From Blastococcus sp. TBT05-19 (lineage in GTDB: Bacteria; Actinomycetota; Actinomycetes; Mycobacteriales; Geodermatophilaceae), in contig NZ_QOHI01000007.1 of the NCBI RefSeq assembly GCF_003319095.1, positions 124,001-188,000 on the forward strand: DNA of 64,000 nucleotides, written 5' to 3'. The position numbers and the translations under genes are program-made. Every line of letters starts with the position of its first letter. Position 1 is the first letter of the stretch. Under the pieces are notes generated by a model. That model was not told the origin of the DNA and did not search any database. It was given only the letters and a program-made list of their open reading frames with translations. Positions 1 through 64,000 of this stretch are shown here, piece by piece.

Positions 1-1215
1 CTTCTCCGCCGCGGCCGGCTCGATCTCGACGTCGTCCACGAAGAGGAAGCGGAGCAGCCCGACCGCCTCGGACAGCACGACCATGCGCTCCTGGGCCAGC
101 GGCGCGATCGCGCGGAGCACCCGGTCCTGCTCCGGCGTCGGCGGGTCGGAGAGGACCCCCGCGGCGGCCAGGTACGGCACGACGCGGGACACGAACTCCT
201 CGACCGGCAGGGCGCGCAGGTGGGTGGCGTTGATCGCCTCGGCCTTCTTGAGGTCGAAACGGGCCGGGTTGGGGCTGACCCGCGTGACGTCGAAGGCGCC
301 GACCATCTCCTCCATCGAGAAGATGTCGCGGTCCTCGGCGATCGACCAGCCGAGCAGCGCCAGGTAGTTGGCGAACCCCTCGGGCAGGAAGCCGCGGTCG
401 CGGTAGACGTCCAGGTTGGACTGCGGATCGCGCTTGGAGAGCTTCTTGCTGCCCTCGCCGGTCACGTAGGGCAGGTGGCCGAAGCGCGGGGTGCCCTGGG
501 CGACGCCGATGTCGGTGAGCGCGCCGTAGAGGGCGAGCTGGCGCGGCGTGGAGGGCAGCAGGTCCTCCCCGCGCAGCACGTCGGTGATCCGCATGAGCGC
601 GTCGTCGACCGGGTTGACGAACGGGTAGAGCGGCGCGCCGTTGCCGCGCACGAGGACGAAGTCGGGCACCGACCCGGCGGCGAAGCGGATCTCGCCGCGC
701 ACGAGGTCGGTCCAGACGAGGTCCTCGTCGGGCATCTTCAGCCGCAGGACGGGCTGGCGGCCCTCGTCGCGGAAGGCGGACTTCTGCGCGTCGGTGAGGA
801 AGCGGTCGGCGTTGTCGTAGCCGAGCTTGGGGTCCTGGCCGGCCGCCCGGCGGCGGGCGTCGACCTCCTCGTTGGTCGAGAACGACTCGTAGGCGTGCCC
901 GGACTCGAGCAGCTTGGCCGCGACCTCGCGGTAGACGTCGGACCGTTCCGACTGCCGGTAGGGGCCGTAGGAGCCGCCCACCTCGGGGCCCTCGTCCCAC
1001 TCCAGGCCCATCCAGCGCAGGCAGTCCAGCAGGTGCCGGTAGGACTCCTCGGAGTCGCGGGCGGCGTCGGTGTCCTCGATCCGGAACACGAAGGTGCCGC
1101 CGGTGTGCCGTGCGTGCGCCCAGTTGAACAGCGCCGTCCGCATCAAGCCGACGTGCACCATCCCCGTCGGGGACGGGCAGAACCGGGTGCGCACGGCGGG
1201 AGCCGGTGCGGTCAC
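1..1215 (-). CDS. gltX: Glutamate--tRNA ligase, C-terminus cut by window edge
   Basis: Class I aminoacyl-tRNA synthetase that charges tRNA with glutamate in the cytoplasm. About 405 codons are visible; the family is usually 480-500 residues, so roughly the last 80-90 residues, part of the anticodon-binding domain, lie beyond position 1. Near the N-terminus is the Rossmann signature [10 protein letters not shown], the HIGH-motif equivalent, and near residue 257 the sequence KKLSKR is the KMSKS equivalent. The GTG start at 1213-1215 overlaps the TGA of the upstream FAH-family gene (GTGA), so the two are probably co-translated. Since gatCAB lies in the same window, this enzyme may be non-discriminating and also charge tRNA-Gln with glutamate; that is inference. 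The identity is secure. Confidence 0.95.
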
Positions 1216-2024
1216 AGGCCACCGCCCGCGGTGGAGACGGCGTCGGCCGCGCTGACCGAGTTGGTCAGCGTGCCCAGGCCCTGGATCGTGCACTCGACCT
1301 GCTGGCCGGGGCGGATCGGGCCGACACCGGACGGGGTGCCGGTGAGCACGACGTCACCGGGCAGCAGCGTCATCACGCGGGAGATGTAGGAGATGAGGGT
1401 CGGGATGCCGAACAGCAGCTGGCTCGTGCGGCCCTGCTGGCGACGCTCGCCGTCCACGGTGCAGCCGATCTCGAGGTCGGAGGGGTCCAGCCCCAGCCCC
1501 GGGAGGTCGGTCTCGATCCACGGGCCCAGCGGGCAGAACGAGTCGAAGCCCTTGGCGCGGGTCCACTGGCCGTCGCCCTTCTGCATGTCCCGCTCGGTCA
1601 CGTCGTTGCCGATCGTGTAGCCGAACACGCTGCTCAGGGCCTGCTCGGGCGTCACGTTGCGGGCGCCGCGCGCGCCGATGACGACGGCCAGCTCCGACTC
1701 GTGGTGCACGTTGGTGCTGCCCGGCGGGATGCGGATGGCGTCACCGGGGCCGATCACCGACGTCGAGGGCTTGAGGAACAGCAGCGGCTCCTTCGGGGCG
1801 TCGCCGGTGTTCATCTCCTTCACGTGGTCGGCGTAGTTCTTGCCGACGCACACGACCTTGCTCGGCAGGATCGGCGAGAGCAGCCGGACGTCGGCCTGCG
1901 CGTAGCGCGTGCCGGTGAAGGAGATCTGGCCGAAGGGGTGGCCCTCGATCTGGGCGATCTGGCCGTCCCCGTCGAGAACTCCGAAGGACATGCCCTGAGG
2001 CGAGGCGAAACGGACGATGCGCAC
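1212..2024 (-). CDS. Fumarylacetoacetate hydrolase (FAH) family protein
   Basis: A 270-residue FAH-fold protein of the 2-hydroxyhepta-2,4-diene-1,7-dioate isomerase / acylpyruvase type. The metal-binding pattern is visible as [11 protein letters not shown] (the E-x-E ligands) and the downstream acidic residue in GNDVTERD; the C-terminal [13 protein letters not shown] is the family's conserved core strand and turn. Such enzymes hydrolyse C-C bonds in acylpyruvates or decarboxylate oxaloacetate; the substrate cannot be read from sequence. The GTG start at 2022-2024 is chosen because a TAACCT hexamer ends six bases upstream, predicting a leaderless mRNA. The stop overlaps the gltX start by four bases. 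An FAH-family gene next to gltX is also found in mycobacteria, as I recall. Confidence 0.9.
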
Positions 2025-2036
2025 GAGCCGAGGTTA
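2025..2036 (-). promoter_or_regulatory. Leaderless promoter -10 of the FAH-gltX operon
   Basis: On the minus strand the hexamer TAACCT (2031-2036) ends six bases before the GTG of the FAH gene, so transcription probably begins at or next to the start codon. No clear -35 is visible. Confidence 0.55.
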
Positions 2037-2054
2037 GCCGCGCCCCGATCCGCG

Positions 2055-2066
2055 TACCTTCCCGCC
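2055..2066 (+). promoter_or_regulatory. Leaderless promoter -10 of the VOC gene
   Basis: TACCTT (2055-2060) is followed by six bases and the ATG at 2067. It faces away from the FAH promoter; the two -10 hexamers are only 18 bases apart. Confidence 0.55.
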
Positions 2067-2483
2067 ATGGCCTGCCAGCTCAGCGAGCTCGTCGTCGACT
2101 GCCGCGACCCGGAGGCGCTCGCCGCCTTCTGGGCCGCCGTCCTGGACTACCGGGTCCTGGGCCAGGAGGACGACGGCAGCGTCGAGATCGGGCCCGAGGC
2201 GGGCTTCGGCGGCCCGGCGCCGACGCTGGTGTTCGGCGCCGTCGCGCAGCCCACGCCCGGGAAGCTCCGCCTGCACATCGACGTGAACCCCACCGACCGC
2301 GACCAGGAGGCGGAGCTCGAGCGGCTCCTGTCCCTGGGCGCGCGGCCGGCCGACGTCGGGCAGACGGGCGACGAGGGGTGGTACGTCCTGCAGGACCCCG
2401 AGGGCAACGAGTTCTGCCTGCTCTCCACCCGGCTGCCCTCCGGGCAGCAACCGCGGCCAGGTGCCGTCCCCCCGTCGAGCTGA
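2067..2483 (+). CDS. VOC (glyoxalase/bleomycin-resistance) family protein
   Basis: A 138-residue protein with the vicinal-oxygen-chelate fold: an N-terminal half starting ACQLSELVVDCRDPEALAAF and a C-terminal half ending in VLQDPEGNEFCLL, the classic terminal VOC strand with its glutamate metal-ligand position. The related actinobacterial proteins are mostly uncharacterised; members of the superfamily act as lyases, dioxygenases or drug-binding proteins. ATG at 2067 is chosen over far upstream codons because homology begins there and TACCTT sits six bases before it. The gene is divergent from the FAH gene across only 42 bases. The specific function is unknown. Confidence 0.85.
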   Translation: MACQLSELVVDCRDPEALAAFWAAVLDYRVLGQEDDGSVEIGPEAGFGGPAPTLVFGAVAQPTPGKLRLHIDVNPTDRDQEAELERLLSLGARPADVGQTGDEGWYVLQDPEGNEFCLLSTRLPSGQQPRPGAVPPSS

Positions 2484-2496
2484 GCCGTCCGTCGTC

Positions 2497-2526
2497 CCTG
2501 CGCGGAGCCCTCCGGGCCCCACTCGG
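2497..2526 (+). repeat. 30-bp dispersed repeat, copy 1
   Basis: Thirty bases between the VOC and monooxygenase genes match positions 22282-22311 at 29 of 30 positions on the same strand; the single difference is G here versus A there at repeat position 11. This copy does not form the long stem seen at the second copy. Confidence 0.8.
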
Positions 2527-2550
2527 GACGACCGAGCAGAATGGACCCCC

Positions 2551-2876
2551 ATGATCCTCATCGTCGTGAAGATGCCCGTCCGTCCCGAGCGCGCCGACGA
2601 GTGGGCCGGCCTGGCCGCCGACTACGCCCGGTCGGTGAACGCCGAGGAGGGCAGCCTGTTCTTCGAGTGGTCCCGGAGCGTCGAGGAGCCCGACACCTGG
2701 ATCTGCATCGAGGGCTTCCGCGACTCCGACGCGGGCGCGGCGCACGTGGGCACCGACGCGTTCAAGCGCTTCGTCGAGCAGGCACCGGACCTCGTCTCCG
2801 CGCAGCCGCAGATCATCTACGTCGACTCGCCCGAGGTTCCCGGCTGGGGCCCGATGGGCGAGATCCAGCCCGCTGA
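2551..2876 (+). CDS. Antibiotic biosynthesis monooxygenase (ABM) family, 3' end apparently frameshifted
   Basis: The first ~108 residues (MILIVVKMPVRPERADEW... to ...GWGPMGEIQP) are a typical small ABM/YgiN-like quinol monooxygenase: a ferredoxin-like fold with the FFEWSRS strand and a C-terminal strand near IIYVDSP. Such proteins end just after this point, but the reading frame here has no stop and stays open to 3636 through the amidotransferase gene in the wrong frame, giving an arginine/proline/glycine-rich nonsense tail. Adding one base to the CCC at 2869-2871 would give a Q-P-R ending with TGA at 2874-2876, so I place the end there. The cause is either a sequencing or assembly error or a real mutation. 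The function as a monooxygenase is by family only. Confidence 0.7.
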
Positions 2877-3625
2877 ACGCCGTCGCCGGCCGGTCGGGCC
2901 GGCCGTTCCTGCTGCTGTCGTCCCGCCCCGAGGACGCCGCGGCCGACCAGGAGCTCGCGTCGTTCCTCCAGGTCACCGGGCTACCCCCGGGCCGGCTGCA
3001 CCGGATCCGGATGGAGGCCGGGCCGCTGCCCTCGCTGGACCTGGACGACTACGCGGGCCTGGTGCTCGGGGGCAGCCCGTTCAACTCCAGCGATCCGCCG
3101 GAGGAGAAGTCGCCGGTCCAGCTGCGGGTGGAGCGCGAGGTGGCGGCGCTGCTCGACGAGGTGGTGGCGCGCGACCTCCCGTTCCTCGGCGCCTGCTACG
3201 GCATCGGCACGCTGGTCACCCACCAGGGCGGCACGGTCGACCGCACGTACGCGGAGCCGATCTCGGCCGTCGAGGTGAGCCTCACCGCGGAGGGACGGCG
3301 GGACCCGCTCCTGTCCGGCGTGCCCGAGCGGTTCGACGCCTTCGTCGGGCACAAGGAGGCCTGCCGGGTGCTCCCGCCCGGGGCGGTGCTGCTCGCGTCG
3401 TCGCCGACCTGCCCGGTCCAGATGTTCCGGGTGCGCCGGAACGTCTACGCCACCCAGTTCCACCCCGAGCTCGACGTCGACGGCCTGGTGGCGAGGGCGC
3501 GGATCTACCAGCACGCCGGGTACTTCCCGCCGGGCGAGCTGGACGACGTGATCGCCCGGGTCGCCGCCGCGGCGGTCACCGAGCCGGCGCGGGTCCTGTC
3601 GAACTTTGTCCGCCGCTACGGCTGA
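2873..3625 (+). CDS. Class I glutamine amidotransferase-like protein
   Basis: A GMP-synthase-like GATase domain of about 250 residues. The nucleophile elbow is FLGACYGIGTLV (Cys) and the distal catalytic pair lies in QFHPELDVDG (His, Glu), so the triad is intact. The likely partner or acceptor is unknown; free-standing homologues are often called glutamine amidotransferase or GMP synthase-like. The first ATG is at 3011, but the frame is clearly coding upstream (RPFLLLSSRPEDAAADQE, typical of the family N-terminus) and contains no ATG, GTG or TTG there. The best candidate is CTG at 2873, which would overlap the expected monooxygenase stop as CTGA. The 3' end overlaps the convergent cimA by 50 bases. 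Confidence 0.75.
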   Translation: MNAVAGRSGRPFLLLSSRPEDAAADQELASFLQVTGLPPGRLHRIRMEAGPLPSLDLDDYAGLVLGGSPFNSSDPPEEKSPVQLRVEREVAALLDEVVARDLPFLGACYGIGTLVTHQGGTVDRTYAEPISAVEVSLTAEGRRDPLLSGVPERFDAFVGHKEACRVLPPGAVLLASSPTCPVQMFRVRRNVYATQFHPELDVDGLVARARIYQHAGYFPPGELDDVIARVAAAAVTEPARVLSNFVRRYG

Positions 3626-5204
3626 GGACGGCGTAGCTGAGCGCGTCGACCAGCGCGTGCCAGGACGCCTCGACCACGTTCGCGTGCACGCCGACCGTGG
3701 TCCACTCCCCCACGCCGTCGGTGGTGTCGATCAGGACCCGCGTGGTGGCGCTCGTGCCACCGCGCCAGCCCAGGATGCGGACCTTGTAGTCGGCCAGCGA
3801 GACGCCGGCCAGCTGCGGGTAGCGGCCCACCAGCGCCTGGCGCAGCGCGTTGTCGAGCGCGTTGACCGGGCCGTTGCCCTCGCCGGTGCTGATGACGCGT
3901 TCCGTCGTCCCGTCGGGGTTGGGCAGGTGCACCTTGACCGTCGCCTCGCTGACCACGACGCCGTTGCCCCAGTGCTCGACGGAGGTCCGGTAGCTCTCCA
4001 GCTCGAACAGCGGGGCCGGGGCGTCGGGCAGCTGGGCGCGCAGGAGGAGCTCGAAGGAGGCGTCGGCGGCCTCGAACGACCAGCCGTCGGCCTCGAGCAC
4101 CTTGACCTGGTCGACGACCCGGCCGATGGCGTCGGAGTGACCGTCGAGGTCGACGCCGAGCTCGCGGCCCTTCAGCTCGACGGAGGCCCGGCCGGCCATC
4201 TCGGTGACCAGGATGCGCATGTCGTTGCCGACGACGGTCGGGTCGAGGTGGTTGTAGAGCTCCGGGCTCACCTTGATGGCGCTGGCGTGCAGCCCGGCCT
4301 TGTGCGCGAACGCCGACGCCCCGACGAAGGGCTGGTGGTCGTCGGGGGCGATGTTGGCGAGCTCCGCGATCGCGTGGCTCACCCGCTGCAGCTCGGGCAG
4401 GCACTCGGCCGGCACCGCCGGGATGCCCATCTTCGTGACCAGGTTGGCCACGAGCACGAACGTGTCGGCGTTGCCGGCCCGCTCGCCGTAGCCGTTCGCC
4501 GTCCCCTGCACGTGCGTGACCCCGGCCTCGACGGCGGCGAGGGTGTTGGCGACCGCGCAGCCGGTGTCGTCCTGGCAGTGGATGCCGAGCTTCCCGCCCA
4601 CCCGCGACCGCACGTCGGCCACGACCCGGCCGACGCCCATCGGCAGCATCCCGCCGTTGGTGTCGCACAGGACGCCGACCTCCGCGCCGGCCGCGAACGC
4701 CGTCTCCAGCACCCGGACGCCGTAGCCGGGGTCGGCGGCGTACCCGTCGAAGAAGTGCTCGCAGTCGACGAACACGCGGCGGCCGTGCGCCACGAGGAAC
4801 GCGACGGTGTCGGCCACCATCGCCAGGTTCTCCTCCGGGGTGGTCCGCAGCGCGTCGCGCACGTGGCGGACGTCGGACTTGGCGACCAGGCAGACCACCG
4901 GCGTCCCGGCGTCCAGCAACGCCCGCACCTGCAGGTCGTCCTCGACCCGGACGCCGGCCTTCCGGGTCGCGCCGAACGCGACCAGCTGGGCGTGCCGCAG
5001 CTTGAGCTCGGTGCGCGCCCGGGCGAAGAACTCGGTGTCCTTGGGGAGCGCCCCCGGCCAGCCGCCCTCGATGAACCCGACCCCGATCTCGTCCAGCAGG
5101 CGGGCGACCGCGAGCTTGTCGGCGACCGAGTAGCTGATGCCCTCGCGCTGGGCGCCGTCGCGCAGCGTGGTGTCGAAGACGTGGAAGTCGGTGTCGCTGG
5201 GCAC
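3576..5204 (-). CDS. cimA: (R)-citramalate synthase
   Basis: A 542-residue LeuA-superfamily enzyme condensing pyruvate and acetyl-CoA to citramalate, the entry step of the threonine-independent isoleucine route. The N-terminal TIM barrel opens with FDTTLRDGAQREGISYS (catalytic Arg-Asp); metal-site motif GIHCQDDTGCAVAN and GTANGYGERAGNAD follow; the C-terminal regulatory domain (from about residue 400) is the LeuA-type allosteric fold that senses the end product. The usual HxH metal motif reads H-C-Q here. GTG at 5202-5204 has GAGGAG six bases upstream. An Ile-Ile-Ile leader peptide and terminator precede it, supporting isoleucine control and favouring citramalate over isopropylmalate synthase. 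leuB lies directly upstream on the same strand. Confidence 0.9.
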   Translation of the reverse strand: MPSDTDFHVFDTTLRDGAQREGISYSVADKLAVARLLDEIGVGFIEGGWPGALPKDTEFFARARTELKLRHAQLVAFGATRKAGVRVEDDLQVRALLDAGTPVVCLVAKSDVRHVRDALRTTPEENLAMVADTVAFLVAHGRRVFVDCEHFFDGYAADPGYGVRVLETAFAAGAEVGVLCDTNGGMLPMGVGRVVADVRSRVGGKLGIHCQDDTGCAVANTLAAVEAGVTHVQGTANGYGERAGNADTFVLVANLVTKMGIPAVPAECLPELQRVSHAIAELANIAPDDHQPFVGASAFAHKAGLHASAIKVSPELYNHLDPTVVGNDMRILVTEMAGRASVELKGRELGVDLDGHSDAIGRVVDQVKVLEADGWSFEAADASFELLLRAQLPDAPAPLFELESYRTSVEHWGNGVVVSEATVKVHLPNPDGTTERVISTGEGNGPVNALDNALRQALVGRYPQLAGVSLADYKVRILGWRGGTSATTRVLIDTTDGVGEWTTVGVHANVVEASWHALVDALSYAVLSRSGGQSSTGPAPAR

Positions 5205-5244
5205 GAGGTGCTCCTCGGTTCGGGTGGACGGCGTCCCGGAAACG

Positions 5245-5271
5245 AAAAAGACCCCCCGGGTACGGGAGGTC
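5245..5271 (-). terminator. Attenuator terminator before cimA
   Basis: On the minus strand a stem of nine positions (5250-5258 with 5263-5271, one mismatch, four-base loop) is followed by five U residues (5245-5249). It lies between the leader peptide and the cimA ribosome-binding site, so it would stop transcription before cimA when isoleucyl-tRNA is plentiful. Confidence 0.75.
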
Positions 5272-5272
5272 G

Positions 5273-5299
5273 GCGCGCAGTCGGAGGGTGACTGCGCGC
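5273..5299 (-). promoter_or_regulatory. Attenuator upstream hairpin, overlapping the leader stop codon
   Basis: A perfect 10-bp stem (5273-5282 with 5290-5299, seven-base loop) begins at the last base of the leader-peptide TAG. Ribosome position on the leader would decide whether it forms. Its position between leader and terminator fits the role of a pause or antiterminator element; the exact competing pairing was not modelled. Confidence 0.6.
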
Positions 5300-5331
5300 T
5301 AGGCGATGATGATCGAGCGGTGGGGGGTCAT
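5299..5331 (-). CDS. Isoleucine leader peptide of cimA (10 residues)
   Basis: ATG at 5329-5331 opens a ten-codon frame, MTPHRSIIIA, ending in TAG. Three consecutive ATC isoleucine codons followed within a few bases by two hairpins, the second with a U tract, is the signature of ribosome-mediated transcription attenuation. Stalling on ATC codons when isoleucyl-tRNA is scarce would let transcription continue into cimA. The peptide itself has no expected function. No strong Shine-Dalgarno sequence is present (GGGCGGCG lies directly upstream). Confidence 0.75.
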   Translation of the reverse strand: MTPHRSIIIA

Positions 5332-5448
5332 CGCCGCCCAGTGAAGCACGTCCGCTCACCGGATGGAACGGACCGTCCACATGATGGGACGGCGGCCGGC
5401 AGCCCCGGCGGCGGTTCCGGCTCGGGGGCCCGAGCCGGAACCGCCCGC

Positions 5449-6468
5449 CTAGCCGGCGAGGGCCGCGAGCCGGTCCCCGACGTCGGTGGTGCGGATGGGC
5501 GCCCGCGGGTCGCGGGTGGAGAGGTCGAAGGCGACGGCCGCGTCGACCTTGCGCGCCTGCTCGGTGCGGCCCAGGTGCTGCAGCAGCAGCCCGACCGACA
5601 GCACGGTGGCCGTCGGGTCCGCCACGCCCTGACCGGCGATGTCGGGTGCGGAGCCGTGCACCGGCTCGAACATGCTGGGGTTGGTGCCCGAGGCGTCGAG
5701 GTTGCCGCTGGCCGCCAGCCCGATGCCCCCGGTCACGGCCGCGGCGACGTCGGTGACGATGTCGCCGAACAGGTTGTCGGTGACGATGACGTCGTACCGG
5801 CCGGGGTCGGTGATGAAGAACATCGAGGCGGCGTCCACGTGCTGGTAGGCGACGGTGACCTCGGGGAACTCCACCGCCACCTCCTCCACGATCCGCGACC
5901 AGAGGCCGCCGGCGTGGGTGAGCACGTTGGTCTTGTGGATCAGCGTGAGGTGCTTGCGCGGGCGGGCGGTGGCCCGCTCGAAGGCGTACCGGACGACCCG
6001 CTCGACGCCGAAGGCGGTGTTGAGGCTGACCTCGGTCGCCACCTCCTGCGGGGTGTCCTTGCGCAGGACGCCGCCGTTGCCGACGTAGGGGCCCTCGGTG
6101 CCCTCGCGGACGCACAGCATGTCGATCGGGCCGGGCGAGGCCAGCGGGCTGCGCACGCCGTCGAACAGCCGGGCCGGCCGCAGGTTGACGTGGTGGTCCA
6201 GCTCGAAGCGCAGCCGCAGCAGCAGGCCGCGCTCGAGGATGCCCGGCGGCACGCCCGGGTCCCCGATGGCGCCGAGCAGGATCGCGTCGTGCTGGCGCAG
6301 CTCGTCGAGCACCGTGTCGGGCAGCAGCTCCCCCGTGCGCTGCCAGCGTGCGGCACCGAGGTCGTAGGGGGTGGTCTCCAGGTCGGGGGCGACCGCGCGC
6401 AGGACCTTGAGCCCCTCCGCCACCACCTCGGGACCGATGCCGTCTCCAGGGATCACAGCCAGGCGCAT
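5449..6468 (-). CDS. leuB: 3-isopropylmalate dehydrogenase
   Basis: A 339-residue NAD-dependent decarboxylating dehydrogenase of leucine synthesis that can also act on the citramalate-derived methylmalate for isoleucine. The N-terminus [14 protein letters not shown] is the family opening; the substrate-binding arginines lie in [11 protein letters not shown] and [19 protein letters not shown] holds the metal-binding aspartates; HGSAPDIAG marks NAD binding and favours NAD over NADP. ATG at 6466-6468; a TAGGGT hexamer ends eight bases upstream, so the 5' leader is absent or two bases long. Length is normal. serA lies immediately upstream (16-base gap) and cimA downstream beyond the attenuator. 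Confidence 0.96.
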
Positions 6469-6482
6469 GGGAGGGAACCCTA
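6469..6482 (-). promoter_or_regulatory. Promoter -10 of leuB
   Basis: TAGGGT (6477-6482, minus strand) lies in the short serA-leuB gap with eight bases before the ATG, so leuB can be transcribed independently of serA with almost no leader. Confidence 0.45.
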
Positions 6483-6484
6483 GG

Positions 6485-8086
6485 TCAGAGAGTTGTCAGG
6501 TCGGCCGCCCGGGCCGCCCGCGCGCCGATGCGGGCGGCGATCGCCTCGAGCATCTCGGGGGTCACCGGGCTGTCGACGGTGACGGCCATGAGCGCCTCGC
6601 CGCCCTCGCTCGTCCGGCTGACCTGCGCACCGGCGATGTTGATCCCGGCCTCGCCCAGGGCCGCGCCGACGGCGCCGACGACGCCCGGCCGGTCGGCGTA
6701 GGTGAAGAAGAGCAGGTGACCCGAGGCCGCCAGGTCGATCTCGAAACCCGCGACCTCGGTCAGCCGGGGCACCTGGTTCTTGCCGAACAACGTGCCGGAG
6801 ACCGCGACCGGCCGGCCGTCGGCCATGGCGCCGCGCAGGGTGACCAGGTTCCGGTAGGTCGGGCTCTCCGGGTCGGTGGTCAGCGCGACGTCGAGCCCGC
6901 GCTGCTCGGCGAACAGCGGCGCGTTGACGTAGGTGACCTGCTCCTCGACGACGTCGGAGAACACCCCCTTGAGCGCCGCCAGCTGCAGCACCGAGGCGTC
7001 GAACTCGGCGAGCTTGCCGCGCACGTCGACGGTGACCGACTGGGCCAGCCCGCCGGCGACCGCGGTGAACACCCGGCCGAGCTTCTCGGCCAGCGGCAGA
7101 CCCGGGCGCACGTCCTCGGCGACGACGCCACCGGCCTGGACGTTGACCGCGTCGGGCACGAACTCGCCCTGCAGCGCCAGCCGCACCGAACGGGCGACGG
7201 CGGCACCGGCCTTGTCCTGCGCCTCGGTGGTGGAGGCGCCCAGGTGCGGGGTGACGACGGTGTTCGGGAGGCCGAACAGCGGGCTGTCGGTGCAGGGCTC
7301 CGTGGCGTAGACGTCGATGCCCGCCGCACCCACCTGGCCCGACCGCAGCGCCTCGGCCAGGGCCGCCTCGTCGACCAGGCCACCGCGGGCGGCGTTGACG
7401 ATGATCACGCCGCGCTTGGTGGTGGCGAGCTCCGCGGCGCCGATGAGACCGAGCGTCTCCGGCGTCCTGGGCAGGTGGATGGTGATGAAGTCGGCCTGCT
7501 GCAGCAGCTCCTCCAGCGACACCATCCGCACGCCCAGCTGCGCCGCCCGGCCCGGCTGGATGTAGGGGTCGTAGGCGATCAGCTCGACGTCGAAGGCGGC
7601 CAGGCGCTGCGCCACCAGCTGGCCGATGCGGCCGAGGCCGACCACGCCGACGGTCTTCTCGGTGACCTCGACGCCGGTGAACCTGGACCGGGCCCACGTG
7701 CCCTCGCGCAGCGAGGCGTCGGCCGCGGGGATGTGCCGGGCAGCGGACAGCAGCAGGGCGACCGCGTGCTCGGCGGCGCTCACGATGTTCGAGGTCGGTG
7801 CGTTCACGACCATGACGCCGCGCTCGGTGGCGGCCGGGACGTCGACGTTGTCCAGCCCGATGCCGGCCCGGGCGACGACCTCGAGGTTCGGCGCCGCGGC
7901 GAGGGCCTCCGCGTCGATCCGGGTCGCGCTGCGGATCATCACCGCCGCCGCCTCGGCGAGCGCCGGGAGCAGCGCGGCCCGGTCGGCACCGTCGACGTGG
8001 CGGATCTCGACGTCGGTCCCGAGCACCTCCAGGACGCTGGGCGCGAGCTCTTCGGCGATCAGGACGACGGGCGCGGTCGTGGTCAC
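6485..8086 (-). CDS. serA: D-3-phosphoglycerate dehydrogenase, long ACT type
   Basis: A 533-residue enzyme oxidising 3-phosphoglycerate to 3-phosphohydroxypyruvate, the first step of serine synthesis. Domains in order: split substrate-binding domain, Rossmann NAD domain ([17 protein letters not shown] near residue 145), catalytic Arg ([12 protein letters not shown]), Glu and His ([12 protein letters not shown]), then the intervening ASB domain and a C-terminal ACT domain ([18 protein letters not shown]) for serine feedback. Length matches the mycobacterial SerA1 type. An upstream ATG would add 62 nonsense residues; GTG at 8084-8086 is chosen because homology starts there and TAGGCT ends seven bases before it. 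Confidence 0.96.
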
Positions 8087-8099
8087 GGGAACCAGCCTA
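8087..8099 (-). promoter_or_regulatory. Leaderless promoter -10 of serA
   Basis: TAGGCT (8094-8099, minus strand) followed by seven bases and the serA GTG. Confidence 0.55.
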
Positions 8100-8185
8100 G
8101 GGACGGCGGACCCACCGGGGCGGCGTGCCCTCGGAGGTGGAACCCGGCCGGTCGGCTTGCCCGTCCTCGACCGCCCCGGACATGC

Positions 8186-8200
8186 TGCAGATCTTCTGCA
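8186..8200. promoter_or_regulatory. Inverted repeat between serA and the Q-rich gene
   Basis: TGCAGA-TCT-TCTGCA is a perfect six-base inverted repeat with a three-base spacer, 31 bases before the start of the divergent membrane gene. It may be an operator; no regulator is identified. Confidence 0.3.
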
Positions 8201-8231
8201 CCGGCGGACCCGGTGCCGACCGGAGGGAACC

Positions 8232-8963
8232 ATGAGCCAGTCCGACGATCCATACCGCCCCGCTCCCGGCACGCCGCCCCACGGCGACCAGGCGCCGGGT
8301 CAGCCCTCGTGGGGCCAGCCGCAGTACGGGCAGCCGCAGTTCGAGAAGCCGGAGCAGGGCCAGCAGACCCCGTACGGCCAGCCCCAGTACGGCCAGCCCC
8401 AGTACCCCCAGGCCCAGTACGGGCAGCCCCAGTACGGCCAGCAGCAGTACGGGCAGCAGCCCCAGTACGGGCAGCAGCAGTACGGGCAGCAGCCCTACGG
8501 CGGCTACGGCTCCGCTGCCGTGCCGGCCCGCCCGCCGGGCGTGATCGTGGCGGCCGTCCTCGGCTTCCTCTTCGCCGCGTTCGGCCTGCTGGCCCTGCTC
8601 GGCCTGGCGGTCGCCGGCTCGGAGTTCGCCCAGCTGGCGGACCTCTCCGGCACGGAGGAGGACGCCGTCACCGCCGGCCTCGTGTTCGCCGGGATCCTGG
8701 TCCTCGCCTACACGGTGGCGACGATCTGGGGGGCGGTCCTGGCGCTCACGGGGCGCAGCCGGGTCCTGCTCATCGTCATGGGCTCGCTGACCATCGCCCT
8801 CACAGCCCTGATGCTCCTGGGCGCGCTGAGCGAGGCCGACGGCCCCGGGACGGTGACGGCGCTGATCGCGGTGGCCGCGGCGATCGCGATCGTCGTGCTC
8901 CTCGCCGGCCGCCGTGCCGCGGACTTCTACGCCGCGCACCGGTTCCGCCGCGCCGGTCGCTGA
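8232..8963 (+). CDS. Q/P/G/Y-rich membrane protein, paralogue 1
   Basis: A 243-residue protein of unknown function. Residues 1-95 are a disordered proline/glutamine/glycine/tyrosine tract built from repeated GQPQYG and GQQQYG units; residues ~100-235 hold four hydrophobic segments (PGVIVAAVLGFLFAAFG..., TAGLVFAGILVLAYTVATIW, VLLIVMGSLTIALTALMLL, TVTALIAVAAAIAIVVLLAG). The tail is presumably cytoplasmic. GGAGGG five bases upstream of ATG 8232 fixes the start. It is the first of three similar tandem genes at 8.2-10.4 kb. The layout resembles small actinobacterial DUF4064/DUF4190-like proteins, but I cannot name a family. The repeated DNA may make the tract length-variable. Confidence 0.8.
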   Translation: MSQSDDPYRPAPGTPPHGDQAPGQPSWGQPQYGQPQFEKPEQGQQTPYGQPQYGQPQYPQAQYGQPQYGQQQYGQQPQYGQQQYGQQPYGGYGSAAVPARPPGVIVAAVLGFLFAAFGLLALLGLAVAGSEFAQLADLSGTEEDAVTAGLVFAGILVLAYTVATIWGAVLALTGRSRVLLIVMGSLTIALTALMLLGALSEADGPGTVTALIAVAAAIAIVVLLAGRRAADFYAAHRFRRAGR

Positions 8964-9076
8964 ACCGGGTGGCCGGGGGCGGCCGCTCCTGCCCGCCGCA
9001 CCGATCGGTGTGACGATCAGGACGTTCCGCCCTCGGTGGCCATCCGGGCGACCGACGACCAGGAGGACGCCGCACG

Positions 9077-9709
9077 ATGTCCAGCCCCACCCCCGATCCC
9101 TCCCAGCAGCAGCCCGGCTGGGGCCCGCCGCAGGGCCAGCAGCCCGGCTGGGTCCCGCCGCAGGGCCAGCAGCCCGGCTGGGGCCCGCCGCAGGGCCAGC
9201 AGCCGGGGTACGGCCAGCCCCAGCCCTACGGTCAGCAGCCGGGCTACGGGCAGCCCTACGGCCAGCAGCCCGGCTACGGCCCCGGCTACCCCGGCGGCCC
9301 CGTCCCGGGGGGCAAGCGGCCCGGCGCGGTGACCGCCGCCGCCGTCATCGGCATCGTCATCGGGTCGCTGTCCGCGCTGCTCAACCTGCTCGGGGTGCTG
9401 GCCGCCGACAGCGTGGGCGTCCAGCTGACCGGTGTGGACGTGGCGCTCGGGCTCCTGGCCGCCGCCATCGGCGTCGCGCTGGTCGTCGGCGGGATCCAGG
9501 TCCTCCGGGGTGCCCCGCCGCAGCTGCTCCTGTACGCCGCGCTCGCCGCGGTCGCGCTGGCCCTCGTCACCGTCGTCGTCGTGCTGTCCAGCGGGGGCGA
9601 CCTCGACGGCGCCGGGGGCTTCGGCCTGCTCGGTCCGGCTGCGGTGGTCGTGCTGCTGCGCAGCAAGTCCGCTCAGGAGTGGTACGGCGGGCGCACCGGC
9701 ACGGTCTGA
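9077..9709 (+). CDS. Q/P/G/Y-rich membrane protein, paralogue 2
   Basis: A 210-residue protein with the same plan as its neighbours: residues 1-75 are repeats of QQPGWGPPQG then GQQPGYGQP, followed by a charged GGKRPGAV junction and four hydrophobic segments to the C-terminus (VTAAAVIGIVIGSLSALLNLLG..., VALGLLAAAIGVALVVGGI, LLLYAALAAVALALVTVVVV, GFGLLGPAAVVVLLR). The hydrophobic part aligns by eye with paralogue 3 (GGIQVLRG versus GGIQVLQG; PQLLLY versus PQLLLL). AGGAGG precedes the ATG. Three exact-phase 30-bp DNA repeats encode the tail. The function is unknown. Confidence 0.8.
   Translation: MSSPTPDPSQQQPGWGPPQGQQPGWVPPQGQQPGWGPPQGQQPGYGQPQPYGQQPGYGQPYGQQPGYGPGYPGGPVPGGKRPGAVTAAAVIGIVIGSLSALLNLLGVLAADSVGVQLTGVDVALGLLAAAIGVALVVGGIQVLRGAPPQLLLYAALAAVALALVTVVVVLSSGGDLDGAGGFGLLGPAAVVVLLRSKSAQEWYGGRTGTV
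9107..9196 (+). repeat. Three in-frame 30-bp tandem repeats
   Basis: Three consecutive 30-base units encode QQPGW(G/V)PPQG; the second unit differs by a single G-to-T change (Gly to Val). A partial fourth unit follows. Because the period is a multiple of three, copy-number change would keep the reading frame. Confidence 0.9.
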
Positions 9710-9731
9710 CCCGGACGCACGACCACGCACC

Positions 9732-9763
9732 ACGGCCCCCGCTGCTCCGGCAGCGGGGGCCGT
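9732..9763. terminator. Hairpin terminator after paralogue 2
   Basis: A perfect 13-bp GC-rich stem (9732-9744 with 9751-9763) with a six-base loop, 22 bases after the stop codon. No U tract follows, as is common in actinobacteria. Confidence 0.65.
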
Positions 9764-9862
9764 CGTGCGCGCGGGACGCAGAAGCCCCCACGACGGCCGC
9801 GGCGTCCCTACACTCCGCGCCACGGTCGCCGACCGGGCGACCTCCCCAGGAGGGAGCGCGCG

Positions 9863-10417
9863 ATGTCCAGTCCCAGCTCCAGCACCGGCCCCGATCCGGG
9901 TCCGGCCCCGGGCGGCAATCCCCCCGGCTGGGGTCCGCCTCCGCCGCACGGGGCGCCCCCGGCCCAGGGGAACGGCCAGCAGGCACCCGGCTACGGGTCC
10001 GCGCCCTCGTACGGAGGCGGCCAGTCGTTCGCCGGTGACCGCCCGGGTGGCGTGATGGCCGCGGCGATCATCGGCATCGTCATGGGCGTGCTCGCGCTGA
10101 TCAGCCTGTTCAGCCTGGGTCTGCTGTTCGCCTTCGGCGGGTTCCTCGGGGTGCTCGCCCTGCTGTCGGTCGCCGCGGGCATCGTGCTCCTGATCGGTGG
10201 CATCCAGGTCCTGCAGGGCAAGTCCCCGCAGCTGCTGCTCCTCGGCAGCTACGCCTCGATCGCCATCCAGGCGCTCACCCTCGTGTGGGCGCTGGTCAGC
10301 GGCTGGGGGTTCCTGTTCACCGGGTTCCTCGGCTTCCTGCTGCCGGCCGCGATCGTCTTCCTGCTGCGCCAGCCCGTCGCCAAGCAGCACTACGCCGCCC
10401 GCGGCATCAGCTACTGA
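9863..10417 (+). CDS. P/G/Q-rich membrane protein, paralogue 3
   Basis: A 184-residue protein: residues 1-60 are proline/glycine/serine-rich and less repetitive than in the two upstream paralogues; four hydrophobic segments follow (GVMAAAIIGIVMGVLALISLF..., GFLGVLALLSVAAGIVLLIGGI, LLLLGSYASIAIQALTLVWALV, GFLFTGFLGFLLPAAIVFLL). The motif GGIQVL-x-G, then PQLLL, is shared with paralogue 2, supporting duplication. ATG 9863 has AGGAGGGAG upstream. It ends at a strong bidirectional terminator facing ilvC. The function is unknown; the topology would place the N-terminal tail and a short charged C-terminus on the same side. Confidence 0.8.
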   Translation: MSSPSSSTGPDPGPAPGGNPPGWGPPPPHGAPPAQGNGQQAPGYGSAPSYGGGQSFAGDRPGGVMAAAIIGIVMGVLALISLFSLGLLFAFGGFLGVLALLSVAAGIVLLIGGIQVLQGKSPQLLLLGSYASIAIQALTLVWALVSGWGFLFTGFLGFLLPAAIVFLLRQPVAKQHYAARGISY

Positions 10418-10424
10418 GAACGCG

Positions 10425-10462
10425 GCAGAGCCCCCGCGACCGGACGGTCGCGGGGGCTCTGC
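10425..10462. terminator. Bidirectional terminator between paralogue 3 and ilvC
   Basis: A perfect 17-bp stem (10425-10441 with 10446-10462) with a GGAC loop sits between two convergent stop codons, 8 bases after one and 12 before the other. Confidence 0.85.
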
Positions 10463-10474
10463 GGCGGGAATCGA

Positions 10475-11572
<1,098 letters not shown>

Positions 11573-12100
11573 TCAGGCGCTGCGCTCGACCGGGCGCAAG
11601 GTACCGGCGCCCGACATCGCCCGCGGTCCCCGGCCCAGGGCGACGGTGCCCGACTGCGCCATCTCCTTGATGCCGAGCGGCGCGAGCACCGCCAGCAGGG
11701 CCTGGAGCTTGTCCGGCGTGCCCGTGGCCTCGAGGGTCACGGTGTCGGTGTTGACGTCGATGACGCGGGCGCGGAAGAGCTCGGCGGTCTGCAGGACCTG
11801 GGTGCGCTCGGCCAGCGGGGCGCGGACCTTCACCAGCAGCAGCTCGCGCTGGACCGCGGCACCGCCGTCCAGCTCGACGATCTTGATGATCTCGATGAGC
11901 TTGTTCAGCTGCTTGGTGATCTGCTCGAGCGGCTGGCTCTCCGCGTCGACGACGATCGTCATGCGGGAGAGGTCCGGGTTCTCCGTCGGGCCGACGGCGA
12001 GGGACTCGATGTTGAAGCCGCGCCGGCTGAACAGCGCCGAGACGCGGGCCAGCACACCGGACTTGTTCTCGACGAGGACCGAGAGCGTGTGGCGGGTCAT
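11573..12100 (-). CDS. ilvN: Acetolactate synthase small (regulatory) subunit
   Basis: A 175-residue regulatory subunit that binds IlvB and confers branched-chain amino-acid feedback. The N-terminal ACT domain begins HTLSVLVENKSGVLARVSAL and includes FNIESLAVGPTE; the C-terminal ALS_ss_C domain follows from about residue 85 (ELLLVKVRAPLAERTQVLQT). Length is typical (160-175). ATG at 12098-12100 shares its A with the TGA of ilvB (TGATG), indicating translational coupling. Confidence 0.96.
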   Translation of the reverse strand: MTRHTLSVLVENKSGVLARVSALFSRRGFNIESLAVGPTENPDLSRMTIVVDAESQPLEQITKQLNKLIEIIKIVELDGGAAVQRELLLVKVRAPLAERTQVLQTAELFRARVIDVNTDTVTLEATGTPDKLQALLAVLAPLGIKEMAQSGTVALGRGPRAMSGAGTLRPVERSA

Positions 12101-13968
12101 CAGACCTGTCCCTCTCCGAAGACGGGCCGCAGGTCGCGTGCGGCCAGGATGGCGTCGTTGCTGGCACCCGCGGCGACCATCGGCCACACCTGGGCGTCGG
12201 CGCCGACGACGAAGTCGATGACGACCGGGGCGTCGTCGATCGCCATGGCCTTCTCGATGACGGCGTCCACGTCGTCCTTGCTCTCGCAGCGCAGGCCGAC
12301 GCAGCCCAGCGCCTCGGCGAGCGCCACGAAGTCGGGGATGCGCACCGGCTTGGGCGTCCCGTCGGCATTCCGCGCGTGCAGCTTCGTGTTGGAGTACCGG
12401 CCCTCGTAGAACAGGGTCTGCCACTGCCGGACCATGCCGAGGTTGCCGTTGTTGATGACGGCGACCTTGACCGGGATGCCCTCGATGGCGCAGGTGGCGA
12501 GCTCCTGGTTGGTCATCTGGAAGCAGCCGTCGCCGTCGATGGCCCAGACGGTGGTCTCCGGGCAGCCGTACTTGGCACCCATCGCCGCCGGCACGGCGTA
12601 GCCCATCGTCCCGAGGCCGCCGCTGTTGAGCCAGGTGCCCGGCTTCTCGTACTTGATGAACTGCGCGGCCCACATCTGGTGCTGGCCGACGCCGGAGGTG
12701 TAGATGGCATCGGGTCCGGCGATGGCGCCGAGGCGCTCGATGACGTACTGCGGGGACAGCGCGCCGTCCTCGGGCCAGTCGTAGCCGAGCGGGTAGCGGT
12801 CCCGCCAGTCGTCGAGCTGGGTCCACCAGGCGGCCAGGTCGGGGGTGCGCCCGGCGGCGTGCTCGGCGCGCAGCGCCTCCACGAGCTGGGCGATGGTCTC
12901 CTTGGCGTCCCCCACGATCGGCACGTCGGCCTTGCGGTTCTTGCCGATCTCGGCCGGGTCGATGTCGGCGTGCACCACCAGCGCCTCGGGCGCGAAGCTC
13001 GACAGCTGACCGGTCACCCGGTCGTCGAAGCGAGCGCCCAGGGCGACGATGACGTCGGACTTCTGCAGCGCCGTCACGGCGGCGACGGTGCCGTGCATGC
13101 CGGGCATGCCCAGGTGCTGGGGGCTGCTGTCCGGGAAGGCGCCGCGGGCCATGAGCGTGGTGACGACGGGGGCCCCGGTGAGCTCGGCGAGCGCCGCCAG
13201 CTCCTCGGTGGCCTGCGCCTTGATCACCCCGCCGCCGACGTACAGCACCGGCCGGCTCGCGCCGGCGATCATCGTCGCGGCCTCGCGGACCTGCTTGCTG
13301 TGCGGGCGGGTCGTGGGCTTGTAGCCGGGCAGGTCCATGCGCGGCGGCCAGGCGAAGTCGGTGGTGGCCTGGAGCACGTCCTTGGGGATGTCGACCAGGA
13401 CCGGACCGGGTCGCCCGGTCGAGGCCAGGTGGAAGGCCTCGGCGATGCGCTGCGGGATCTCCTCGGCGGAGGTGACCAGGAAGTTGTGCTTGGTGACCGG
13501 CATCGTGATGCCGCGGATGTCCGCCTCCTGGAAGGCGTCGGTCCCGATGGCCGCGCTGGGCACCTGCCCGGTGATCGCGACCATGGGCACGGAGTCCATG
13601 TAGGCGTCGGCGAGCGGCGTCACCAGGTTGGTCGCGCCGGGACCCGAGGTGGCGATGCAGACCCCGACCCTGCCGGTGGCCTGCGCGTACCCGGTGGCCG
13701 CGTGGCCGGCGCCCTGCTCGTGCCGGACGAGCACGTGCCGCACCGCGGAGTCGAAGAGCGGGTCGTACGCCGGCAGGATCGCTCCGCCGGGGATCCCGAA
13801 GATGACCTCGACGCCGACGGCCTCGAGGGAGCGGACGAGGCTCTGCGCGCCGGTGATGCCGGTGGCGGGCTCGGCGGCGCTCTCGGCGACGGAGCGGGCC
13901 GTCGTCTCGACGCCGGTCAGTGCTTCGGCCGCCTCGCGGCTGGGGGCCTCGTGAGGGGTGGTGGTCAT
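12100..13968 (-). CDS. ilvB: Acetolactate synthase large (catalytic) subunit
   Basis: A 622-residue ThDP- and FAD-dependent enzyme joining pyruvate to pyruvate or 2-oxobutyrate. After a disordered ~40-residue N-terminus come the ThDP pyrimidine domain (catalytic Glu in [14 protein letters not shown]), the central FAD domain, and the C-terminal ThDP domain with GDGCFQM...[12 protein letters not shown], the Mg/ThDP motif. It heads ilvB-ilvN-ilvC and is preceded by a Val/Leu leader peptide and terminator, so attenuation by branched-chain aminoacyl-tRNA is expected. ATG at 13966-13968 with GGAGATCC upstream. Length is normal for actinobacterial IlvB. Confidence 0.97.
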
Positions 13969-14051
13969 CGCGCGGATCTCCTGTGCCTTGCGGCGTGGTT
14001 CGGGCTGGTGCGACGGACAGCGTGCTCGCGGTACGGCAGGTCACGGCCAAC

Positions 14052-14082
14052 AAAAAACCCCTCGTGCCCAGGGCACGAAGGG
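14052..14082 (-). terminator. Attenuator terminator before ilvB
   Basis: Minus-strand stem 14058-14068 with 14072-14082 (one mismatch, three-base loop) followed by six U residues (14052-14057). It lies about 85 bases before the ilvB start and downstream of the leader peptide. Confidence 0.8.
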
Positions 14083-14085
14083 TCA

Positions 14086-14111
14086 GCGCGTCGGTCGGTG
14101 ACCGGACGCGC
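14086..14111 (-). promoter_or_regulatory. Attenuator upstream hairpin before ilvB
   Basis: A 7-bp outer stem (14086-14092 with 14105-14111) continues inward as GGTC/GACC with one bulge. Its 5' arm begins within the leader-peptide stop codon, mirroring the cimA leader. Confidence 0.6.
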
Positions 14112-14155
14112 TACGCGAGTACGAGGACGCCGCTGGTGCGGGCGTCTGCGGGCAT
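14111..14155 (-). CDS. Branched-chain leader peptide of ilvBNC (14 residues)
   Basis: ATG at 14153-14155 opens MPADARTSGVLVLA ending in TAG. The last residues before the stop are Val-Leu-Val-Leu (GTC CTC GTA CTC), two of the three amino acids whose synthesis the downstream operon supports. Two hairpins follow, the second with a six-U tract, as expected for ribosome-mediated attenuation. Upstream initiation signals are weak. I see no isoleucine codon, so control by valine and leucine is the prediction. Confidence 0.75.
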   Translation of the reverse strand: MPADARTSGVLVLA

Positions 14156-14202
14156 GCTGGTGCGAGGCACTCCGACACTGTGCGCCTCACGACGCCGCGC
14201 CG

Positions 14203-16971
14203 TCAACCGTCGCGTCCCACCAGGTGGACTCCCGTGTCCAGATCGGTGATCTCGGTGTCCAGGACGGCCGGATCGAACACGTCCAGCAGCGCCCGCAGGT
14301 CGGCGAACGGCATCGGCCGGCCGAACAGGTAGCCCTGCAGGTAGTCGCAGTCCATCGACCGCAGCTCGGCCAGCTGCTCCTCGGTCTCCACGCCCTCGGC
14401 GACGACGTCCATGCCCAGGGTCCGGCCGAGCTCGACGACGCTGGCCACCAGGGCGCGCCCCCGCGGACCGGTCTCGATCCCCGCGATGAACTCCTTGTCC
14501 AGCTTCAGGACCTGCACGGGCAGGCGGGCCAGGTAGGCCAGCGAGGACCAGCCCCGCCCGAAGTCGTCGAGGGCGAGCACGACGCCCATCGCCCGCAGCG
14601 TCTCGAGGTCGCTGAGCAGCCCGTCCTGCGCCTCCAGCAGCACCGACTCGGTCAGCTCCAGCACCAGCTTGCCCGGCGGGAGCTGCGCGGCGGCCAGCGC
14701 CGCGGCGACGTCGGGAGCCAGGCAGCCCGCCTGGAGGTGCCGGACGGAGACGTTGACGCCCATCTGGACGTCCCAGCCGTCGGCGAGCAGGACCGCCGCC
14801 TGCCGCGCCGCGACGTCGAGCACCCAGCGCTGGAGCGGGACGATGAGCCCGTCCTCCTCCGCGAGGTGGATGAACTCGTCCGGCGGCACGGTGCCCAGCA
14901 GCGGGTGCTCCCAGCGCACGAGCGCCTCGAGCCCCAGGATCCGCCGGTCGTGCAGCCCGACCACCGGCTGGTACAGCACGCGCAGCTGCCCCTCCTCCAG
15001 CGCCACGGGGAGGTCGCGAGCCAGTCGCGTCCGCCGCCCCACGGCGGCGTCGACGGCATCGCCGGAGGAGCGCACGCAGCGCTTCCCGGCGGCCTTGGCG
15101 GCGCGCAGCGCCAGGTCGGCGTGCCGGACGACGGCCGACACGTCACCGGACCCGTCGAGCTCGGCCAGGCCGATGCTGCCGGAGACCGCGAACAGCGGAC
15201 CACCCACGCCGACGCCCGGGGACGACGCCTGGAAGGTCCGGTCCAGGGCCACGACGAGCCGCTCGGCCAGACCCGTGGCCTCGTCGGGCCCACCGGGCAC
15301 GAGCAGGGCGAACTCGTCGCCGCCGAGGCGGGCCACGAGGTCCTGCTCCCGCGCGCCGGCGCGGAGCTGGTCGGCCACCTGCACGAGCACCTGGTCCCCG
15401 GCGTCGTGCCCGGCGACGTCGTTGACCGCCTTGAACCCGTCGAGGTCGACGAGCAGCACGCAGGCGGGCTCGCCGGCGGCGGCGCCGGCGTTGGCCTCCT
15501 CGAGCGCAGCCATGAAACGGGCCCGGTTGGGCAGCCCGGTCAGGTAGTCGGTGAAGGCCATGCGCTCGAGCTCGCGCTGGTTGGACCGGCGGGCGGTGAC
15601 GTCGCGCAGGTGCAGCACGACCCCCTCGCGCAGCGCCGTCCCCGGCACGCCGGCGCGGGCCGCGCCGGAGAGCTCGACGTCGCGCCAGTCGCCCTCGCGG
15701 GCACGCAGCCGGACGACCGGCGGCAGCGCGGCCGGTGCGCCGACGTCCGCGAGCACCCGGGTGAGCACGCCGCGGTCCGAGGGGTCGACCAGCTCGGCGA
15801 GCACCCGGTCGGTCAGGTCGCGCGCGGGCCAGCCGAGCTGGCCGAGGGCGGGACCGGAGACCCAGCGCACGCGGCCGTCGTCGTCGAGGACCACGGTGAC
15901 GTCCTCGGCGCTGGCGGCCAGCGCCCGGAAGTAGGCCTCGGTCTGCTCCATGCGACGGGTCAGGCGGCGGCCGTCGGCGGCCCACAGGAGGCCCCGGGCG
16001 GAGGTCTGCAGGACGACGAGCGCGACGAGCACCTGCTCGGGGAGGGAGAAGGTGTGCCCCGCGCTCAGCATGATCACGACGACACCGGCGACGCCGTAGG
16101 CGGTCGCCTGGCCGGCGACGACGCCGAACAGTGCAGGCCCCGGGGACTCGTCTGCCCGGCCGACCGGCGCGCCGGGGTCGCTGTCCACGGCCCTGATCCC
16201 GGCGGCGAGCATGCCCATCCAGGCCGCGAGCGTGATCAGGTGGGAGGCACCGGCGCCCAGCACGTTGGCCAGCGCGCCGGCGACGGCCACGACGACGAAG
16301 GACGCGACGGTGACCAGCAGCCACACGGCGGCCCGGCGCCGGACCGGGTCCACGCGGGAGACGGTGATGAGGGCGATGCCGCACAGCAGCGCACCGGTGA
16401 CCGGGTAGCCGACCACCATCAGCGCGTCCACCAGGGTCCGGCTGCCGGCCGCGGCGTCGCCCAGCACGAGCGTGCCGACCAGCACGACGGCGACGACGAC
16501 GATGCCGCCGTCGAGCAGCTCCCGCGGGCCGGCCCGGCGTCCGGCGCGGGAGGGCAGCAGGAGCAGGCAGGCGGTGATGCCCAGGGGCGCGGCGAGGACC
16601 TGCGGCACCTGGGCCAGGCCGCTCTGCGACCCCGCCGGGTCGACCACGTAGATCAGCTCCGCGACGACGAGCAGCCCGGCGACGGCGGACAGCGCCTGCC
16701 AGGGTCGCCGGGACCGCGGGTCCAGCCGGCGCGCGTGCTTCGCCACGACCACCGAGCCCACCGCCGAGGCCACCGCCAGCAGCAGCGGGAAGACGGAGGA
16801 CGTCCCAGCGCCGAGCACGGCGTGCGCCGCCACCGCCGCCAGGGCCAGCAGGCCCAGGACGGTCAGCGCGGCGGTCGACTCGCGCCGGGCACGGGGATCA
16901 CGGCCGGCGGGCACGGTCGGGGCGGTCGACGGCTGCCGGAGGACCGCACGGGGAACCAGGCGCGGGGTCAT
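14203..16971 (-). CDS. Membrane GGDEF-EAL protein (cyclic di-GMP turnover) with PAS domain
   Basis: A 922-residue protein. Residues ~30-345 contain about ten hydrophobic segments, an integral-membrane sensor of MASE-like layout. A PAS-like domain follows ([20 protein letters not shown]...), then a GGDEF domain with intact [10 protein letters not shown] near residue 550 and an inhibitory site REQD exactly five residues before it. The EAL domain has [10 protein letters not shown] near residue 680, [30 protein letters not shown] and [11 protein letters not shown], so the phosphodiesterase residues also look present. It could synthesise, degrade, or do both to c-di-GMP. ATG at 16969-16971. It sits between ilvD and ilvB with no obvious metabolic link. 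Confidence 0.92.
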
Positions 16972-17028
16972 CGCCCGACCCGCCCGCGCCTGCTCGACCG
17001 ACGTCCGTCCACACCCGGGAGGTCGGCA

Positions 17029-17071
17029 GGGGTGGGCCCGGGGAGAAGCCGGCCCGCCCCCGGCTCACCCC
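17029..17071 (-). terminator. Possible terminator between ilvD and the GGDEF-EAL gene
   Basis: Nested inverted repeats: GGGGTG (17029-17034) with CACCCC (17066-17071), and inside them AGCCGG (17047-17052) with CCGGCT (17060-17065). It lies just downstream of the ilvD stop; no U tract. Confidence 0.4.
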
Positions 17072-17077
17072 AAGTGG

Positions 17078-18790
17078 TCAGCCGCAGATGGCGCCCTGCG
17101 CCGCCGATCCCACGAGCTTCGCGTACTTGCCGAGGACGCCGGTCGTGTAGCGCGGGGGCAGCGGCTCCCAGCCCTCCGTGCGGCGGGCCAGCTCGTCGTC
17201 GTCCACCAGCAGGTCGAGGGTGCGGGTGGTGAGGTCCAGGCGGATCCGGTCACCGTCGCGCACGTGGGCGATGGGGCCGCCGTCCGCCGCCTCCGGCGCG
17301 ATGTGACCGACGCACAGGCCCGTCGTCCCGCCGGAGAACCGGCCGTCGGTGAGCAGCAGGACGTCCTTGCCGAGACCGGCGCCCTTGATCGCGCCGGTGA
17401 CCGCCAGCATCTCGCGCATGCCCGGGCCGCCGCGGGGGCCCTCGTAGCGGATGACGACGACGTCGCCGGGCTGCAGCGTGCCCTCGGTGACGGCGTCCAT
17501 CGCGCCCTGCTCGCCGTCGAAGACCCGGGCGGTGCCCTCGAACACCTCGGCGTCGAACCCGGCCGACTTCACGACCGCGCCGTCCGGGGAGAGGGAACCG
17601 CGGAGGATCGTCAGGCCGCCCGTCTTGTGGATCGGGTTGTCCATCGCGTGCACGATCGTGCCGTCGAGGTCCGGCGGGGCGATGTCGGCGAGGTTCTCGG
17701 CCATCGTCTTCCCGGTCACGGTGAGCGCGTCGCCGTGCAGCAGGCCGGCGTCGAGCAGCGCCCGGAGCACGACCGGGACGCCACCGACCCGGTCGATGTC
17801 GGTCATCACGAAGCGGCCGAAGGGCTTCACGTCGGCCAGGTGCGGCGTGCGGTCGCCGATCCGGTTGAAGTCCTCGAGCGTCAGGTCGACCTGCGCCTCG
17901 TGGGCGATCGCCAGCAGGTGCAGGACGGCGTTCGTCGAGCCACCCAGCGCCATGACGACAGTGATGGCGTTCTCGAACGCCTCCCTGGTCATGATCTGGC
18001 GGGCGGTGATGCCCTTGCGCAGCAGGTTCACCACGGCCTCGCCCGAGGCGACCGCGAAGGCGTCGCGGCGGCTGTCCGGAGCCGGCGGGGCGGCGCTGCC
18101 GGGCAGCGCCATGCCGAGCGCCTCGGCGACGCTGGCCATCGTGTTGGCGGTGTACATGCCGCCGCAGGAGCCCTGACCGGGGCACGCGGCCTTCTCGATG
18201 GCGGTGAGCTCGTCGCGGGTGATCAGGCCGCGCGCGCAGGCACCGACGGCCTCGAAGACGTCGATGATCGTGAGGTCGTCGCGGTCGCCCAGCTTCCCCG
18301 GCAGCGTGGAGCCGGAGTAGAGGAAGACGCTGGCCAGGTCGAGGCGCGCGGCGGCCATCAGCATCCCGGGCAGCGACTTGTCGCAGCCGGCCAGCAGGAC
18401 CGAGCCGTCGAGCCGCTCGGCGAACATGACCGTCTCGACGGAGTCGGCGATGACCTCGCGGGAGACCAGGGAGGCGCGCATGCCCTCGTGGCCCATGGAG
18501 ATGCCGTCGGACACGGAGATGGTGCCGAACTCGAGCGGGAAGCCGCCGGCCGCGTGCACGCCCTCCTTGGCCCGCTTGGCCAGCCGGTCCAGCGAGAGGT
18601 TGCAGGGGGTGATCTCGTTCCAGGACGAGGCGACGCCGATCTGCGGCTTGGCGAAGTCGTCGTCGCCCATGCCGACGGCGCGCAGCATGGCGCGGGCGGG
18701 CGCCTTGGCGTCCCCGTCGGTCACCTCGTGGCTACGGGGCTTCATGGTGGCGGTCTCGCTGCCGGCGGAGCGGTCGTCCAGGGTGGTCAC
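17078..18790 (-). CDS. ilvD: Dihydroxy-acid dehydratase
   Basis: A 570-residue iron-sulfur enzyme dehydrating dihydroxy acids to 2-oxo acids in branched-chain amino-acid synthesis. Cluster-ligand cysteines are in [25 protein letters not shown] and [16 protein letters not shown]; the substrate motif [16 protein letters not shown] and C-terminal [13 protein letters not shown] are conserved. An ATG at 18743-18745 would give 555 residues, but GTG at 18788-18790 is preferred since mycobacterial homologues have a similar N-terminal stretch and TAGCAT ends seven bases before it. The gene is transcribed alone and divergent from an MmyB-like regulator. Confidence 0.96.
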
Positions 18791-18803
18791 GGCGGCGATG
18801 CTA
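18791..18803 (-). promoter_or_regulatory. Leaderless promoter -10 of ilvD
   Basis: TAGCAT (18798-18803, minus strand) then seven bases then GTG. Confidence 0.55.
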
Positions 18804-18832
18804 TGCCGGTGCGCGCGGGCCGCCGAGTTTGC

Positions 18833-18856
18833 GGTGGTACCAGTAGTGGCACCACC
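18833..18856. promoter_or_regulatory. Probable operator of the MmyB-like regulator
   Basis: GGTGGTACCA-GTAG-TGGCACCACC is a ten-base inverted repeat with one mismatch and a four-base spacer, located 19 bases before the regulator's GTG and about 30 bases from the ilvD -10. Autoregulation through this site is inferred. Confidence 0.55.
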
Positions 18857-18874
18857 ACCGACCGAGGAGCCGCC

Positions 18875-19696
18875 GTGACTGCCACCGCCCGCCGCGAGCT
18901 GGCCGAGTTCCTCGGCTCCCGGCGTCGTTCGGTCACCCCGGCCGCGGTGGGGCTCCCCGCCGGTGCCAACCGGCGCACCCCCGGGCTGCGCCGCGAGGAG
19001 GTCGCGCTGCTCGCCGGGGTGAGCCACACCTGGTACACGTGGCTCGAGCAGGGCCGCGACATCCGGCCCTCCCGGCAGGTGATGGACGCCCTGGCCCGCA
19101 CGCTGCGGCTGTCGCCGGCCGAGCACGAGTACCTGCTGCGCCTCGCCGGCCACGGCGGGGTGCCGGCGGCCCGCTCGGTCGACGGGGTGCCCGCGCACCT
19201 GCAGCGGCTGATGGACGCGCTCAGCCCCTCCCCCGTCTACGCCATCACCTCCAGCTGGTCGATCATCGGCTGGAACCGGGCCTACGAGCGCCTCTACCCG
19301 GGGGTCGCCGCGATGGCGGCCGACGACCGGAACCTGCTGTGGGCCGTCTTCACCGACCCGGCCGTGCGGGACCTGCTCGGCGACTGGGACGCCGACAGCC
19401 GGAGCTTCCTCGCCCAGTTCCGGGCGGAGGTCGGCCCGCGCCTGGCCGACCCGGAGGTCGTCGACCTGGTGGCCCGGCTGCAGGCGGCCAGCCCCGCCTT
19501 CCGGGAGGGCTGGGCGAGCCACGACGTCGACCGGTTCACCTCGACCGAGCGGCGCTTCGAGCACCCCGTCGTCGGCACCCTGGTCCTGGAGCACCACCAG
19601 CTCACCCCGGCCGACGCCCCGGGGATCCAGCTGGTCGTCTACACCGCCGTCGACGGCACCGGCACCGCCGCGAAGCTGACGCGGCTGGCCGGCTGA
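18875..19696 (+). CDS. MmyB-like XRE-family transcriptional regulator
   Basis: A 273-residue DNA-binding protein. The N-terminal helix-turn-helix (about residues 8-82) contains [20 protein letters not shown] followed by [14 protein letters not shown], the signature of this actinobacterial XRE group; the C-terminal MmyB-like ligand-binding domain contains [18 protein letters not shown] and ends with [22 protein letters not shown]. In this family the C-terminal domain may bind a lipid-like ligand. GTG at 18875 has GAGGAG five bases upstream. A near-perfect inverted repeat lies just before it. Homologues usually control a neighbouring oxidoreductase; here the neighbours are ilvD (divergent) and a PH-domain gene, so the regulon is unclear. 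Confidence 0.9.
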
Positions 19697-19719
19697 GCGG
19701 CCTGGGAGGATCGGTCGTC

Positions 19720-20091
19720 GTGGACGCCCCCGCCCGACTGCGGATGAACCGCACCGCTCTGGTGCCCGTCGCGCTGCTGGCGCTGTGCGTCGTCCCGCTG
19801 GCCTTCGCCGCCCCGTGGCTGCCGGTGCTGCTGCTGATCCCGGTGGGGGTCGCGCTGTGGGTCCTGCGCACCGGGCTCGACATCGACGACGAGGGGCTGA
19901 CCGTGCAGGCGCTGCTCGGCCGGCGGCGGGTGCCGTGGACCGACGTCGCCGGGATCCGGGTCGCCGAGCGCGGGAGCCTCTGGCTGGTCACGACGGCGGG
20001 CACCGAGCTGCGGCTGCCCGTGGTGCGGGCCCGGGACCTGCCCCGGCTCGCCGACTTCTCCGGCGGCCGGATCCGGCTGTCGGCTCAGTAG
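19720..20091 (+). CDS. PH-domain membrane protein, CFP-6-like
   Basis: A 123-residue protein with two hydrophobic segments (residues ~12-47: [19 protein letters not shown] and [17 protein letters not shown]) followed by a small bacterial PH-like domain with the [20 protein letters not shown] strand pattern. Closest known plan is the mycobacterial low-molecular-weight antigen CFP-6, which I recall also lies near ilvB; the function is unknown. GTG at 19720 has GGGAGGA nine bases upstream; it lies 23 bases after the regulator stop, so they may be co-transcribed. Its stop overlaps the convergent dehydrogenase by seven bases. Confidence 0.8.
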
Positions 20092-21032
20092 TCCGCGACG
20101 ACGTTCTCCAGCGGCCGGCCCTCGAGGACTCGGGCGAGCTGGTCGACGACCGCCGCGGCGGCCCGGTCCCCGGTCGCCGGCACGGCACCGCCGACGTGCG
20201 GGGTGAGCAGCAGCCCCGGCACCGACCACAGCGGGTGCCCCTCCGGCAGGGGCTCGGGGTCGGTGACGTCGAGCGCGGCCCGCAGCCGGCCGGACGCGAG
20301 CTCCGCGACCAGGGCGTCGGTGTCGACCACCACGCCCCGGGCCGCGTTGACCAGCAGCGCGCCGTCCTGCATGGCGCCGAGGAAGCCGGCGTCGACCATG
20401 CCCCGGGTCTCATCGGTCACCGGGACGATCAGGATCACGACGTCGGCGTCGGGGAGCAGCTCGGGCAGCTCCGCGGTCGACCGGACGCCGTCGCGGGCGG
20501 TGCGGGCGACGTAGGTGAGCTGCACGTCGAAGCCCGCCAGCATCCGCCCGATCGCCCGGCCGATGTCGCCCGCGCCGACGACCAGGACCCGCGCGCCGAC
20601 CAGGGACCGGTGGGTGCCGAACGACCAGCGGCCCGCGACCTGCTCCCGCACGAAGAAGGGCAGCCCGCGCTGCGCGGCGAGGGCGGCGGCCACCGCCCAC
20701 TCCGCCGTCGACGGCGTGTGCGCGCCGCGGGCGTTGCAGAGGTGGACGCCCTCGGGGAGCCGGCCGGCGTAGGACTCCGCGCCGGCGGTGAGCAGCTGCA
20801 CGAGGCCCAGCCGGGGCAGCGCGCGGAAGAAGTCCTCGCCGGGCAGCGGAGCACCCCCACCACGCGGGATCCACACGCGGGCCAGCGCCGCGTCGCCGGT
20901 CGGCGGGCCGTCGGCGGCGTCGACGCGGTGGGCGCGCACCCGAGGGGACAGCGCCTCCACGGCCGTCCCGATCGCGCGGGAGGGCACGAGGACGTGCAGG
21001 GGCTCGTCGGGTTCCAGGTGAAGGTGCGCCAC
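20085..21032 (-). CDS. D-2-hydroxyacid dehydrogenase family protein
   Basis: A 315-residue NAD(P)-dependent oxidoreductase. Rossmann motif VLVVGAGDIGRAIGRMLAGF at about residue 145; catalytic residues in VNAARGVVVDTDAL (Arg), ALDVTDPEPLPEGHPLW (Glu) and LLLTPHVGGAVPA (His). The fold matches SerA/glyoxylate reductase relatives but lacks the ASB and ACT domains of SerA; its substrate, probably an alpha-keto acid, is unknown. GTG at 21030-21032 is chosen because TAGAGT ends six bases upstream. It is divergent from the PQQ-dehydrogenase-like lipoprotein gene with 48 bases between starts. Confidence 0.88.
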   Translation of the reverse strand: MAHLHLEPDEPLHVLVPSRAIGTAVEALSPRVRAHRVDAADGPPTGDAALARVWIPRGGGAPLPGEDFFRALPRLGLVQLLTAGAESYAGRLPEGVHLCNARGAHTPSTAEWAVAAALAAQRGLPFFVREQVAGRWSFGTHRSLVGARVLVVGAGDIGRAIGRMLAGFDVQLTYVARTARDGVRSTAELPELLPDADVVILIVPVTDETRGMVDAGFLGAMQDGALLVNAARGVVVDTDALVAELASGRLRAALDVTDPEPLPEGHPLWSVPGLLLTPHVGGAVPATGDRAAAAVVDQLARVLEGRPLENVVADY

Positions 21033-21044
21033 GCCCGGACTCTA
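21033..21044 (-). promoter_or_regulatory. Leaderless promoter -10 of the D-2-hydroxyacid dehydrogenase
   Basis: TAGAGT (21039-21044, minus strand), six bases, GTG. Confidence 0.5.
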
Positions 21045-21067
21045 GGCGGCGTCCCTCCGCGCGCACG

Positions 21068-21080
21068 TACTGTGATCCGG
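21068..21080 (+). promoter_or_regulatory. Leaderless promoter -10 of the sugar-dehydrogenase-like lipoprotein gene
   Basis: TACTGT (21068-21073), seven bases, GTG at 21081. This decides the start over an in-frame GTG at 21072, which lies inside the hexamer. Confidence 0.5.
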
Positions 21081-22214
21081 GTGGGACGACGGTCGCGGAC
21101 GCGGACGGCACGGCTGGTCGCCGTGGTCCTCGGGATCGCGCTGCTGACCGGCTGCGGCGACGACGGGTACGAGCCTGCCGGGCCCTTCCGGCCGCTGCCC
21201 GAGGGCGCCCCGCCGGAGGTCGGCCGGCCGCCGGAGACGGTGCCGCCGGGCGGGCCGGCGCAGCCCGGCGCCGGCGAGGAGGGTGGCGACCCCAACGTGG
21301 TCGCCTCCGGCCTCGCCGTTCCCACCGGCCTGGTCCTGCTCCCCGACGGCTCGGCGATCGTGGGCGAGCGCGAGACCGGGCGGCTGCTGCAGGTCTTCCC
21401 CGACCGCTCCCCGGCCAAGGAGCTCATGACCGTGCCGGGAATCGACACCGCCGGCGACGGCGGCCTGCTCGGCCTGGCCCTCTCCCCCACGTTCCCCGAG
21501 GACGGCCTGCTGTTCGCCTACGTCTCGACGGCGACGGACAACCGGGTGGTGCGGTTCCCGATCGGCGGCACCCCGAACCCGGTGCTGACCGGCATCCCGC
21601 GCGGCGAGGTGGGCAACGGCGGCGGCCTGATGACCGGCCTCGACGGCAACCTGTACGTCGGCACCGGGGACGCCGGGAACCCCGCGCTGGCGGCGGACCC
21701 GAACTCGCTCGCGGGCAAGGTGCTCCGGATCGACGTCTTCGGTCGGCCGGTCGGCGGCCCCTCGCCGGTGTTCAGCCGAGGGCACCGCGACGTCACCGGG
21801 CTGTGCCAGGACGAGGAGCGCACGTACGCGACCGACGAGTCGCGGGAGGGCCCCGACGAGCTCGACGTCGTCGTCGAGCAGGGCGACGCCGCGGCGCCGC
21901 CGCTGGCGACGGTCCTCCCGGAGGAGGGCGGGCTCGGTGGCTGCGCCGCCGGCTTCGGCACGGTCTTCCTCGGCGCGCTCGACGGGCAGCGCGTGCACGT
22001 CCTCACCCTCGACGACGAGGGCGACCCCGTGGACGACGCGACCGACGAGGTGCTCGGCGGCCGCTACGGCCGGCTGCGCACCGTCGTCCTGGACGCCGAG
22101 GGTGCGCTGTGGGTGACGACGTCGAACCGCGACGGCGTCGGTCAGCCGGCGGAGGACGACGACAAGGTCCTGCGCATCCGCCCGCCCGGCGGCCAGCCGA
22201 ACTCGCCGCTGTGA
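21081..22214 (+). CDS. PQQ-dependent sugar dehydrogenase-like lipoprotein
   Basis: A 377-residue predicted lipoprotein: basic N-terminus, hydrophobic stretch and lipobox LLTGC near residue 23, then a Pro/Gly-rich linker and a six-bladed glucose/sorbosone dehydrogenase-type beta-propeller. Family markers are NVVASGLAVPTGLVLLPDG, GLLGLALSPTFPEDGLLFAYV, NLYVGTGDAG and LAGKVLRIDVFGRP. Soluble aldose dehydrogenases of this type use PQQ; in GTG-rich actinobacteria the cofactor is often untested. Blade residues normally holding Ca and PQQ (such as the catalytic His) are not clearly recognisable: the position usually reading xxHxxG has GNGGGLMTG instead, so oxidase activity is uncertain. It acts outside the membrane. 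Confidence 0.82.
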   Translation: MGRRSRTRTARLVAVVLGIALLTGCGDDGYEPAGPFRPLPEGAPPEVGRPPETVPPGGPAQPGAGEEGGDPNVVASGLAVPTGLVLLPDGSAIVGERETGRLLQVFPDRSPAKELMTVPGIDTAGDGGLLGLALSPTFPEDGLLFAYVSTATDNRVVRFPIGGTPNPVLTGIPRGEVGNGGGLMTGLDGNLYVGTGDAGNPALAADPNSLAGKVLRIDVFGRPVGGPSPVFSRGHRDVTGLCQDEERTYATDESREGPDELDVVVEQGDAAAPPLATVLPEEGGLGGCAAGFGTVFLGALDGQRVHVLTLDDEGDPVDDATDEVLGGRYGRLRTVVLDAEGALWVTTSNRDGVGQPAEDDDKVLRIRPPGGQPNSPL

Positions 22215-22281
22215 CACTGCGATCCTCCGGATCGCACCGCGGCCACATGCCGTCCCCAGTCCGCGGAGCCGCTGAGTCCCG

Positions 22282-22311
22282 CCTGCGCGGAACCCTCCGG
22301 GCCCCACTCGG
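22282..22311 (+). repeat. 30-bp dispersed repeat, copy 2
   Basis: Matches 2497-2526 at 29 of 30 positions. Here the left part forms one arm of the terminator stem that follows. Confidence 0.8.
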
Positions 22312-22336
22312 CGTGACGGGGTGCCCGGAGGGTTCC
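22289..22336. terminator. Bidirectional terminator between the lipoprotein gene and gatB
   Basis: A perfect 14-bp stem (22289-22302 with 22323-22336), 20-base loop, lying between convergent stop codons five bases before the gatB stop. No U tract. Confidence 0.65.
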
Positions 22337-22340
22337 GAAC

Positions 22341-23840
22341 TCACTCGCTGACGAGCCGCTCCTCGAGCATGCGCTTCACCGTGCCGGCGTCGGCCTTGCC
22401 GCGGGTGGTCTTCATGACCGCGCCCACGAGCGCGCCGATCGCCTGCACCTTGCCGCCGCGCACCTTGTCCGCGACGTCCGGGTTGCCCTCGATGGCCGCC
22501 TCGACGGCCGCGACCAGCTCGTCGGAGTCGCCCATGACGGCCAGCCCGCGCGACTCGACCACCGCGGCCGGGTCCCCCTCGCCGGCGAGGACGCCGTCCA
22601 GGGCCTGGCGGGCCAGCTGGTCGTTGACCGTGCCGGCCGCGACCAGGCCGATGAGCTCGGCGACCTGCGCCGGGGTCACCGCGAGCTGCGAGAGCTCGGT
22701 GCCGGCGTCGTTGGCCCGGCGGGCCAGCTCGCCGAGCCACCACTTCCGGGCGTCGGCCGGCGAGGCGCCGGCGGCCACCGTGTCGCTGACCAGCTCGACG
22801 GCGCCCGCGTTGACCAGCCAGGCCATCTCGGTGTCCGACAGGCCCCACTCCTCGCGCAGCCGGATCCGGCGGGCGGCCGGCAGCTCGGGCAGCGCCGCCC
22901 GGAGCTCGTCGATCCACTCCTCGTCCGGCGCGATCGGCACCAGGTCGGGCTCGGGGAAGTACCGGTAGTCGGTCGCCTCCTCCTTGCTCCGCCCGGACGA
23001 CGTGCTGCCGGTGTCCTCGTGGAAGTGCCGGGTCTCCTGGACCACGCGCTCACCGGCGTCGAGGACGGCGGCCTGCCGGCGCATCTCGAAGCGCACCGAC
23101 CGCTCCACCGACCGCAGCGAGTTCACGTTCTTGGTCTCGGTGCGGGTGCCCCACTCGAGGCTGCCGATGGGCGCCAGCGAGGTGTTCACGTCCGACCGCA
23201 GGTTGCCCTGCTCCATCCGCACCTCGGAGACGCCCAGGGCGAGCAGGATCTCCCGCAGCTCGGTGACGTAGGCGCGGGCGACCTCGGGCGCCTTGGCACC
23301 GGCGCCGGGGATCGGCCGGGTGACGATCTCGACGAGCGGGATCCCGGCGCGGTTGTAGTCGACCAGCGAGTGGTCGGCGCCGTGGATGCGACCGGTGGCA
23401 CCACCGACGTGGAGGTTCTTGCCGGTGTCCTCCTCGATGTGGACCCGCTCGATCTCCACCCGGTAGGTCTCGCCGTCGAGCTCGACGTCCAGGTGCCCGG
23501 CGGTGCACAGCGGCTCGTCGTACTGGCTGGTCTGGAAGCCCTTGGGGATGTCCGGGTAGAAGTAGTTCTTCCGCGCGAACCGGGACCAGGAGGCGATCCG
23601 GCAGCCCAGCGCGAGGCCGATGCGGATCGTGGACTCGATGGCGTCGGCGTTGACCACCGGCAGCGAGCCCGGCAGACCGAGGCAGACCGGGCAGGTCTGG
23701 GTGTTGGGCTCCGCGCCGAACGTGGTCGAGCAGCCGCAGAACATCTTCGACGCGGTGCCCAGCTCGACGTGGGTCTCCAGGCCGATGACCGGCTCGTAGC
23801 GGGTCAGGACCTCGTCGAAGTCGACCAGGGTGTCGCTCAT
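22341..23840 (-). CDS. gatB: Aspartyl/glutamyl-tRNA(Asn/Gln) amidotransferase subunit B
   Basis: A 499-residue subunit that binds and phosphorylates mischarged Glu-tRNA-Gln or Asp-tRNA-Asn for amidation. N-terminal cradle domain opens [21 protein letters not shown]; zinc-type cysteines are in CGCS and [24 protein letters not shown] and [14 protein letters not shown] are signatures; the C-terminal YqeY-like tRNA-binding domain ends [15 protein letters not shown] at 23838-23840 overlaps the gatA TGA as ATGA. It is last in gatC-gatA-gatB. The gene set implies that glutaminyl- or asparaginyl-tRNA is formed indirectly. Confidence 0.97.
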
Positions 23841-25360
23841 GAGGGGCTGTTCTCCTTCGGGGCGATCCCGGCCAGCAGGACGTGCCCGCGGGCAGCGTCC
23901 TGGGCGGCCTCGAGCGCGGCGGCGACGCGGTAGCAGCGGTCGTCGGCCAGGGCCGGCGCCATGATCTGGAAGCCGACCGGCAGGCCGTCGGACAGGCCGC
24001 AGGGCACCGAGATGGCCGGCACGCCCGCGAGGCTGGCCGGCAGCGTGCAGAGGTCGGCGGCGTACATCGCGACGGGGTCGTCGACGCGGTCGCCGATGTT
24101 CCAGGCCACGGTCGGGCTGGTCGGGCTGACCAGCACGTCGACCTCGTCCCAGGCGGTGGTGAAGTCCCGGGTGATCAGCGTGCGGACCTTCTGCGCCTGG
24201 CCGTAGTAGGCCTCGTAGTAGCCGCTCGACAGCGCGTAGGTGCCGAGGATGATCCGGCGCTTCACCTCGGGGCCGAAGCCCTGCTCGCGGGTCAGCGCCA
24301 TGACCTCGTCGAGGTCGCGGCTGCCGTCTTCGCCGACCCGGAGGCCGAACCTGACGCCGTCGAAGCGGGCCAGGTTGGACGACGCCTCGCTCGGCGCGAT
24401 CAGGTAGTACGCGGGCAGCGCCAGGTCGAAGGCCGGGCAGGAGACCTGCCGGACCTCGGCGCCCATGCTCTCCAGCAGCGCCACAGCCTCGGCCACCCGC
24501 GCCAGCACGCCGGGGTCGTAGCCCTCGCTGTGCCCGTCGCCGCCGAGCTCGGTGACGACGCCGACCTTCAGCCCGGACAGGTCGCCCTCGGCACCGCGGC
24601 GGGCGCACTCGGCCAGCACCGGGACCGGTGAGTCGATGCTCGTGGAGTCCAGCGGGTCGTGGCCGGCGATCGCCTCGTGCAGCAGGGCGGCGTCGAGGAC
24701 CGTGCGGGTCATCGGACCGGCCTGGTCGAGGCTGGAGGAGAACGCGATCAGCCCGTAGCGGGAGACCGAGCCGTAGGTGGGCTTGTGGCCCACCAGTCCG
24801 GTGACGGCGGCCGGCTGGCGGATCGAGCCGCCGGTGTCGGTGCCGATCGCCCACGGGGCCAGCCCGGCGGCGACCGCGGCCGAGGAGCCACCCGAGGAAC
24901 CGCCGGGGATCCGGTCGGTGTCCCACGGGTTGCGGGTGACCTTGTAGGCGGAGTTCTCGGTGGAGGAGCCCATCGCGAACTCGTCCATGTTGGTCTTGCC
25001 CAGCAGGACCGTGCCGGCGGCCTTGAGGCGAGCGGCGAGGGTCGCGTCGTACGGCGGGCGCCAGCCCTCGAGGATCTTCGACCCGCTGGTGGTGGGCACC
25101 CCCTCGGTGACGACGACGTCCTTGAGCGCCAGCGGGACGCCGGCCAGCGGGCCGAGCTCCGCGCCCTTGGCGCGGGCGGCGTCGATGTCCTCGGCGGCCT
25201 TCAGGGCGGCGTCGGCGTCGACGTGCAGGTAGGCGCCGATCGTGTCGTCGTCCGCGGCGATGCGGTCCAGGTAGGCGCGGGTGACCTCGACGGAGCTGAG
25301 CTCACCGGCCTGGAGCGCGGTGCTGAGATCGGCGGCGCTGCTGTTCGTCACGTCGGTCAT
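23837..25360 (-). CDS. gatA: Aspartyl/glutamyl-tRNA(Asn/Gln) amidotransferase subunit A
   Basis: A 507-residue amidase-signature subunit that hydrolyses glutamine and passes ammonia to GatB. The Ser-cisSer-Lys triad is visible: Lys in [11 protein letters not shown], and the serines in [14 protein letters not shown] and [15 protein letters not shown]. Normal length. ATG at 25358-25360 overlaps the TGA of gatC (ATGA), and its own TGA overlaps the gatB ATG, so all three subunits are translationally coupled, matching their stoichiometric complex. Confidence 0.97.
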
Positions 25361-25674
25361 GCCTCCTCCCCCAGGATGCGAGGCACGCGGAAGCGGTCGT
25401 CCTCGGCTGCGGGCGCACCCGCGAGGACGACGTCCCGCGGCAGGCTCGGCCGGGCGACGTCGGGCCGCATGACGTTGGTCATCGGCACCGCGTGCGTGGT
25501 GGGCGCGACGTCGGAGACGTCGGCCTTGCCCACCTGGGCGACGGCGTCCAGCACGGCGGCGAGCTGGCCGGCGAAGAGATCCAGCTCCTCGTCGCTCACC
25601 GCCAGCCGGGACAGGTGCGCCAGGTGCGCCACCTCGTCGCGGGTCAGTTGGCCCTTCGGGGAGGGGGTGCTCAT
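25357..25674 (-). CDS. gatC: Aspartyl/glutamyl-tRNA(Asn/Gln) amidotransferase subunit C
   Basis: A 105-residue subunit that wraps between GatA and GatB and stabilises them. Family features: [20 protein letters not shown] near the start, and the C-terminal [20 protein letters not shown]. An upstream in-frame start at 25692 would add MEFHRS; the ATG at 25672-25674 is preferred because the family usually begins just before the LTRDEV helix. It heads gatC-gatA-gatB. TACAGT about 66 bases upstream (25741-25746, minus strand) could be the -10. Confidence 0.93.
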
Positions 25675-25740
25675 GCTGCGGTGGAACTCCACTTCGGCGA
25701 TGCCCGGCGGCCCGCTCTCGGCCCGGGACGTGACCGGGTC

Positions 25741-25746
25741 ACTGTA
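25741..25746 (-). promoter_or_regulatory. Possible -10 of gatCAB
   Basis: TACAGT on the minus strand, about 67 bases before the gatC ATG, next to GTGAC-CGG-GTCAC, a small inverted repeat. No convincing -35. Confidence 0.3.
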
Positions 25747-25844
25747 CGTGGGGCCCTCGGCGTCCTGACCAGCGTGAGAAGCTGCCCCCGAACGCGATCG
25801 ACGGAGATCGGCCCCCGCCCGGCGAGCACTCCCCCGGAGGAACC

Positions 25845-26519
25845 GTGTCCTATCTCCTGCGTCTCGTGGTGCCCGACCGTCCCGGTGTGCTGGGCGCGGT
25901 GGCCACCGCGCTGGGAACCGCCGGCATCGACATCGTCTCCCTGGACGTGCTCGAGCGCGGCAACGGCATCGCCGTGGACGACGTCGTCGTGGACCTGCCC
26001 GGCGACCGGCTGCCCGACAGCCTGATCACCGTGGTGCAGGCGGTCGAGGGCGTCCAGGTGGAGTCGCTGCGCCCCTTCGCCGGGCCGCTGGACACCCACC
26101 GAGAGCTCGACCTGCTCGACGCGCTGTCCCGCGGCGAGCGCACACCGGCGGAGCTGCTCACCGCGGAGCTCCCGCGGGTCTTCCACAGCGGCTGGGCGGT
26201 GATCCTCGACGGCTCGGGCCACGCGAGGCCCCTCGCGCCCGAGTGCGTGGTGGCGGCCTCCGAGGCGGCGCCGGCCTTCGTCGGGCTGACGCTGCCGTGG
26301 CTGCCGCTCTCCGGCCCCCGGCTGCTGCCCAGCGACGGGGCGTGGCTGCCGGAGCGCTGGCAGGAGATGGCCATCGAGATGATGGCCGTGCCCTTCGGCA
26401 CCGCTCACGCGGTCGTGCTCGGGCGCTCGGGCGGGCCGGGCTTCCGCCGGTCCGAGCTGCTCCGGCTGGCGCACCTCACCGGCATCGCGACGACGGTGGC
26501 TCAGCTCCCCCCGGCCTGA
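25845..26519 (+). CDS. ACT-domain protein
   Basis: A 224-residue protein with one N-terminal ACT domain (residues 1-75: YLLRLVVPDRPGVLGAVATA, GIDIVSLDVLERG) and a C-terminal half of unknown fold with WAVILDGSGHARPLAPE and the HLTGIATTVAQLPPA ending. ACT domains bind amino acids. An ACT protein divergent from gatC is also found in mycobacteria, as I recall. GTG at 25845 has CGGAGGA four to five bases upstream, which fixes the start. A regulatory rather than catalytic role is likely, but the ligand is unknown. Confidence 0.85.
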   Translation: MSYLLRLVVPDRPGVLGAVATALGTAGIDIVSLDVLERGNGIAVDDVVVDLPGDRLPDSLITVVQAVEGVQVESLRPFAGPLDTHRELDLLDALSRGERTPAELLTAELPRVFHSGWAVILDGSGHARPLAPECVVAASEAAPAFVGLTLPWLPLSGPRLLPSDGAWLPERWQEMAIEMMAVPFGTAHAVVLGRSGGPGFRRSELLRLAHLTGIATTVAQLPPA

Positions 26520-26559
26520 TCGCCCGTCCGTTATCGGCTCCCTGACCTGCTACTTCCGG

Positions 26560-26595
26560 TTGCCACCGTCCGTGTTCGAACGTATGATCGAACAC
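26560..26595 (+). promoter_or_regulatory. Sigma70-type promoter overlapped by a LexA (SOS) box
   Basis: -35 TTGCCA (26560-26565), 17-base spacer, -10 TATGAT (26583-26588), seven bases, ATG at 26596: a near-consensus promoter for a leaderless mRNA. The -10 lies within TCGAAC-GTAT-GATCGA (26576-26591), which matches the mycobacterial SOS consensus TCGAAC-N4-GTTCGA at 11 of 12 fixed positions. LexA binding here would block RNA polymerase directly. Confidence 0.7.
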
Positions 26596-28467
26596 ATGGC
26601 GCCCGGAGCGACGACGGAGACAGCACCCTCTGCTGCCGCTCCCGCGCCCGCCGCGGGGTGGGCGACGGGGCCGCTGCGCGCCGTCCAGGAGGCCGACCGG
26701 GAGATCGCCCACCAGGCCGCGCTCCGCGCCCGGGCGGTGGCCGCGTTCGCCGCGACCCGCCCAGCGTCGGCCGACCGGCAGCCGGGGGAACCCGGAGCCA
26801 TGAGCGCCGAGCGCCGCGCCGCCCGGCCCGACGTCCTCGCCGACGTGAGCGAGTGGGCCGCGCAGGAGCTCGTGGTGGCGCTGTCGCTGTCGGCCCGGGC
26901 GGCCGAGCAGCTGCTCATCCGATCGCTGACGCTGGTGCACCGGCTCCCGCGGACGCTGGCTGCGCTGGAGCGCGGCGAGCTGCACGAGGGGCACCTCTGG
27001 CCGCTGCTCGAGCGGGTCGCGCCGATCGCGGACGTGAAGAAGCGGGCGGCCATCGAGGCCGAGCTGCTCCGGTGGATGTCCGGCCGGGTCACCACCCCCG
27101 CACAGCTCGGCGCGAAGGCCCGCCGGCTCGGTCTCGCCCGCGACGCGCGCGACGAGGCTGCCCGGCTGGCCGCGGCGCTGCGCGAACGAGGCGTCTCGGT
27201 GCGGGCGGACCGCCGCGAGGGCATGGCCGTGCTCGACGCCCTGCTCACGGTGCCCGAGGCGCAGGCGCTGCTCGACGCGCTGGGCCGGTACGCCGACGCC
27301 CTCGACGACCCCGAGGACGGCCGAACCCGCGGTCAGAAGATGGCGGACTGCCTCCTGGACCTCGTGCTGCGGCCGGAGGAGAGCGGACTGCCCGCCGTGC
27401 AGGCCCAGCTGACCGTGGTCGCGGGCGTGCGCACACTGCTGGGCGGCGACGCCCCGGCCGAGATCGGCGGCGAGCCGGTCCCGGCCGAGGTGGTCCGGGC
27501 GCTCGCCCGCGCCCTGGGTCTGCTGCCCGAGCTCGACGACGCCCGACGGTCGACAGCACCGGAGCCGGCGCCCGACGAGGGCCGGCCTGATGCATGGCCC
27601 GATGCGTTGCGGGCAGCCGACGAGCGGTGGTGGGCCGAGGTGGAGGCCCGCGCGCTGCGGGGTGAATGGGGCGGCGAGGACGACCCGCCGGACGACGAGC
27701 TCGAGCGCTGGTGGGCTTCGCAATCCGAACCAGACGCCTCACCACCCGCAGTGGCCGGACCGGGGCCGGCGTCCGAGGAGCCCGACGATCCGGTGCCGCC
27801 CGGGTGGGAGCACACCCAGAACGCGCTGTCGGCGGCGGGCGACGTCCTGCGGGATCTCGACCGGGCCGTCGGGCGTGCCCGGCGGGCGGTGGCCGACGCC
27901 CGGCGCGCCGACCAGGACGACGAGGACACCTGGCAGCAGAGCCCGGCCGGCCGGGTGACCGCCGCGGCGACCGACCTCGACGCGCTGCGGGCCGCTGCCG
28001 CACCGCACCGCGAGGCGCTGGCCGCGCTGCTCGACGCGAGCGCCGGCGGGACGCTGGTCGACCGGCCACGCATCGCGGTGGTCGACGAGCTGAGCGGCGC
28101 GCTGCTCGCGCTGACCGACAGCAGAGAGCTGCGCCGGAAGGCTGCCGACGGCCTCGGTCTGGGCCCACCCGGTGCGAGCAGTGGTTACCGCCCGGGCGCC
28201 GCGCTCGACCGGTTCGTGCGCGTCCGCGACCGGCGGTGCCGCTTCCCCGGCTGCCGGCGCCGGGTGCCGCTCGGCGGCGAGCTCGACCACGACCGCCCGT
28301 GGCCGGACGGCCTGACCAGCGCGGGCAACCTGACCGGCTACTGCACCGGCCACCACCGCGGCAAGCACCAGGCGCCGGGCTGGCGGCACGAGCTGGCGGA
28401 GGACGGCACGCTCACCGTCACGACGCCCACCGGGCTGATCGCGAGCACCAGCCCTCCACCGTTCTGA
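26596..28467 (+). CDS. DUF222 / HNH endonuclease-domain protein (13E12-repeat-like)
   Basis: A 623-residue protein of the abundant actinobacterial DUF222-HNH family. The long DUF222 helical region occupies about residues 20-500, interrupted by an acidic low-complexity insert near residues 320-400; the C-terminal HNH domain has CRFPGCRRRVPLGGELDHDR, then NLTGYCTGHHRGKHQ, with the paired cysteines and histidines of a zinc-supported HNH site. Nuclease activity is assumed, not shown. Upstream in-frame starts exist (TTG 26560, GTG 26572, ATG 26584), but they lie in the promoter; ATG 26596 fits leaderless initiation. Several related M. tuberculosis 13E12 genes are known LexA targets, agreeing with the SOS-like box here. 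Confidence 0.85.
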   Translation: MAPGATTETAPSAAAPAPAAGWATGPLRAVQEADREIAHQAALRARAVAAFAATRPASADRQPGEPGAMSAERRAARPDVLADVSEWAAQELVVALSLSARAAEQLLIRSLTLVHRLPRTLAALERGELHEGHLWPLLERVAPIADVKKRAAIEAELLRWMSGRVTTPAQLGAKARRLGLARDARDEAARLAAALRERGVSVRADRREGMAVLDALLTVPEAQALLDALGRYADALDDPEDGRTRGQKMADCLLDLVLRPEESGLPAVQAQLTVVAGVRTLLGGDAPAEIGGEPVPAEVVRALARALGLLPELDDARRSTAPEPAPDEGRPDAWPDALRAADERWWAEVEARALRGEWGGEDDPPDDELERWWASQSEPDASPPAVAGPGPASEEPDDPVPPGWEHTQNALSAAGDVLRDLDRAVGRARRAVADARRADQDDEDTWQQSPAGRVTAAATDLDALRAAAAPHREALAALLDASAGGTLVDRPRIAVVDELSGALLALTDSRELRRKAADGLGLGPPGASSGYRPGAALDRFVRVRDRRCRFPGCRRRVPLGGELDHDRPWPDGLTSAGNLTGYCTGHHRGKHQAPGWRHELAEDGTLTVTTPTGLIASTSPPPF

Positions 28468-28479
28468 CGCGAACGGCGC

Positions 28480-28680
28480 TCAGCCGCGCGGCGAGGTCAC
28501 CTTCTCCGGGGAGATCCGGAGCAGCAGGCGGACCTGGTCCCGGCCACCGAACCACGGGTAGGGACGGCCGATGTAGCGCTGGGCGAGCTCGTCGATGTGC
28601 TGGCGGGCGCCGTCCTCGGTGACCTCGGTGACGCGGCCGCGCACCTCGACGTAGCGGCTGGGATCGTCGGGCAGGGGCAC
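28480..28680 (-). pseudogene. C-terminal remnant of a PPOX-class (F420-dependent type) flavin/F420 protein
   Basis: The 66-codon frame contains PLPDDPSRYVEVRGRVTEVT, then HIDELAQRYIGRPYPWF and RLLLRISPEKV, which is the C-terminal half of a pyridoxamine-phosphate-oxidase-like split-barrel protein of the actinobacterial F420-dependent class, normally 130-150 residues. The N-terminal ~65 residues that form the cofactor pocket are missing. The frame extends a little upstream to an in-frame TAG near 28717 with KDLRV, like the normal preceding strand, so coding homology continues before the nominal GTG. This looks like a decayed gene squeezed between the DUF222 gene and ligA. Confidence 0.65.
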
Positions 28681-28730
28681 GCGGAGGTCCTTCCGGGGGG
28701 CTGGACTCCGCGTCTACCCGGGCACCGGCG

Positions 28731-33147
<4,417 letters not shown>

Positions 33148-33159
33148 GGCGGCAATGTA
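33148..33159 (-). promoter_or_regulatory. Leaderless promoter -10 of the M16 gene
   Basis: TACATT (33154-33159, minus strand), six bases, GTG. Confidence 0.5.
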
Positions 33160-33230
33160 GGTGGCCGCACCCGCTCCCGACGGGGTGGGCACGCTGGTGA
33201 CCGGCAGAAACCCCCTGCCACGATCACCTC

Positions 33231-33611
33231 GTGCACCCGCAGCTGGCGCTCGCCCTGGAGCCGGTGCTGCGCGATCTCCGCGCGACCGGCGGGCCGCTGC
33301 CCCGCGTCGTCCCGAGCGACTGGCCCGGGGACGGCGGCGTCGCCGGGGCGATGCTGTGGCACTCCGACGGCAGCGGGTCCGGGATCTCCGTCGTCCTGGA
33401 CCGGCCGGCCGCCGAGCAGGTCGCGCACGTGACCGACGTCGTCCACGACTGGGTCGTCGAGGAGCTGTGGGGCACCGCCCCCACGAACTGGCCGCCGTGC
33501 CCCGGCCACCCGGAGAGCCATCCGCTCGAGGTGCGCCGGAGCGGCGACGCCGTCGAGTGGGTCTGCCCGGCCGACGGGACCGCCGTACGCCGGGTGGGCG
33601 ACCTGGGCTGA
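33231..33611 (+). CDS. Small hypothetical protein
   Basis: A 126-residue soluble, acidic protein I cannot assign. It contains WHSDGSGSGISVVLDRP, a helix AAEQVAHVTDVVHDWVVEEL, and a conserved-looking tail in which Cys and His occur as NWPPCPGHPESHPLEV and VEWVCPADG, possibly a small metal site. GTG at 33231 has CACGAT ending six bases before it, the same spacing as the leaderless starts but with a weaker hexamer. It ends two bases before the convergent MetE-like gene. Confidence 0.65.
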   Translation: MHPQLALALEPVLRDLRATGGPLPRVVPSDWPGDGGVAGAMLWHSDGSGSGISVVLDRPAAEQVAHVTDVVHDWVVEELWGTAPTNWPPCPGHPESHPLEVRRSGDAVEWVCPADGTAVRRVGDLG

Positions 33612-33612
33612 G

Positions 33613-34620
33613 CTACCCGGGCAGCAGGTACTTCGCCGCCTCGCGCACGTGCCGCATGGCGGCCCGGGCGTAGCCGGGGGTCGCCCCGGCCAGACCGCAG
33701 GACGGCGTGAGCGTGACCGCACCGGGCAGCTGCTCGGCCGCGAAACCGAGCTCGCGCCACCACGCCTGCACCCGCGAGGCGGTGGCCTTGGGCGCCGGCA
33801 GCGGGGCGTCGGTGCCGGGGACGACGCCCGCCAGCAGGTGGACGCCGGCGTCGACGGCCTCGCCCACCGCGTCGAGGTCCTGCACCAGCCCGAGGTCGAA
33901 GGAGAGCCCGGCCGCGCCCGCGGCGCGGAACAGGCCCAGGGGCATGCGCCGGGCGCAGCAGTGCACCACCACGGTTCCCGGCAGGGCGCGGACGACGGCG
34001 GCCAGCTCCTGCTCGACGACGTCCTCGGGAACGGCGGCCAGCTTGCCGAAACCGCTCGCGGTGGGCAGCCCGCCGATGAGGACCGCCGGGACCGACGGCT
34101 CGTCGAGCTGGACGACGACCTGCGCACCGGGCACCCGCGCCCGCACCTCGGCGACGTGCGCCGTCAGCCCCTCGACCAGCGACTGGCCGAGGTCGCGGCG
34201 GGCGCCCGGGTCGGTGACGGCGCGGTCCCCGCGGGTGCGCTCGAGACCGGCGGCCAGCGTCCAGGGGCCGGCGGCCTGCACCTTGAAGGGGCCGGTCCAG
34301 TCCTCGGCGACCTCGTGCAGCGCGTCGAGGTCCCGGGCGAGGAACTCCTCGGCCCGCTGCTGGTCGATGCCCGCCCGCGGCACGAGCCGCCAGCCCGCCG
34401 GGGTCAGGTCGACCGCCAGGTCCACCAGCAGGGCGGCGCTGCGGCCGAGCAGATCGGCGCCCGCACCCCGCCCGGGCAGCTCGGGCAGGTGCGCGAACCC
34501 GGGCAGCTCCCCCACGACCGTGCGCAGCGCCTCGGCCGGATCGGTGCCGGGCAGCGACCCGACGCCGGAGGCCGGCCCCCACGCGGGAGCAGGCCTCGGG
34601 TCGGTGGTCTCGGAGCTCAC
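33613..34620 (-). CDS. MetE-like (cobalamin-independent methionine synthase family) protein, single domain
   Basis: A 335-residue protein resembling the C-terminal catalytic barrel of MetE. The zinc-site pattern is partly visible: VVVHCCARRMPLG corresponds to the His-x-Cys segment and LTPSCGLAGATPGYARAAM to the distal Cys. It lacks the duplicated N-terminal barrel of true MetE (about 750 residues). Single-barrel homologues in this position, next to ligA and trmU, are known in mycobacteria; whether they transfer methyl groups is unclear. GTG at 34618-34620; a TAGCGT hexamer ends seven bases upstream and contains the mnmA stop codon. Confidence 0.8.
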   Translation of the reverse strand: MSSETTDPRPAPAWGPASGVGSLPGTDPAEALRTVVGELPGFAHLPELPGRGAGADLLGRSAALLVDLAVDLTPAGWRLVPRAGIDQQRAEEFLARDLDALHEVAEDWTGPFKVQAAGPWTLAAGLERTRGDRAVTDPGARRDLGQSLVEGLTAHVAEVRARVPGAQVVVQLDEPSVPAVLIGGLPTASGFGKLAAVPEDVVEQELAAVVRALPGTVVVHCCARRMPLGLFRAAGAAGLSFDLGLVQDLDAVGEAVDAGVHLLAGVVPGTDAPLPAPKATASRVQAWWRELGFAAEQLPGAVTLTPSCGLAGATPGYARAAMRHVREAAKYLLPG

Positions 34621-34633
34621 GCCGACGACGCTA
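34621..34633 (-). promoter_or_regulatory. Leaderless promoter -10 of the MetE-like gene
   Basis: TAGCGT (34628-34633, minus strand), seven bases, GTG. The TAG of the hexamer is the stop codon of mnmA. Confidence 0.5.
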
Positions 34634-35743
34634 GTCGGCGGCCGTCGCCGCCCGGTCCGGGGTTCGCTGCCGGGCCGCCGTCCGGATCGCGGCCTGCCCG
34701 ACGACGTGGTCACCCCGCTCGGCGTCCGGCTCGTAGAGGACGGCGGACTGCCCCGCGGCCACCCCGCGCTGCACCTCGTCGAGCCGGACCACCAGCCCGC
34801 CGTCGGCACCGGCGGCGACCTCGCAGCCGACCGGCCGGCCGTGCGCCCGCAGCTGCACCTGGGCCCGGAAGGGCAGCGCCGGCGCACCGGCCGTCCAGGT
34901 GGGCCCGGCGGTGGTGATCTCGTCGACGCCGGCGAGGTCGGCCGTGCCGATGGTGACCGTGCGGGTCACCGGCTCGATGCCCAGCACGTACCGCGGCTGC
35001 TGGTCGCCCACGCTGATCCCCAGGCCGCGCCGCTGGCCCACGGTGAACCCGTAGGTGCCGTCGTGCTCGCCGACGGTCGCCCCGGTGGCGGCGTCGACCA
35101 GCGGTCCGGGACGGCTGCCCAGCTTCTTCGCCAGGAAGCCGCGGGTGTCGCCGTCGGGGATGAAGCAGATGTCGTGCGAGTCGGCCTTGGTGGCGACGGC
35201 GAACCCGCGCTCGGCGGCGATCTCGCGCACCCGGTCCTTGGTCATGCCGCCGAGCGGGAACACCGCCGCGGCCAGCTGCTCGGGGGTGAGCACGCCGAGC
35301 ACGTAGGACTGGTCCTTGCCCGCGTCCACCGAGCGCCGCAGCTCGCCGTCGGCCAGCCGCGCGTGGTGACCGGTGACCACGGCGTCGAACCCGAGCGCCC
35401 GCGCCCGGTCGAGCACCGCGGTGAACTTGATCTTCTCGTTGCAGCGCAGGCACGGGTTGGGCGTGCGGCCGGCCTCGTACTCGGCCACGAAGTCGTCGAC
35501 GACGTCCTCGCGGAACCGGTCGGCGAGATCCCAGACGTAGAAGGGGATGCCGAGCTCGTCGGCCACCCGGCGGGCGTCGTGCGCGTCCTCCACGCTGCAG
35601 CACCCGCGGGCACCGCTGCGCAGGGTCTGCCGGTCGGGCGAGAGCGCCAGGTGCACGCCGGTGACGTCGTGGCCGGCGTCCACCGCCAGCGCCGCGGCGA
35701 CCGCGGAGTCCACTCCCCCGCTCATGGCGGCCAGGAGCCTCAT
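34631..35743 (-). CDS. mnmA: tRNA-specific 2-thiouridylase
   Basis: A 370-residue enzyme that adds sulfur to U34 of tRNA Lys, Glu and Gln. The ATP-binding PP-loop is [14 protein letters not shown] at the N-terminus; the catalytic cysteines lie in [12 protein letters not shown] and [17 protein letters not shown]-type and [10 protein letters not shown] motifs are conserved (here [18 protein letters not shown]), and a beta-barrel completes the C-terminus. ATG at 35741-35743 overlaps the iscS TGA (ATGA), coupling it to its likely sulfur donor. Confidence 0.96.
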
Positions 35744-36930
35744 CGCCGGCCCATCCCGGCCCGCCGGGCACGCTCGACGACGGGTGCGACGACCGCGAGG
35801 AGCGCGTCGACGTCGGCGTCGGTGCTGGTGTGCCCGAGGCTGAACCGCAGCGAGCTGCGCGCCCGATCGGGGTCGGCGCCCACGGCGGTCAGCACGTGGC
35901 TGGGGCGGGCCACGCCGGCGCTGCAGGCCGACCCGGTCGAGCACTCGATCCCCCGCGCGTCGAGCAGCATGAGGAGCGCGTCGCCCTCGGCGCCGGGGAA
36001 GGACAGGTGGGCGTTGCCGGGCAGCCGCCCCGGGCCCGAGCGGACGACGTCGTCCAGCGGTGCGCCGTTGAGCCGGACGTCGGGCACCTGCTCCACCACC
36101 CCGGCCACCAGCCGGTCGCGCAGCCGGCGCAGCTCGGCCGCCCGCTCCACCCGGCCGTGCACCGCGGACACGGTGGCCACCCCGAGGCCCACGATGGCGG
36201 CGACGTCGAGGGTGCCCGAGCGCACGTCGCGCTCCTGCCCGCCGCCGTGCAGCAGCGGGGTGCACTCGGCCTCGCGCCGCAGCAGCAGGACGCCGGCGCC
36301 CATCGGGCCACCGAGCTTGTGCCCGGTCATGGTCAGGGCGTCCACGCCGGAGGCGCCGAAGTCGACCAGGACCTGACCGACCGCCTGGACCGCGTCGGTG
36401 TGCAGCGGGACGCCGACGTCGTGCGCGGTGGCGGCCAGCTCGGCGATGTCGCTGACGGTGCCGATCTCGTTGTTGGCCCACATGACGCTGGCGACGGCGA
36501 CGTCGCTGCCGTCCCCGAGCGCCTCGGCCAGGGCCTGCGGGGTCACCCGGCCGGACGGCTCCACCCGCAGCCAGGTGACCTCGGCACCCTCGTGCGTGGC
36601 GAGCCACTCGACGCTGTCCAGCACGGCGTGGTGCTCGGCCGGGCTGACGACGATGCGGCGACGGCGGGGGTCGGCCTGACGACGGGCCCAGAACAGCCCC
36701 TTGACGGCCAGGTTGTCGCTCTCGGTGCCGCCGCCGGTGAAGAGCACCTCGGAGGGCCGCGCGCCCAGGGCCTCGGCGAGCCGCTCGCGCGCCTGCTCGG
36801 CGGCGCGGCGGGCGGCGCGGCCGCTGGCGTGCAGCGACGAGGCGTTCCCGACCCGGCCCAGCTGCTCGGTCATGGCCGCGAGCACCTCGGGCAGCACCGG
36901 CGTGGTCGCCGCGTGGTCGAGATACGTCAT
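35740..36930 (-). CDS. iscS: Cysteine desulfurase
   Basis: A 396-residue PLP enzyme releasing sulfur from cysteine for tRNA thiolation and other uses. N-terminus [17 protein letters not shown] Lys in [14 protein letters not shown]; cofactor-binding His-Asp in [14 protein letters not shown] and [10 protein letters not shown]; the sulfur-carrying Cys in [12 protein letters not shown], a short-loop type. ATG at 36928-36930 overlaps the MFS gene TGA, and its own TGA overlaps mnmA, so MFS-iscS-mnmA are coupled. TACATT ends nine bases before the ATG, inside the MFS gene, and could give a separate promoter. Confidence 0.95.
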
Positions 36931-38363
36931 GACGCAGCCAATGTAGTCGCGCCCTCCGGAGCGCCTCGGCCCGGCGAGGCGGTGCGGCCGGCGATCCCCG
37001 CGCCCAGCAGCGCGGGGACGGTGAGCACGGCGACCGCGACGAGCACCGCCGGCCAGAGCGGACCGCCGCCGTCGGCGGCCCCGGCCACCAGCACCCCGGC
37101 GGCGCCGACGAGGAGGGCCGAGGCCGTGACGTCGGAGATCTGCAGCGCCGCCGAGTTCGAGCCGCGCTCCGCCTCCGGCGACTGGTCGAGCAGCAGCACG
37201 CCGACGCTCGGCATGCCCAGCCCCATGCCGACACCGGCCAGCCCCCAGGTGAGGTAGGCCGGCCAGCCGCCCAGCGCGGGGACGGCGATCGTGGCGGTGG
37301 CGGCCAGACCGGTGGCGAGCACGAGGCACCCCACCCGCAGGACGCGCTGCCGGGGGACGTCGGGCCGCCGCCCCTGGAGCTGCGCGGCGACCACCCAGCC
37401 GACTGCCCCCGCGGTCAGCGGGAGCCCGGCGGTGGCGGCGCTCCAGCCGTGCTGCTGGGTCAGGACGAACGGGATCAGCGCGTCCATGCCGAAGAAGGCG
37501 CCGGCCAGCAGCCCCCGGGAGGCGACGACCGCCGGGATCCCGGGCCGGGCGCGGACGGTGCCGCGGGGCATGAGGCGCCGCAGCCCCAGGCCCAGGGCGA
37601 CGGCACCGGCGACCGCGACCGCGACCGCGAGGGCGTCCAGGCGCTGACCGGCGTACTGCAGGGCCGCGATGCCGGCACCGGCCAGCAGTGCCCAGGGCGC
37701 CTTGCTGCGCCGCGGCGTCCCCTCGCCGACGGGGGCCTCGCCGGGACCGGCGGTGAGCAGCAGCGCGAGCCCCGCCGCCACCAACGGCACCAGCCCGAGG
37801 AAGACGCCGCGCCAGCCGACGGAGGCGGTCACCAGACCGGCGGCCAGCGGGCCGATGAGCGCGGGCAGCACCCAGCCGGCCGCGAAGGCGCCGAAGAGGC
37901 GGGGCCTCAGCCGCGAGGAGTACGCCTGCCCCGCGATGACGTAGAGCAGCACGATGACCACCCCGGCGCCGAGCCCCTGGACGGCGCGGCCGAGCACGAG
38001 CACGGCCATGTGCTGGGCGACGCCGGCGATGACCAGGCCGGCCGCGAACACCAGCACGCCGGCCAGGACGCCCGGTCCGGGTGCTCGCCGGTCCCCCACC
38101 TCACCGCCGACGACCATGCCGACGACCGAGGTGACGAGGAAGGCGCTGAACGGCCACGCGTACCAGGCGACCGCGTCGAGCTCGGCCACCGCGCTGGGCA
38201 TCGCCGTCCCGACGGCCATCGCCTCGAAGGCGATGAGCGTGACGAGGGTCAGCAGGCCGGTGGTCGTCCGCCGGTGGCCGGCGTCCCAGATGCTCTCCTC
38301 GACCCGACCGTCCACGTCCCGCCCAACCTCTCGTGCTCCTCGGGGCTTCCCGTCCCCGGACAT
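36927..38363 (-). CDS. MFS transporter
   Basis: A 478-residue major-facilitator protein with about 14 hydrophobic segments (DHA2-like plan). It starts with a ~30-residue charged cytoplasmic tail; the family motif between TM2 and TM3 reads [15 protein letters not shown], and [20 protein letters not shown] corresponds to the motif C/D region. Substrate is unknown; proteins of this type usually export drugs or metabolites in exchange for protons. It overlaps iscS by four bases but no functional link is apparent. Confidence 0.88.
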
Positions 38364-38421
38364 GCGTCGAGGGCCGGCTCCCCTACGGGAACCGGCCCCC
38401 GACCGTTACGTGATGGAACGG

Positions 38422-38471
38422 CCCCGTCCAGAGGCTCCGGGCGAGCGGAGCGAGTCCGGAGGGGGACGGGG
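38422..38471. terminator. Terminator between etfA and the MFS gene
   Basis: Nested stem: CCCCGTCC (38422-38429) with GGACGGGG (38464-38471), and CTCCGG (38435-38440) with CCGGAG (38456-38461). It lies five bases after the etfA stop. The U-rich side (TGTTTTATT, 38472-38480) is on the plus strand, so the hairpin is canonical only for plus-strand transcripts although its expected client, etfBA, is on the minus strand. Confidence 0.65.
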
Positions 38472-38475
38472 TGTT

Positions 38476-39438
38476 TTATTTGCGGGCGTTGATCTGCTCG
38501 GTGGCGGCGGGGACGACCGTGTTCAGGTCGCCGATGACACCGAAGTCGGCCAGCTCGAAGATCGGGGCCTCGGGGTCCTTGTTGATGGCCACGATGGTCT
38601 TCGAGGTCTGCATGCCGGCGCGGTGCTGGATGGCACCGGAGATGCCGACGGCGACGTAGAGGTTCGGCGAGACGGTCTTGCCGGTCTGACCCACCTGGAA
38701 GCTGTGCGGGTAGAAGCCGGAGTCGACCGCGGCACGCGAGGCGCCGACGGCGGCACCGAGCGAGTCGGCCAGGCCCTCGATGATCGAGAAGTTCTCGGCG
38801 CTGGCCACACCGCGACCACCGGAGACCACGATCGAGGCCTCGGTGAGCTCGGGGCGGCTGCTCTTCTGCTCGACGACGCGCTCGACGACCTTGACCTGCT
38901 TGGCCGCGTCGCTGACCGCCACGGACACGGGCTGCTCCGCACCCGCGGCCGGAGCCGGCTCGGGGGTGACCGAGTTGCCGCGCAGCGTGTAGATCGGGGT
39001 GCCGACCGTCACCTGCGAGTGCACGATCGTCGCGCCGGCGAAGGCCGCCTGGGTGGCGGTGCCGTCGGCGGCGATCTCGGTGACGTCGGTCAGGAAGCCG
39101 CTGCCGGTCTTGATGGCCAGGCGGGCGGCGATCTCCTTGCCCTCCGGGGAGGACGGGATGACGACGGCGGCCGGCGACTTCTCGCCCACCAGCTGCGCCA
39201 GCACCTCGGCCTTGGGGGCGACGAGGTAGGCGTCGATGTCGTCGGACTCGGCGACGTACACCGTGGCCGCGCCGTACTCCGCGAGCTGGTCGCGGACGCC
39301 GGCCGCGGTGCCGGGGGCGCCGAGGACGACGGCCGAGGGCTCACCGAGCGCACGCGCCGCGGTCAGGGCCTCCAGGGTGGTCTTGCGGACTCCGCCACCG
39401 GCCGGGTTGAGCTCGGCCAGGACCAGGATCTCTGCCAT
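38476..39438 (-). CDS. etfA: Electron transfer flavoprotein alpha subunit
   Basis: A 320-residue FixB/EtfA subunit that with EtfB carries electrons from acyl-CoA dehydrogenases to the membrane quinone pool. The C-terminal FAD-binding domain is intact: [58 protein letters not shown] and [16 protein letters not shown] at 39436-39438 with AGAGGAG upstream. It follows etfB after 34 bases. The enoyl-CoA hydratase at 45.6 kb could belong to the same beta-oxidation physiology. Confidence 0.96.
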
Positions 39439-39472
39439 GGGGTGTTCTCCTCTTCCTTCGATCCGGGCGGGG

Positions 39473-40252
39473 TCAGACGATCTTCTGGCCGGCGAGGTAG
39501 TCGACGAACTTCTGGGCGCCGTCGCCCTCGTCGGTCACCTTGACGCCCTCGCCCTTGGGCGGGCGGCCGGCGAAGTCGAGCACCTTGCTGGTGGCGTTGG
39601 CCAGGCCGACGCTGCCGGCGTCCAGGCCGATGTCGGCCAGCGACTTGGTCTCGACCGGCTTCTTCTTGGCGGCCATGATCCCCTTGAACGAGGGGTAGCG
39701 CGGCTCGTTGATGGTGTCCCAGGTCGAGACGATCGCCGGGAGCGGGGCCTCGAGGGCCCAGAAGCCGCCGTCGGTCTGCCGCTCCACCTTGGCGGTGCCG
39801 CCCTCGATGGTGACCTTGCGGGCACCGGAGAGCTGCGGGAGGCCGAGGCGCTCGGCGAGCAGCGCGGGCATGACCGACAGCTGGGCGTCGGTGGCCTCGG
39901 CGCCGCAGAGCACGAGGTCGTACTCCATCTGCTGCAGGGCCGCGGCGATGACCGCCGAGGTCTGCACCGCGCACGAGCCGTGGATGGCGTCGTCGACCAC
40001 GTGCACGGCCTTGTCGGCACCCATGGACAGCGCCTTGCGGATGGCGTCGGTGGCGGAGTCGGGGCCGACGGTCAGCACCGTGACCTCGCCGCCCTGCGCC
40101 TCCTTGATGGTGAGCGCCTCCTCGATGGCGTACTCGTCCATCTCGTTGATCACGTTGTCGGCGGACGCACGGGCGACGGTGTTGTCGGCCGGGTCCAGCT
40201 TCCGCTCACTTCCCGAGTCCGGGACCTGCTTGACAAGAACGACGATGTTCAT
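39473..40252 (-). CDS. etfB: Electron transfer flavoprotein beta subunit
   Basis: A 259-residue FixA/EtfB subunit that binds AMP and docks partner dehydrogenases. N-terminus MNIVVLVKQVPDSGSERK; the recognition region LCGAEATDAQLSVMPALLAERLGLP and C-terminal MAAKKKPVETKSLADIGLD are characteristic. ATG at 40250-40252 with GAGGAAGG upstream. It is first in etfB-etfA; inverted repeats upstream suggest a dedicated repressor site. Confidence 0.96.
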   Translation of the reverse strand: MNIVVLVKQVPDSGSERKLDPADNTVARASADNVINEMDEYAIEEALTIKEAQGGEVTVLTVGPDSATDAIRKALSMGADKAVHVVDDAIHGSCAVQTSAVIAAALQQMEYDLVLCGAEATDAQLSVMPALLAERLGLPQLSGARKVTIEGGTAKVERQTDGGFWALEAPLPAIVSTWDTINEPRYPSFKGIMAAKKKPVETKSLADIGLDAGSVGLANATSKVLDFAGRPPKGEGVKVTDEGDGAQKFVDYLAGQKIV

Positions 40253-40321
40253 CGCGCTGAACCTTCCTCAGGACGCGTTCAGGATGCGGGCACGGTGGCC
40301 CGCCTGGCTCCGATGATGGAT

Positions 40322-40337
40322 GTTACTGGCTGGTAAC
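40322..40337. promoter_or_regulatory. Probable operator upstream of etfBA
   Basis: GTTAC-TGGCTG-GTAAC is a perfect five-base inverted repeat with a six-base spacer, about 70 bases before the etfB ATG; such sites are typical of TetR-family repressors. A second one, GGTGAC-ACAG-GTCACC (40358-40373), overlaps the end of the next gene. Confidence 0.45.
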
Positions 40338-40368
40338 GCTGCTGTGCCGTCGGGTCCGGTGACACAGG

Positions 40369-41469
40369 TCACCCCGCCGACGCCCACTCCCCCGTCGCTG
40401 CGAACCTGACCAGGGTGTCCGTCGCCGGCGCGAGGTCCATGCCCTGCGCGGCCACCCACTCGTCGGAGTAGTAGGTGTGCGCGTACCGCTCGCCGCCGTC
40501 GCACAGCAGGGTGACGACGCTGCCGCGGCGACCGGTGGCCAGCATCTCGGCGACCAGCCCGAAGGCACCCCACAGGTTGGTCCCGGTCGAGCCGCCGGCC
40601 CGCCGGCCGGTGACCCGCTCGAGGTGGCGCATCGCGGCCACCGACGCCGCGTCGGGGACGCCGATCATGCGGTCGACGATCGTCGGGACGAACGACGGCT
40701 CCACCCGCGGCCGCCCGATGCCCTCGATGCGCGACGGCGTGCCGGTGGTCCAGCCGGGCTCCCCGGCCTCGTAGCCGGGCAGGAACGCGGAGTTCTCCGG
40801 GTCGACGACGGCCAGCCGGGTCGGGTGCCGCCGGTAGCGCAGGTAGCGGCCGATCGTGGCGCTGGTGCCCCCGGTGCCGGCACCGACGACGACCCACTCG
40901 GGGACGGGGTGCCGCTCGGCGGAGAGCTGCTCGAAGATCGACTCGGCGATGTTGTTGTTGCCGCGCCAGTCGGTGGCCCGCTCGGCGTAGGTGAACTGGT
41001 CGAGGTAGTGACCGCCGCACTCGGCGGCCAGCCGGCGCGCCTCGTCGTACATCTCCGGCGCCCGGTCCACGAAGTGGCACCGCCCGCCGTGGAACTCGAT
41101 GAGGGCGATCTTCTCCGGGCTGGTGGACCGCGGCATGACCGCGACGAAGGGCAGCCCGAGCATCCGCGCGAAGTAGGCCTCGCTCACCGCCGTCGACCCG
41201 CTGGAGGCCTCGACCACCGTGCTGCCCTCGGCGATCTGCCCCGAGCACAGCCCGTAGAGGAACAGCGAGCGGGCCAGCCGGTGCTTGAGGCTGCCGGTGG
41301 GGTGCGTGGACTCGTCCTTGAGGTAGAGGTCCACGCCCCACTCCGGCGGCAGCGGGTAGACCAGCAGGTGGGTGTCGGCGCTGCGCCGGGCGTCGGCCTC
41401 GACGATCTCGACCGCCCGGTCCACCCAGGCCCGCCCGGCCGGGTCCGACCGGTCGACGACGACCGTCAC
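40369..41469 (-). CDS. PLP-dependent cysteine synthase-family protein, probable L-cysteine desulfhydrase
   Basis: A 366-residue fold-type II PLP enzyme. The Schiff-base lysine is in [14 protein letters not shown]; the phosphate-binding glycines are in [28 protein letters not shown] is the substrate loop. The sequence resembles mycobacterial Cds1, a cysteine desulfhydrase producing H2S, more than CysK or CysM; that assignment is from memory of the family. The GTG start (41467-41469) overlaps the TGA of the ABC ATPase gene, so this enzyme is translationally coupled to the transporter. The transported compound may therefore be a substrate or sulfur source, which is inference. Confidence 0.82.
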
Positions 41470-42557
41470 TCCGGCTCCACCGGCGCCACCAGCACCGGGC
41501 GCTCGGCCGGCACCACGGTGACCGCGGCGCCCGGCACGAGCGCGGAGCTGTCGGCGCTGGCGACGTCGATCCGGACCTCGGTGCCGCCGGGCAGCGCGAC
41601 CAGCACGCGCGTGACGGCGCCCGAGAAGGTGCGCGTGACGACCCGCCCGGGACCACCCGCGGTCACGACCAGCGCCTCGGGGCGGACGAGCGCGACGACC
41701 GGTCCGCTCGGAAGGGCCGCGCCGGCGACCGGACGACGGGTGCCGAGCAGCTCGACGGCGCCGCCGGCGAGCGTGGCCGGCACCCGGTTCATGGTGCCGA
41801 CGAACTCGGCCACGAACGCCGTCGCGGGCCGCTCGTAGAGCTCGTCGGGCGAGGCCACCTGCTCGAGCCGACCGGCCCGCATGACGCCGACGCGGTCGGC
41901 GACCGACAGCGCCTCGGCCTGGTCGTGGGTGACGAAGACGGTGGTGATCCCGAGCTCCAGCTGCAGCCGCCGGATCTCCTCCCGCAGCTGCACGCGGACC
42001 TGTGCGTCCAGGGCCGACAGCGGCTCGTCGAGCAGCAGCACCTGGGGGGCGACGGCGAGCGCGCGGGCCAGGGCTACGCGCTGCTGCTGCCCGCCGGAGA
42101 GCTGGTGGGGGTAGCGCCCGGCCCGGTCGGCCAGGCCGACGAGCTCCAGCAGCTCGGCCGCCCGGGCGACCCGCTCGGGCCGGCCGCGGCCGCGCACGCG
42201 CAGCCCGTAGGCGACGTTGTCGGCCACGGTCATGTTCGGGAAGAGGCTGTAGGCCTGGAAGACCATGCCCGTGTCGCGCTTGCTCGCCGGCACGCGGGTG
42301 ACGTCGCGGTCGCCGAGCAGCACCCGGCCGGAATCCGGCTGGTCGAACCCGGCGATGGCCCGCAGCGCCGTCGTCTTGCCGCAGCCGGAGGGGCCGAGCA
42401 GCGCCAGCAGCTCGCCGCCGGCGATGTCGAGGTCGAGGCCGTCGAGGGCGACGACGCTGCCGTAGCGGCGGGTCAGTCCCTCCAGCCGGACGGGCGTCCC
42501 TGGCCGCGCGCGCAGGTCCGCCGCGGCGCCCGCGGGAGAGGCGGTGTCGGTCGTCAT
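41466..42557 (-). CDS. ABC importer ATP-binding protein (PotA/FbpC-like)
   Basis: A 363-residue ATPase of the polyamine/iron/sulfate importer class. Walker [18 protein letters not shown]-loop [17 protein letters not shown], signature [15 protein letters not shown], Walker [17 protein letters not shown]-loop [14 protein letters not shown]; a C-terminal TOBE domain spans residues ~240-363. ATG at 42555-42557 overlaps the permease TGA. Four genes in order (binding protein, permease, permease, ATPase) overlap end to start, followed by the PLP enzyme. Confidence 0.93.
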
Positions 42558-43438
42558 GAGGTCTCCTCGCTCCGTCGCCGGCGGTCCAGCGCGGAGATCA
42601 GCAGCAGCAGGGCCCAGGTCACCAGCAGGGAGAGCACCGACACGGCGACCGACAGCTGCGGCTGCGAGCCGCCCACCTGCACGATCCAGGTCGGGAAGGT
42701 CTCGAAGCCCAGGATCGCCGCCACGGTGTACTCGCCCAGCACGAGCGCCAGGGTCAGGAACGAGGCGTTGAGCACCGAGGTGCGCAGCACCGGCAGCACG
42801 ATCGTGAGCAGCACCCGGGGCCAGGAGGCCCCCAGGTTGCGAGCGGCCTCGGTGAGCGTGGCCAGACCGACGTTGCGCACCCCGGCGTCCAGGGCGCGGT
42901 AGACGAACGGCAGCGCCAGCACGACGTAGACCAGCACCAGGATCCATGGCAGCGCCGGCTCCTGGAGCGCGAACATCACGTCGGCCACCGGGGTGCCGTA
43001 GAAGTGGTCCGGCGCCCAGGACAGGACGCTGCGCACGCCGACCACCAGCGCGATCGGCGGGACCACGAGCGGCACGAGGGTGAGCAGCTCGAGGGCGGTG
43101 CGCAGCCGCGGCAGCCGGAGCTCCACGAGCACCACCGTGGGCACCATGAGCAGCAGCGACAGGACGACGGTGAGCGCGCCGAGGGTGAGCGAGCGGCCGA
43201 ACGCCTCGGCGAACCCCGGGGCGCCGGGGATCGCGGCGTAGGGGTCGGCGGTGAAGGTGCCGGTGCCGCGGTCCCGGACGGTGAACCAGATCGAGGACGC
43301 GATCGGCACGACGAAGTACAGGCCCAGCACGACGAGGACGGCGAGCCGCCAGGCCCCGCCCCGGCGCCGCCCGCTCCGGACCGGGGTGGCCGGCTCGACG
43401 CTGCCGGCGCCGGCGATCCCCTCGGCCAGCGCCGTCAT
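42554..43438 (-). CDS. ABC importer permease 2
   Basis: A 294-residue permease with six hydrophobic segments. The first is [20 protein letters not shown]. The EAA loop that contacts the ATPase reads [20 protein letters not shown]. It resembles PotC/FbpB-type permeases. ATG at 43436-43438 overlaps the TGA of permease 1, and its TGA overlaps the ATPase gene. Confidence 0.92.
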
Positions 43439-44340
43439 GCGAGCCACCGCTGGGTGCGCCGCTGGACCCACGCGTAGAACGCCATGACCAGCCCGACGAC
43501 GACGACCATGCCGAGCGCCAGCGCCGTCCCGAGGTTCTCCGAGCCGACGACGACGTTGCTGGAGAGCGCGTCGGCGATCTGCAGCGTGACCAGCGGGACG
43601 CTGCTGCCGACCAGTGCCTTCGCGGTGGCGTACGCGGCGAACGCCGAGGCGAAGAGCAGCATCATGGCGCCGAGCACCGGCGGCAGCAGGACCGGCCCGC
43701 CGACGTGCCGCCAGTACTGCCAGGCCGACGCGCCGAGGTTGTCCGAGGCCTCCCGCCACTGCGGGCGCAGCGCCTCGAGGGCCGGGGTGATGGTCAGGAC
43801 CATCAGCGGGATGAGGAAGTACAGGTAGACCAGCGCCAGCCCGGCCATCGAGTACAGCGAGAAGCCGCCGAGCCCGAGGCCGAGGTCGGTGAGCAGCCCG
43901 GTGATGACCCCGGCGGTGCTGCCGATCGTGGCGATGAACGCGAAGGCCAGCGGGATCCCGCCGAAGTTGGCGAGCACGCCGGACGCGGTGAGCACGAGGC
44001 GGCGCAGGAGCCGACCGCGCTCCGCCCGCACGACCGCCACGGCCAGCGCGAGCCCCAGCACCGTGCCCAGCACGGCGGTGATGGCCGACAGCTGCAGGCT
44101 GCCGAGGTAGGCGCGCGCCGAGGCGCCCTCGGTGGCCGTGACGAGCGAGTCGGTCGACCAGCTCTCCTCGAAGGTCGTGGGGTCCGTGGCCCGGAACGCC
44201 TCGACCGCCAGGACGCCGATCGGCAGCAGCAGGACGACCGTGACGAAGAGCAGGAACGGCAGCGCCCCGAGGAGTGCCGGCGATGGCCCGCGCCGGCCCC
44301 GGGAGGGGGCCGGCGCGGGCGCCGTCGTCGTCGTACTCAG
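43435..44340 (-). CDS. ABC importer permease 1, apparent CTG start
   Basis: A ~301-residue permease with six hydrophobic segments (first GALPFLLFVTVVLLLPIGVL) and EAA loop EASDNLGASAWQYWRHVGGP. Between the end of the binding-protein gene and the first membrane segment the frame contains no ATG, GTG or TTG; the only fitting codon is CTG at 44338-44340, which overlaps the binding-protein stop as CTGA. Coupled initiation from CTG is the simplest reading; a small sequence error is the alternative. Confidence 0.88.
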   Translation of the reverse strand: MSTTTTAPAPAPSRGRRGPSPALLGALPFLLFVTVVLLLPIGVLAVEAFRATDPTTFEESWSTDSLVTATEGASARAYLGSLQLSAITAVLGTVLGLALAVAVVRAERGRLLRRLVLTASGVLANFGGIPLAFAFIATIGSTAGVITGLLTDLGLGLGGFSLYSMAGLALVYLYFLIPLMVLTITPALEALRPQWREASDNLGASAWQYWRHVGGPVLLPPVLGAMMLLFASAFAAYATAKALVGSSVPLVTLQIADALSSNVVVGSENLGTALALGMVVVVGLVMAFYAWVQRRTQRWLA

Positions 44341-45479
44341 CCCGAGATCTCCGCGTTCCAGCGGTCGGCGACCACCTTCTGCGCCGCGGTCTGCTGCTCC
44401 TGGGTCGGGAACTCGACGTCCCCGGAGACCTCGGGCAGCCCGGCCAGGGCCTCGGCGTCGGCCGTGCCGGCCTCCTCCATGGCCGGCAGTCGGACCGGGC
44501 GGGAACCGCCCTTCAGCCAGATGTTCTGGCCCTCGTCGCTGTACAGGAACTCCTGCCACAGGCGGGCAGCGGCCGGGTTCGGGGCGAACTTGTTGATCGC
44601 CTGGCTGTAGTAGCTGCCGAAGATCCCGTCGGTGGGGACGGCGACCTGCCACTCGACCCCGGCCTCGGCGAGGGTCTCGGTGAGGCCGGCGTTGACGTAG
44701 TCCCAGTCGATCGCCAGCGGCGTCTCACCGCTCTGCACGGTGGCCGGGGTGACCTCGACGGGGTTGAAGTTGCCGGCGTCCTTGATCTTCTTGAAGAAGT
44801 CGATGCCGGGGCCGATGTCGTCGAGGTCCCCGCCGTTGGCCAGCGAGGCCGCCCAGACGCCGCTGAACGCCGCGGCGGCCTGCGTCGGGTTGCCGTTGAG
44901 CGCGACCTTGCCCGCGTACTGCGGGTCGAGCAGGTCGGCGATCGTCGTCGGGCACTCGGCGATGACCGAGGCGTTGCAGCCGATGGAGATGAAGCCGCCG
45001 TAGTCGTTGTACCAGCGCCCCTCGGGGTCCTTCTGGTTCTCGGGGATGTCCTCCCAGGTCGCCACCTTGTACGGGGCGAGCAGGTCCTGGGCGGCCGCCT
45101 GCTGGGCGAAGCTGGTGCCGACGTCGAGGACATCGGGAGCGCGGTCCTGACCCTTCTGGCTGGTGACGGCGCTGATCTCGTCCTGGCTGGACGCGTCCGG
45201 CGTGGCCTCGTTGATCTCGATGCCGTACTTCAGGCTGAAGGTGTCGAGCATCTCGCCGTAGTTGGACCAGTCGCGCGGGAGAGCGATGACGTTGAGCTCG
45301 CCCTCTGCCTGGGCGGCTTCGATCAGCTCCGCGAGGCCGCCGAGGTCCTCGGCGGAGGCGGCCGTCGCCGCCTCCGAACCCCCGCCGCCACCCGAGCCGC
45401 TGCCACCCGAGCCGCAGGCGGTCAGCGCCAGTCCGGTGGTGACGACCGCGACCGCGGTCCGCAGGGTGCTTCGTCGCAC
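44337..45479 (-). CDS. ABC importer substrate-binding lipoprotein
   Basis: A 380-residue family 1 extracellular solute-binding protein, exported and lipid-anchored: basic start RRSTLRTAV, hydrophobic stretch, lipobox LTAC near residue 22, then a Gly/Ser linker and two binding lobes (EGELNVIALPRDWSNYGEML, APDVLDVGTSFAQQAA, NFNPVEVTPATVQSGETPLA). The plan is that of PotD/FutA-like proteins, but I cannot assign the ligand. GTG at 45477-45479 has AGGAGG four bases upstream. It is the first gene of the importer operon. Confidence 0.9.
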   Translation of the reverse strand: MRRSTLRTAVAVVTTGLALTACGSGGSGSGGGGGSEAATAASAEDLGGLAELIEAAQAEGELNVIALPRDWSNYGEMLDTFSLKYGIEINEATPDASSQDEISAVTSQKGQDRAPDVLDVGTSFAQQAAAQDLLAPYKVATWEDIPENQKDPEGRWYNDYGGFISIGCNASVIAECPTTIADLLDPQYAGKVALNGNPTQAAAAFSGVWAASLANGGDLDDIGPGIDFFKKIKDAGNFNPVEVTPATVQSGETPLAIDWDYVNAGLTETLAEAGVEWQVAVPTDGIFGSYYSQAINKFAPNPAAARLWQEFLYSDEGQNIWLKGGSRPVRLPAMEEAGTADAEALAGLPEVSGDVEFPTQEQQTAAQKVVADRWNAEISG

Positions 45480-45616
45480 GTGTCCTCCTGAGGTGGTGCC
45501 GTGCTCCGGCAGGGCCCGAGTGGCCCGCCCGGGCGGCGAGGGGATTGTGACCGAGACCGCGGTGGATTGGGCAGTCGTGCAGCCGTCCGGGCGGTGAACG
45601 TTCTGCTCTCGAGACC

Positions 45617-46402
45617 TCAGCGGCCGGTGAAAGTGGCCTTCCCGGGGCCGCTCTCGAGGAACGAGCGCATGCCGGTCTTCTGGTCCTCGGTGCCGAACAG
45701 CTCGGCGAACAGCCGGCTCTCCAGGTCCAGCCCGGCGTCGAGCGAGCCGTCGAGGCCCTCGTCGATCGCCCGCTTGGCGGCGGCCAGCGCCAGCGGCGGC
45801 CCGGCGGCGAACTTCTTCGCCATGGCGACGGCGGTCTCGTACACCTCGGCGTCCGGGACGACGGCGTCGGCGAGGCCGATCTCCAGCGCCTCCTCGGCGG
45901 CCACGTGCCGGCCGGTGAACACGAGGTCCTTGGCCTTGGCCGGGCCGACCAGGCGGGCGAGGCGCTGCGTGCCGCCGGCGCCGGGGATGACGCCGAGCAG
46001 GATCTCCGGCTGGCCGATCTTCGCGCTCGAGCCGAGCACCCGGAAGTCCGCGCACAGGGCGAGCTCGTAGCCGCCGCCCAGGGCGTAGCCGGTGATCGCG
46101 GCGATGACCGGCTTCGGGGTGGTGGCCACGGCGCGGAAGGAGTCCTGCAGCTCCTTGCCCCAGGCCTGCATGCCGGTGGCGTCGCGCTGGGACATCGCCT
46201 TGATGTCGGCGCCGGCGGCGAACACCCGCTCGCCGCCGTAGATGACGACGGCGCGGACGTCGTCGCGCTGCCCGGCCTCGAGCGCCGCGGCTCGGACCTC
46301 CATGTGCAGCTGCTCGTCGATCGCGTTCATCTTCGGGCGGTCGAGGCGGATCGTGCCCACCCCGTCCTCCACCTGCAGGGTCACGAACTCGGGCTCAGCC
46401 AT
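45617..46402 (-). CDS. Enoyl-CoA hydratase/isomerase family protein
   Basis: A 261-residue crotonase-fold enzyme of fatty-acid oxidation. Oxyanion-hole segments are FAAGADIKAMSQ and ITGYALGGGYELALCADFR; the two catalytic glutamates of hydratases fit in GQPEILLGVIPGAGGTQRLA (both Glu and the Gly-Gly-Thr stretch are present, supporting true hydratase activity). ATG at 46400-46402; TAGGGT ends six bases before it. An enoyl-CoA hydratase next to an orphan ABC ATPase is also seen in mycobacteria (echA17 region), from memory. Confidence 0.93.
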   Translation of the reverse strand: MAEPEFVTLQVEDGVGTIRLDRPKMNAIDEQLHMEVRAAALEAGQRDDVRAVVIYGGERVFAAGADIKAMSQRDATGMQAWGKELQDSFRAVATTPKPVIAAITGYALGGGYELALCADFRVLGSSAKIGQPEILLGVIPGAGGTQRLARLVGPAKAKDLVFTGRHVAAEEALEIGLADAVVPDAEVYETAVAMAKKFAAGPPLALAAAKRAIDEGLDGSLDAGLDLESRLFAELFGTEDQKTGMRSFLESGPGKATFTGR

Positions 46403-46414
46403 GTGCGCACCCTA
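46403..46414 (-). promoter_or_regulatory. Leaderless promoter -10 of the enoyl-CoA hydratase gene
   Basis: TAGGGT (46409-46414, minus strand), six bases, ATG. It lies in the nine-base-plus gap after the ABC ATPase gene, so the hydratase need not depend on readthrough. Confidence 0.5.
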
Positions 46415-46423
46415 GCCAGGGGG

Positions 46424-47254
46424 TCAGCCCGCGCGGCGGGCGGTGAAGCGGCCGTTCGTCCGGGTGAGCGACAGGGCCAGCCCGAAGGTGTCGGACAGGT
46501 GCGCCGACGTCAGGACGTCGTCGGCGGCGCCGGTGGCCACCACCTCGCCGTCGCGCAGCAGCAGGGCGTGGGTGTACCCCGGCGGGATCTCCTCGACGTG
46601 GTGGGTGACCAGCACCTGCGCCGGCGCGTAGTGGTACCTCGCCAGGTCCGAGAGCCGCGAGACGAGGTCCTCGCGGCCGCCCAGGTCCAGCCCGGCACCC
46701 GGCTCGTCGAGCAGCAGGAGCTCCGGGTCGGGCATGAGCGCCCGGGCGATCTGGGCGCGCTTGCGCTCCCCCTCGCTGAGGGTGCCGAACGGCCGGTGCG
46801 CGTACTGCGCGACCCCCCACTGCTGCATGAGCAGCCCGGCGCGGGTCAGGTCGTGGACGTCGTACCGCTCCCGCCACCGCCCGACCACCGCGTAGCCGGC
46901 GGAGACGACGACGTCGCCGGTCTTCTCCTTGGGGTCGATGCGCTGGGCCAGCGAGGCGCTGGTGATCCCGATCCGGGGGCGCAGCTCGAAGACGTCGACC
47001 GCGCCGAGGGTCTCCCCGAGCAGCCGCACCTCGCCGCGCGTCGGGTGCATCAGGGCGGACGCCAGCTGCATCAGCGTCGTCTTGCCCGCCCCGTTGGGAC
47101 CCAGGACCACCCACCGCTGGTCGGCCTCGACCTGCCAGTCGACGCCCCTGAGCAGGTGGTTCTGCCCCCGGACGACGTCCACCCCGGCCATCCGGACGAC
47201 GGCCCCCGCGGAGGCGTCTGCGTGGCCCCCACCCACCCCGCCGATGCTCGACAC
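46424..47254 (-). CDS. Orphan ABC transporter ATP-binding protein
   Basis: A 276-residue ATPase: Walker A LGPNGAGKTTLMQLA, Q-loop GITSASLAQRID, signature LSEGERKRAQIARALM, Walker B LLLLDEPGAGLDLGG, H-loop LVTHHVEEIP. No permease lies nearby, so it may work with a distant partner or in another ATP-driven role; ModF- and YlmA-like soluble ABC proteins share this plan. GTG at 47252-47254 gives VSSIGGVGGG; a TTG four codons upstream (47264-47266) is an alternative. Confidence 0.87.
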   Translation of the reverse strand: MSSIGGVGGGHADASAGAVVRMAGVDVVRGQNHLLRGVDWQVEADQRWVVLGPNGAGKTTLMQLASALMHPTRGEVRLLGETLGAVDVFELRPRIGITSASLAQRIDPKEKTGDVVVSAGYAVVGRWRERYDVHDLTRAGLLMQQWGVAQYAHRPFGTLSEGERKRAQIARALMPDPELLLLDEPGAGLDLGGREDLVSRLSDLARYHYAPAQVLVTHHVEEIPPGYTHALLLRDGEVVATGAADDVLTSAHLSDTFGLALSLTRTNGRFTARRAG

Positions 47255-47325
47255 ACCCCCATCCAATCAACTCCGTCCGGCGGGCGCTGCGCCCCGTCCG
47301 CCGTCGGAGGGGGCACGATCGCGCC

Positions 47326-49488
<2,163 letters not shown>

Positions 49489-49563
49489 GCACGGCTGCCC
49501 CGTCCGGGGGGTGGCGGTCCGGATCCCGGGGGCGCGCGGCGTTCCGGCTGCCACGATCACCCG

Positions 49564-50097
49564 ATGACGCAGCGGCGGAAGGGCGAGGACCGGGAGCAGG
49601 AGGAGCGTCCGGGCATCGGGCGGTTCGGCACCCGCCTGCTGGAGCTCTCCGAGAACGTCGTCTACGCCGGCATCGCGGCCTTCCTCGTGGGCACGGCCCT
49701 CGTCTGCCTCGCCCTGGCCGGCAAGACGGCCTGGGGCCTCACATCCGACTTCACCGAGCAACCGGTCCTGGACCTGCTCGACATCCTGCTGCTGGTCTTC
49801 ATCGTCGTGGAGCTGCTCTTCGCGGTCCGCACGACGGTGGAGAAGCGTGAACTCCTCGCGGAGCCGTTCCTCCTCGTGGGCATCATCGCCTCGATCAAGG
49901 AGATCGTGGTGCTGTCGGTGGAGTCGGCCAAGGAGGTCGGCAACGGCGCGGAGTTCACCGACCGCATCGTCGAGATCGCCGTCCTCGGCGTCCTCGTGCT
50001 GCTCCTCGGCGGCACCTCGTTCCTGCTCCGGCGCAAGGAGCGCGAGCCCGACGAGGGCGACAGCGACCAGCCACCACCCGAGCGCCGCCCCCGCTGA
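49564..50097 (+). CDS. PsiE-like membrane protein
   Basis: A 177-residue protein with four hydrophobic segments between residues ~30 and 155 (VVYAGIAAFLVGTALVCLALA, LLDILLLVFIVVELLFAV, PFLLVGIIASIKEIVVLSV, IVEIAVLGVLVLLLGGTSFLL) and charged termini. The pattern FTEQPVLDLLDILLLVFIVVE and the I-ASIKEI helix match the phosphate-starvation-inducible PsiE family, whose function is unknown. ATG at 49564 with CACGAT six bases upstream. It ends at a strong bidirectional hairpin. Confidence 0.75.
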   Translation: MTQRRKGEDREQEERPGIGRFGTRLLELSENVVYAGIAAFLVGTALVCLALAGKTAWGLTSDFTEQPVLDLLDILLLVFIVVELLFAVRTTVEKRELLAEPFLLVGIIASIKEIVVLSVESAKEVGNGAEFTDRIVEIAVLGVLVLLLGGTSFLLRRKEREPDEGDSDQPPPERRPR

Positions 50098-50110
50098 CGC
50101 CGGATGCGAG

Positions 50111-50144
50111 CGAGGCCCCGTTCCGGGATCGGAACGGGGCCTCG
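50111..50144. terminator. Bidirectional terminator between the PsiE-like and FHA genes
   Basis: A perfect 15-bp stem (50111-50125 with 50130-50144) with a GGAT loop, between two convergent stop codons. Confidence 0.85.
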
Positions 50145-50160
50145 GCTGCGTCAGCGGGAG

Positions 50161-51120
50161 CTACTCCTGCGGCTGCTCGAAGGTGATGACGGTCCAGCCC
50201 AGCAGCAGACGGTCGCCGTCGGAGAGCGGGTGGGCGACACCCGGCTCCAGCTGGGTCCACTCGGTGGCCTCGGGGCCGGCGACGTGGGTGCCGTTGAGCG
50301 AGCCCAGGTCGACCAGGGAGACCTCGCGGCCCGAGCGGGTCAGCGCGGCGTGGGCCGAGGACAGCACGTTCTGCGTGTCCGCGATCGGCACGGCGCGGGC
50401 CGAGCCGCTGGAGACCATCTCGTGGTTGTCGGGACGGCGGCCCAGCACCAGGTCCTCGTCGATCGTGACGACCATGCCGTCGTCGAACCGCAGCAGCGGC
50501 ACGGCGGAGTCGGTGCTCGGCGACCAGAACGCCGTCTGCTCGCCCGACTCGGGACGGGCCGCCGCGGTCGAGCCGCGAGAAGCGCCGAAGCCTGCGTCGG
50601 AGGAGGCGGAGAAGGACGGCGCGGGGCTGGCCGACGTGGCCGGCGAGGCCGCCGACGACGGCGCGGGCGCGGCCAGGTGCAGCGTGGCCCCGCCGCCGGG
50701 CACGGTGCCCTCGACGAGGTCGAAGCTGACACCGGGCGGCGTGCGCGGAGCGGACTGGCCGGGGCCCACGTACAGGGACTGGCCCAGCGAGAAGCCGGAG
50801 GCGAGCGTGCCCCCGTCGACCGACGAACCGGACACGGGGACACCGTCGACGGCCGGCTGGCCCTTGCCCGACCACAGCGCGACACCGGAGCCGGTGTCGT
50901 CGGTGAGGACGAGGGCGAAGGACGCGCTACCCGAGGCGAGCGAGCTCACCTGGCCGGCCACGGCGGCGAGCACGCGGTCGGCACCCGGCCCGGACACGCC
51001 GAGGCAGGCGTGCAGGGCGGACACGAGGGCGGGCGAGCCGGGAGCGTCGACCCACAGCAGGCCGCCGCCACGGCGGGCGACGACGGCATCTCCGGGGAGG
51101 ACTTCACAGCGGTCGGGCAT
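50161..51120 (-). CDS. FHA-domain protein
   Basis: A 319-residue protein. Residues ~1-115 form a domain that I do not recognise with certainty (MPDRCEVLPGDAVVARRGGG..., resembling the N-terminus of actinobacterial type-VII-associated or serine/threonine-kinase-linked FHA proteins); an Ala/Ser/Pro linker spans ~160-215; the C-terminal FHA domain (residues ~225-315) has DLVLGRRPDNHEM, SSAHAALTRSGREVSLVDLG and SLNGTHVAG, with the Arg, Ser-x-x-His and Asn-Gly residues that read phosphothreonine. ATG at 51118-51120; TAGGCT ends seven bases before it. The kinase partner is not in the window. Confidence 0.88.
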   Translation of the reverse strand: MPDRCEVLPGDAVVARRGGGLLWVDAPGSPALVSALHACLGVSGPGADRVLAAVAGQVSSLASGSASFALVLTDDTGSGVALWSGKGQPAVDGVPVSGSSVDGGTLASGFSLGQSLYVGPGQSAPRTPPGVSFDLVEGTVPGGGATLHLAAPAPSSAASPATSASPAPSFSASSDAGFGASRGSTAAARPESGEQTAFWSPSTDSAVPLLRFDDGMVVTIDEDLVLGRRPDNHEMVSSGSARAVPIADTQNVLSSAHAALTRSGREVSLVDLGSLNGTHVAGPEATEWTQLEPGVAHPLSDGDRLLLGWTVITFEQPQE

Positions 51121-51133
51121 GACGACCAGCCTA
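51121..51133 (-). promoter_or_regulatory. Leaderless promoter -10 of the FHA gene
   Basis: TAGGCT (51128-51133, minus strand), seven bases, ATG. Confidence 0.55.
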
Positions 51134-51243
51134 GTGAAGCCGGAGCGGTCTCGGCGCCCCGGCTGCAGCGCCACGCCGGGGCGTCGCGGGGTGGCAGTGA
51201 GTCACTGGGACCGGCGTGGTGGATGAGTTCAATGATGTTGTCA

Positions 51244-53793
51244 TCACGCGGTGCTGACCACCCCGAGCTCGGCCGGATCAGCCAGGTACGCAGAGTACGG
51301 GAGAACACGCACCGTGTAGCCGAACGCGCCGGTGCGCTCGAGCGGAACGGTCGCGGTGAACCAGTGCCGCGACCCGTCGGTGTGCTCGTGCGCCATCGGC
51401 ACCGTCGTCAGCTCGTGCAGACCGTCGGCGTCGTCCACCCGGCCGTAGGCCGCCTGCACCTCGACGTCCCCGGGCGTCAGGCCCGGCAGCTCCACCTCGG
51501 CGCGCAGCGCGAGCGTCGACCCGATCTCGGGCGCGTCCCCCGCACCGGTCGCCTCGACGTGCGCCACCCGCACGTCGTGCCAGTGGTGCAGCACCTGGGC
51601 CCGCCACGACGCCTCGGTGCGCGCCGGGGCGTAGCCGTCGGTCGCCATCGTGCGCGCCGACCCCGCCGCCGGCACGTACAGGTCGCGGACGTAGTCGCGC
51701 ACCATTCGGGTGGCCAGCACCTTGGGGCCGGTCTCGCGCAGCGTGTGCCGCACCATCTCCACCCAGCGCCCGGGGACCCCGGCGCGGTCGCGCTCGTAGA
51801 AGCGCGGCAGCACCTGGTTGTCCAGCAGGTCGTAGATCGCCCGCGCCTCGACCTCGTCGCGCCGGTCGGCGTCGCTGACGCCGTCGGCGGTCGGGATCGC
51901 CCAGCCGTTCTGGCCGTCGAACCACTCGTCCCACCACCCGTCCCGGATGGAGAGGTTCAGCCCGCCGTTCAGCGCGGCCTTCATCCCGGAGGTGCCGCAC
52001 GCCTCCAGCGGCCGCAGCGGGTTGTTCAGCCAGACGTCGCAGCCCCAGTAGAGGTAGCGGGCCATGCCGATGTCGTAGCCGGGCAGGAAGGCGATGCGGT
52101 GACGGATCTCCGGGTCGTCGGCGAAGGCCACCATCTGCTGGATCAGCTTCTTGCCGCCGTCGTCGGCGGGGTGGCTCTTGCCGGCGATGACCAGCTGGAT
52201 GGGGCGCTCGGGATCCAGCAGCAGCGCCTTGAGCCGCTCGGGGTCGCGCAGCATGAGGGTCAGCCGCTTGTAGGACGGCACCCGCCGGGCGAAGCCGATG
52301 GTGAGGACGTCGGGGTCGAACGCGGTGTCGGTCCAGCCGATCTCCGCCTCGCTGGCGCCGCGGGACAGCGCCGTCTCCCGGATCCGCCGCCGCACCTCGT
52401 CGACCAGCCGGCCGCGCAACGTCCGGCGGACGGCCCACAGGTCCGCGGCCGGGATGCGGTCCACGCCGTCGAAGTGCACCTCGCCGTCGACGGTGACCGG
52501 GTCGCCCTGGCTGGAGGACTGGGTGCCCATGTCGACCAGCTCGCGCGCGGTCCAGGTGGGCGCGTGCACGCCGTTGGTGATCGACCCGATCGGGACGTCG
52601 CCCTCGTCGAAGCCCGGCCACAGCCCGTTGAACATGCCGCGGCTGACGTGGCCGTGCAGCTCGCTCACCCCGTTGGCCCGCTGCCCCAGCCGCAGGCCCA
52701 TGTGGGCCATGTTGAACTTCGCCGGGTCCTCCTCGGCGCCCAGCGGGAGCAGGTGCTCCATGGGCACGCCGAAGCCCGCGAAGTAGCGCTCGATCAGCGC
52801 CTTGGGGAAGCGGTCGATGCCGGCGGGCACCGGGGTGTGCGTCGTGAAGACGGTGCCGGCCCGGACCGCCTGCAGCGCCTCGGCGAACGTGAGGCCGTGG
52901 GCCTCGGTGAGCTCGCGGATGCGCTCGACGCCCTGGAAGCCGGCGTGGCCCTCGTTGGCGTGGAAGACCTCGGGCACCGGGGTGCCGGTGAGCGAGCAGT
53001 ACGCCCGCAGCGCCCGCACGCCGCCGATGCCGAGCAGCATCTCCTGTCGCAGGCGGTGGTCCTCGTCGCCGCCGTAGAGCCGGTCGGTGACGCCGCGCTC
53101 GGCCGGGGCGTTCTCCTCGATGTCGCTGTCGAGCATCAGCAGCGAGACCCGGCCGACCTGGGCGCGCCAGACGTGCGCGTACAGCGTGCGCCCCTCCGGC
53201 AGCGGGACGTTGATGACGACGGCCGAGCCGTCGGCCTGGCGGAGCAGCTTGACCGGCAGGCCGTGCGGGTCCAGCGACGGGTAGTGCTCCAGCTGCCAGC
53301 CGTCGGCCGACAGGCCCTGCGTGAAGTAGCCGGCCCGGTAGAGCAGTCCGACGCCGATCAGCGGGACGCCGAGGTCGGAGGCGGCCTTGAGGTGGTCACC
53401 GGCCAGGATGCCGAGCCCGCCCGAGTACTGCGGCAGCACCTCGGTGATGCCGAACTCCGCGGAGAAGTAGGCGATCGTCTGCGGCGCCTCGTCCCCGAGG
53501 GACTGGTACCAGCGCGGGGTGGAGAGGTACTCGTCGAGGTCGTCGACGGCGTCGGTCAGCCGGCGGACGAACCGGCGGTCGGCGGCGAGCTGGGCCAGCC
53601 GCTCGGCCGAGACCTCTCCCAGCGCGCGCACCGGATCACCTCCGCAGCGCTGCCACAGGGCCGGATCCAGGGTCTCGAAGAGGTCCCGGGTCTCGGGGTG
53701 CCACGACCAGCGCAGGTTCATCACCAGCTGGGACAGCGGCAGGAGGGGCTCGGGCAGAGCCGCGCGGACGGTGAAACGTCGGAGAGCTCGCAC
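51244..53793 (-). CDS. glgP: Alpha-glucan (glycogen/maltodextrin) phosphorylase
   Basis: An 849-residue GT35 phosphorylase of the short actinobacterial type, releasing glucose-1-phosphate from alpha-glucan ends. Domain opening LPLSQLVMNLRWSWHPETRD (DUF3417 type); FSAEFGITEVLPQYSGGLG; PLP lysine region PLEACGTSGMKAALNGGLN; FARRVPSYKRLTL for phosphate and substrate. The C-terminus has a ~140-residue beta-rich extension common in this subgroup. GTG at 53791-53793; TAGTCT ends six bases upstream. Divergent from glgE by 159 bases. Confidence 0.94.
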   Translation of the reverse strand: MRALRRFTVRAALPEPLLPLSQLVMNLRWSWHPETRDLFETLDPALWQRCGGDPVRALGEVSAERLAQLAADRRFVRRLTDAVDDLDEYLSTPRWYQSLGDEAPQTIAYFSAEFGITEVLPQYSGGLGILAGDHLKAASDLGVPLIGVGLLYRAGYFTQGLSADGWQLEHYPSLDPHGLPVKLLRQADGSAVVINVPLPEGRTLYAHVWRAQVGRVSLLMLDSDIEENAPAERGVTDRLYGGDEDHRLRQEMLLGIGGVRALRAYCSLTGTPVPEVFHANEGHAGFQGVERIRELTEAHGLTFAEALQAVRAGTVFTTHTPVPAGIDRFPKALIERYFAGFGVPMEHLLPLGAEEDPAKFNMAHMGLRLGQRANGVSELHGHVSRGMFNGLWPGFDEGDVPIGSITNGVHAPTWTARELVDMGTQSSSQGDPVTVDGEVHFDGVDRIPAADLWAVRRTLRGRLVDEVRRRIRETALSRGASEAEIGWTDTAFDPDVLTIGFARRVPSYKRLTLMLRDPERLKALLLDPERPIQLVIAGKSHPADDGGKKLIQQMVAFADDPEIRHRIAFLPGYDIGMARYLYWGCDVWLNNPLRPLEACGTSGMKAALNGGLNLSIRDGWWDEWFDGQNGWAIPTADGVSDADRRDEVEARAIYDLLDNQVLPRFYERDRAGVPGRWVEMVRHTLRETGPKVLATRMVRDYVRDLYVPAAGSARTMATDGYAPARTEASWRAQVLHHWHDVRVAHVEATGAGDAPEIGSTLALRAEVELPGLTPGDVEVQAAYGRVDDADGLHELTTVPMAHEHTDGSRHWFTATVPLERTGAFGYTVRVLPYSAYLADPAELGVVSTA

Positions 53794-53805
53794 CGACCGA
53801 GACTA
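53794..53805 (-). promoter_or_regulatory. Leaderless promoter -10 of glgP
   Basis: TAGTCT (53800-53805, minus strand), six bases, GTG. Confidence 0.5.
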
Positions 53806-53938
53806 ACCAGCCCCGGGCCGTTCGTCAGGGCCTCCGGCGGAACTCCTCCGGACCCTTCGGCACCGCTCCCGAGCACTCCGACGGGTGAGGCGGGAGGGGC
53901 AGGTGAGCGGTCGAGATGCTGGTGAGGCGGCCACTCGT

Positions 53939-53952
53939 TAGCGTGGGCGGCG
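53939..53952 (+). promoter_or_regulatory. Promoter -10 of the glgE operon
   Basis: TAGCGT (53939-53944), eight bases, ATG at 53953; the mRNA would have no leader or one to two bases. Confidence 0.45.
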
Positions 53953-55980
53953 ATGACTGGACGCGCTGAACTCCGACTCGGCATCACCGATGTCGCCCCC
54001 GTCGTGTCCTGCGGGACCTTCTCCGCCCGCGCGGTGGTCGGCGAGCACCTGCCGATCACCGCCACCGTGTTCCGCGAGGGCCACGACGCCGTCGCCGCGA
54101 ACGTGGTGTGGACCTCACCGGAGGGCGAGCAGACCGGGTTCCTCCGGATGGCCAAGCTGCCGCCGGAGCCCGACCGCTGGCTCACCACCGTCGTGCCCGA
54201 CCGCGAGGGCCGCTGGACCTTCCGGGTCGAGGCGTGGAGCGACCCGCTGGAGACCTGGAAGCACGCCGTCGAGGTCAAGGTCGAGGCCGGCCAGGGCGCC
54301 GAGGAGCTGGCCAACGACCTCGAGGAGGGCGCCCGGTTGCTCGAGCGGGTCGCCGCCGAGGCCGGCGACGAGTGGCGCGGGCGCGTCACCGCCGCGGCCG
54401 AGTCGCTCCGCGACAGCTCGCAGGAGCTGACCGTCCGCATCGCCCCGGCCCTGGCCGCCGGGCTGCAGCGCTACCTGCACGAGCACCCGGTGCGCGAGCT
54501 GGTCACCGCCACCCCCGACCACGAGGTCTGGGTTGACCGGCGGCAGGCCCTGTTCGGCTCCTGGTACGAGTTCTTCCCGCGCTCGGAGGGCCCCGTCGTC
54601 GGCGGCACCCCCACCCACGGCACCTTCACCACCGCCGGCGACCGGCTGCCGGCGATCGCCGACATGGGCTTCGACGTCGTCTACCTCCCGCCGATCCACC
54701 CGATCGGCACGGTGAACCGCAAGGGCCCGAACACCGCCCAGTTCCCCGGCGGCAACCCGCACGAGATCGGCCCCGACGACGTCGGCTCCCCGTGGGCGAT
54801 CGGCAGCGCCGAGGGCGGTCACGACGCCGTGCACCCCGAGCTCGGCACCCTCGAGGACTTCCGCGCCTTCGTGGCGCGCGCCGAAGGCCTGGGCATGGAG
54901 ATCGCGCTGGACCTGGCGCTCCAGGCCGCGCCGGACCACCCGTGGGTCGAGGCGCACCCGGAGTGGTTCACCACCAAGCCCGACGGCACGATCGCCTACG
55001 CGGAGAACCCGCCGAAGAAGTACCAGGACATCTACCCGATCAACTTCGACAACGACCCCGAGGGTCTGTACGCCGAGGTGCTCCGGGTGGTCCGGCACTG
55101 GATGGACGCCGGCGTCCGGATCTTCCGCGTCGACAACCCGCACACCAAGCCGCTGAACTTCTGGCACTGGCTGATCTGGGAGGTCAAGAAGACCGATCCC
55201 GACGTGCTCTTCCTGGCCGAGGCGTTCACGCGGCCGGCGATGATGCACCAGCTGGCCCGGATCGGCTTCACGCAGTCCTACACGTACTTCACGTGGCGGA
55301 CCGAGCGCGAGGAGATCGAGGAGTACGGCCGCGAGCTGGCCACCAACTCGCACTACATGCGGCCGAACTTCTTCGTGAACACCCCGGACATCCTCCACGA
55401 GTCGCTGCAGTTCGGCGGCCCGCCGATGTTCAAGATCCGCGCGGTGCTCGCGTCGATGCTGAGCCCGACCTGGGGCGTCTACTCCGGGTTCGAGCTGTTC
55501 GAGCACGTGGCGGTGAAGCCGGGCAGCGAGGAGTACCTCGACAGCGAGAAGTACCGGCTGCGCCCCCGTGACTGGGAAGGTGCCGAGGCGAGCGGTCGCA
55601 GCCTCGCGCCCTACCTGCGCCGGCTCAACGAGGTCCGGCGCGCCCACCCGGCGCTGCAGCAGCTCCGCACGCTGCGGTTCCACCAGGTGGACAACCCGAA
55701 CCTGCTCTGCTTCACCAAGACCGACCCCGGCTCGAACGACGCCGTCCTCGTCGTCGTCAACCTCTCGAGCCACAACACCCAGATCGGGACGACGGCGCTG
55801 GACCTGCCGACCCTCGGTCTGGACTGGCACGAGCGATTCGCGGTCACCGACGAGCTCAGCGGCGCCCGGTACGACTGGGGCCAGTTCAACTACGTCGAGC
55901 TCGACCCCTACCGGGAGCCGGCCCACGTCTTCGGGATCACCTTCCCGCGGCCCGTGCAGTTCCCCCCGCTGGTCTCCTGA
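53953..55980 (+). CDS. glgE: Alpha-1,4-glucan:maltose-1-phosphate maltosyltransferase
   Basis: A 675-residue GH13_3 enzyme that extends alpha-glucan with maltosyl units from maltose-1-phosphate. N-terminal beta domain and helical insert (residues 1-200), then the barrel: [20 protein letters not shown], nucleophile Asp in [16 protein letters not shown], acid/base Glu in [14 protein letters not shown], and [18 protein letters not shown] holding the third acid. Length and motifs match mycobacterial and Streptomyces GlgE. treS follows after 53 bases, then mak and glgB, giving the complete trehalose-to-glucan route. Confidence 0.97.
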
Positions 55981-56033
55981 GGACCGGCCCCTCCCCGACC
56001 GCACCTGCGACCCCGAACGAGGCATACGCGTCG

Positions 56034-57853
<1,820 letters not shown>

Positions 57854-57857
<4 letters not shown>

Positions 57858-59227
57858 AGGCGCTCACCGATCTGTTCCGCGAGTGGATCCCGCAGCAGCG
57901 GTGGTTCGGCGGCAAGGGCCGGGAGTGGGCCGACGTCACCGAGGACGGCTTCTTCCTCGACCGGGGCAACCCGGTGCTCTCGGTGCACCGGGTGCGGATC
58001 ACCTACCGCGACGGCGCCCGCGAGACCTACCTGGTCCCGCTGTCGTGGCGGGACCACCTCGCCGAGGACATGGACGCGGCGTTCGTCGGCGCGGTCTCCA
58101 CCGACGGTCGCGAGTCCTTCGCCTACGACGCGATGCGCGACCGCGAGTCGACCGCCCCGTGGCTGATCCACCTCGCGCAGGGGTCGGCCATCGGCCCGAT
58201 GCGCTTCTCCCCCGCCGGTGAGGGGCACATCCCCGAGGGGCTGCCCGGCGACATCGTCTCCACCGAGCAGAGCAACACCTCGCTGGTCTACGGCCAGGAG
58301 GCGATCCTCAAGCTGTTCCGCCGGCTGGAGCCGGGCCTCAACCCCGACGTCGAGATCCACGACGCGCTGCGCCGGGCGGAGAACGAGCACATCGCCGCCC
58401 TGCTCGGGCACATCGAGATCGACGACGACGGCGACCCGGACACCCCGCCGGCGACCGTGGCGATGCTGCAGACGTTCGTGCCCAACGCCAGCGACGGCTG
58501 GCGGCTGGCCACGGCCAGCGTGCGCGACCTCTACGCCGAGGGTGACCTGCACGCCGACGAGGTGGGCGGGGACTTCGCCGCCGACAGCGAGCGCCTGGGC
58601 GCGGCGACGGCGTCGGTGCACGGCGACATGGCGCAGGTGCTGCCCACCGAGCCGGCCTCGCCGGAGTGGTACGCCGAGGTGGCCCGGCAGATGACCGAGC
58701 GGCTCGACGCCGCCATCGCCGTCGTGCCGCAGCTCGAGCAGTACGCCGAGGGGCTGCGGCAGGTCTACGCCGCGGTCGCCGAGAGCCAGGAGCCGGTCGT
58801 GCGCCAGCGCGTGCACGGCGACCTCCACCTCGGTCAGGTGCTGCGCACCACGACCGGCTGGATCATCCTCGACTTCGAGGGCGAGCCGGCCCGCCCGCTG
58901 GCCGAGCGCCGGGTGCTGGACAGCCCGCTGCGCGACGTCGCCGGCATGCTGCGGAGCTTCGACTACGCCGCCCGGCACATGCTGGTCGAGCAGCCCGAGG
59001 ACACCCAGCGCGCCTACCGCGCCCAGGAGTGGGCCGCCCGGAACCGGGCAGCGTTCTGCACCGGCTACTCCGAGGCGAGCGGCCTGGACCCGTGCGGGGA
59101 ATCACCACTCCTTCGGGCGTTCGAAGCCGACAAGGCGGTTTACGAATGCGTCTACGAGGCGAGGAACCGTCCGCACTGGCTCATGATCCCGCTCCAGTCG
59201 TTGTCCCGGATCGCCGACCGCGACTGA
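57854..59227 (+). CDS. mak: Maltokinase
   Basis: A 457-residue kinase phosphorylating maltose to maltose-1-phosphate for GlgE. The N-terminal cap includes [17 protein letters not shown]; the kinase core has [16 protein letters not shown] (catalytic Asp) and [18 protein letters not shown] (metal Asp), the Pep2/Mak signature. Length equals the mycobacterial enzyme (about 455). ATG 57854 overlaps the treS stop. glgB starts 53 bases later. Confidence 0.95.
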
Positions 59228-59280
59228 GCGCACCGACCCACCGGACCAGAGCACCGAGAAGCGACGAGGACGGCGAGACG

Positions 59281-62118
59281 ATGACGACCGACGACCGAGG
59301 CGAGAACCCAGTGCAGGGCAAGGACGAACTGCAGCGCGCCGTGGAGGAGAAGGTCGCCCAGGCCGAGGCAGCCGCGGGCAGCGAGCCCCCGGTCAACGCC
59401 GCCCCCGCCACCCGCAAGCGGGCCGCGAAGAAGGCCGCCGAGGGCGGCACCCCGGCGAAGAAGGCCGCGGCCAAGAAGGCCCCCGCCGCCAAGAAGGCAG
59501 CACCCGCGAAGAAGGCGACGACGGCCAAGCGGACGACCGCGGCGAAGACGGCCCCGAACCCGACCGAGGCCACGCCGGAGCCCGGCGGCGAGGACACCGA
59601 GGTCACCGCGAACCCCGTGGTCGCCCCCGCGCCGATCGCGGAGCCGGGGTCCCCCTCGGGCGCGCCCGCCGGTCAGCCGACGGCGCCCGACCCCGATCCG
59701 GCGGAGCCGCCCACGCCGCAGGCACCCGAGGACGCCGGCGGCGGAACCGCCGCCGCTCCAGCCACCGCCACCACCCCGGGGGCCGCCGAGCCGGCGGCCC
59801 CCGTCCGCGAGCCGGGCCAGGACGCCGCTCCTCCGGCCGCCGCCGCCCCGGACGGCACCCCGGCCGCACCCGCGGGCGGGACCACGGCCGGCGCCGCCGA
59901 GGACGCCGAGCTCGAGGTCTTCTCCGACGAGGACCTGCAGGCGATCGTCGACGGCTGGTCGCGCGACCCCCACCGGGTCCTGGGCGCCCACCGCACGGCC
60001 GAGGGCTGGGCGGTGCGCACGCTGCGCCCCGACGCCGTCTCCGTCGCCGTCCTCGACGAGGACGGCAGCCGGTACGAGATGCGGCAGCTGCACGCCGGCG
60101 GCATCTACGAGGGCGCGCTCCCCCGCCAGCCGGGCGACTACCGCATCGAGGTCGTCTACGGCGATGGCGCGGACGGCACCACCACGCACACCGTCGACGA
60201 CCCGTTCCGCTGGCTGCCCACGCTGGGCCCGCTGGACGAGCACCTGATCCGCGAGGGCCGGCACGAGCGCCTCTGGGAGGTGCTCGGTGCGCACGTCCGG
60301 CGCTACGAGACGCCCCGCGGCACCGTCGAGGGCGTCTCCTTCGCCGTCTGGGCGCCCAGCGCCCAGGGCGTCAAGGTCACCGGCGACTTCGACTACTGGG
60401 AGGCCCGGGCCTACCCGATGCGGCACCTCGGGTCCTCCGGCGTCTGGGAGATCTTCATCCCGGGCGCGCAGGTCGGCAACCGCTACCGGTACCACGTGCT
60501 GGGGGCCGACGGCGTCTGGCGGGAGAAGTCCGACCCGCTCGCCTTCGCCACCGAGGTGCCGCCGCTGAACGCCTCGATCGTCACCGAGTCCACCTACGAG
60601 TGGAGCGACGACGAGTGGCTGGCCGAGCGCGCGAGCACTCCCTGGCACGAGCGCCCGATGAGCGTCTACGAGGTGCACGCCGGCTCGTGGCGGCAGGGCC
60701 TGTCCTACCGGGAGCTCGCCGACGAGCTGATCGCCTACGTCAAGGACGCCGGCTTCACGCACATCGAGTTCATGCCGCTGGCCGAGCACCCCTTCGGCGG
60801 CTCCTGGGGCTACCAGGTCACCTCCTACTACGCGCCCACCTCGCGCTTCGGCAGCCCGGACGACCTGCGGTACCTGATCGACCGCGCCCACGCGGCCGGC
60901 ATCGGCGTCATCGTCGACTGGGTCCCGGCGCACTTCCCCAAGGACGAGTGGGCACTGGCCCGCTTCGACGGCACGCCGCTCTACGAGCACGGCGACCCCC
61001 GCCGCGGCGAGCAGCTCGACTGGGGCACCTACGTCTTCGACTTCGGCCGCTCCGAGGTGCGCAACTTCCTGGTCGCGAACGCCCTCTTCTGGGCCAAGGA
61101 GTTCCACATCGACGGCATCCGCGTGGACGCGGTGGCCTCGATGCTCTACCTGGACTACTCGCGCAGCGAGTGGCTGCCCAACAAGTACGGCGGCCGGGAG
61201 AACCTGGAGGCGGTGGCCTTCCTCCAGGAGTTCAACGCCACCGTGTACCGCGAGGTCCCCGGGATCGTCACGATCGCCGAGGAGTCCACCGCCTGGCCGG
61301 GCGTCACCCGCCCGACGCACCTCGGCGGCCTGGGCTTCGGGTTCAAGTGGAACATGGGCTGGATGCACGACTCGCTGGCCTACGTGGAGCGCGAGCCGAT
61401 CTACCGCAGCTACCACCACGGGCAGCTGACGTTCTCGATGCACTACGCCTACACCGAGAACTTCGTGCTGCCGATCAGCCACGACGAGGTCGTCTACGGC
61501 AAGGGCTCGATGCTGCGGAAGATGCCGGGCGACCGGTGGCAGCAGCTCGCGAACCTGCGCGCCTACCTGGCCTACATGTGGGCGCACCCGGGCAAGCAGC
61601 TGCTCTTCATGGGCTCGGAGTTCGCCCAGGACTCCGAGTGGGCCGAGAGCCGCTCGCTGGACTGGTGGCACCTCGACGACCCGGCCCACCGCGGCATCCT
61701 GCAGCTGGTCACCGACCTGAACGCGCGCTACAAGGAGTTCGACGCGCTCTGGTCGCTCGACGTCGAGCCGGCGGGGTTCCAGTGGATCGACGCCAACGAC
61801 GCGTCGGGCAACGTGCTGTCGTTCCTGCGCTACGGCACACCGCCGGCGGAAGGCACCGAGCCCGACGAGGACGTCGCCGGCTCCGCGCTGGCCTGCGTCG
61901 TGAACTTCTCCGGCTCCCCGCACCACGAGTACCGGATCGGGCTGCCCCGCCCCGGCCAGTGGCGCGAGGTGCTCAACAGCGACGCCGAGGGCTACGGCGG
62001 ATCCGGCGTCGGCAACTACGGCGGGGTCGAGGCGGTCGCCGAGCCGTGGCACGGCCAGCCGTACTCGGCGACGATCTCCGCTCCCCCGCTGGGCACCGTC
62101 TGGTTCCTGCACGAGTAG
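59281..62118 (+). CDS. glgB: 1,4-alpha-glucan branching enzyme with histone H1-like N-terminal tail
   Basis: A 945-residue GH13_9 enzyme that introduces alpha-1,6 branches. The normal enzyme starts near residue 210 ([20 protein letters not shown]), with two CBM48 modules and the catalytic barrel: nucleophile Asp in [16 protein letters not shown], Glu in [14 protein letters not shown], Asp in [15 protein letters not shown]. The preceding ~209 residues are not found in E. coli GlgB: residues ~45-92 are Lys/Ala-rich with repeated AAKKA and PAKKA units like histone H1 tails, then a Pro/Ala/Glu/Thr linker. Similar tails occur on some actinobacterial GlgB proteins, as I recall. ATG 59281 begins [12 protein letters not shown]; reading from it keeps the tail in frame with no stop, so it belongs to the protein. 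Confidence 0.93.
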
Positions 62119-62123
62119 AAGGA

Positions 62124-62174
62124 CCACCTTTCCCCCCACACCTCGCATGCTCGGCGCGGGCCCCTGAAAGGTGG
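62124..62174 (+). terminator. Possible terminator after glgB
   Basis: CCACCTTTC (62124-62132) pairs with GAAAGGTGG (62166-62174), a perfect nine-base stem with a 33-base loop, six bases after the glgB stop. No U tract. Confidence 0.45.
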
Positions 62175-62208
62175 CCGTTCCAGCCCGTCACCGGGCATGC
62201 TGACGCCC

Positions 62209-63591
62209 ATGACCCTGCGCCGGGCCGCACCGCTCGCCCTCGCCGCAGTGCTCGTGAGCGGCTGTGCCGTCGAGGTGGTGCAGGGGCAGGCCTCGCCCGC
62301 CGGTGATCCGGCGCTGGACGTGTCGGCCGACGAGTTCCCGGTCACCGGCGCCGGCGACGAGCCGATCGACCAGGTCGCCCGCAACGCGCTGGCCGACCTG
62401 GAGACGTTCTGGCAGCAGAGCTACCCGGAGTTCTTCGGCGAGGAGTACACGCCCCTGTCGGGCGGCTACTTCTCGGTGGACTCCGAGGACCTCGACCCGG
62501 GCCTCTACCCGGAGACCGGGATCGGGTGCGCGGAGCAGCCGACCGACCCCGAGGAGGTCGCCGGGAACGCCTTCTACGACCCGGTCTGCGACGTCGTCGC
62601 CTACGACCGCACGCTGCTGCAGGAGCTCGCCGACGACTACGGGCGCTTCCTCGTACCGGTCGTCATGGCGCACGAGTTCGGGCACGCGATGCAGGGCCGG
62701 TACGGGTTCGCCGAGCGCAGCATCCTGGACGAGACGCAGGCCGACTGCCTCGCCGGCGCCTGGACGCGCTGGGTCGCCGACGGCAACGCGGAGCACGTCA
62801 CGCTCCGCGAGCCGGAGCTCGACGACGTCGTCCGGGGCTTCCTCCTGCTGCGCGACGACGTCGGCAGCGACCCCGACGACGGCGCCGCGCACGGCTCGTT
62901 CTTCGACCGGGTGTCGGCGTTCTACGAGGGGTTCGAGTCCGGGCTGGCCACGTGCCGCGACGACTTCGGCGACGACCGGCTCTTCACCGCCGCCGAGTTC
63001 GATCCCACCGACCTCGCCGACCAGGGCAACGCCGACTACGACAGCCTGGTGGACTGGGTGGCGACGACGCTGCCCGCCTTCTACGACGCGATCTTCCCCG
63101 ACGCGTTCGGCGGCAGGTTCGAGGCTCCGGCGGTCGAGGCCTTCGACGGCGACGCCCCCGACTGCGCCGGTCTCGCCGACCGCGACCTCGGCTACTGCCC
63201 GGAGGACGGCACCGTCTACGTGGACGAGACCGACCTGGCCATCCCCGCGTACGACGAGATCGGCGACTTCGCCCTGGCCACCGCCCTGTCCCTGCCCTAC
63301 GCGCTGGCGGTGCGGGACCAGGCCGGGCTCTCGGTCGACGACGGCGCGGCCACCCGCTCGGCTGTCTGCCTGACCGGCTGGTACCAGGCGCAGTGGTACA
63401 CGAACGCGTTCACCGACCTCGTGGGCGCGCAGATCAGTCCCGGCGACATCGACGAGGCGGTCCAGTTCCTGCTGCAGTACGGCGTCGACGACCGCGTCTT
63501 CCCGAACGTCGACGCCTCCGGCTTCGAGCTGGTGGGCGCCTTCCGCAGCGGCTTCCTCGACGGCAGCGAGGGGTGCGACCTGACGGGGTGA
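62209..63591 (+). CDS. Neutral zinc metallopeptidase-like lipoprotein 1
   Basis: A 460-residue predicted lipoprotein: MTLRRAAPLALAAVLVSGC gives a lipobox LVSGC. The zinc motif is HEFGHAMQ near residue 160, with a third-ligand candidate Glu in LDETQADCLAGAW, typical of the YpfJ-like neutral zinc metallopeptidases. Multiple cysteines suggest disulfides outside the cell. An ATG at 62197 would add MLTP; 62209 is preferred because the signal begins there and CATGCT lies seven bases upstream. Followed by a close paralogue. Substrate is unknown. Confidence 0.85.
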   Translation: MTLRRAAPLALAAVLVSGCAVEVVQGQASPAGDPALDVSADEFPVTGAGDEPIDQVARNALADLETFWQQSYPEFFGEEYTPLSGGYFSVDSEDLDPGLYPETGIGCAEQPTDPEEVAGNAFYDPVCDVVAYDRTLLQELADDYGRFLVPVVMAHEFGHAMQGRYGFAERSILDETQADCLAGAWTRWVADGNAEHVTLREPELDDVVRGFLLLRDDVGSDPDDGAAHGSFFDRVSAFYEGFESGLATCRDDFGDDRLFTAAEFDPTDLADQGNADYDSLVDWVATTLPAFYDAIFPDAFGGRFEAPAVEAFDGDAPDCAGLADRDLGYCPEDGTVYVDETDLAIPAYDEIGDFALATALSLPYALAVRDQAGLSVDDGAATRSAVCLTGWYQAQWYTNAFTDLVGAQISPGDIDEAVQFLLQYGVDDRVFPNVDASGFELVGAFRSGFLDGSEGCDLTG

Positions 63592-63642
63592 CGGGCTCCC
63601 GGGTGGGTTTGCGCTCCCGCCGGGGCGGCGATGGAGGCAGGC

Positions 63643-64000
63643 ATGAAGCGGCCCGTCCTGCTGTCCGTCGCGAGCCTGCTGCTCTGCGGCCTCATCAGCG
63701 CCTGCGGCGTCGTGGTGGTGGGGGGCACGCCGAGCGCGGTCGGCCCGGCGCCGTCCGACGCCCCGCCCGGGGAGGTCACGGTCGTGGGCGCCACGGACGA
63801 ACCGGTGGACGAGCTGGCCCGCAACGCCCTGGCCGACCTGCAGGGCTTCTGGGCCGAGCAGTTCCCGGACGCGTACGGCGACCGCTTCGCGCCGCTGCAG
63901 GGCGGCTACTTCAGCGTCGACCCCGGCGACGTCGACCCCCGCGACTACCCGCAGGGCGTCGGTTGCGGAGCCGACCCGCGCGAGTCGGAGAACAACGCGT
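63643..64000 (+). CDS. Neutral zinc metallopeptidase-like lipoprotein 2, cut by window edge
   Basis: The visible 119 codons begin MKRPVLLSVASLLLCGLISAC, a signal with lipobox LISAC, and continue with DEPVDELARNALADLQGFW, LQGGYFSVDPGDVDPRDYP and GCGADP, matching the first lipoprotein nearly residue for residue. The catalytic region lies outside the window, so activity cannot be judged. ATG 63643 has GGAGG five bases upstream; an in-frame ATG at 63631 precedes that ribosome-binding site. A tandem duplication is evident. Confidence 0.8.
   Translation, partial: MKRPVLLSVASLLLCGLISACGVVVVGGTPSAVGPAPSDAPPGEVTVVGATDEPVDELARNALADLQGFWAEQFPDAYGDRFAPLQGGYFSVDPGDVDPRDYPQGVGCGADPRESENNA

Follow-up and report, generated by a model that had tools for sequence, protein, structure and literature searches.

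A putative isoleucine-responsive leader upstream of the citramalate synthase gene cimA in Actinomycetota

The stretch of DNA analysed here, called the window throughout, comprises 64,000 nucleotides from Blastococcus sp. TBT05-19. It carries the citramalate synthase gene cimA, with leuB as the gene directly upstream of the cimA leader. Between leuB and cimA lie a promoter-like hexamer, a very short reading frame, a hairpin (hairpin A) and an intrinsic terminator (Table 1). The leader frame opens with ATG at 5331-5329 on the minus strand; the ATC run is followed by a single GCC codon and by the TAG stop (5301-5299). The arms of hairpin A are GCGCGCAGTC and GACTGCGCGC, closed by a loop of 7 nt, and one base separates the hairpin from the terminator in the window copy. 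Further downstream, a GGAG ribosome-binding site precedes the GTG start of cimA at 5204. The original prediction had described a ten-codon frame with three ATC codons, a perfect 10-bp hairpin, a terminator with five U residues and a ribosome-binding site; this architecture is exact, base for base.

Table 1. Features of the cimA leader and related elements in the window
Feature	Positions	Strand	Basis and remarks
−10-like hexamer TTCACT	5340..5345	−	8 nt before the leader ATG; putative promoter, from sequence
Leader frame MTPHRSIIIA, then stop	5299..5331	−	10 codons, without Shine-Dalgarno sequence, probably leaderless
Three ATC (Ile) codons, proposed sensing codons	5305..5313	−	sequence and comparison of frames
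Hairpin A, 10 perfect bp	5273..5299	−	first base is the G of the TAG stop
Intrinsic terminator, stem-loop 5271-5250 and U5 5249-5245	5245..5271	−	scan, folding, alignment
cimA, citramalate synthase	3576..5204	−	TIGR00977, 600.2 bits, cut-off 450
ilvB leader of the same layout, Val/Leu codons, MPRTSMPADARTSGVLVLA, then stop	14049..14125	−	covariance model, 46.1 bits, E 1.7e-9

Six stretches of the leader were folded and compared with dinucleotide shuffles. Their z values range from −3.2 to −6.4, and none of 200 shuffles folded equally well, with the exception of the terminator alone (1/200). The terminator scan returned a single site, in three overlapping registers, where 0.1 were expected. Rfam gave no match above its gathering score in the window. 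A GC-rich inverted repeat, which has no U tract, is also present just past the leuB stop (5412-5446).

The product of the downstream gene scores well above the cut-off of the citramalate synthase family, and the 2-isopropylmalate synthase models among those listed fall below theirs. Its identity as CimA rather than LeuA agrees with the original prediction. However, the leader had been proposed as a help in this assignment, which is already given by the protein family.

Two features of the leader had escaped mention in the earlier description: the frame is preceded by no Shine-Dalgarno sequence, and a −10-like box is found 8 nt upstream. This box is degenerate, the A at position 2 being missing. 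A second in-frame GTG is located 18 nt upstream of the ATG. Among 151 distinct leaders of the comparative set described below, the pattern NANNNT occurs 95 times at 6-8 nt upstream of the start, compared with 30 occurrences over all remaining gaps between 3 and 15 nt, as counted with a start rule blind to promoters. The more specific TNNACT is present in 23 of the 29 annotated Geodermatophilaceae loci L005-L034. Shine-Dalgarno-like 4-mers accompany seven of the 151 leader frames (within the 13 nt before them) versus 109 of 151 cimA starts, for which a wider stretch of 28 nt around the start was considered. The frame is thus probably leaderless, with the transcript starting at or next to its start codon; promoter and start are both deduced from the sequence. 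Such a leaderless pattern has been reported for several leader peptides of Streptomyces lividans (PMC8079986). In the fold of the window copy, the leader start pairs with the Ile codons, a pairing that would draw on bases upstream of the likely transcription start.

Distribution and codon content of the cimA leaders

The best 80 of at least 590 titled cimA loci were fetched, and 78 remained after setting aside two which begin too close to cimA. Matches at E ≤ 1e-150 were obtained in 102 of 112 genomes by a scan of the family, and at E ≤ 1e-130 in 304 of 394 genomes by a scan of the class; 60 further upstream regions were taken. The original prediction named conservation of the small frame, its Ile codons and both hairpins as the comparative test. 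These elements co-occur in Geodermatophilaceae, in Micromonosporaceae and at many other loci of the class, the same layout being also found in a Stackebrandtia and in Nanopelagicales MAGs. Orthologous leaders that keep the hairpins and lose the Ile codons, which had been named as the refuting case, were not what was observed. In one densely sampled genus with large genomes, which is probably Streptomyces, the Streptomyces-like leaders read like MLSFAMIIGSRRAGPQ followed by a stop and hairpin A is much longer.

A covariance model of the leader was built from 64 sequences: 15 of 154 leaders were dropped, near-identical ones were removed (139 to 96), and 64 of these 96 were aligned. Of 168 loci, no two of which are identical in the 150 nt upstream, 144 have a match of the model before cimA (75/78 titled, 69/90 class-wide); L085-L114 stood outside both searches. 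Since 62 of the 168 had trained the model, the relevant figure for loci outside the training is 82 matches in 106. In the model-fitted alignment (66 distinct rows), 98.5% of the cells are paired, and both-side changes occur in 69 cells of the two helices versus 18.4 in shuffles and 1-6 in slid structures; this alignment was fitted to the structure and four of the six counted hairpin A pairs are invariant in it. Pairs 6-10 of hairpin A show several pair types in single-sequence folds, where standard pairing holds by construction because the pairs were taken from each sequence's own fold.

The model finds no match at the other 24 of the 168 loci (L059, L066, L073; L116, L121, L128, L141, L142, L163-L169, L179-L183, L189, L196, L198, L201), among them all ten loci of family f20 and all six of family f28 that were examined. 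At L059, L128, L179-L183 and L196 an open frame extends to 14 nt or less from the start of cimA, giving the appearance that cimA lies directly behind another gene. In family f28, with genomes of 1.2-1.9 Mb, the open frame of L179-L183 ends at most 4 nt from the cimA start, and no leader is seen there. In family f20 (L163-L169, L116, L141, L142), cimA is preceded by neither an Ile leader nor a terminator, and some of these loci, as read by eye, seem to retain an A-like GCGCG hairpin.

Leader frames contain one Ile codon in 10, two in 73, three in 51 and four in 6 of the 140 distinct frames, and therefore at least two in 130. The presence of an Ile codon as such is not independent evidence, because the frame finder demanded at least one; it also picked starts partly by the −10 box. 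Most frames nevertheless contain more than the one codon demanded, and their distance to hairpin A is fixed. The non-Ile residues of the frames vary.

For the counts of Ile codons and of codon choice, five loci with misassigned frames and the frames not divisible by three were excluded. In Micromonosporaceae, AUU accounts for 45 of 52 sensing Ile codons; in the cimA bodies it makes up 4 of 401, and among the other codons of the same frames 12 of 194 end in A or T. The corresponding AUU counts are 8/67 versus 1/339 in Geodermatophilaceae and 75/152 versus 10/434 class-wide, other frame codons ending in A or T in 94 of 605 cases. The preference in several groups for an otherwise rare codon suggests selection on decoding speed at the sensing positions. 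In the window, all three sensing codons are AUC, not the otherwise rare AUU.

Leaders before other branched-chain genes

Across the 3.9-Mb genome as a whole, three matches of the leader model reach E < 0.001; they lie before cimA, ilvB and leuS. The ilvB leader presents VLVL in a leaderless-type GTG frame. The leuS leader (L207, 1490-1580, plus strand) encodes MTGRLLLLRPC and is followed by two hairpins and a U tract; the leuS protein is truncated by the end of the locus and hence falls under the full-length cut-off. A leader is also found before leuA of this genome (L002, about 2725-2660, minus strand), where the frame MRGSLLLTRRGEALS contains LLL and ends in a stop. It is not matched by the leader model, no U-tract terminator was seen at this position, and a TACCGT hexamer lies six nt before the frame; we assign it to the LEU-element type. 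The tuning of cimA specifically to isoleucine, as originally proposed, gains support from the fact that the other leaders of the same genome carry codons matching their genes: Ile runs stand before cimA, versus VLVL before ilvB, LLLL before leuS and LLL before leuA.

With strict filters, a scan of the phylum returned matches at E ≤ 0.01 in 102 of 396 genomes. Twenty-nine newly fetched loci were compared with cimA, ilvB and leuS only: 14 matches lie before cimA and 12 before ilvB (one of them, L228, at about 0.5 kb). The remaining three were read by eye and lie before leuA (MSQNLLLT), before a leuB-ilvE pair (NAVIIIE) and at a place without assigned gene. The second of these, found outside the class (L235, 1440-1580, plus strand), ends its frame with NAVIIIE and a stop, which suggests isoleucine control of leuB in that organism. 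The ilvB leaders elsewhere contain Val, Leu and Ile codons. In the 15 leaders outside the class (L224-L238) and in the ilvB leader of the window, a single codon stands between the last branched-chain codon and the stop; in the leuS leader there are three.

From these leaders a wider view can be drawn tentatively, as a possibility which we would stop short of calling probable: a single modular cassette might serve several branched-chain genes of Actinomycetota, the codons alone being changed. Its order would be a leaderless frame, the sensing codons, usually one spacer codon, the stop, hairpin A and the abutting terminator, and antitermination would be steric, through a joined hairpin that does not overlap the terminator. 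Leaders of this kind need not act as attenuators, since mutations of the leader codons of Streptomyces coelicolor ilvB are reported to have had no effect on regulation (PMC1262725).

Ribosome position and the proposed mechanism

Leader geometry was measured for hairpins A no longer than 45 nt. The end of the last Ile codon is 5 nt from hairpin A in 94 of 143 leaders and 8 nt from it in 31. In 103 leaders the stop is positioned at the base of A (−4 to −2), and in 36 it falls 7-16 nt inside A. The junction between A and the terminator is 0-1 nt in 132 of these 143 leaders, and in 141 of 154 when hairpins of any length are counted; the folding for this measure reached no more than 2 nt into the terminator arm, which limits the overlaps it can show to 2 nt, and five were seen. 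As to whether ordinary terminators avoid an abutting hairpin, five of 15 terminators classed as other abut one (four of these five are also leaders), compared with 16 of 150 shuffled upstream stretches.

The effect of the ribosome was calculated by partition-function folding, in which the ribosome footprint was masked to 12 nt past the start of the A-site codon; six E. coli leaders served as controls. This calculation does allow overlaps beyond 2 nt. It covered 135 of the 154 leaders, 15 having been removed by hand (misassigned hairpin A or start, or an unusually long A, such as that of the Streptomyces-like leaders) and four automatically. When the first Ile codon occupies the A site, 133 of 135 leaders are predicted to form hairpin A at a probability over 0.5; the number drops to 33 for the last Ile codon and to zero for the stop codon. 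Only the earlier Ile codons could therefore serve for sensing, because A is mostly lost when the ribosome stands on the last one.

For the cimA leaders, the finished terminator is predicted whatever the state, with medians of 0.98-0.99. This constancy proves nothing alone, because five of the six E. coli leaders (phe excepted) stay above 0.9 in both states too. The informative measure is how far the terminator 5′ arm is sequestered while the 3′ arm has yet to be made. In the E. coli thr, trp, leu, ilv and phe leaders, the 5′ arm is sequestered to 0.46-0.84 at the stall and to 0.005-0.20 at the stop, whereas the his leader gives about 0.60 in both states and does not switch. For the cimA leaders the medians are 0.11 at the stall versus 0.29 at the stop, a change opposite in direction to the classic one. 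In 126 of 135 leaders the stalled state gives no higher sequestration than the state with the ribosome at the stop, and two leaders exceed 0.46, the lowest stall value among the five switching E. coli leaders. An overlapping antiterminator was thus not found in the 135 leaders by ribosome-masked folding, a calculation to which pseudoknots are external. Since the 5′ arm is more sequestered at the stop, stalling should not relieve termination on base pairing alone.

A classical three-hairpin attenuator of the E. coli trp type was considered and rejected, as no antiterminator taking up the terminator 5′ arm was found in this calculation. The leader nevertheless combines a frame with codons for the product amino acid, an intrinsic terminator and a hairpin whose calculated formation depends on ribosome position. 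We consider it highly likely, from the sequence comparisons, that the cimA leader is an isoleucine-responsive, ribosome-mediated transcription attenuator. The term fits the logic and not the usual base-pair switch, because the textbook antiterminator was not found.

In the mechanism that we propose, transcription would begin at or beside the ATG or GTG of a very short frame ending in consecutive Ile codons. When charged Ile-tRNA is plentiful, the ribosome would reach the stop and cover the 5′ arm of hairpin A; the terminator would then fold and RNA polymerase would presumably halt before cimA. When Ile-tRNA is short, the ribosome would wait on the first Ile codon with its front edge just short of A, leaving this hairpin free to form, and cimA would be read. 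How A might prevent termination is a matter of conjecture. We propose that it acts sterically, by abutting the terminator base within RNA polymerase, because no overlapping antiterminator was found while A abuts the terminator.

Several alternatives bear on this last step or on the reading as a whole. Hairpin A might be a pause or timing hairpin for RNA polymerase, or might shield the terminator from the ribosome, antitermination being then due to a factor (NusG, NusA or Rho). The terminator lies directly 3′ of A and the two do not compete for pairing, as this reading would expect; a pause hairpin alone, however, does not account for the tight junction of 0-1 nt or for the near-invariant lower pairs of A, and we hold the explanation to be somewhat unlikely. 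Alternatively, once A has formed, its C-rich loop could pair with the G-rich 3′ arm of the terminator in a pseudoknot. Pairing of the P1 loop region with the right shoulder of the terminator has been proposed for the Corynebacterium ilvB-II motif (PMC10272879), and GGACCCC is present in the loops of L117, L138, L157 and L160, which pair better than shuffled versions of themselves (p 0.0 to 0.04). For the window loop, ACCCTCC, a pairing of −11.5 kcal/mol is possible, but with p = 0.34. Over 105 distinct loop/arm combinations the mean energy is −6.9 kcal/mol versus −6.2 with shuffled loops (mean p 0.46; 7.6% at p ≤ 0.05), and the loops of 4-5 nt in some leaders could barely pair. We judge the pseudoknot quite unlikely: by these predicted energies, loop-terminator pairing is unsupported as a general mechanism but may apply in single lineages.

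Control could also be translational, by sequestering the cimA ribosome-binding site. Such control has been suggested for the ileS T-boxes of Actinobacteria, and in the LEU element of leuA the Shine-Dalgarno box takes part in the base stem (PMC1262725). Among the leaders listed, however, terminator and cimA are anywhere between 12 and 159 nt apart, and the terminator retains its U tract, which makes this option very improbable. Hardly conceivable is a constitutive terminator of the upstream gene accompanied by a small frame arisen by chance. The position of leuB directly upstream in the window would fit it; the Ile codons, the frame, the position of the stop and the promoter-like box nevertheless accompany the terminator in a large set of loci, and leaders of this layout, with different codons, stand before ilvB and leuS.

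If the attenuator reading is true, the citramalate route to isoleucine is placed under its own isoleucine sensor in many Actinomycetia. The leaders constitute a natural set of more than 100 in which no textbook antiterminator was found, and they make a question testable: can an abutting, non-overlapping hairpin stop an intrinsic terminator? The codon swaps among the cimA, ilvB, leuS and leuA leaders provide natural controls.

Comparison with known systems

The logic of attenuation is known; what would be new, as judged from sequence, is the gene, cimA, and a terminator switch for which an overlapping antiterminator was looked for and not found. A cimA attenuator was not encountered in Rfam or in the open-access literature, as covered by titles and abstract openings (supplements and most subscription papers lie outside this coverage). 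The available text on S. lividans tabulates eight leader peptides, none of them for cimA (PMC8079986), and another report concerns ilvB1 of Mycobacterium tuberculosis (PMC13236596).

Seliverstov et al. (2005) described candidates for tryptophan, cysteine and leucine metabolism together with ileS T-boxes, the other amino acid pathways being reported without conserved structures (PMC1262725). The cimA leader resembles their actinobacterial ilvB and leuS candidates, in which short frames with Ile/Val/Leu or Leu codons stand before terminators, and the ilvB and leuS leaders of the window's genome are probably of this kind; cimA is absent from the text of that study as far as available (PMC1262725). 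The LEU element before actinobacterial leuA comprises a frame with Leu codons, and a leaderless-type frame of this sort precedes leuA in the window's genome. This element has been proposed to bind a protein, and its base stem pairs the Leu codons with the Shine-Dalgarno box (PMC1262725).

With the E. coli trp, thr, leu, ilv, phe and his attenuators, the cimA leader shares a short frame with runs of the sensed amino acid, a hairpin and a terminator. Unlike in five of these six, the 5′ arm of its terminator is not predicted to be sequestered on stalling. The ilvBNC attenuator of Corynebacterium glutamicum and the ilvB-II motif are also similar: a leader peptide with branched-chain codons and a terminator before a branched-chain gene are associated with adjacent hairpins (PMC11857589, PMC10272879). 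For ilvBNC, the transcript is reported to start one nt from the leader start, the Val codons to be necessary for the valine response, and the antiterminator and terminator to be adjacent with only GCC in common (PMC11857589). In contrast to the mixed Ile, Val and Leu codons and the shared GCC of ilvBNC, the run in the cimA leader consists of Ile codons, and in most cimA leaders the two hairpins stand side by side with no base in common.
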